Source: a bacterium (GTDB taxonomy: Bacteria; Bdellovibrionota_C; UBA2361; SZUA-149). From it: a stretch of DNA of 35,465 nt. Of the stretch, positions 1 to 35,465 are shown piece by piece. The translations under genes and the position numbers were made by a program. The notes below the pieces were generated by a model. It was not told the origin of the DNA. It searched no databases and saw only the letters and a list, made by a program, of their open reading frames with translations. Every line of letters starts with the position of its first letter. Positions within the stretch are counted from its first letter, which is position 1. The stretch lies in NCBI GenBank assembly GCA_030433295.1, contig JAUIMJ010000007.1:1-35465 (forward strand). The letters run 5' to 3'.

Positions 1-993
1 CAGGTACAGTCTGCGAAACTCAGTATCGCTTGTGGTTCCCGGAATGCCAAAAGGATCGCGAAGACCGGGCGCCACTCCGGGGGAACTACTGTCTTTGGTT
101 GAGAGAAGGAAACCCAGCTGTAGAGATTGTTGCAGCGGACCCAGATCGAAACCCTCGAGCTGAGCTGAGCCCACGACTTTTTGATAGGAATCGCGACGAA
201 GCTCTCGGACAACGGCATTCTCCACCCCACCGCTATCGTCCGGAAACCCCTTACGCCGCCCCTTGTAGGCCAGGAGGGAGAGCATCCCTTCTCCCCGCCC
301 CACAAGATCCGCTTCAACCTGAAGGCGCGCACTCTGACGCTCGGCACTGAACTGCGAATCCATGCGTCCGCTTGAAGCAAAAGCAGACGCTGCAGTGAAC
401 AAGGCATCAGCAGCTCGTTCGGAGACTTCAACCGCGGTCACCTGCTGATTGTCACTCGACACTTTTGCATGACCGCGAGCCTGAGACGCTTTATCTCTGG
501 AGCGGCTTGAAAGCCGAATACTTGACGCCGGACCGACGGCACCGCTTCGGGCCAGCACACCACCCGTATCGACAGTGAATGCCGATAAGTCCGTGGACAA
601 CATTTCTTCGAAATCAAAACTACCACCACGCTCGTCGGTGGGGTCGTTCATAGGCACGCCATTGTAGGTCACAATAGAGAGGTTCGGGTCTCCCCCACGC
701 ACAAAACCCGTGGTTCCACCGGAGCTTTGCGGAGCCAGAACTACCGACGGCAAAGTTTCCAGCTGTGCGCTAAAATCGACTGACTCAGCAGTGGGATATT
801 CTGTTGCAAGGGCGGAGTTCTGTCCGGCAACAATCCTAATTCCGAACCAGGGCTCTTGGGCCACAGACGCAGAAGGCAAAAGTAGCGGAAGAAAACAAAA
901 CAAAAAAAACGCAAAGCTGAAACGGGAGCACCACTTTCGCAAGGGGATCCGTGAACATGCCAGGGCATGTTTCCCAAAGGACAATCCCTGCAT
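1..993 (-). CDS. TonB-dependent receptor, N-terminal signal and plug region (3' end truncated by window edge)
   Basis: Hand translation of the minus frame is open from ATG at 991-993 to the window edge: MQGLSFGKHALACSRIPLRKWCSRFSFAFFLFCFLPLLLPSASVAQEPWFGIRIVAG...LETLPSVVLAPQSSGGTTGFVRGGDPNLSIVTYNGVPMNDPTDERGGSFDFEEML...; signal peptide plus plug-domain signature. Not in the supplied ORF track. Confidence 0.82.
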   Translation of the reverse strand, partial: MQGLSFGKHALACSRIPLRKWCSRFSFAFFLFCFLPLLLPSASVAQEPWFGIRIVAGQNSALATEYPTAESVDFSAQLETLPSVVLAPQSSGGTTGFVRGGDPNLSIVTYNGVPMNDPTDERGGSFDFEEMLSTDLSAFTVDTGGVLARSGAVGPASSIRLSSRSRDKASQARGHAKVSSDNQQVTAVEVSERAADALFTAASAFASSGRMDSQFSAERQSARLQVEADLVGRGEGMLSLLAYKGRRKGFPDDSGGVENAVVRELRRDSYQKVVGSAQLEGFDLGPLQQSLQLGFLLSTKDSSSPGVAPGLRDPFGIPGTTSDTEFRRLYL

Positions 994-1016
994 AATGCTC
1001 TGTCTCAACAAGAACC

Positions 1017-2609
1017 TCACGACCCCCCTCCTACCTCAACATGTAACACCTCTGTATTTTCCAGCTGATGCGCGGTAAAATCTCTATGAACCACCGTATT
1101 TCGAAAAACTTTTATCGAAACTGGTGTTTCCCCCCAGTCCCAGACCGGCTCGGGGATCGGCGCGGGGTTTGACCAAATATGTTGAGGCGGTTTTGGTATA
1201 TACGAAAACAGCCCCCTGGCCTCATTGACTCGCTCTCGCAGGACATATCGTTTGAGGAATTCCCGCATCTCCTCAACGGAAGTTTTGTATTTCACCCGTT
1301 GACCGTATTTTTCTCTCAGCGCCTTCAGAGTTGAGGCATCAGAAATACCCGCAGTCAAGTCGCAGATAAACGGACTTTGCGTCATCCCAAGACATCCGAC
1401 GAGCAAGGGTTCGTTTGCAAAAAAACCAAAGCGGGCCTGAGAAAACTGTAGGTCAAAAGGTTCGAAATTTCGCGGGGGTATCTGGTACACTCTGCCCGAG
1501 TCGGCTACAACCTTAAAATGGTAGGTGACCGACATTGGGGTATCCAACCAGGCAAGCACCGGGGAGGGAGTGTACCACCTGGTGCCAACAATCAAAAAGC
1601 CAAGAAGACAGAGCGAAAAGCGAGTGTTAAACAATCGAGATACTGATGCTGAATCAACTCTCACTACAGCAAGCACTACCGAAAGGCAGAGAACGATCCA
1701 TTTCCAAAAAAGAATACCACTCGATAGAAATATGCCAAGGTGCATTCCCACTAAGGCCAACAACCCAAAGACAAGATACTTCCTTCGACACAAAAACATC
1801 ACTACAAACAACTCGAAGAAATAGCTGCCAATCATCAGCACAGGCCCTAATCGAAAAACATATTCTGCCAGCCACGAAACATCGAGCCAGTGAAGGTTCG
1901 TCAGCCAGGCATTCTGATGCACTGCCGCAAGGAATAAATTTGAGAGATCATCATGTCGCAACCACTCTAACTGCATCTTCCCTATCCCCGGCCGAAAGTA
2001 GTACAGCGCGAGAAATGAGATAACTACCGCGAAAAAGCTCTGGGGCTTGAACAGACGAAAGCGCTTACCCAAAAGATACACTACGGCAATCAACAGAACA
2101 TCAATCAGGGGACTCTTGTCGGTCCAGGAGAACTTCAGAGGATGTGAGAGATGAGCTAAGATCACACCGAGCTGAACAACAAACAGGCTCAGAAATGCAG
2201 GTCGCAAAAACGTAAGGAGTGCCAGAAGTACCAGGACGCTTCGATCAACAATGTGGGAGTGCCCAACAAAAAAATTGTATTCGTAGACCGAATAACACCA
2301 TGCAAAGATGAAAATCGCGGGAAAGAGAAGCACACGGGGGTCAAATCCCTCCTCCTCAGCCCAGCTGACTCGAGTAAGAAAAAGGGAGCACACAAGCGCC
2401 AGCACAAGAGCGGTTGCACCCCAAACGCTGCCGAGTGAGAAGAACAACATCCAATCTGTTTCGAATACCAGGGGAGGTATAAAGCGACAGTATCTATAGC
2501 TCACTCCCAGCAGCAGGCTTACGCCGGCAAGCAAAGCAAACTGCAGTGAGTCAGAACGCCTGATCAGATTAGCAGCAGAATCCATAATGACCCGGGGAAA
2601 ACAGTTCAT
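1017..2609 (-). CDS. HTTM-like (vitamin K-dependent gamma-carboxylase-related) multi-pass membrane protein with C-terminal soluble domain
   Basis: 530-aa ORF; multiple hydrophobic helices with HTTM-like segments (YYFRPGIGKMQLEWLRHDD, SYFFELFVVMFLCRRKY, MHLGIFLSSGILFWKW). Confidence 0.6.
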   Translation of the reverse strand: MNCFPRVIMDSAANLIRRSDSLQFALLAGVSLLLGVSYRYCRFIPPLVFETDWMLFFSLGSVWGATALVLALVCSLFLTRVSWAEEEGFDPRVLLFPAIFIFAWCYSVYEYNFFVGHSHIVDRSVLVLLALLTFLRPAFLSLFVVQLGVILAHLSHPLKFSWTDKSPLIDVLLIAVVYLLGKRFRLFKPQSFFAVVISFLALYYFRPGIGKMQLEWLRHDDLSNLFLAAVHQNAWLTNLHWLDVSWLAEYVFRLGPVLMIGSYFFELFVVMFLCRRKYLVFGLLALVGMHLGIFLSSGILFWKWIVLCLSVVLAVVRVDSASVSRLFNTRFSLCLLGFLIVGTRWYTPSPVLAWLDTPMSVTYHFKVVADSGRVYQIPPRNFEPFDLQFSQARFGFFANEPLLVGCLGMTQSPFICDLTAGISDASTLKALREKYGQRVKYKTSVEEMREFLKRYVLRERVNEARGLFSYIPKPPQHIWSNPAPIPEPVWDWGETPVSIKVFRNTVVHRDFTAHQLENTEVLHVEVGGGS

Positions 2610-2710
2610 AACGTCAAAAAACTACATGGCGGGCAAACGCTCAGGAGCTTTCGCAAACCGAGCAGGAAACACCCACTTCGATATAAAAAAACCTAAAAGC
2701 AAGCACCCCG

Positions 2711-3703
2711 CTACACCCCTCTATCGATTTTACGGTCCGTGGAGGCACGGATGAGAGCATACGCAACTCCCGCAATAATCCCCACACCCCTCGGAAATGC
2801 TCGAATCATACTGAAAGGGACATAATACAGGTTCTCCAGTCCGCAGCGCCTGGTCATTCTTATCGCCATCGGTAGTGGCAGCAGAGAAAGCAACACCAGC
2901 CCTAGTAACAGCAGGCTGAAGTCTTCAACGAGGATGCCGAAGGCGAAAAAAGCGATCAACAATAACGCCATTACTGGTTGAAAATGATCGGTAAGATCAC
3001 TATAGGAATCACCGGCGAGTCGACTCGGATGAAGCTGATATAGGTGAATTCTCGAAATCCCATGGCGAAACTGCTTCTTGAGGTACGGCAGAAGGCCCGT
3101 CGGGTGATAATGATGAACTTTTGATTTTTTGTTGAACTGCAGTTCCTTCCCAAGTGCCTTTATCCGAAACGCAAGCTCCGCATCCTGAGCAAGGGGTAAG
3201 TTTTCACTGAAGCCACCGACCTCCTCAAGGACCGAACGACGGTAGAGTACATTAAAGGAAGCAAGAAAATTCACCCGCTCCGGCATGCGCAAATGCCGCT
3301 CTATTATTTCCTCATGGATGAGCCGAGCGAGGAGAGAACCTGACTCCGCATTTCCATAACTTCCGCCAACACCGGCTATCTCCGGTTTTTCCATATAGGG
3401 GAGCAAGAGAGAAAGTGCGTCGGGCTCAGTCACACAATCAGAGTCGATGAACCAGACTAAATCCGTGTGAACAGAACGATAGCCAGCATTTCGCGCCGCC
3501 CCGGGGCCGGATCCCGCTGAGTCAACGATTCGAACATCAAAGCTCTCCGCGATCCGCACCGAGTCATCTTCGGAATGGTCATTTGCAAAAACAACATCAT
3601 CGAGCTGCCCGGCATCTCTAATTACCTGAAGCGCACTCAGACACTGAGCCAGTGTTCGGGCGCAATTTTTACCGGGAATTACCAGAGAGACACTTGGTCG
3701 CAT
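2711..3703 (-). CDS. Glycosyltransferase family 2
   Basis: VSLVIPGKNCARTLAQCLSAL..., DSAGSGPGAARNAG, WFIDSDCV; C-terminal hydrophobic helices. Confidence 0.88.
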   Translation of the reverse strand: MRPSVSLVIPGKNCARTLAQCLSALQVIRDAGQLDDVVFANDHSEDDSVRIAESFDVRIVDSAGSGPGAARNAGYRSVHTDLVWFIDSDCVTEPDALSLLLPYMEKPEIAGVGGSYGNAESGSLLARLIHEEIIERHLRMPERVNFLASFNVLYRRSVLEEVGGFSENLPLAQDAELAFRIKALGKELQFNKKSKVHHYHPTGLLPYLKKQFRHGISRIHLYQLHPSRLAGDSYSDLTDHFQPVMALLLIAFFAFGILVEDFSLLLLGLVLLSLLPLPMAIRMTRRCGLENLYYVPFSMIRAFPRGVGIIAGVAYALIRASTDRKIDRGV

Positions 3704-3939
3704 CAGTCACACTCAGAAAATCGATCGCAGAAGAATCACACTCCACGAAGAACACAATTCGCACCGTAACGATGCCTAAACTATGGCTCAGCTATCGCAG
3801 CAAAAGCTCTGTAACCTTAGCTCATTGAGACGAGGTACGTCAGTAAGAATAGATCCTGCCGGATAAAACGTATATCTTGACGAGCGTCTATATCTCGGGA
3901 ACGATCCTGGCAGCAAACCGCTCTTTCGGAGACAAATCA

Positions 3940-4596
3940 GTGCGATTTCTCAGACAAATATACCGTTTCATTGTTCGATTGCTTATAAAAGTACAACCGA
4001 AACCTCCGGCGGCACAACCTCTGCATGACAAGAGAATGGCGCGTGCCGTTTTGCTCGGCGACCGTCTGGAACTTCTGAGACGCCTCCCTCACGGAGGCAC
4101 GATAATGGAATGCGGTGTTGACGAGGGGCATTTTTCGCAACACATTTTGGATATCTGTAAACCGAAGCAGCTGCTATTGGTCGACACCTGGGGCACAGCT
4201 CGATTCTCAAGCGAGAAATTGGATGCTGTCTCACGACGCTTTGAGCAGCAGATACGAGACGGAGAGGTGGTAATCAGACGAATGCTCTCTACCGAAGCGC
4301 TGCAGGAATGTTCTCCGGAAAGCCTTGATTGGGTTTATATAGACACCAGCCATGACTACCACACCACACGAGAGGAGCTTGAGCTGGCCGCAAGCCGCGT
4401 ACGAAAAGATGGTATTATCTGTGGACACGATTATACGATCGGCTCATGGACGAGCTACATTCGTTATGGGGTGATTGAAGCGGTAAACGAGTTCTGTAAC
4501 AAAAACAACTGGGATCTGATTTTTCTTACCAATGAACCCAAGAGAAATCTCAGCTATGCCATTCAACGGTCTTCACTGACAACTTCTGAAGACTGA
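3940..4596 (+). CDS. Class I SAM-dependent methyltransferase (Methyltransf_24-like)
   Basis: GTIMECGVDEGHFSQHIL...LLLVDTWG...LDWVYIDTSHDYHTTREEL...GGHDY-like motif (GIICGHDY). Track start is TTG at 3877; GTG at 3940 has an upstream GGAG and seems likelier. Confidence 0.75.
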   Translation: MRFLRQIYRFIVRLLIKVQPKPPAAQPLHDKRMARAVLLGDRLELLRRLPHGGTIMECGVDEGHFSQHILDICKPKQLLLVDTWGTARFSSEKLDAVSRRFEQQIRDGEVVIRRMLSTEALQECSPESLDWVYIDTSHDYHTTREELELAASRVRKDGIICGHDYTIGSWTSYIRYGVIEAVNEFCNKNNWDLIFLTNEPKRNLSYAIQRSSLTTSED

Positions 4597-5903
4597 GATT
4601 CCAATCTACGGCGACGTGCCTCCAGTACGAGTAGCCAGAGCCACTGGGTAATGACCACCGAGACAGCCGCCCCGGTTGCCCCGGACATGGGGATAAACAA
4701 CAAGCACGATACTGTTAAAATCAGTGCCGCTCCCCAGCTGGCCTTAGAAATAAAAGTCACCTCTCCTCTGCACATGAGATAGGGCCTGAGCCAGAGGAAG
4801 GGAAAATGAAAATAGGAAACGAGCAAAAGCTGCGTAGGCAGAATTGCGTCGATATACGTTTCACCAAAGCACCAGATAATCAGATCCGGTAAAACGAAGT
4901 AAATGGCAAGGCTGACCGGGAGCGTCAAAGCAACCATGAGCCCGGTAAACCCACGAATAAAGGGAGTTAAGGAGGACCCATCGGCGATCTGGGCTGATAT
5001 CTTTGGAAAAATAACCTGCTCAAGAGGATGCAATATCAGACCCACCTGTGAACTCAGGCGCCGAGCCAGATCATAGGGGGCAACCAGAATCGGAGAAGTA
5101 AACAGACCCAGAAAAAGTATATCGGCGCGATTCGTCAGTCGAGCTCCCACGGCACTCAGCATCGTGGCGATAAACATACTTTTTCGCTCCCGTAAGGCTG
5201 GGACAATCGAGGAGCGAGCTGAGGGTGCGAGGGGGTACAACCTCATCTCAATCAGGGTCTGCCGACAGAACACTGCCAGCACCAAAATACGAAGTACCCA
5301 GGAGAGAACAATCGCGGACGCCACAGCAACTGCCGTATCAGAATAGAGCAAGAGAGTCAGCACCAACGCAAACTGTAGTAGAGCAGACCCCGCACGCCAC
5401 CACGCTAAAACGGCAAAACGCCCCCCAAGGCGGAGCATCGTGCGCATAGGCTCATCAAAGGACATCACCAGCGGCTGAATCGCAAGAACGGCAAAGACAA
5501 GAGCGCTGGATTCATTCTTCGCAAAAAGACTACCGGCATAGGACGAGACAAGCAGGAGAAAAAGAGAGATACATATACCGCCGAATATCTCCAGAACAAA
5601 GCTACCCGCTACCAGGGCACTCGCCTGACGGATTCGTCTATCCTGCCGTAACCTTGGTATTGCAATTGTCAGCACTTCCCAAACTCGAAAATCGAGGATC
5701 GCCGAAGCTACTGCGCTCCAGGCCAGAGCAAGACCCAGAACACCGAACTGTTCCTTTGAAAGCGTTCGGGTAACCACAACCATTTGAAGAAGCATAAGAA
5801 CCGCGACTACGACATTTGCGATACTCAGCTGGCCAACCGCCCAAACTGACGGAAGCTTTACCCTAAAAAGAGCAATATAATCTTTGGCAGTCTTTACGCT
5901 CAT
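4563..5903 (-). CDS. Polysaccharide flippase / Wzx-like MATE-superfamily exporter
   Basis: 446-aa multi-pass protein; LSIANVVVAVLMLLQMVVVTRTLSKEQFGVLGLALAW N-terminus typical of oligosaccharide flippases. Confidence 0.82.
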   Translation of the reverse strand: MSVKTAKDYIALFRVKLPSVWAVGQLSIANVVVAVLMLLQMVVVTRTLSKEQFGVLGLALAWSAVASAILDFRVWEVLTIAIPRLRQDRRIRQASALVAGSFVLEIFGGICISLFLLLVSSYAGSLFAKNESSALVFAVLAIQPLVMSFDEPMRTMLRLGGRFAVLAWWRAGSALLQFALVLTLLLYSDTAVAVASAIVLSWVLRILVLAVFCRQTLIEMRLYPLAPSARSSIVPALRERKSMFIATMLSAVGARLTNRADILFLGLFTSPILVAPYDLARRLSSQVGLILHPLEQVIFPKISAQIADGSSLTPFIRGFTGLMVALTLPVSLAIYFVLPDLIIWCFGETYIDAILPTQLLLVSYFHFPFLWLRPYLMCRGEVTFISKASWGAALILTVSCLLFIPMSGATGAAVSVVITQWLWLLVLEARRRRLESQSSEVVSEDR

Positions 5904-7030
5904 CAGATTCCGGATTCCCCGGTTTCAGCAAACATTCTCACGATTCGCTCGGCCCTCCCCTGCCAGGTGTACCTCTCTCGCACGAGATTCCTCGCACGCT
6001 CTCCAAGAGAATCTCTGAAAGATGTATCATCAGCGAGCTGGTCAAGCGCTCTACACCATTGCGTCGCATCTTCAGGATCTACCATTAAGGCCGTGCTGCC
6101 ATGCTCCAGTACCTCATGAAGCACTGCGTGATCCGAAATCACTATAGCCTTTCCCGCGTCCATATATTCGAACAGCTTCATTGGTGAGAACCAGCGAGAA
6201 GTGTCCTGCCCCCCATAGACCTCGATACGGCGCTGATACGGAGCGATGAGCACATCCATGGCAGCAAGATAGCGAGGAATTTCTCCCGGAGCGACAAAAC
6301 CGTGGAATACTACGTTATCACTTCTGTTTGGGCCGGAGGTATATCTTTGAATATCCCTGGGCTCGCCACCGATAATGTGAAAATCAAAATGTGGTCTCTC
6401 CTCTGCGATCTTCAAGATAAGCTCGATACCCCTGCCCTCGTACAAATGCCCACAATAGCCGATCCTGAGCGCACTCTTCCTCTCCAGATCGACCGGCTTT
6501 ATTGCCTCGTAGTTTTTGGGAGTAACGGCATCAGGCTCAACCACGAGCGGTGCATCAAGAGAAAAAGCCGATTGATAGTCTCTCGCCAATGCTTCACTGA
6601 TAACAATCACGGCACGTAAATTCCTTTGTCGGAGCAAAAATCGAGTTAACTGCGTGCTGAAGCCAAGGGGCATTGCATGGGCCTCATAGATGAAGGGTGC
6701 AAGTCCGGCGCAGAACGCCGAAGCGAAGTAGTGACGACTGAATATCAGATCGGGAGTAGTAGCGCGGAGAATACCTCGAAGCTGATACGCATATTGTAGT
6801 TCTCTCCCATAGGGTGATGCACGCTTCGGGAGGCACTCGATGTTCAGTCCCCTCGGCACACCATAGTAGTCGCACAAGTGATCTGGATCACAACTCTCTC
6901 CATCAACACGACGACCGTAGAGAACGACATCGTGCCCGACAGCCCTCATCGCCGCCGCCATTTGAACCACGTGAATGCTGTTGGCCTGCCGGGAAGGAAA
7001 ATACGAGCCAGAAAGATAGCTAATTCGCAT
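5903..7030 (-). CDS. Glycosyltransferase family 4
   Basis: MRISYLSGSYFPSRQANSIHVVQMAAAM..., LRIGYCGHLYEGRGIELILKIAEERP, SPMKLFEYMDAGKAIVISD. ATG at 7028-7030 preferred over the track start at 7288; overlaps the asnB-like stop. Confidence 0.85.
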   Translation of the reverse strand: MRISYLSGSYFPSRQANSIHVVQMAAAMRAVGHDVVLYGRRVDGESCDPDHLCDYYGVPRGLNIECLPKRASPYGRELQYAYQLRGILRATTPDLIFSRHYFASAFCAGLAPFIYEAHAMPLGFSTQLTRFLLRQRNLRAVIVISEALARDYQSAFSLDAPLVVEPDAVTPKNYEAIKPVDLERKSALRIGYCGHLYEGRGIELILKIAEERPHFDFHIIGGEPRDIQRYTSGPNRSDNVVFHGFVAPGEIPRYLAAMDVLIAPYQRRIEVYGGQDTSRWFSPMKLFEYMDAGKAIVISDHAVLHEVLEHGSTALMVDPEDATQWCRALDQLADDTSFRDSLGERARNLVRERYTWQGRAERIVRMFAETGESGI

Positions 7031-8777
7031 GCGCTTCGACTCCCGAGTTTGAAGCATAGGCAATCTCAAAAGCATCAGGCAGAACCACCCCATGAAGCTC
7101 CCGCAGAAGTACCGCAGGTCGATAACTACCAACACATCCCAGGTACGTGGCTGGCATACCAAAACCGACCTTGTTCCTCTCGAATACGCTATCAGGAATA
7201 CAATCCCTATAGGCTTCTCTAAGCACCGATTTGGGCCCTCTGAAAAAGTGAAGTCGTTCTGGAATACGAAATGCCAGCTCAACCACATTTCGGGCTAGAA
7301 AAGGCACCCGAGCCTCCAGTGATTCGGCCATTGTAGCCCTGTCAACTTTAGTGAGAATGTCATCGGGCAGGTAGCGATGGAAATCGAGATACTGCAGACG
7401 GGTTTTTATCGGCAGATCGCTTCGCCAATACTCTCGCCAGGCCCAGTAGTCGTCGTAGTCGGATGGTATCGAAAACTGGCGGGCAAACAATGCGCGCTCT
7501 CCATCACTCAGCGAAGACATATGCTTCCCATATCCGGCAAGCGGTGGCGCAAGGAAAAGAGAAACCAGATTCATCGCCCGCCGAAGCACGCTCTTGTGCC
7601 TGAATATCAACTTCCCTCGCTCCCAGAGGGCATACAATGCGGCACTTCGGTAGCCGGGTTCGCGATAGCGTTCATATCGCGAATAGCCTCCAAACAGCTC
7701 ATCACCACCATCCCCCGACAAAGCGACTACTACCTGCTCACGCGCAAGTTTTGCGACGGCATGCGTCGGAAAGGCAGAGGTGTCAGCAAAGGGTTCGTCA
7801 AACCATTGCCTGAAGATCTCCATATCAACTTCAGACTCACCGAACACCTGCGCATACAGCTCTACATCCAGATGCGCAGCGACCTCTTGCGCGAAGGGTA
7901 TTTCATTCTTCGCCTGCCCAAACCCAATAGAGAACGCTTTCATCCCCGGCTGAATGCGAGCAGCCTCGTAGCTGATTATGCTTGAATCAACTCCGCCGGA
8001 CAGAAAGGTTCCCACGGGAACGTCCGCGATGAGCTGATCCCGCACCGACTCTTCGATCGCCTCTCTGACCTTTGTCGCTGCCCCTGATATATCCATGCTG
8101 TGGTCGGGTTCGACCTCAAGCCTCCAATAGGGTTTCTCTGCATCAAGACACCCTTCCGCCGCCCGCATTACAAGCATGTGCCCGGGTCTGAGCTGAAAAA
8201 CATTTTTATATCCGGTTTTCGGTGGAGGGATTGATTGGTACGTAAGAAAATCGTAATAGGCATCGAGGCGAGGTTCCAGAGAACCCTCGAGGGCCGCATT
8301 TATTGCTTTAATTTCGGAGGCAAATAGGAAACTGTGTGAATCCCAATAATAGTAGAGAGGCTTTATCCCTACGCGGTCCCGCCACAATCGCAGGCTGCGG
8401 TTACGCATATCGTACAAAACTATGGAAAACATTCCGTCAATGTGTTCGACAAAAGAATCCCCCCACTGCAAATAGGCGGTAAGTAACACCTCAGTATCAG
8501 AACTTGTCCGAAAGGAATGCCCCAGCGCTTCCAGTCGCTGACGCAATCTCATATATCCGTATATTTCACCGTTAAAGACGATACAGACATCTCTGTTCGT
8601 AGAGAACATTGGCTGCATAGCACGCGGGTCAAGATCGACAATTGCAAGCCTCAAAAAGGAAAGCGTGACCCACTCATCTGACCATAGCTCTCGAGCATCA
8701 GGACCCCGATGGAGCAGCGCATCGCTTGCCGCTTCATACGCAGCATCACGCCTGGTTCCTCCAACAAATCCACACAT
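7020..8777 (-). CDS. asnB: Asparagine synthase (glutamine-hydrolysing)-like amidotransferase
   Basis: MCGFVGG N-terminal nucleophile Cys, HRGPD, FNGEIYGY, RDRVGIKPLYY, PVGTFLSGGVDSS, ALSGDGGDELFGGYSRY. Confidence 0.92.
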   Translation of the reverse strand: MCGFVGGTRRDAAYEAASDALLHRGPDARELWSDEWVTLSFLRLAIVDLDPRAMQPMFSTNRDVCIVFNGEIYGYMRLRQRLEALGHSFRTSSDTEVLLTAYLQWGDSFVEHIDGMFSIVLYDMRNRSLRLWRDRVGIKPLYYYWDSHSFLFASEIKAINAALEGSLEPRLDAYYDFLTYQSIPPPKTGYKNVFQLRPGHMLVMRAAEGCLDAEKPYWRLEVEPDHSMDISGAATKVREAIEESVRDQLIADVPVGTFLSGGVDSSIISYEAARIQPGMKAFSIGFGQAKNEIPFAQEVAAHLDVELYAQVFGESEVDMEIFRQWFDEPFADTSAFPTHAVAKLAREQVVVALSGDGGDELFGGYSRYERYREPGYRSAALYALWERGKLIFRHKSVLRRAMNLVSLFLAPPLAGYGKHMSSLSDGERALFARQFSIPSDYDDYWAWREYWRSDLPIKTRLQYLDFHRYLPDDILTKVDRATMAESLEARVPFLARNVVELAFRIPERLHFFRGPKSVLREAYRDCIPDSVFERNKVGFGMPATYLGCVGSYRPAVLLRELHGVVLPDAFEIAYASNSGVEAHAN

Positions 8778-8822
8778 ATGTTCCTCTCTAATGCGTCAGG
8801 GACCCGCCCTCACAATGACTCC

Positions 8823-9899
8823 TCATCGGAGAGATTGGAAAAGCGCCACCCAATCTTTTGACACCTCTCCGGCATCAAGGTGGTCATCAATCCACGCACG
8901 AGCCCGTTCGGCACGCGCGCACGCTTGCTGCGGATCTGTAAGAGTCTGCTCGATCGCATCACAAAGAGACCCCGCGTTCGAAACCTCCACAAGTAAACCT
9001 CGGCCATCACCGAGAAGCTCTCCCGGTCCAAAATCACAGTCAGTCGCTACCGCCGGAATTCCAAGAGCCATTGCTTCTGCAAGCGCATTGGGTGACCCCT
9101 CATGGTCACTACAAAGCACAAAGCAGGACGCATCCCCGATCGCCTCAGACAGCTGGTCACTAAACCCCGGCAGCTCAATATGCTCCGCCAAACCCTCCGC
9201 GCGAATCAAGTCTAATATCTCATCGTATAACGGTCCATCCCCAAACCATGTAGCCCGAAAGTCACAACGAGTATGTAATTCCTTAAGCGCAGCGACAAAC
9301 AGATCGGGCCGCTTTTCAGCACTCAGACGCCCCGCAGCAACAATATGCGGTGTCTCAGCAGGATGAGCCCCGATATCCCTGCGGCCCTCATCGAAGACCA
9401 GCCCATTTGGTAAGTACGAGACTTTTCCTCCCAGATCCGGCCAACGCTTCGATACCTGCCGCATAAGCCCCTGTGAATTGCATACCACGGCTGCCGCCCG
9501 ACCAATACATCTGTCGACCCACCACCACGCAATCTTCTCCTTGAGAGTGAGTCCTTCACGAAAGGTATTTCCGGAGATGCGACACACCCAGGCGGTGTTG
9601 GATTTGATAACCGCAGCTCCGGCAAACTGTCCCGTATAAAATCCGTTACTCACTAGAACATCAGGCCTCTCCGCACGCAGCAAAGCGCGCAACCGCCAGA
9701 CCGTACGCGCACTCGCAATGATCGAGGAATGGTCGAGCACAAAAACCTTTACAGTCTTAGGAACCGTAAAGCTCATTTCGTGACGAAGCAATACAAGGCT
9801 GACGTCGTGCCCAAGCGAGTCGAGCGAGCCAGCGATAATACTGGCCCACTTCTCAGCACCACCCTGTGAAAGACTACTACTGAGAATACAAATCTTCAT
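8823..9899 (-). CDS. Glycosyltransferase family 4
   Basis: MKICILSSSLSQGGAEKWASIIAGSLDSLGHDVSLVLL..., HIVAAGRLSAEKRPDLFVAAL, DHEGSPNALAEAMALGIPAVATDCDFGPGELL. ATGA overlap with the upstream gene. Confidence 0.9.
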   Translation of the reverse strand: MKICILSSSLSQGGAEKWASIIAGSLDSLGHDVSLVLLRHEMSFTVPKTVKVFVLDHSSIIASARTVWRLRALLRAERPDVLVSNGFYTGQFAGAAVIKSNTAWVCRISGNTFREGLTLKEKIAWWWVDRCIGRAAAVVCNSQGLMRQVSKRWPDLGGKVSYLPNGLVFDEGRRDIGAHPAETPHIVAAGRLSAEKRPDLFVAALKELHTRCDFRATWFGDGPLYDEILDLIRAEGLAEHIELPGFSDQLSEAIGDASCFVLCSDHEGSPNALAEAMALGIPAVATDCDFGPGELLGDGRGLLVEVSNAGSLCDAIEQTLTDPQQACARAERARAWIDDHLDAGEVSKDWVALFQSLR

Positions 9900-11134
9900 T
9901 CCCGTTTCGCCTTTCTCGATGCAAAACGCCACCATTCAACTAGCTCAGTCGCGAGCTTGTCTGCGTCGAACCTACTACTCATCCTTTCAATAGCGGCACG
10001 CGATATCAATTCACGTCGCTCCGCGTCCTGCCTCAGCTCTGCAATCAGCTCGACCCACTTTCCCAACTCTCCGGCGGGCATAATAAACCCACTCTCCTGG
10101 TCCACAAGTATCTCCTCTACACCCGGAGTCGCGGTCGTTAAGCAAACACATCCGGCAGCGGCAGCCTCTTTGAGCACATTTGGCAGACGCTCGTTTTTAT
10201 ATACAGAATGCATGAGAAAATACTCCGCCTCTCCGAGGGCTTCTCCCAGCACCTCGTGAGAGACATGCCCAAGAAAGCAAATACTATTCGCCAAATCCCT
10301 CTCTTGAACCACTCTCTCAAATTCGGCACGCTTGGGGCCATCGCCAAAAATCTTAAGCTTCGTATCGGGGAATTTCTTAATCAGCGCTTCCGCAATTTCT
10401 ATCGCCTCACGTATCCCCTTTTCCGCCATAAGCCGCCCAGCCGCGACCAGCAGTCCGGGCACTTTTTTGCGCGGATAGAAAGCACGAAGTTCAACTCCTC
10501 GGCGTGATACAAAAATTCTCTCAGACGGAATACCTTTCGAGCTCACCTCATCTCGTGTCACCTCACCGAGGGTTCTCAGGCCATGACATCGCAAAGCAGA
10601 ATCAAAACTGATCGGCAACGCCAACTGCGTATCATATCCGGACAAGCTCATGAAAACCACCTGCTCCGGCAGGCGCTCAAGAAGTAACCAGGCAAGCATA
10701 GCCGGGGCATGTCCCCAGTATACTTGCACGATATCAACCGGATTACGCTCCAAACGCCTTACGAGATCAAAACAACGCAAGGACCAGAAAAGGTAGACTA
10801 AGGTTACCAGCGGTCGACGCCACCAGCCGCGTATCAGGCGAGACCAAAGGCGAAATACCAGCAGAGGATGGAGCACTGCATACCATGCCCCCCGAGCAAC
10901 ACTGGTAATGGAAGAGTAATCAACCGGGATCGACTCCACGCCCTGCTGTGCCGCGAGCCTGCTATGGCCCACGGGCCTTCGACGCAGACAGGCGACCTCT
11001 GCTTCGATACCAAGAGCACAAACAGCCTTAAGCTCTACTGAGAGGAATGCCTCAGATGATCGTGGGAATTCCATGGTCACGTATATGACCCGTTGCGGAC
11101 TGGAAGATTTTTCGGCAGGTGCGTTTACGTTCAT
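9896..11134 (-). CDS. Glycosyltransferase family 4 (WcaL-like)
   Basis: LLVAAGRLMAEKGIREAIEIAEAL, KIFGDGPKRAEFE, ERLPNVLKEAAAAGCVCLTTATPGVEEIL. Confidence 0.85.
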   Translation of the reverse strand: MNVNAPAEKSSSPQRVIYVTMEFPRSSEAFLSVELKAVCALGIEAEVACLRRRPVGHSRLAAQQGVESIPVDYSSITSVARGAWYAVLHPLLVFRLWSRLIRGWWRRPLVTLVYLFWSLRCFDLVRRLERNPVDIVQVYWGHAPAMLAWLLLERLPEQVVFMSLSGYDTQLALPISFDSALRCHGLRTLGEVTRDEVSSKGIPSERIFVSRRGVELRAFYPRKKVPGLLVAAGRLMAEKGIREAIEIAEALIKKFPDTKLKIFGDGPKRAEFERVVQERDLANSICFLGHVSHEVLGEALGEAEYFLMHSVYKNERLPNVLKEAAAAGCVCLTTATPGVEEILVDQESGFIMPAGELGKWVELIAELRQDAERRELISRAAIERMSSRFDADKLATELVEWWRFASRKAKRE

Positions 11135-11585
11135 CAGGCGTCGTGAAAGTGATAGTACCCTTACTTTATCTCGCTAACACGAAACGGTCGCAAGACAAAT
11201 CCCCGGCGCCATCTCGGGCGGAGAAACCTTCAATCCCTCGCTAAGCGGAGATGACCGGCAGCGCCTAAACATAGTAGAAACCGGGGTTTAGTTACCACAG
11301 AGCGCACAGCTGCTAATTGCTTTTTCGTACATGAGAATCCCATCTCTGTTTTGGACTATCATCAATACTCTCCCCAAGTGTCCCTGACACATGCGCGGAA
11401 AAGCAGAGCTAAATGCCAGCGCCGCCTGGTGTACACAGAAAATCTGAGCAACCTTTCATGTTGCAGGCACATTTTACCCGGTGCCATCGTTAGAAGAATA
11501 CAAAGAAGAAGACTTGAGGATACGGGCTCGAAAGGATAGTCTCCGAGAGGTTACATGCAACTCTCAGAAGCCGCCGGAATCCGGA

Positions 11586-12266
11586 ATGAACGTAAAATCA
11601 GTTTTTATTATCGTACCTGTTTTCAACGAGGCCCAGGTATTACCCGAAGTAATACGCTCCTTGAGAGAGAAGTTTCAAAACATCGTGGTTGTCGACGATG
11701 CATCCTCGGACGACTCAAACTCCATCGCTAAGCGTGAAGGTGCCACCGTGCTTCGACACATGATAAATCTAGGACAAGGCGCCGCACTGCAGACCGGTAT
11801 CGACTACTGCCTCGAGAACGGGGCGGAGTATATCATTACCTTTGACGGCGACGCTCAGCATAGCACGGAGGACCTTGAGAAGTTACTGGATCCACTCTTT
11901 CGTGGAGAAGCGGATTTCGCCCTTGGCTCTAGATTCCTGGGCGAGACTGAGGGAATGCCGAGATCTCGCAGCCTCCTCTTAAAACTAGCCCTGTGGTTTA
12001 CCCGGGTAACATCTGGACTTGCGATTACTGACACCCACAACGGCTTGAGAGCATTTTCAGCAAACGCGGCTCACCACCTCAATATCTCGTTTAACCGAAT
12101 GGCGCATGCAAGCCAGATTTTGGAGCAGATTGGGGAATCGGGGCTACGGTATTGTGAAATTCCGGTAACCATCCGCTACACCAACTACTCACTAAGCAAG
12201 GGTCAGCGCAATCGGGCGATTTTTTCGGTGTTATGGGAATACTGGAGCGGAAAGCTACTCAAGTAA
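11586..12266 (+). CDS. Glycosyltransferase family 2, dolichol-phosphate mannosyltransferase (DPM1)-like
   Basis: MNVKSVFIIVPVFNEAQVLPEVIRSL...IVVVDDASSDDSNSIAKREGATVLRHMINLGQGAALQTGIDYCLENGAEYIITFDGDAQH...ALGSRFLG. Confidence 0.9.
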   Translation: MNVKSVFIIVPVFNEAQVLPEVIRSLREKFQNIVVVDDASSDDSNSIAKREGATVLRHMINLGQGAALQTGIDYCLENGAEYIITFDGDAQHSTEDLEKLLDPLFRGEADFALGSRFLGETEGMPRSRSLLLKLALWFTRVTSGLAITDTHNGLRAFSANAAHHLNISFNRMAHASQILEQIGESGLRYCEIPVTIRYTNYSLSKGQRNRAIFSVLWEYWSGKLLK

Positions 12267-12402
12267 CGATGCTCTGGCCAGGCAAGTCGGAACCACAGAT
12301 TGTGACATCGATGATAGTAGAGTATCGGCGATACCCTTTATGGAAAAGCCAAATGCCGGGGAATGACCAAAGCAGGTCCCCTAGAGTGCGAGACTACCTC
12401 AA

Positions 12403-13101
12403 ATGAGTGATTATTTTTTACCCAGAGATTACTGCCCCAACCCGCCAATAGCTCACGGAGGAGAGCCCTACTGGACCGAACCCAGAATCAAATTGAGTCA
12501 TAGATATCAGTACCACGTATACCAGCTCGCTGCGGCGATAGCTTCGAGAGAATCACGCTTTTCCATTGCTGACGTCGGCTGTGGTCCGGCAACTAAGCTA
12601 CTGCACTTCTTTGGCGAAAAGTACGAATTGTACGGCTTTGACCTGCCCGAATCCATTCAGATATGCAAGCAACGACACGAGCGAGGTGTGTTTTCCGAAG
12701 TGGATTTTGACGGTGCCGTCAATAGCGACGGATTACAGAAGAAGTTCGAACTTATCATTTGCGCCGATATTATTGAGCACCTGGCAAACCCCGCCTATCT
12801 GATCGACTTCATTCGTGACATTGCGGCCCCGGACGCAAAGATTCTCTGGAGCACTCCCAACAGAAACAGACTTTACGCCTCCGAGACACTCTCACCAGCA
12901 AATCCTGCACACGTAAGAGAGTGGTCCGATAGTGAGTTTAAACAATTCGTCGAGTCCTTTGGCTTTACCGTCCTACAACAATTGCACTTTCCGATTATGC
13001 GGCTTGGCTTTGATCTCTATTCAATTCAGAATCTGGCAATGAGAATTTCAGATAGCGAACGTGCGAACCCCAATCAACTCCTCGTATGCCAATACGAATA
13101 G
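12403..13101 (+). CDS. Class I SAM-dependent methyltransferase
   Basis: SIADVGCGPATKLLHFFGEKYELYGFDLPESI...FELIICADIIEHLANPAYLIDFIRDI. Confidence 0.85.
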   Translation: MSDYFLPRDYCPNPPIAHGGEPYWTEPRIKLSHRYQYHVYQLAAAIASRESRFSIADVGCGPATKLLHFFGEKYELYGFDLPESIQICKQRHERGVFSEVDFDGAVNSDGLQKKFELIICADIIEHLANPAYLIDFIRDIAAPDAKILWSTPNRNRLYASETLSPANPAHVREWSDSEFKQFVESFGFTVLQQLHFPIMRLGFDLYSIQNLAMRISDSERANPNQLLVCQYE

Positions 13102-13225
13102 CCCCGTCACTCCCGAAGAGAGAGTGCATCTCTTTCAACAGAGCCTCTCAAACAAACGAGACAGAGCAAGACAAATTGCGGGCCTAGAAACCAAACACCC
13201 ACAAGGAAAGGCAATCCTTATCTAA

Positions 13226-14179
13226 CTAGGAAATCTTTGAGCGCAGTAGGGTTATTGTAGGTCCTTTGATAATTTCATAGGGCGATTTCAGAAAGGGATC
13301 TGCGATTTCTGCGAGCCTTCTTGGACTAATCGGGCGATCGTATTTTGGACTCAATGCATCAAAGGTGTCGTGGATACCGTATTCAATTATGTATTGGTCA
13401 CTCTTTCCACTGAATTTATCAATATGCCGGTAATTCAGAAACGGAACGCCAACCCAGGCAATATACCGCGTGAATAAATTCTTGTTTAGAAGGTTTGTAA
13501 AATGAAACGCAGGTTTTGCGTATAGGCCAATCAAGCGATAAAGAGAATCTGAATCCATCCGCTTGGTCAACGGACGTAGAAAATACTTCCAGCGAAACAT
13601 CTGAAAAAAGGTTTTTGCGTAAGAATGAATAAACACCGCTCCACCTGGCCGAAGGTGCTTTAGAATACTTTTTACGGTCTCTTCGGGATCCGGAGTGTGT
13701 TGCAAAACGCGATGACAAAAAACAACGTCAAAACACTCTTTCTTGAAGGGAAGCGAAGTGATATCGGCCTGAACGAACTGAACACGAGGGTGATTCACGT
13801 TCTTAGCAGCCACATCGACCCCCGCAAGGTCCACCGAGATCACATTCGCGCCCAGCGAGAGTAGTACTTCTGTATCGGCTCCTGCACCACAGCCGCACTC
13901 GAGTACCGTTTTACCTTCGAAAAAGTTTGCAGGCCAGTTTGTTCGACGGAGAATGGTGTTACGTCGGTCTTCCGTGCCATTGACCGAATCGAGCTGGAGA
14001 GTTGCGTGCTTTTCTCTGAGCAAAGAAAAGTTCCCGCTGGAGTAGGAAACATCAGGGGAGAACCTCGGTATACCCCCTACGACCTTAACGCCCTTCTCAA
14101 GTGACTTCGACTCGCCATCAACAAACACGGGGCTGTGTCCATCCAGTTCAAAGTACGAAGAAAAATGCTTATTAATCAT
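13226..14179 (-). CDS. Class I SAM-dependent methyltransferase (Methyltransf_11-like) with N-terminal Trm112-like segment
   Basis: GKTVLECGCGAGADTEVLLSLGANVISVDLAG...LPFKKECFDVVFCHRVLQHTPDPEETVKSILKHLRPGG. Confidence 0.87.
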   Translation of the reverse strand: MINKHFSSYFELDGHSPVFVDGESKSLEKGVKVVGGIPRFSPDVSYSSGNFSLLREKHATLQLDSVNGTEDRRNTILRRTNWPANFFEGKTVLECGCGAGADTEVLLSLGANVISVDLAGVDVAAKNVNHPRVQFVQADITSLPFKKECFDVVFCHRVLQHTPDPEETVKSILKHLRPGGAVFIHSYAKTFFQMFRWKYFLRPLTKRMDSDSLYRLIGLYAKPAFHFTNLLNKNLFTRYIAWVGVPFLNYRHIDKFSGKSDQYIIEYGIHDTFDALSPKYDRPISPRRLAEIADPFLKSPYEIIKGPTITLLRSKIS

Positions 14180-14526
14180 ATGACTGAGGAGCTAGGGAGC
14201 TTAATTTCACACCTGACGAGGATGAATACCGTAATACCCCCCTAACGGCAAGATACATAACGATACGACTCAAACACGCATTACATGTTTTTCGATAACT
14301 CTAGTAGACAACTTCCCTAGTATAATCGACGATACGACAGGTATGGTGATTACAAAATAGCCGAAAAGATTTTGCGGCAATACGGGTGTACGCAGAAGCG
14401 GAAACAGCGATCATGCAAATCAGAAACAAATACTATCCCGTATCCCCCTGTAGTATTCTATGCTCGTCATAGGGCTCAGGTCTGCTTGGCCCTGCGTTTA
14501 GCAAATATAACCGGTAGCGTTGTCAA

Positions 14527-14892
14527 ATGAACACATTCCAGTCCACGGCGATAATCTTACTGATAGGTCTTCTCCTTTGGATCCTTAGAAACCTCAGGCG
14601 CGGCAAAACCCCTCCCCTCACAGCATTTGCATGGATGGGTCTGACCGTTTTGGCCATGTTTACCATTTTAAATCCGGAGACCACCGTAACCCTGGCGGCT
14701 ATACTCGGTATCGGTCGTGGTTCTGACCTGGTGTTTTACATTGCCATCGTCGGCGGATTTGTCGGGTTCTATGCTTGCTACATACAATTTAGAAGACTTG
14801 AATCTAAGCTCACAATACTCATTCGACAACTTGCTCTACAGGAAGAAAAATTGAGTTCTGCAGTGGCTGAGCTACAGTCGAAACAAGGCTAA
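14527..14892 (+). CDS. DUF2304 family small membrane protein
   Basis: 121 aa; STAIILLIGLLLWILRNLRRGKTPPLTAFAWMGLTVLAMFTILNPETTVTLAAILGIGRGSDLVFYIAIVGGFVGFYACYIQFRRLESKLTILIRQLAL. Confidence 0.82.
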   Translation: MNTFQSTAIILLIGLLLWILRNLRRGKTPPLTAFAWMGLTVLAMFTILNPETTVTLAAILGIGRGSDLVFYIAIVGGFVGFYACYIQFRRLESKLTILIRQLALQEEKLSSAVAELQSKQG

Positions 14893-15000
14893 CAAAAGGT
14901 ACTTCGAAGGAGTCAGGCAAAACTTGGAATTCGGGCATACGTGGTGGCACGGCCTGACCCGTAAACAAAAACGTGCGTTACGCAAAGCAAGAAAGGTCGC

Positions 15001-16395
15001 ATGTTATTTACCAGCTCAACCTTCCTTCTTTTCTTTCTGCTCACTACAATTTCGTATTGGCTCTTACCGACAAAGCGGAGTCAGAACATTCTTCTCCTGT
15101 GTGGCAGTTACCTTTTCTATGGTTGGATTCATCCATGGTATTGCATTCTAATTGCATCATCGACCCTGCTTGACTATGTCGCCGGGAAGAAGATAGCAGC
15201 CTCAAGCAAGCAGGGGGTAAGAAAAGTATGGCTTCTGTCTAGTATTGCATGGAACCTTTCGCTACTTGGATTCTTTAAATACTGCAACTTCTTCCTCGAC
15301 TCCCTCAACGACATCTCCAGCACCCTCGGCCACAGTGTTCAATTCCAGCTCTTACCAATAGTGTTACCCGTCGGTATTTCGTTCTATACCTTTCAGACGT
15401 TGAGCTACACGATTGACATATACAGAAAGCAGTTAGAGCCAAGAGAAAGTCTTGTTGATTTCGCCCTTTTCGTCTCCTTTTTCCCTCAGCTCGTCGCCGG
15501 CCCCATTGAGAGAGCCAGACGTTTCCTACCACAGATAGAATCACCCCGAAGCATCCATCCTGAGCAGGTCATACAGGCGACATCCCTAATGCTGAGGGGG
15601 TTTTTCAAAAAGCTCGTTGTTGCTGATAATGTGGCAGTTTTCGCAGACCAGATCTTTTCCCTCAGGCAGCCATCGATGCTCCTCCTTGCAGCCGGAACGC
15701 TTGCCTTCAGTGTTCAGATTCTCGCCGACTTTTCAGGTTACACGGATATCGCGAGAGGTGCCGCCCGGCTACTGGGCTTCGACCTTGTCGTAAACTTCAG
15801 ACAACCATACCTCGCCGTGACCCCTTCGGATTTCTGGCGCCGATGGCATATCTCTTTCTCAAGCTGGATACGAGACTATGTTTACATTCCCCTGGGCGGC
15901 TCACGTGTCGGCAAAGGTCTGCCGTTTGCAAGGGTAATCATTCTCACTATGGGAATTAGCGGGCTCTGGCATGGGGCCGCGTGGAATTTTGTCGTCTGGG
16001 GCTTGTATCACGGGGCGCTTCTCTATTGCTACCACGTGATGGGGTTTGGCGGTGCGTGGAGGCCACAGAGTGCTCCCGCAACGCTGTTCGCCTGGCTACT
16101 GATGTGCGTGTTTACCTTATTTGGCTGGAGTATATTTCGAACTTCATCGCTATCCTGGCTCTCTCGGGTCCTGAGCGAGGGCACGTGTATTGGCTCTGAA
16201 GAACAATATTTGATTGCGATTCATGTCATAGTGCTGACAGCACTCTACTCGCTCCCTTTGCTGCTGAAATGTTACATCGATCACTACGAACCAAGGAATA
16301 AAGTCCTCCAGGCGCTATGGGATAGCGCCGCATTCCTACTCCTGCTTGTGTTTGCAAAAGAAGCCTCTAAAAACTTTATCTACTTTCAGTTTTAG
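15001..16395 (+). CDS. MBOAT family O-acyltransferase (AlgI-like)
   Basis: MLFTSSTFLLFFLLTTISYWLLP...LLLCGSYLFYGW...FPQLVAGPIERA...DFSGYTDIARGAARLLGFDLVVNFRQPYLAVTPSDFWRRWHISFSSWIRDYVYIPLGGSR...GLWHGAAWNFVVWGLYHG. Confidence 0.95.
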   Translation: MLFTSSTFLLFFLLTTISYWLLPTKRSQNILLLCGSYLFYGWIHPWYCILIASSTLLDYVAGKKIAASSKQGVRKVWLLSSIAWNLSLLGFFKYCNFFLDSLNDISSTLGHSVQFQLLPIVLPVGISFYTFQTLSYTIDIYRKQLEPRESLVDFALFVSFFPQLVAGPIERARRFLPQIESPRSIHPEQVIQATSLMLRGFFKKLVVADNVAVFADQIFSLRQPSMLLLAAGTLAFSVQILADFSGYTDIARGAARLLGFDLVVNFRQPYLAVTPSDFWRRWHISFSSWIRDYVYIPLGGSRVGKGLPFARVIILTMGISGLWHGAAWNFVVWGLYHGALLYCYHVMGFGGAWRPQSAPATLFAWLLMCVFTLFGWSIFRTSSLSWLSRVLSEGTCIGSEEQYLIAIHVIVLTALYSLPLLLKCYIDHYEPRNKVLQALWDSAAFLLLLVFAKEASKNFIYFQF

Positions 16396-16397
16396 TT

Positions 16398-17465
16398 ATG
16401 ACTAAAAAAGACTATTTTTTCGGGCCGGGCATATTCTTCTTCACCGTCGTATCCTGCCTCGCCCTTTTTGGTCACGGGAGTCACTGGATACCAAGTGGCG
16501 CTCTTCTGGATACAACGATACAGGAGATACAAAAGGCAAACGCTCAAATCATACTGATCGGAAACTCAATCCTCGATCATGCAATTGATGAAAACATAGT
16601 AAGCGAAGAACTGGGTTGCACTACATACAAACATGCCGTTCCTGGATCGGCGTCTGCTTCCTGGCATTTGTCCACAAAAAACATTTTGCCAAAGCTGTCC
16701 CAAAAACCGGAATGGGTAATTGTTTTTTTTCGTGACGATTATCTCAGCAAGCCTCGCTACCGAGTGTACGATTATTATTACAAAAAACTTCTCCTCCTTA
16801 CCCATACTCCCGAGCCACTGCTGGAACAGCTCGCATACCAGCAGACCGAGAGTCCGCTGGCAGATCTCCTGTACAGAAACCTGGGCTTTTTCAGGAAGAG
16901 AAGAGGGTTTAGGAACAGTTTTGAAAACTACGCCAAGTATGTGAGCAACTATCTCGCAGACTCCAACATTTCGATCCGAAAGGCTTCGAGTCGTGTATTT
17001 GCCAGAGTTAACATGGACCCCGAGCTACTCCAGGAAAAAACTACCGCAGCTGAGCGGCATGCCGAAGCAGACCAGAGCGTTTTTCAAAATCAGCGTGATA
17101 CAACGTTTCTCCCAGCTATTATTTCTAATATTACATCTCAGGGCAGCCGCCCCATTTTCGTTCGCCTGATGCGGCGAAGAGATGGGAAGAAGGAACCCCA
17201 AGCGGCCTGGCTGATACAGTACATGAACGAGCTGAAACAATACCTGGACGCTCAGGGCATCCCGCTTATTGATTTAAGCTCTGTGCCAGGTATCTCGGAG
17301 GAACTTTTTACGGATGGCGACCATCTGCGTATTCCGGATGGACGAAGGATAGTCAGCTCTGAGTTCGCACGACGTCTGCTTCCACTGCTTGAAAATGGCG
17401 TTCATTGCCGGAGTGGGGCGCGAGTCTATCCAAACACCACACCCACAATAAACTCAGCCAACTGA
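16398..17465 (+). CDS. SGNH-hydrolase-like MBOAT partner protein (AlgX/DltD-like role)
   Basis: N-terminal TM, IILIGNSILDHAID (GNS block), C-terminal DGDHLRIPDGRRIV; starts immediately after the MBOAT gene. Confidence 0.72.
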   Translation: MTKKDYFFGPGIFFFTVVSCLALFGHGSHWIPSGALLDTTIQEIQKANAQIILIGNSILDHAIDENIVSEELGCTTYKHAVPGSASASWHLSTKNILPKLSQKPEWVIVFFRDDYLSKPRYRVYDYYYKKLLLLTHTPEPLLEQLAYQQTESPLADLLYRNLGFFRKRRGFRNSFENYAKYVSNYLADSNISIRKASSRVFARVNMDPELLQEKTTAAERHAEADQSVFQNQRDTTFLPAIISNITSQGSRPIFVRLMRRRDGKKEPQAAWLIQYMNELKQYLDAQGIPLIDLSSVPGISEELFTDGDHLRIPDGRRIVSSEFARRLLPLLENGVHCRSGARVYPNTTPTINSAN

Positions 17466-18370
17466 GCAAGAAACGGCAAGAGCAAAAGACAAATCCCCGT
17501 GCTCCCCATCACCAGGATCGCCGCAAGTGAAGACCGTCCCTCGAAGAGGGCCGATATCGTAATCGTGTTGGTCCCCAGGGGCATAAACGCGGCAATTACA
17601 AAAAGTCGGATATGATCGTCGCTTAGGGTGCAGCCAAGAAACATGAAGGTCGAAACAACCAGTAAAAACACTGCCGGCATGATAAGAAGCTTGGCGAGCA
17701 GGGCACAGAAGATAGCTCGCCTATCAAATTCGGGAGTGCGCACCGTGCCAAGAGCAATTCCGATTATCAGGAGACCAATCATACTATAGGCCCCTCGAGA
17801 CATCAGGCTCAGGGGAACGAGAAAGTCCGGAAATGGCACACGGAAGTAGTTCAGCGTCAGAGCGAGCAATGCTCCGTATAGAATCGGCAAATGAAGTAGT
17901 CGTCGCAGTGAGTCACGCGGGGTGTATTCCGTGCGCGCAGCAATATAGAATCCGTAGGTAAAAACTGAAAACGCAACGCCCAGGGTGAGCATGACGAATT
18001 CTGCGACAAGTTGGTCACCGTAGAGAGCGATAACAACGGGAACACCAAAGTAGCCGAAGTTCGGAGTTGAAGTTCCCAGGGAAAGCAGATTGGCTCGGGT
18101 GTCGCGCAGGAAAAAACCTGAGAGACGGTAAACGAGAATCGCCGAGGTGACACAGCTTAAGGTCACCATCACTGTAAATACAAGTGAGGGAAAGGAAAGT
18201 TTACCCTTAAACAACTCGAGGAACACAAAGAGCGGGGTAACGAGATACACTAGCAAATTTGCCAGGTCCTTCAGAGATACCGGCTTGAATCGGCCAAGTA
18301 GAAATCCCAAAACGATGCAAATAAGCAGCGAAGAAAAACGGGTGTATACGGGAAGAATTTCGCTAAGCAC
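17426..18370 (-). CDS. AEC family (auxin efflux carrier-like) transporter
   Basis: LLICIVLGFLLGRFKPVSLKDLANLLVYLVTPLFVFLELFKG...; ten-helix hydrophobicity; FIVGVVFG C-terminus. Confidence 0.85.
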   Translation of the reverse strand: MLSEILPVYTRFSSLLICIVLGFLLGRFKPVSLKDLANLLVYLVTPLFVFLELFKGKLSFPSLVFTVMVTLSCVTSAILVYRLSGFFLRDTRANLLSLGTSTPNFGYFGVPVVIALYGDQLVAEFVMLTLGVAFSVFTYGFYIAARTEYTPRDSLRRLLHLPILYGALLALTLNYFRVPFPDFLVPLSLMSRGAYSMIGLLIIGIALGTVRTPEFDRRAIFCALLAKLLIMPAVFLLVVSTFMFLGCTLSDDHIRLFVIAAFMPLGTNTITISALFEGRSSLAAILVMGSTGICLLLLPFLAQLAEFIVGVVFG

Positions 18371-18480
18371 CAGAACTCCTAAACATATCCATTAGCAACA
18401 CACAGCTGTCACATTACGACCGAGCTATCGGGGCCATAAGAATCAAGCCCCGAAGAATCCGGCCGGACCCTTGAGCAATA

Positions 18481-18750
18481 CTACTCTCTTCTGAGCTCAA
18501 CTACCTTCTCCCGAGAACTGCTGCCCTTTACAATTTCCAGTCTCGATTTGGGTAGCCCAAGAAACTTTGCGAGCACCTTGATAACGGCTCGGTTTGCAGC
18601 GCCGCCGTCGGGTGGAGCCGTCACCCAAACGCGTATGCGCCTCCCCCCGTCTTCACCCTGTTCTTCGACAACCCTGTTTGAAGATGACCCGGGCGTAACC
18701 CGAACAGGGATCCTCTCCGGAGTTGCGGTATCAGTCCGCCTAGATGTCAG
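18481..18750 (-). CDS. DUF167/YggU family protein with no canonical start codon
   Basis: Hand translation: TSRRTDTATPERIPVRVTPGSSSNRVVEEQGEDGGRRIRVWVTAPPDGGAANRAVIKVLAKFLGLPKSRLEIVKGSSSREKVVELRRE*. Frame is open from an in-frame TGA at 18760-18762 and has no ATG/GTG/TTG before the conserved region; a CTG lies at 18748-18750. Confidence 0.78.
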   Translation of the reverse strand: MTSRRTDTATPERIPVRVTPGSSSNRVVEEQGEDGGRRIRVWVTAPPDGGAANRAVIKVLAKFLGLPKSRLEIVKGSSSREKVVELRRE

Positions 18751-19060
18751 AGTCCTGCCTCAGTTGAAGCAAAATGCTCTTGCAATCGGGATGCACGTTT
18801 CAATGGTCTGATGAAATTGATGATTAAAATAAACAGTCGATGAAATAATTGCCTTGAACTTGTATTTTTCCAGAAAATACGTAGAGTAATTTAGTAAGTA
18901 AAGGCCTCCAAAAATCGTCTAATCCTGGGGGCATTGTGGGTTTCAGTCAACAGCTGCAAGCCACAGAAGTAAGGCCCGGGAAAGACGTACACAAAGGCTG
19001 TAGTACAATATTCGCTTTTCAAGAATTACCAAGTTCTGCTTCGGGAGTTAGTAGACCACG

Positions 19061-20722
19061 ATGGACAAGAGGCCTTCAAGAGAGTTGTTTGCGGTCAGGC
19101 TTGCACGAAGGAGCCCGTTACTTCTCGCCCTCCTCCTTGTGTTCTCCCCTGCCAGCGCCACCCCACATTACCAGAGCTACGACGGCAGCGGTAACAACGA
19201 GGTGAACCCCGACTGGGGAGCCGCCCATACTGCTCTTATTCGCCTTACCGGCGTTGCTTACGACGATGGTATCTGGCAGGCGGCAGGCGGAGATCTGCCA
19301 AGTGCCCGCATGGTGAGCAATACCGTCGCTGCTCAGTCCTCTCTGCTCAACAACCGCTTCGGCGCCAGCAGCATGCTTTGGCAATGGGGTCAGTTTATCG
19401 ACCACGATATCACCCTCACGGAAACTGACGGCAGTGAGTCCATGGCGATATCAGTTCCCATGGGTGACCCATATTTTGATCCCCGCTGGACCGGTCAGTC
19501 GGAAATCGGCTTCACGCGCTCTGAATATATGCACGGGTCGGGCACCGACGTGGATAATCCGAGGGAGCACCCTAATCAGATAACCGCCTTTATTGACGGC
19601 TCCATGGTGTATGGCTCAGACGAAGCCACCGCACTGGCGCTAAGAAGCGGCGAAGGCGGCAGGCTGAATGTTTCAGCCGGTAATCTTCTGCCGAGAGACG
19701 CCGACGGCAGTTTCCTCGCCGGTGATATTCGAGCCAATGAACAGGTCGGCCTCGCCTCCATGCACACCCTTTTCATGCGTGAGCACAATAGACAGGCTGA
19801 CATCCTGGCACAGGCCAACCCGGAGTGGGATGACGAAACCATCTTTCAGCACGCCCGAAGAAACGTCATAGGCCAGATTCAGGCAATTACCTACAATGAG
19901 TTTCTCCCGGCGCTTCTGGGCTCAAATGCTCCCGGTGCCTACGAGGGCTACGACCCCACGGTCAATCCGAGCATATCAACCGAGTTTTCAACCGCAGCCT
20001 TTCGGGTAGGACACACCATGCTGCCATCCCAACTGTTGCGCCTCGACGATAACTGGCAGGAAACTGCAGACGGGCACCTTGACCTGCGAGACGCCTTCTT
20101 TCAACCTCATTTGATTTCGGAACAGGATGACGTAGACGCCATTCTGCGCGGACTCATGTTTCAAAGCGCTCAGGACATTGACCCGATGATCATCGACGAC
20201 GTGAGAAACTTCCTCTTTGGCCCTCCTGGCGCCGGAGGATTCGATCTTGCCGCGCTGAATCTGCAACGAGGTCGCGACCACGGTCTCATGGCTTACAATG
20301 ACAGCAGAGAGTTACTCGGGCTTGAGCGAATTGCAGACTTTGATGATCCAATATTTCAGGACGGCTTCGGCGATAAACTCCGCGAAGTGTACGGCTCTAT
20401 CGATGATGTAGAACTCTGGATTGGCGGACTTTCCGAGCGTGCCTTCAGAGATGGAATGCTCGGGGAGCTTTTTAGTCATATCGTATCCGAGCAGTTCAGC
20501 AGGCTGCGCGATGGCGATCGCTATTGGTATCTCAACAACCTTGTCGCCGGGGAAATCATGGCCTTCGACAACATCCGTCTGGCAGATATCATTCGTTGGA
20601 ACACCAATATTTCCATGGTGCCGGATAATGTCTTCCTCGCTCAGGTTCCTGAGCCGGGAACGATGCTTTTGTTTGGAATCGGCGCGGCTGCCGGGATTCG
20701 GCTGAGAAAACGCCGCGTCTAA
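19061..20722 (+). CDS. Animal-type heme peroxidase with signal peptide and C-terminal PEP-CTERM sorting signal
   Basis: LWQWGQFIDHDITLTE (distal His region), AAFRVGHTMLPSQLLRL (proximal His region), LNLQRGRDHGLMAYNDSRELLGL; C-terminus VPEPGTMLLFGIGAAAGIRLRKRRV. Confidence 0.94.
   Translation: MDKRPSRELFAVRLARRSPLLLALLLVFSPASATPHYQSYDGSGNNEVNPDWGAAHTALIRLTGVAYDDGIWQAAGGDLPSARMVSNTVAAQSSLLNNRFGASSMLWQWGQFIDHDITLTETDGSESMAISVPMGDPYFDPRWTGQSEIGFTRSEYMHGSGTDVDNPREHPNQITAFIDGSMVYGSDEATALALRSGEGGRLNVSAGNLLPRDADGSFLAGDIRANEQVGLASMHTLFMREHNRQADILAQANPEWDDETIFQHARRNVIGQIQAITYNEFLPALLGSNAPGAYEGYDPTVNPSISTEFSTAAFRVGHTMLPSQLLRLDDNWQETADGHLDLRDAFFQPHLISEQDDVDAILRGLMFQSAQDIDPMIIDDVRNFLFGPPGAGGFDLAALNLQRGRDHGLMAYNDSRELLGLERIADFDDPIFQDGFGDKLREVYGSIDDVELWIGGLSERAFRDGMLGELFSHIVSEQFSRLRDGDRYWYLNNLVAGEIMAFDNIRLADIIRWNTNISMVPDNVFLAQVPEPGTMLLFGIGAAAGIRLRKRRV
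20645..20719 (+). other. PEP-CTERM protein-sorting motif (exosortase substrate tail)
   Basis: VPEPG + hydrophobic helix MLLFGIGAAAGI + basic RLRKRR at the extreme C-terminus. Confidence 0.9.
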
Positions 20723-20764
20723 GAGAGGGAAAAGCGACAGCGCGTTTCGACAGGATGTCGCCCC

Positions 20765-21115
20765 TTATCGTCGAACTACCCGCCTCACCCCACAGGTCTT
20801 ATAATACTGAACGATTTTGTGCTCGATGAGCTCGTTGTAGCGACCGGAAACCACCGCAAGGCGATGATCATACTGCCCCTGAACCACGTCGCTTATAACC
20901 ACAGGTGGAGTGATCGAAAGCAGACCATTCCCCATTCTCTCTATGACATTTGCTCTCTGACGCAGCAGAAGATGGGTATCGATGTCCGCAGTCTGACAAT
21001 CCAATGGGCGTCGTAGCTCTGCGATTTCATGGGGCCCAATGGGTGCGCAGGCCACACAGTGGGACACGGCGAGTGTTAAAAGAAGCAGTGATAGGGTTTT
21101 GCTTTTCTTGCGCAT
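20765..21115 (-). CDS. Small secreted protein or lipoprotein of unknown function
   Basis: MRKKSKTLSLLLLTLAVSHCVACAPIGPHEIAELRRPLDCQTADIDTHLLLRQRANVIERMGNG...; signal-peptide-like N-terminus. Track start is 21190. Confidence 0.55.
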   Translation of the reverse strand: MRKKSKTLSLLLLTLAVSHCVACAPIGPHEIAELRRPLDCQTADIDTHLLLRQRANVIERMGNGLLSITPPVVISDVVQGQYDHRLAVVSGRYNELIEHKIVQYYKTCGVRRVVRR

Positions 21116-21317
21116 GGAAACACCGACGAAAATGAGGTCTGACACTATTCGCTCGGCAGCACATCCGGCTGCAGACCGAGAATGCGGCATACTCTACTGT
21201 TTTCATCGGTTTTTGTAAAGCACAGTGGCGCTGTCTCTTCGCTGAAGCTTCTCCGGGGTGTAATCCCCCGGCATCACGCCAGCTTAGGTCACAGGGCCCC
21301 GCCTCAACTGAAGCCTG

Positions 21318-24300
21318 TTATGGCTCCTGAGTCTCCTGACTCTCTTCCACCTGCTCCTCTCTGATGTCGCTCTCCGGCAAGGCAGCCTTCTTTGCCATAT
21401 GTTGTTTAACCAGGGCCCCGACGACCACCAGAACAAACAAGCCTGAGAGGTAGAGCGCCGGCTTTGGTGAAGCGCCGAAGTAGCCAATCAGCAATCCGAG
21501 AATTGCCGCACCTCCCGCAAAACTGCTGGCCGCATTTTTTATCGCCTTCGTGCTGAGCAGATAGAGGGCATACCAGACAAGCGCAGTTCCCAGAAGAATT
21601 GCAATCAGCGGAATCGCTGCACCGATTCCGGCGGTGTAGCCAATCGAGAAATAGGCTCGTTCATCTGCCTGATTCGCATAGAGCTTTTGGAAGCTATAGC
21701 GAATGCCTGTGGTCGGCACATTGAGTTGCAGCGGTGCAATCGTTTGCGCCATCTTTGCCGAGCGACCGAGGTTAGCGACCTCCCGCTGTATGGCACCACC
21801 CGACATGCGCAGTCCCGAGCTGACTACCTTCATATTGGAGTCTACTCTTCCATAGCTTACCTCATCGGGGAGGTACACATTCCACGAAGTGTTGGTTACC
21901 ACCATGTCCGGGCTTGGCAATACGCTGTCCAAAACACCGACTTTTCCGATTTTGCTCACCGGCGTCTGGAATATCAGATGCACGGGGAAACCTTCCGCGG
22001 AATTGATAATCTTTATCAGTACGTTAGGCCCGCCTTTCTTCTTCTCATCACTGGCAAGCGCTGGCTTCTCCGCCTTGCCATCGACGTAGGCCGACCAGAC
22101 CTTGGAACCCTCGGGAAGAGCTACCCGAAGAAACTGCTTTCTGCTGTTGCGCACCATAAACAATGCACTGGTGACCGAAAGTCCGTCCTCCGTTATCAGG
22201 GTGCTGTACTGTGCGCTATCAATAGTAGCAGACTGAATATCAATTTCCTTATGACGAGTGAGTCGTAGCTGTAGCTCGTACGGTGGATCCGTCTGCACAT
22301 ACTTGTAGGCTAGCAGAATGGGATTAGTGGTTTTCAGCACGAGTTGCTGGGGAAGCTCACTGGGCTCAAGTGAGGACAACTGCTTGGTCGAAACAGCCTG
22401 AACCTCAACGGCACTAAGTGCTTCTACTGCCAGTCGTCCCTGCTCTACCTCTGCACCATCCACCGTCAGTGTTGGGACGGCAAAGGCGGAATCGGTATCA
22501 GAGAGAATCTGCTCGTAGCTCGCTTCAACGCGAAACTGTCCTTCCATCTCCTGCGTAAAAAAGACCTCGATCGCCTGCTTCCCGTCTTTTGCGGTGACCG
22601 TGTGAGTCCTGAGCGAGGGCGCGGTGAGGCTGAGCACGTTTATCCCGGAAGGAAGACTGAGGTTGAGGTTCATAATGGACCCCGATTTCACATTTACCTC
22701 GATGCTCGCTGAACCCTGCATAGTCACATCGCTCAAAGAGACCAGCGTATTCACAACAGCATCAAACTTACCCTGCTTGCGCTCCGGTTTCGTGGCAGTC
22801 ACCACCAGAGTGGGTGCGACATCTACGTATTTGTACGTATGCGCAATTGTCTTGTCAGCGGCCTGCCGCACGAATGGAGGCAACTGATTTTCCCCAACAC
22901 GCGTCAGACTTTCATCCTTCTGCGGCTTAAGTGTGCGCTCTTTGCTGGTCAGCAGCGCAAGCATACCCCGTTGACGATTTACTTCCTCAGCGCGAATCAG
23001 CGGGATCTCAAACTTCGTATCCTCTTTGAAGTTGCTCAAAGAGCGATCGTAGTGCACCGCAAAGCGAAGCTGCCCTTTTCGCTTGTGATGAAAGAAGACC
23101 TTCAGGAGGTCGCGGCTATCGCCCTTTTCCACCCGCCAGTCGGCAATTGCTTTGTTGTCAGAATCAAGTCGGTTTATCTCAATTCCCTTCGGCATACTCA
23201 GCGTTACCAGATTTGTTTCGCCACGGGTGATATCAACGTCAACCCAGGCCGTGGCATACAGCACGCCTTCTTCCGCAAACGTCGTGTGATAGATACCGGC
23301 ATTGGCGCGCACCTTCTCCTCTACTTCCTCGGGAAGGGCTTCGTTCCAGCTAAAAGTGACCTGCTCTGTCATGGGAACAAATACGTGGGAAACGGTATTG
23401 CCGTTTTTCTCTTCGCGGGTCACCGGAGCAGAGGGACGTACCTGAACTTCTTTGCTTCCCTCGAGCCCGAGGTAGAACTCCGAGACAGGAACTTTTGGAA
23501 TACTTAGTTGAACCGAGGGAGCACCCGAGGCCTTATCCACCGGGGACTTAAACGAAATACTTATCTCATGCTTGCCCTTGCCCGAGACTCTGGCAGCAAA
23601 ATACCCTTCTTCCAAAAGAATTGGCGTGGATTTTCCATCAACGCGCAGGTCACTGAGGGTCACGGCCTGGGGAAGCACCTTGAAGACGCTGGGCTTGTCA
23701 TCAAACAACTCTACCTGAAGAGAACCCTCCCAATTAATTGCCTCATCCTGCATGCTTCCCCGATACACTGCTCGACTGAGCGCGTGACCACCTTCTGAGG
23801 GTGTGCTCCAGGATATCTGTACACCATGTCCCCCGGGAACCGTGGCGTTCACCGTCGTAGCTGAGGCATCGCTGCTTACTTTTGTTCCTGCCGCCGGGAC
23901 CACCGAAACATTTGCAATTGATGGCGGAAGACTTGCAGTAACAGTGCTGCTTGCCGCAAAGGGTAGCGGGAGTGAAAGCGTGTAGCCACCAGAGGAATGA
24001 GCAGCGTCAAGCGTGTAACTAAAACGCAGGGTGTGATCTCCGGTTTTACTGGCTGCCCACAATAGACCATGTGCCGAAGGAACGAGTTGCACCGGCTTTC
24101 CATCAAGCGTAGCCCACTGTATCGGCGTCCCCGCAGGAAGTATGGGAATTCCCTGCCACTCGTCGATTAGAACTTTCAGGGAAAGAGTCACACTCACCTG
24201 AGCAGAGATAGCATCGTCATTTCGCGTGTACATAACCTGAACGCTCGCCGTACCTATCGCATATCCGGCCGGAGCAATAGGCTGCACCTTCTCTCCTTTA

Positions 24301-24431
24301 CGTGAGGCTTCAACAAGCTGGTTATACTTGTCCAGGGAAAGCCGCACATTCTCCACGTTCACCTCCTCCGCGGACACAGCAGAGCAGATGGTCAAAAGCA
24401 TAAAGGTTAGGCTACATAGTAATCGTCGCAT
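21318..24431 (-). CDS. Large secreted envelope protein of unknown function, C-terminal transmembrane helices
   Basis: 1038 aa from ATG at 24429-24431 (upstream GAGGAG); MRRLLCSLTFMLLTICSAVSAEE signal peptide; long beta-rich periplasmic region; C-terminal hydrophobic helices (IGAAIPLIAILLGTALVWYALYLL, LYLSGLFVLVVVGALV). Confidence 0.8.
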   Translation of the reverse strand: MRRLLCSLTFMLLTICSAVSAEEVNVENVRLSLDKYNQLVEASRKGEKVQPIAPAGYAIGTASVQVMYTRNDDAISAQVSVTLSLKVLIDEWQGIPILPAGTPIQWATLDGKPVQLVPSAHGLLWAASKTGDHTLRFSYTLDAAHSSGGYTLSLPLPFAASSTVTASLPPSIANVSVVPAAGTKVSSDASATTVNATVPGGHGVQISWSTPSEGGHALSRAVYRGSMQDEAINWEGSLQVELFDDKPSVFKVLPQAVTLSDLRVDGKSTPILLEEGYFAARVSGKGKHEISISFKSPVDKASGAPSVQLSIPKVPVSEFYLGLEGSKEVQVRPSAPVTREEKNGNTVSHVFVPMTEQVTFSWNEALPEEVEEKVRANAGIYHTTFAEEGVLYATAWVDVDITRGETNLVTLSMPKGIEINRLDSDNKAIADWRVEKGDSRDLLKVFFHHKRKGQLRFAVHYDRSLSNFKEDTKFEIPLIRAEEVNRQRGMLALLTSKERTLKPQKDESLTRVGENQLPPFVRQAADKTIAHTYKYVDVAPTLVVTATKPERKQGKFDAVVNTLVSLSDVTMQGSASIEVNVKSGSIMNLNLSLPSGINVLSLTAPSLRTHTVTAKDGKQAIEVFFTQEMEGQFRVEASYEQILSDTDSAFAVPTLTVDGAEVEQGRLAVEALSAVEVQAVSTKQLSSLEPSELPQQLVLKTTNPILLAYKYVQTDPPYELQLRLTRHKEIDIQSATIDSAQYSTLITEDGLSVTSALFMVRNSRKQFLRVALPEGSKVWSAYVDGKAEKPALASDEKKKGGPNVLIKIINSAEGFPVHLIFQTPVSKIGKVGVLDSVLPSPDMVVTNTSWNVYLPDEVSYGRVDSNMKVVSSGLRMSGGAIQREVANLGRSAKMAQTIAPLQLNVPTTGIRYSFQKLYANQADERAYFSIGYTAGIGAAIPLIAILLGTALVWYALYLLSTKAIKNAASSFAGGAAILGLLIGYFGASPKPALYLSGLFVLVVVGALVKQHMAKKAALPESDIREEQVEESQETQEP

Positions 24432-24456
24432 GTTTTCTCCTCGGGCTTTCAAAAAC

Positions 24457-27273
24457 CTATTCAATAAATAACTCTGGCAACACTCTTTGCGTTCCCGCGT
24501 ATTGCAGTGAGAAGGCAATGGGCCGCACTGAGAACTCGTCTAAAGGGCCTCCAATAGATTGCAAGTATCGCTCTATCATCAAAATATCGTTCCTAATGCC
24601 ACGGTCCCGCTCGAAGCCCGGAACCGTCTCCTGAAATGAGCGAAGAAGCGCGCGTTGCTCTGTGAGTATGCTTCGCGCCTGGTCGAGCTTACTGCTGATC
24701 ACTTTCTGCGCTGCGTACTTAAGTTTCTCTGATAAGGAATAGGCCAGAAGATTTTTCAGAACATTCTGCTCAAGGGGCCCTAGAGCAGCCTCGCTCCGAG
24801 TAAGGCTGAGATTGGCACGAGCAACACCATTTTTCATAAACACCAGATCCTTGTAGCGAACCTGCACATCAGAAATCGCGCCCGGACCCGGGGCTACGAC
24901 ATCGAGTAGCACCACGTGGGCATCCCCTGCGTAAAACGCCGGTATGACAATTTGTATCCCCTCTTCGTCTTCCCCTCGGTCGGCGGCAATACCCAGGTTT
25001 TTCGAAATACGCTGATCAATGCTCTTCTCGGCCTGACGAACTCGTTCTGCACTCGGAGCGTCTAATCGCTTAGAACCCAGGACGTCTATCAGCTGCACGC
25101 CGGGAGCCAGTCGTATACGCAGGCGCACCGCCCGGGCAACGACCTGACTGACCGCATTGAGTTCTTTTACGATAATTGACTTAGCATCGTTCGCAGCATT
25201 GAGGATACGTCGACGCCCCTGCCCTTTCAGGGCAAGGTGTTCTAAACCGCCGGGGTGAACCTCGTCCCCGATGCCAACAACACTGGTGGTAATACCTTCA
25301 AGCGCTGCAGCATGAGCCTGATCCCCTAAAGTACCGAGCTGCTCGAGACTACTTGCGGTCACAAGCAGGATGAGACTGCTGCCCAGGGGAGCAGTCGGGT
25401 CGTCACTGCGACTCACCTCTTTTTGCGCCGCCGCCATAGCTTCGCTGAGGTCCCATCCGCCCTTGGCTTCGATGGGAGCAGAAGCCAGGTTCTTAAAGGC
25501 TACGCTTAAATGTCCGTGCCCAAATGTATCCGCCGGGATAAGGGTCCCGCCCTCTCTGCCTGCAATGGTAAGACTGAATCGGTCACCTATATCTTTCTGC
25601 TTATTAAGAGCAAATAGCATCGAACTCATGTCCTCGAGCACTTCTTTTGACGGAAGTTTGCGAAGATCGAGGACCACTGCGACGTTCATTGCAGGTCGCT
25701 GACCACTGCGGCGCTCTGAAGCTTTAAGACCTACCTGCACTATCATTCGCTGCTTTTCCTGCGCGCCGGTATGATTCGAGTGCAGGTATACCGCAAGTGC
25801 CGAGTTCCTCGGGGCATCAAAGGGCTGGTACGTCTGATGTGCAAGATCGTGTGCGTACCGCGTTGGATCCGGGAGACGAAGACTTGTAGCCGGGTATTCC
25901 TTCAAAGCAGCTTCCAGGTGGCGCACTGAAGTCGATCCCGGTATATAGGTGTTTGACCAGTAGCCGCTCGCTTCCTTGAAGCGAAGACCATCAAGCTGTT
26001 CGAAACGCTTCAGGAACTCTGTTGCCGCCTGGCCACGGGTCACATCACTCAGGGGCTCGGGGGCTGCGGGCGAAAGCTGCCGCCGAGCCGGATAAGAATT
26101 TTGCCGGATGTCAGACTTTTTTCCGGTGATGCGTTCCGGTTTTCTTTCGGAGAGAGATTCTTTGTTCGCACGTGATTTATCGGTACGCTTAGCCGTTTCG
26201 CGAGCAAAGGCTTCACGTCCGCCGAATTGACTAACACTATCACTCGATGAACTCTGCATAGAACTAGCGGAGCCAGCGTAGGCTAAATTGTACTTCTCTG
26301 TGACTATCATCTGGGAACTTGATAGCGCGATCGTCGCCTGTAGCTTTGACCTCTCATCAATTTCTTCAAACTTTTTGTATTCCAGATCCTGCGGAGATTC
26401 GCCCCTTCCGTCATTGCGGTAGCCACCGGTGACGCCGCTCAGTACAGGGCTTTCCGATGCAGAGTCGACTTCAGCAAGGAGTTCCTCCTTCTGCTTCTTA
26501 GCAGGTGCCTGCTTTGCATACCTGCGATCTGAGCCCGCGGAGGAAAAGGACCCGCCCCACGGAGCCCCAGGCCCCATGCGTTTCGCCTCTTCGAGTGCAC
26601 GCCACCTTTTCGATCCCTGTATATCTGCTTTAGAGCGGTCCGCCGCCGAGTCCACTTCATCATCGGAGAATACTTCTTCCGCATCATAATCTGTCGGAGC
26701 CTGCGGTAATGCATTGCCCTCGGCCGCAGGTGCCTGATTCTCACGGCGCGAGCCAACGTTCGGCTCGCCGGAATCAGCAATTACACGCTGTAATTCGTTG
26801 TATATTTCGGCACGTTCGTTCTTAGCAGTCTCGATGTCGTTCTTGAATGAAACAATCAGATCGCCGTACGCGTCACGTGCACCAGTTCCTTGCTCACTCG
26901 CTGCCTGCTTCCCAAGATGATTACCAACATTTGCCAATGGCCTAAGCTTTCTCGCGAGCATGTGCGACTGGTGAGAATTCATGGAGTGCGTAAGCACCAG
27001 CAGCAGGGAGCAGGCCGCCACGGCAATTGAGGCGTAGCGTGGCCGACGCAGTAGTGCTGAAGCGGAGCACACTGTTGCCCAGACAGAGGCCAGCAATGCA
27101 TTTCGAATCTCTGCAAACCGCTTTTTCCTGGATGACTCAAACGGGACTTCAATCGGCGTAGCCTCAACCTTCTCAAGAAGCTCCGAGACGACCTCATCAG
27201 AGGCATCATGCAGGGGAAGCTCCCGAAGCAGATTTTCTACCAGATCCTCTCTGTTTTTGATTTCCTTATCCAT
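24457..27273 (-). CDS. Membrane-anchored YfbK-like VWA-domain protein with cytoplasmic N-terminus (putative anti-sigma-like)
   Basis: MDKEIKNREDLVENLLRELPLHD... cytoplasmic segment, TM YASIAVAACSLLLVL, YfbK-like N-domain (NSALAVYLHSN...RMIVQVGLKASE...MNVAVVLD), C-terminal DUF3520-like region. ATG overlaps the sigma factor stop (ATGGATAA). Confidence 0.75.
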   Translation of the reverse strand: MDKEIKNREDLVENLLRELPLHDASDEVVSELLEKVEATPIEVPFESSRKKRFAEIRNALLASVWATVCSASALLRRPRYASIAVAACSLLLVLTHSMNSHQSHMLARKLRPLANVGNHLGKQAASEQGTGARDAYGDLIVSFKNDIETAKNERAEIYNELQRVIADSGEPNVGSRRENQAPAAEGNALPQAPTDYDAEEVFSDDEVDSAADRSKADIQGSKRWRALEEAKRMGPGAPWGGSFSSAGSDRRYAKQAPAKKQKEELLAEVDSASESPVLSGVTGGYRNDGRGESPQDLEYKKFEEIDERSKLQATIALSSSQMIVTEKYNLAYAGSASSMQSSSSDSVSQFGGREAFARETAKRTDKSRANKESLSERKPERITGKKSDIRQNSYPARRQLSPAAPEPLSDVTRGQAATEFLKRFEQLDGLRFKEASGYWSNTYIPGSTSVRHLEAALKEYPATSLRLPDPTRYAHDLAHQTYQPFDAPRNSALAVYLHSNHTGAQEKQRMIVQVGLKASERRSGQRPAMNVAVVLDLRKLPSKEVLEDMSSMLFALNKQKDIGDRFSLTIAGREGGTLIPADTFGHGHLSVAFKNLASAPIEAKGGWDLSEAMAAAQKEVSRSDDPTAPLGSSLILLVTASSLEQLGTLGDQAHAAALEGITTSVVGIGDEVHPGGLEHLALKGQGRRRILNAANDAKSIIVKELNAVSQVVARAVRLRIRLAPGVQLIDVLGSKRLDAPSAERVRQAEKSIDQRISKNLGIAADRGEDEEGIQIVIPAFYAGDAHVVLLDVVAPGPGAISDVQVRYKDLVFMKNGVARANLSLTRSEAALGPLEQNVLKNLLAYSLSEKLKYAAQKVISSKLDQARSILTEQRALLRSFQETVPGFERDRGIRNDILMIERYLQSIGGPLDEFSVRPIAFSLQYAGTQRVLPELFIE

Positions 27274-27880
27274 GATAGCTGACCTCCGCGGAAGAATCCC
27301 GAAGCTCAAGCGCAGCAGCAAGTGTCGCCTTGGCACGCCGAAGGCGCGTTTTAAGGGTGTTGAGGGGTATCTCTAATGCCTCGGCTGCATCGGATTGTTT
27401 GAGATCGTCAAAACAGCAGAGCACCAGGACTTCCCGCTGCTCCAGAGGAAGTTCTCGTATCTGCGCTTCAAGCCAGCGCTGTGTCTCCCGTGCTTCGCTT
27501 ACGTCATGCGCAGAATAATCGTCCGACTCGAATTCCTGTAGTTCCTGATTCCTCGAATCCTTACGCGCGGCGCTTCTGAAATAGCTTCGCGCTGCATTGG
27601 CCACGATGGTAAACAGCCAGGGCTCAAGGCTTCGGTCTTCGTTGAATGAAAAAGCGTTACTGTGCACTTTTAGAAAAATCTCCTGAAACATATCGTCTCT
27701 CGTTGATGCGGGAACGCCACAGCGCAGCAGATAGGAGTAGACCTGCCTTCGGTACTTCTGTACCAGGCAGGAAAAAGCACGAGGGTCCCCATCGCGGTGG
27801 CTAAGCAGCAAGGCTCGCCCATCATCTTCCAGCACTTCGCTCATCGAGGTCTCAATACACTCCTGAAGTTCCACATACAT
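27266..27880 (-). CDS. ECF-type RNA polymerase sigma factor
   Basis: RAFSCLVQKYRRQVYSYLLRCGVPASTRDDMFQEIFLKV (sigma region 2); LPLEQREVLVLCCFDDLKQSDAAEALEIPLNTLKTRLRRAKATL (region 4). Confidence 0.92.
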   Translation of the reverse strand: MYVELQECIETSMSEVLEDDGRALLLSHRDGDPRAFSCLVQKYRRQVYSYLLRCGVPASTRDDMFQEIFLKVHSNAFSFNEDRSLEPWLFTIVANAARSYFRSAARKDSRNQELQEFESDDYSAHDVSEARETQRWLEAQIRELPLEQREVLVLCCFDDLKQSDAAEALEIPLNTLKTRLRRAKATLAAALELRDSSAEVSYHG

Positions 27881-27900
27881 CTTCTGGTCCTTTCAAACGG

Positions 27901-27929
27901 CATACGCCGGGGACCGGAAAAAGGTTTCA
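27901..27929 (-). promoter_or_regulatory. Candidate ECF autoregulatory promoter TGAAAC-N17-CGTATG
   Basis: Minus strand: TGAAAC (27929-27924), 17-nt spacer, CGTATG (27906-27901), about 20 nt upstream of the sigma factor ATG; resembles the TGAAAC-N16/17-CGTA class of ECF promoters. Confidence 0.5.
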
Positions 27930-28451
27930 GCATTGAAGAAAAAGTTTGCCCCGGACTTCCGCCATCAACGGGAAGCGCTCCTGGGGACTGTATGTGAAGA
28001 CGGCAGAGACGGGATATTTCTTGAAGCAATTTCAGGCATTTAGCTACAATGCAGTCGGAAACAATACCCTAGGAAAATGAGGCGTTTTACGTAGAGAGAA
28101 AAAGCCCTTATGGAAGGCGAAATTCCAGCGGCCAAGTCGGGGAGATCCAGAGCCAGGTGCGTGTAAGGTGTAGGCGAACGTCGACAAAGCATCTGCATTC
28201 GCCTCAGCGAGTGGATTTAATTCATTGGTTCAACAACTCCGCTTCCCGAGGTCGGACCCGATTGAGCTTCGATGCTTTGGCGGTCCTTTTCGCGAAAATC
28301 TTCCCTTCATCTAGACGACTTCTTTTTCTCGCGCCTGTCTTCGGATCTCACACCCCGCTAACACGTCGAAAATTGATTGCGATCGAACCCCAAGTTATAC
28401 TTCGGCGACACAGTTTGTCTGCTTTGAGCAGATTGATATCGACAGAGGGGA

Positions 28452-29708
28452 ATGAAGAAGCGAATTCTTTTTATCGGGGAGGGAGTGACCCTTGCCCATG
28501 TTGTTCGACCGCTCACTCTTGCACGTACGCTCGATTCAAGGCGTTACGAAGTACACTTCGCATGCCCCGCCACATACCGCGACTTGATCGATGAAGCATT
28601 TCGCTTTCATGAACTGAGTTCTACATCCCCCGCTGAATTCGACAACATACTGCGTCGCGGTAAAGAGCTTTTCCCCGAAGAGCGACTCAACACATACGTT
28701 CTGGACGACATGGAGTTGCTGTCACGAGTTGAACCTGATGTTGTCGTGGGGGATTTGCGACTGTCACTGGCGGTCAGTGCACCATGCATGCACATTCCTT
28801 ACGTGAGCATATCAAGCGGCTGCTGGAGCCCTTCGGTTTGCGACACGAGCATCCCACTCCCCACGGCATTCCCCTTTTCCTTAGTGTCGCGTTGCTGTAC
28901 ACCCGGTAGTTCTCTTTTTGAAGTGGCAGAGGCGTGTTTTCAGCGTGTGGTGCCGAAACTACTGTCGAAACAGGCTCGTGGCCTGAATGCCGTCCGAGAA
29001 AAGTACGGTCTGCCTGCCTTCGAGAGCTATCTGGAGGGCTTCACGTTTTCAGATTTTACTCTCTATGCGGACACTCCCCGTGTCGCACCGACCGCGCAAC
29101 TACCAGGTAATCATCGCTACATCGGTCCCTTATTATGGAGTCCTGATGTCACTATGCCTGCGTGGTGGCGAACACTGCCTGAAGATGAGCCCTTAGTCTT
29201 TCTTAATATGGGTTCCTCAGGGGATCGTACCGCTTTTGAATCCGTCCTTCAGGCTCTCGGGGACATAGATGCTACCCTGGTAATCGCTACCGCAGGTCGC
29301 AGAAACATCGCCAATGTTCCGGAGGCTTCTTTTGTCGAGGATTACCTTCCTGGCAAACTGCTTGCTGAGCGTGCAGATCTCGTGATCACCAATGGCGGAA
29401 GTCCCTCAAGCTATCAGGCGCTCAGTAAAGGGAAACCCGTCATCGGAGTCGCATCGAACATGGACCAGGTCTTGACGATGCGCAATATCGAGCGATGTGG
29501 AGCAGGGATTTTGCTTCGCACTGACTCGATAACAAGCGACCGAGTCACCGCGGCCGTGTCATCCTTACTATCCAAAGATTCATTTACCGAATCCGCCAGA
29601 GCGGTAGCCGAGGAATTCAAACGCTACGATGCCCATGAAATTTTTGAAAACGTTCTTGATAAACTCTCCGCTACCGATGCGCTGGTGCGGGATGGGTCAA
29701 CCCTATAG
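28452..29708 (+). CDS. GT1/UGT-like (MGT-type) glycosyltransferase
   Basis: MKKRILFIGEGVTLAHVVRPLTLARTL...YEVHFACP; C-terminal FLNMGSSGDR...VEDYLPGKLLAERADLVITNGGSPSSYQALSKGKPVIGVASNMDQVLTM. Confidence 0.85.
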   Translation: MKKRILFIGEGVTLAHVVRPLTLARTLDSRRYEVHFACPATYRDLIDEAFRFHELSSTSPAEFDNILRRGKELFPEERLNTYVLDDMELLSRVEPDVVVGDLRLSLAVSAPCMHIPYVSISSGCWSPSVCDTSIPLPTAFPFSLVSRCCTPGSSLFEVAEACFQRVVPKLLSKQARGLNAVREKYGLPAFESYLEGFTFSDFTLYADTPRVAPTAQLPGNHRYIGPLLWSPDVTMPAWWRTLPEDEPLVFLNMGSSGDRTAFESVLQALGDIDATLVIATAGRRNIANVPEASFVEDYLPGKLLAERADLVITNGGSPSSYQALSKGKPVIGVASNMDQVLTMRNIERCGAGILLRTDSITSDRVTAAVSSLLSKDSFTESARAVAEEFKRYDAHEIFENVLDKLSATDALVRDGSTL

Positions 29709-29722
29709 TTAAGAGGAATGAT

Positions 29723-30616
29723 ATGCCTGAGAATACCGTATGTAACCTTTGCGATTCCCCCGAAACATATTCAAAGAGCTCGGAACAGCGACAGGTCGCA
29801 TGTCATGTGAGGAAGTTTCAGAACGATAACTTTACGGTTTGGCGGTGTGGAGGCTGTCAGTCCCTACACTCAAAAGAAGTTGTAGATTTGGATTCTTATT
29901 ATGCTGATTATCCCCTCAAGAAACACACCTTGGATTTTCACGCTAAAATAGGATACCGAAATCGAATCAAGTTGCTGACCAGGTGTGGTTTGTCGAAAGA
30001 CACTAAAATTTTAGATTATGGATGTGGAAACGGATTGTTCGTTACGTTTCTGCAGTCAAACGGATACGCATTCGCAAATGGCTTTGACCCTTATATTCCT
30101 GAATACGCCGGAACACCTTTAGAGCCAGGATCCTTTGATATTGTTACCTCATACGATGTCATAGAACATGTCGACAACCCAAAGAGTTATCTGGAGACCC
30201 TCATCTCCCTGGTTAAGCCCGGTGGCTTGTTGGTGCTGGGCACTCCTAACGCGGAAGAGATAGATCTCTTCGATCCGGATGGTCCACCTGTGGAACTCTC
30301 ACAACCCTATCACCGGCATATTCTCTCAGCGAGGACCTTGTTTAAATTAGCAGAAGACAAGGCATTGGAAGTGGTGGACGTCTATCGTAGATTTTACTTC
30401 GATAGTCTGCTGCCTTTAGTTAATACTCGCTGCATGTGGACATACATTCGTTCTACAGGTGGGATGATAGATGCTGCGGTTGAGCCAATTCAATGGGGGG
30501 TATTTCTAAAGTCTCCTCGCTTACTGCTCTATGCATTCCTCGGATATTTCTATCCGCCAAAGGGAAATATTCTGGTGACCTTCAGGGTTGGGCGTTCGCA
30601 AGCAGTGCCAGAGTAG
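29723..30616 (+). CDS. Class I SAM methyltransferase with N-terminal zinc-ribbon-like motif
   Basis: CNLCDSPE...WRCGGCQSLHS; KILDYGCGNGLFVTFLQSNGYAFANGFDPY...FDIVTSYDVIEHVDNPKSYLETLISLVKPGGLLVLGTPN. Confidence 0.87.
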   Translation: MPENTVCNLCDSPETYSKSSEQRQVACHVRKFQNDNFTVWRCGGCQSLHSKEVVDLDSYYADYPLKKHTLDFHAKIGYRNRIKLLTRCGLSKDTKILDYGCGNGLFVTFLQSNGYAFANGFDPYIPEYAGTPLEPGSFDIVTSYDVIEHVDNPKSYLETLISLVKPGGLLVLGTPNAEEIDLFDPDGPPVELSQPYHRHILSARTLFKLAEDKALEVVDVYRRFYFDSLLPLVNTRCMWTYIRSTGGMIDAAVEPIQWGVFLKSPRLLLYAFLGYFYPPKGNILVTFRVGRSQAVPE

Positions 30617-30671
30617 GTGTCAAAGTAATAGGTTTCACAAGAATAGATTTGTTTCAGATTTAAGGAGAGGC

Positions 30672-32660
30672 TCAGGCACTCAGCGAGGTGGTACGCCCTT
30701 TGGGACAATCCCGGACCACTTGATCCAAGGTCTCGATGAGAGTTGCGACAGGAACGGGTTTGGCGATGTAGGCGTCCATTCCCGCGCGCAGGCAACGCTC
30801 CTTATCTCCCTGCAAAGCAAATGCGGTAAGCGCGACAATTGGCGTGTGCCGCTCGAGTATCTTGTCTTGCTCACGGATTGCTTTCGTCGCCTCAAATCCA
30901 TTCATGATTGGCATTTGGCAATCCATAAAAACAGCGTCAAAATCCTGCGCATTAGTTGCGGCGACCGCCTCTCTCCCGTTTGTGGCCGTTGATATTTTGT
31001 GACCTTCTTTTCGGAGAATCCTGCAAATAAGTTCGAGGCTAACCGAATGGTCGTCAACGACAAGCACGTCGAGCTGATAGAGGTTTTTCGGTGTAGATAC
31101 CTGCTCTTTTAATCCAACTCTCTCGGCTTTTGGCACTGAGCTAAAATACTGCAGCATGCCAGACTCGAGTACCATCACGTCGAGCGTAAAGGAGAAGCAA
31201 CTCCCATTGCCGACTTCCGATTCGACCCAAATCGTGCCACCCATAAGTTTTGCGAGCTGCGCTGAAATGGACAGGCCAAGACCTGTCCCGCCGTGTTCTC
31301 GAGTGAGCGAGGAATCTGCCTGTTTAAAGGCTTCGAATATCAAATCCTGTTTTTCAGCAGGAATTCCTATGCCGTTATCCCGGACGGAGAACTGCAGCGT
31401 TGCTTCATCACCATTAATCTTTCTCGTAGAAACATGGATGTGAACACTGCCATTTTTCTGTGTGAACTTGATAGCATTACTCGCAAGATTGATAAGAATC
31501 TGACCCAGTCTGTCAGAGTCAGCTACGAGAGGATCGGGAACATCATCATCCACGGTAAGGGTAAAACGCACGCTCTTATGTTGTGCGGTAACATCGAGCA
31601 TCTTATATATCGTTGCCAAAAACTGGCGGAGATTGAAACTTGTTGAGTTTAGCTCAAGCTTTCCGGCCTCAATCTTAGCAAAATCGAGAATGTCATTGAT
31701 GATTCTTAGAAGTGAGTGTCCACTCGACTTGGCCATCATCAGACATTCTCGTTGGTCTTCAGTCAGCTCAGTGTCCAGAACGAGATCGGTCATACCAAGA
31801 ACTCCATTCATAGGCGTTCGTATCTCGTGGCTCATGTTGGCAAGAAACAAGGACTTAGCCTGATGAGCGGCTTCTGCGCGTTCTTTCTCTGTGAGAAGCT
31901 GCGCATCTCGATCGGCTATCTGAGCCAGCATTTCGTTAAATCCACTGACAAGTCTGCCAATTTCATCGTCGCTGCGACGTTCCACCTGGAGTGAGTAGTC
32001 GCCTTCTGCGGTTACCGTATCCATTGTCTCAGCCAGATCCAGAATCGGTTCGGAGATGGGTTTGAGCAACCGCTTCGAAAGCAGGAATGCAAACATAAGT
32101 GAAAGGAGAAAGACTAATGTGGTTGAAGCCGTAAAGACCATTAACGGAACATAAAGCGAACTGAGATCCGCTACGATGTAGATCATCCCAACGGTCTCAT
32201 TCTCAAGAGATACGGTGTCGAGGTGATAGAGTAACCCGTCCGCAAACGTTGCGCCGAGGGCAAGGGTCTTGTGTTTCGAGAGCACCCTCCCCCACTTCGA
32301 CTCATTTTTTGTATGCCCTGGTGCTGAGAAAGCTGCGAGCTGAGTTTGGTCCGGTAAAAACAGCGCAGCATAGGTAATTCTTTGATCAGCACCAGCGGAT
32401 TCCAACAAGCGGGAGGCTGACTGTTCGTCAGAGAAAGCCAGTGCGGCCCGACTGTTCAGGCCTATTGAGGTAGCAAGTGTTTCAACTTCTTTGCTGAAGG
32501 TTTGCCGCAGCGATAAATACTGGAACGGAAGAAGAGCGGCGAAGGCAATAATGAGGGCCGCAAGACTGGAGAGGGCGTAGACGCGAATCAGTTTCGCTTT
32601 TAAAGATGAGACACGAAAAAGCGATGAAAACACGATACAGAATTCCCCTTGTCGTCTCAC
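30672..32660 (-). CDS. Hybrid sensor histidine kinase/response regulator (CHASE8-like sensor, HAMP, HisKA, HATPase, REC)
   Basis: Two TM helices around a periplasmic domain ([39 protein letters not shown]), [61 protein letters not shown]...[13 protein letters not shown]...AKPV. Confidence 0.93.
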
Positions 32661-32687
32661 TCAACGTGGACCTTTCCCCGGCGCATA

Positions 32688-34412
32688 TTACCCTAGATTA
32701 GCGTGTTTTTCAATTGCGTCAACTGCTTTTGTCGGCCCAGATCTATCCATGCATTGCTTGCTCGCCTGAAGGAAGGCCTGGCGATTGATTGGTTTACGGA
32801 GGACTGTGAGGAGTCTGTTTTTTACGTATCGCGAATCAGCGGTATCCGTATCATGAGACACGATTCCGATGACCGGGGCTTCACACTGTTTGAGGAACGC
32901 CTGGTTAAACGAGCAGGGTGTCTGTCCTTCGATGATCACAAACAAATGCTGATCCAGGCTGGAATTATGCGCGAATACACTCGAGGGCCTGTGATCGAGG
33001 CCAATATTCAGAGTATCAAGCCAACGGGACAGTAAAATCATCTCGATTTCGGTTCCGCCAACAAGCAGCGCTCGTTGAAAGTGATGTGAGGAATGTAGGC
33101 TCTTATTTTGTAGATTGGGGACAAAAGTCGCCGCGCGAACGTCCCTGTCACCACTGGGCATACGGAGTTCTACCGATGTAGCGCCCCGGTGATGTCTGAA
33201 CGAGACAGAATCGCCGAGGAGTTCTATGAGATTTGCCCTGTGACTGAAGTCTGCTTTCTCGACAAACATGTCACATGGTTTTGGGAGCTTCTCCATTCGT
33301 GTTCTCGCGATTGACGGCCGTATCCTTCGAAAATTTGAAAAGAGAATTTCATGTTGGGATTCTGAAGTAGGCTTGTTCGATTGTCGGATAACCTCGAGCA
33401 CGACCTTTGCTCCAGGAAGAGAGCTGTGCTTTGTCGAGACGTTAATACAAAGGTGTTCGCCGGGCTCAGAGCTGTAGAGTAGCTCAAGCAGAATACTATA
33501 GAAGACTTCAATAAATCGTTCGTAGTCACCAAGCAGACAAGGAAGCTCGTCCTCTGCAGGGACACTTATTTGAATCCCTCGGTTCTGCGCGATGCTTTCA
33601 CACACTTCGATAAGAGGCCAAACACATGTCTTTGCATCAAAGCGTTCGATTTTGAGGGTGTCTCGCGAAAGATATTCCAGCTTTGCCTTAAGAATAGCCC
33701 TTTCTATGCATCGAGCGGCCTCAGGATAGTTCACTACGAGCTGTTGAATGTAGTTGGGACTCGCCTTCGTGATAGTCTTTGGCTCGGTCATCAGGAGCGC
33801 GACTACCTCGGAGGAAGACAAGAGATATGGCGCGGGAAATGTTTCCGCGGGCGCCAGCTCTTTTCTAAAGGCCTTCGAACGCTTTGAAGTATTCTTGAGA
33901 TCGTCTTGGTTGTTAACATCAAGGTGCAGCAGGACCCCGGGACTTCCCGCCACCCTATTACACGGTTTCATCGCCCCACGCGGCTTGAAACGCAGACTGC
34001 GTTTCCAGAACGCAGTATGTTTTGGGTGCACGACGGCAAGGACATCGGACACATCGTAGTGTTTCCACCAAAAGAAGAGTCGTCGGACAAACTCGCTTGT
34101 TTCTCTCTTACTTCGACCATCTTTGAAAGCAAATTTAGTCCCTTCGGATGCTCTTCGCGATGGATCTCGAGTTAGTGTGCGGATCTCCTCGGGGTACAAC
34201 TCCGTTGAGGGCACATCAATATTCTCTGCGATTACCGTGGTTACGGTACCAACAATCGCACCTCCACATGAGGCAACAAAGTTAACAGTAGAAGGGAGTA
34301 AATCGACCGCCGAAAACAGCAGGGCACTTGGGTTTACCTGGGTAAATCCCTTGGAGAGATACTGTTCGTAGGTCAGTCTAAATGCTTCCAACAACTCTCT
34401 AAACGACTGCAC
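32688..34412 (-). CDS. Predicted fusion: FeeM/exosortase-associated N-acyltransferase-like domain + degenerate HATPase + pseudo-receiver
   Basis: N-terminal EAFRLTYEQYLSKGF...LLPSTVNFVASCGGAIVGTVTTVIAENIDVPSTELYPEEIRTLTRD...FWWKHYDVSDVLAVVHPKHTAFWKRSLRFKPRG...GVLLHLDV resembles N-acyl amino acid synthase FeeM; middle LGDYERFIEVFYSILLELLYSS...ANLIELLGDSVSFRHHRGATSVELRMP aligns by eye with a HATPase lacking its motifs; C-terminal RALLVGGTEIEM...LFVIIEGQTPCS...VLRKPI aligns by eye with REC. GTG start as given in the track; true start uncertain. Confidence 0.68.
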   Translation of the reverse strand: MQSFRELLEAFRLTYEQYLSKGFTQVNPSALLFSAVDLLPSTVNFVASCGGAIVGTVTTVIAENIDVPSTELYPEEIRTLTRDPSRRASEGTKFAFKDGRSKRETSEFVRRLFFWWKHYDVSDVLAVVHPKHTAFWKRSLRFKPRGAMKPCNRVAGSPGVLLHLDVNNQDDLKNTSKRSKAFRKELAPAETFPAPYLLSSSEVVALLMTEPKTITKASPNYIQQLVVNYPEAARCIERAILKAKLEYLSRDTLKIERFDAKTCVWPLIEVCESIAQNRGIQISVPAEDELPCLLGDYERFIEVFYSILLELLYSSEPGEHLCINVSTKHSSLPGAKVVLEVIRQSNKPTSESQHEILFSNFRRIRPSIARTRMEKLPKPCDMFVEKADFSHRANLIELLGDSVSFRHHRGATSVELRMPSGDRDVRAATFVPNLQNKSLHSSHHFQRALLVGGTEIEMILLSRWLDTLNIGLDHRPSSVFAHNSSLDQHLFVIIEGQTPCSFNQAFLKQCEAPVIGIVSHDTDTADSRYVKNRLLTVLRKPINRQAFLQASKQCMDRSGPTKAVDAIEKHANLG

Positions 34413-34587
34413 TGGGCGATACTGAGATTCTGGCCCAACTTCGTTTGAAACCTCTAATGCTAGGCCACGTTCTATCGTCTATTCCTCCTGAGCTGAGGGC
34501 AATACACGGGATACTCTTACATGCGGCACAGAAATTGGTTTCAAAAACGACAACACCGGTGGCATCGCCGAGCAAAAAAATCCGCAG

Positions 34588-34619
34588 AGTAAAAAACACA
34601 CCCAGTAAAAAACACACCG
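34588..34619. repeat. 16-bp perfect-core tandem repeat (2 copies) in the divergent intergenic region
   Basis: AGTAAAAAACACACCC (34588-34603) followed directly by AGTAAAAAACACACCG (34604-34619), then AGTGAAAC. Confidence 0.85.
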
Positions 34620-34899
34620 AGTGAAACGATTCCACTAAGTATTGCACATCTAGTCTGACTACTACCCGTATTCGAAGTAGCATTATAGTGAGGCCGTGCA
34701 GAAAAAGATAGCGCGCGCCCAAAATTTCTTGTGTGCCTCGTGTTCTTCACAGCATGGTACCGAGCGATTCTCATCTCCTGTTCCTTGTACGACCACGACG
34801 CAATTCTTGAAGCCTTCCTAAATCAAGGCAAGTTTCAGACCTTGTGTATTTGAAGACGATTTGTGCTACTTTCCTTCCTTTATTTGGGTATGTGGGCCA

Positions 34900-35465
34900 A
34901 TGAGTCAGCAAAATTTGGAATCTGTCAGCTACCAATGTGGCATGAGTTTCGCGGACGCCTTGCGTGCCTGGCGTGAGATACTTGGCGAGAACAGCGTTCA
35001 TACCTCTCCCGAAAAACTACGAGCGTTCAGCGAGAACTGCACGCCAACGTCAACTTCTCCCCTTGCTGTTCTTGAGCCCGGAACGACTGCGGAAGTTCAA
35101 GCGCTTGTTCGTGTCGCCGCCCAATACAAGATCCCTCTTTATTCGATCAGCGCTGGCTTAAATATAGGCTATGGCGGTGGATGTCCGGCTCAGAAAAATA
35201 ATGTCGTTGTCAGTCTAAAAAAATTGAACTCTATAGAACTCGATCCTCTCCTGGGCTACGCGGTACTTGGTCCCGGGGTGACCCAGGAACAATTGGAACA
35301 ATTTCTGGTAGAGCGTGGCGGCGACTATGTGATGGACGCTTCGGGGGCCCCACCCGGCGCGAGCTTTATCGGTAACATACTGGAGCGTGGACATGGCCAC
35401 TCGCGATATAGCTCGAGAGTTGAGCACTGCGCCGGTATGGAGGTGGTGCTGGGAGACGGACAGCT
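34900..35465 (+). CDS. FAD-dependent oxidase/dehydrogenase, VAO/4-cresol dehydrogenase type (3' end truncated by window edge)
   Basis: Hand translation from ATG at 34900: MSQQNLESVSYQCGMSFADALRAWREILGENSVHTSPEKLRAFSENCTPTSTSPLAVLEPGTTAEVQALVRVAAQYKIPLYSISAGLNIGYGGGCPAQKNNVVVSLKKLNSIELDPLLGYAVLGPGVTQEQLEQFL...; open to window end. Not in the ORF track. Confidence 0.88.
   Translation, partial: MSQQNLESVSYQCGMSFADALRAWREILGENSVHTSPEKLRAFSENCTPTSTSPLAVLEPGTTAEVQALVRVAAQYKIPLYSISAGLNIGYGGGCPAQKNNVVVSLKKLNSIELDPLLGYAVLGPGVTQEQLEQFLVERGGDYVMDASGAPPGASFIGNILERGHGHSRYSSRVEHCAGMEVVLGDGQ

Follow-up and report, generated by a model that had tools for sequence, protein, structure and literature searches.

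On the minus strand of the window (the whole stretch of 35,465 nucleotides analysed here) lies a gene whose product joins a FeeM-type N-acyl amino acid synthase to a degenerate kinase ATPase domain and a degenerate receiver domain. This three-part architecture is real and recurrent: it was found in 5 of the 47 genomes of the class, each time beside a hybrid kinase of the CHASE8-HAMP type. The sequence-only reading of the window knew of no described protein of this kind. We searched the literature on FeeM or N-acyl tyrosine together with kinase or receiver domains and found no description of the fusion, which is undescribed as far as the searched literature goes. The fusion gene, its parts and the adjoining kinase gene are located as follows.

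32688-34475, minus strand: fusion gene (open reading frame), FeeM synthase followed by an extension, a degenerate HATPase and a degenerate receiver
33918-34388, minus strand: FeeM N-acyl amino acid synthase domain, residues 30-186 (Pfam PF21926, PDB 2g0b)
33690-33908, minus strand: helical extension after FeeM, residues 190-262 or so, boundaries approximate (helices in both structure models)
33141-33653, minus strand: degenerate HATPase_c, about residues 275-445 (hhalign and site table)
32742-33080, minus strand: degenerate receiver, residues 466-578 or thereabouts (site table, and hhalign with the receiver part of the family)
30672-32660, minus strand: partner CHASE8-HAMP-HisKA-HATPase-REC hybrid kinase, 27 bp downstream of the fusion (Pfam domains)

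Reading frame and domains of the fusion protein

The open reading frame of the fusion gene is uninterrupted on the minus strand; the plus-strand reading of 32688-34412 is riddled with stops. The frame comprises 596 codons without stops and is open up to 34478. The protein has 595 amino acids when counted from the ATA codon at 34475, which is the origin of all residue numbers given here for the window fusion, and 574 when counted from the GTG at 34412. The latter was the start chosen in the sequence-only reading, which probably placed it too far downstream. An AGGAGG motif lies at 34489-34484, 8 nt ahead of the ATA codon, and we placed the start at 34475 on this ground. In the alignment, homologues of the fusion start about nine residues upstream of the equivalent of GTG 34412, which by this comparison is probably too far in and would probably remove the beginning of the FeeM fold. 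Translation probably begins at ATA 34475, unless the base there differs in the living organism. This ATA (34473-34489 together with the AGGAGG) is the sole well-placed start of the fusion gene; it is either a start codon of a rare, non-standard kind or due to a differing base in the assembly. Scans for promoters and terminators gave results at chance level and barely above chance, respectively.

The FeeM domain is complete and scores far above the curated cut-off of Pfam PF21926 (4.9e-31, 108 bits against 27), with the full profile, positions 1-158, covered. A profile built from nine FeeM domains of the class matched a single PDB sequence, that of FeeM itself (2g0b, 3.5e-16). The domain is predicted to make N-acyl amino acids from acyl-ACP. 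The helical extension that follows has no similarity to a DHp domain (0.1% by hhalign).

The window protein alone gave no significant Pfam match for either HATPase or receiver, and its last 300 residues gave a weak PDB match to the kinase ZraS (0.0047). We cut the family into parts for hhalign, namely FeeM, extension, ATPase and receiver for the fusions, and sensor, DHp, HATPase and REC for the partner kinases. The ATPase part of the five fusions matched HATPase alone (97.4%, 9e-12), as did the window part by itself at lower score (72%, 3e-5). The family receiver part matched REC alone (99.8%, 7e-30). Taken by itself, the window receiver is barely detectable (3.9%, E 0.011), so that its identity rests on its relatives. 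Cross-matches among parts were absent and background comparisons stayed below 1%. Two homologues of the same architecture exceed the curated Response_reg cut-off (L005 with 45.6 bits and L007 with 86.9 bits), and in whole-genome searches the C-terminal half of the family profile aligned to contiguous HATPase-REC segments of hybrid kinases, as in G012 (positions 263-570, 2.8e-37). The succession of acyltransferase, HATPase layout and receiver proposed from the sequence thus stands. No DHp or phospho-accepting histidine was detected, the ATPase part and the extension both giving 0.1% against DHp in hhalign and Pfam giving no HisKA.

The catalytic residues were read from the columns of alignment A3, in which the fusions are those of the window, G024 and G027. 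In the window ATPase part the N-box Asn is replaced by Glu331, the DxGxG motif by QSNKP, and the GxGxG motif is absent; these losses had already been noticed in the sequence-only reading. The N-box Asn and the G-boxes are gone in the G024 and G027 fusions too. In the window receiver the acidic pair is replaced by Gly473-Gly474, the phosphorylatable Asp by Glu516 and the Thr by Val, while Lys561 is retained. The G024 receiver similarly has Glu for the Asp, a broken acidic pair and a retained Lys. In G001, the Asp is Ala and the Lys is Arg, as read from the alignment, and the G020 fusion has no receiver. The receiver of G027 is complete, with Glu-Asp, Asp, Ser and Lys (Pfam 1.3e-24). Judged by its residues, the window receiver cannot act as a normal phosphorelay element, because the acidic pair is Gly-Gly and the Asp is Glu; among the fusion receivers, that of G027 alone could be phosphorylated.

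Two AlphaFold models were calculated, a first, biased one that included kinase rows and a second without them. Both are of low confidence (mean pLDDT of 50.6 and 44.1, respectively), and both show a similar order of elements: a FeeM-like alpha/beta region, helices, a HATPase-like sandwich and, last, strands alternating with helices much as in a receiver. In Foldseek searches of the PDB, the model without kinase rows matched FeeM (2g0b, 9e-6) and the catalytic regions of kinases (RetS, 7.6e-6; also HK853 and DivL). The models are not decisive and may be taken as supporting the order of the elements only.

Spread of the fusion and its partner kinase

The fusion occurs in the window genome (G000) and in G001, G020, G024 and G027, which belong to three families; its distribution is patchy within two of these. 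Two fusion loci were recovered with a two-sequence alignment as query for the genome collection. FeeM-only proteins are present in other genomes of the class, and a paralogue exists in the window's own genome. Outside the class, FeeM searches gave no strong match with a kinase-length frame in about 400 genomes, those of two further phyla included. A search with the full fusion profile, in which three candidates per genome were scored, mostly returned ordinary hybrid kinases, so that it is chiefly the FeeM searches that speak for the lack of fusions beyond the class. Long but weak FeeM matches from other phyla (G260, G057, G339, G234 and G239) were considered as possible additional fusions and set aside, being by eye PilZ-acyltransferase or acyltransferase-aminotransferase proteins. 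All genomes are draft assemblies, and those named are metagenome-assembled.

The sequence-only reading had pointed to the downstream kinase as a neighbour worth following, and this proved well founded: in each of the five genomes a CHASE8-HAMP hybrid kinase gene runs in the same direction as the fusion. The kinase gene overlaps the fusion by 4 bp in G024, lies downstream in G027, and lies downstream in G001, where it is cut by the contig end. In G020 the kinase, identified by alignment and by the Pfam match of its receiver, is upstream of the fusion, with an OmpR-type regulator in between; such a regulator is also found upstream of the fusion in G027. These regulators (L052:4688-5404, plus strand; L055:9415-10128, minus strand) carry a VVDNVP motif and accompany the G027 and G020 fusions only, the latter being the receiver-less one.

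A profile of the fusion ATPase part gave its best non-self scores with three of the partner kinases (52, 39 and 35 bits). Other hybrid kinases tested did not exceed 29 bits, although they had been preselected for similarity to the family; the G027 and G020 partner kinases score below the best three. The simplest history that these similarities suggest is a partial duplication of the back half of the partner kinase onto the synthase, followed by decay of the catalytic residues. Mean pairwise identity is 21-23% in the C-terminal half, against 36% in the FeeM domain and about 41% in the same domains of the partner kinases. Nevertheless, the C-terminal half is open over about 305 codons in every lineage that retains it, for which a random stretch of the same composition would have a chance of about 8e-7.

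The gene cluster around the fusion

Besides the kinase, the five fusion genomes have in common a phenol oxidase, a glycosyltransferase, a TonB receptor and a YfiR-like gene. In G001 the set of oxidase, TonB receptor and YfiR-like gene is on a different contig from the fusion. In the window, the cluster includes the following genes.

34861-35465, plus strand: VAO/PCMH-type phenol oxidase, N-terminal part, cut by the contig end (FAD_binding_4, 9e-25)
28452-29708, plus strand: glycosyltransferase of the macrolide/UGT type (Pfam, NCBIfam, PDB)
29723-30616, plus strand: methyltransferase (Pfam; 51% identity, 4e-97, with the G027 homologue)

The remainder of the oxidase opens contig C75 of the same genome (L088:1-1044). 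The two pieces are consecutive parts of the protein with a gap of about four residues between them, and the window contig and C75 are probably neighbours in the genome, split within one oxidase gene (window 35465 and L088:1). On C75, the oxidase remainder is followed by the YfiR-like and TonB receptor genes. A full-length relative of the oxidase matches 8s7r (1.5e-73), p-cresol methylhydroxylase (1.3e-64) and vanillyl-alcohol oxidase (about 1e-55). Enzymes of the VAO/PCMH type oxidise para-substituted phenols, among which an N-acyl tyrosine would count. All full-length oxidases contain a YG and a PYR motif, and each of the two pieces of the split gene contains one of them; their Tyr and Tyr-Arg are what we take to be the phenol-binding residues. 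The oxidase also accompanies a FeeM-only cluster in G033, which ties it to FeeM products generally.

At E below 1e-70, the genomes with the glycosyltransferase are the five with the fusion and no others; the remaining 42 gave one weak match (7e-4). If the two distributions were independent of each other, two identical sets of five among 47 would arise by chance with a probability of about 7e-7, a figure that is weakened by kinship; the co-occurrence also holds within families f1 and f15. Likewise, the five fusion genomes account for the best five TonB receptors in the class. The methyltransferase of the window is shared with the G027 cluster only. In G020, the oxidase is adjoined by a tryptophan-halogenase-like flavoprotein (L055:15166-16851, minus strand; Pfam 7e-18), and the product of that cluster may be halogenated.

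Further away in the window, an animal-type-heme-peroxidase-like protein (19061-20722, plus strand) ends in a C-terminal PEP-CTERM sorting signal, VPEPGTMLLFGIGAAAGIRLRKRR; FeeM synthases have been reported near PEP-CTERM genes (PMC7293339). At 24457-27880, on the minus strand, what by eye is a sigma-factor-like gene overlaps that of a 959-aa protein, likewise by eye membrane-anchored and von Willebrand-type-like, a possible sigma/anti-sigma pair.

Possible role of the captured kinase half

Bacterial small-molecule biosynthesis is usually viewed as transcriptionally controlled. We give even chances to an explanation in which the cluster makes an N-acyl-tyrosine-type product and the captured kinase half gives the synthase a module for docking to the partner kinase and for regulation. 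What the sequences show are the identities of the domains, their missing catalytic residues and the conservation of the cluster. The product class is likely; docking to the partner kinase, regulation of the synthase through the kinase half and the direction of that control are what we infer. FeeM-type enzymes take a long acyl chain from ACP and attach it to an amino acid, in many cases tyrosine (PMC8762209, PMC7293339), and the synthase would join such a chain to an aromatic amino acid. Tyrosine is the putative substrate by analogy with these relatives and from the neighbouring oxidase, whose presumed phenol-binding Tyr and Tyr-Arg motifs suit an N-acyl tyrosine. The oxidase would oxidise the phenolic side chain of the N-acyl amino acid, and the glycosyltransferase, with the methyltransferase in some genomes, would finish the product. 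The CHASE8 kinase, together with the TonB receptor and the YfiR-like periplasmic protein, would sense an envelope or extracellular cue, and the captured half would bind the partner kinase and so couple synthase activity to sensing. We read this half as a docking and regulatory module because it lacks the ATP motifs and a phospho-accepting His, and because four of the five copies offer no usable phosphorylation site.

The sequence-only reading had supposed that synthesis is controlled by, or signals through, a phosphorelay-like scaffold. Docking to the partner kinase is a plausible means of control; a relay through the window fusion is implausible, since the protein has no DHp and its receiver has neither the acidic pair nor the phospho-accepting Asp. 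More tentatively, and with odds that we would place somewhat short of even, the synthase may be gated post-translationally by a captured half that mimics part of its own sensor kinase, which would bring sensing and synthesis together in a single protein complex, possibly within a quorum-sensing-like loop in which the finished product is sensed by the TonB receptor, the YfiR-like protein and the CHASE8 kinase.

The same losses could mean that FeeM was fused to a copy of the neighbouring kinase and that this half is now decaying cargo without function, the synthase alone mattering. In most copies both kinase domains have lost their catalytic residues, G020 has no receiver left, and the low identity of the C-terminal half, well below that of FeeM and of the partner kinase domains, makes a loss of function conceivable. 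Against such decay, the frame has stayed intact in distant lineages, the HATPase fold is still detectable and the G027 receiver is complete, and we regard this explanation as unlikely. That complete receiver, with all canonical residues, would instead favour an enzyme switched, like response regulators with enzymatic outputs, by phosphorylation of its receiver by the partner kinase, of which the window copy would be a derived, phosphate-independent and perhaps Glu-locked form; the substitution of Glu for the Asp in the window and G024 copies, both with the Lys retained, fits this. The site is nevertheless missing or replaced in four of the five copies, the window copy lacks the acidic pair required for Mg, and no Hpt protein was noticed adjoining the hybrid kinases, which leaves this switch rather improbable.

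Degenerate ATPase domains can serve dimerisation or ligand binding. The kinase-like half might accordingly sense the product or another ligand alone, or serve only to dimerise the synthase, in either case making no contact with the partner kinase, and the extension ahead of the ATPase part is helical in both models. The constant co-orientation with one kinase type and the closest similarity to three such kinases make this very improbable. As to an artefact of assembly or annotation, the genomes are drafts or metagenome assemblies and the fusion start codon is unusual, but the same architecture appears in independent assemblies of three families, is mid-contig in three and has no internal stop; we hardly give this any credence. 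Our preferred reading remains that of a docking and regulatory module.

If this is true, control would sit on the enzyme itself, in a conserved synthase that carries a fragment of its sensor kinase, which suggests a direct link between small-molecule synthesis and sensing in a poorly known group of bacteria. The N-acyl dehydrotyrosines are an established class of natural products, and PMC8762209 states that the enzyme behind their oxidation is unknown. The phenol oxidase is a concrete candidate for converting N-acyl tyrosine into N-acyl dehydrotyrosine, and the cluster predicts a glycosylated acyl-amino-acid compound that could be searched for by mass spectrometry.

Several known systems share parts of this arrangement. 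FeeM and the long-chain N-acyl tyrosine synthases (2g0b; the environmental-DNA clusters of Brady and Clardy; the stieleriacine clusters) have the same complete catalytic domain, and N-acyl dehydrotyrosine pathways have a tailoring oxidase and a methyltransferase nearby, as in the window cluster. Those synthases are single-domain proteins among the ones that we found, whereas the window synthase is extended by a kinase ATPase domain and a receiver, and its cluster includes a hybrid kinase. The hybrid kinases with degenerate parts ShkA, RetS and DivL, which were among the Foldseek matches, also have a HATPase fold followed by a receiver, and in them non-catalytic kinase domains have a regulatory part; they keep DHp and sensor domains, both of which are replaced by a biosynthetic enzyme in the window fusion. 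Response regulators with enzymatic outputs, such as PleD and CheB, likewise join a receiver to an enzyme, but the fusion receiver is C-terminal, stands behind a degenerate kinase domain and is mostly not phosphorylatable. The sensing genes beside the fusion resemble the TonB receptor, YfiR-like and CHASE8 kinase sets of NCBIfam (TOL_0244, TOL_0243, HK_near_YfiR_like), which are named there as associated, without a synthase, and whose curated cut-offs are above the scores of the window cluster.

In PRK14852-type fusions, for which NCBIfam has a 989-residue model that includes FeeM, and in acyltransferases linked to PEP-CTERM, a FeeM-like domain lies in a longer protein or near signalling genes; their partner domains are different ones, without the HATPase-receiver half of the window fusion. 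The ThiF-associated kind is represented by a split relative at another place in the window's genome. This second FeeM cluster (L093, contig C346) encodes a FeeM-only synthase together with AMP-ligase-, ThiF- and radical-SAM-like proteins, the names other than FeeM being given by eye. A similar set, plus the oxidase, is found in G033 (L092). On contig C325 of the window's genome (L089), a second VAO-type oxidase adjoins what by eye is an RND-like exporter.
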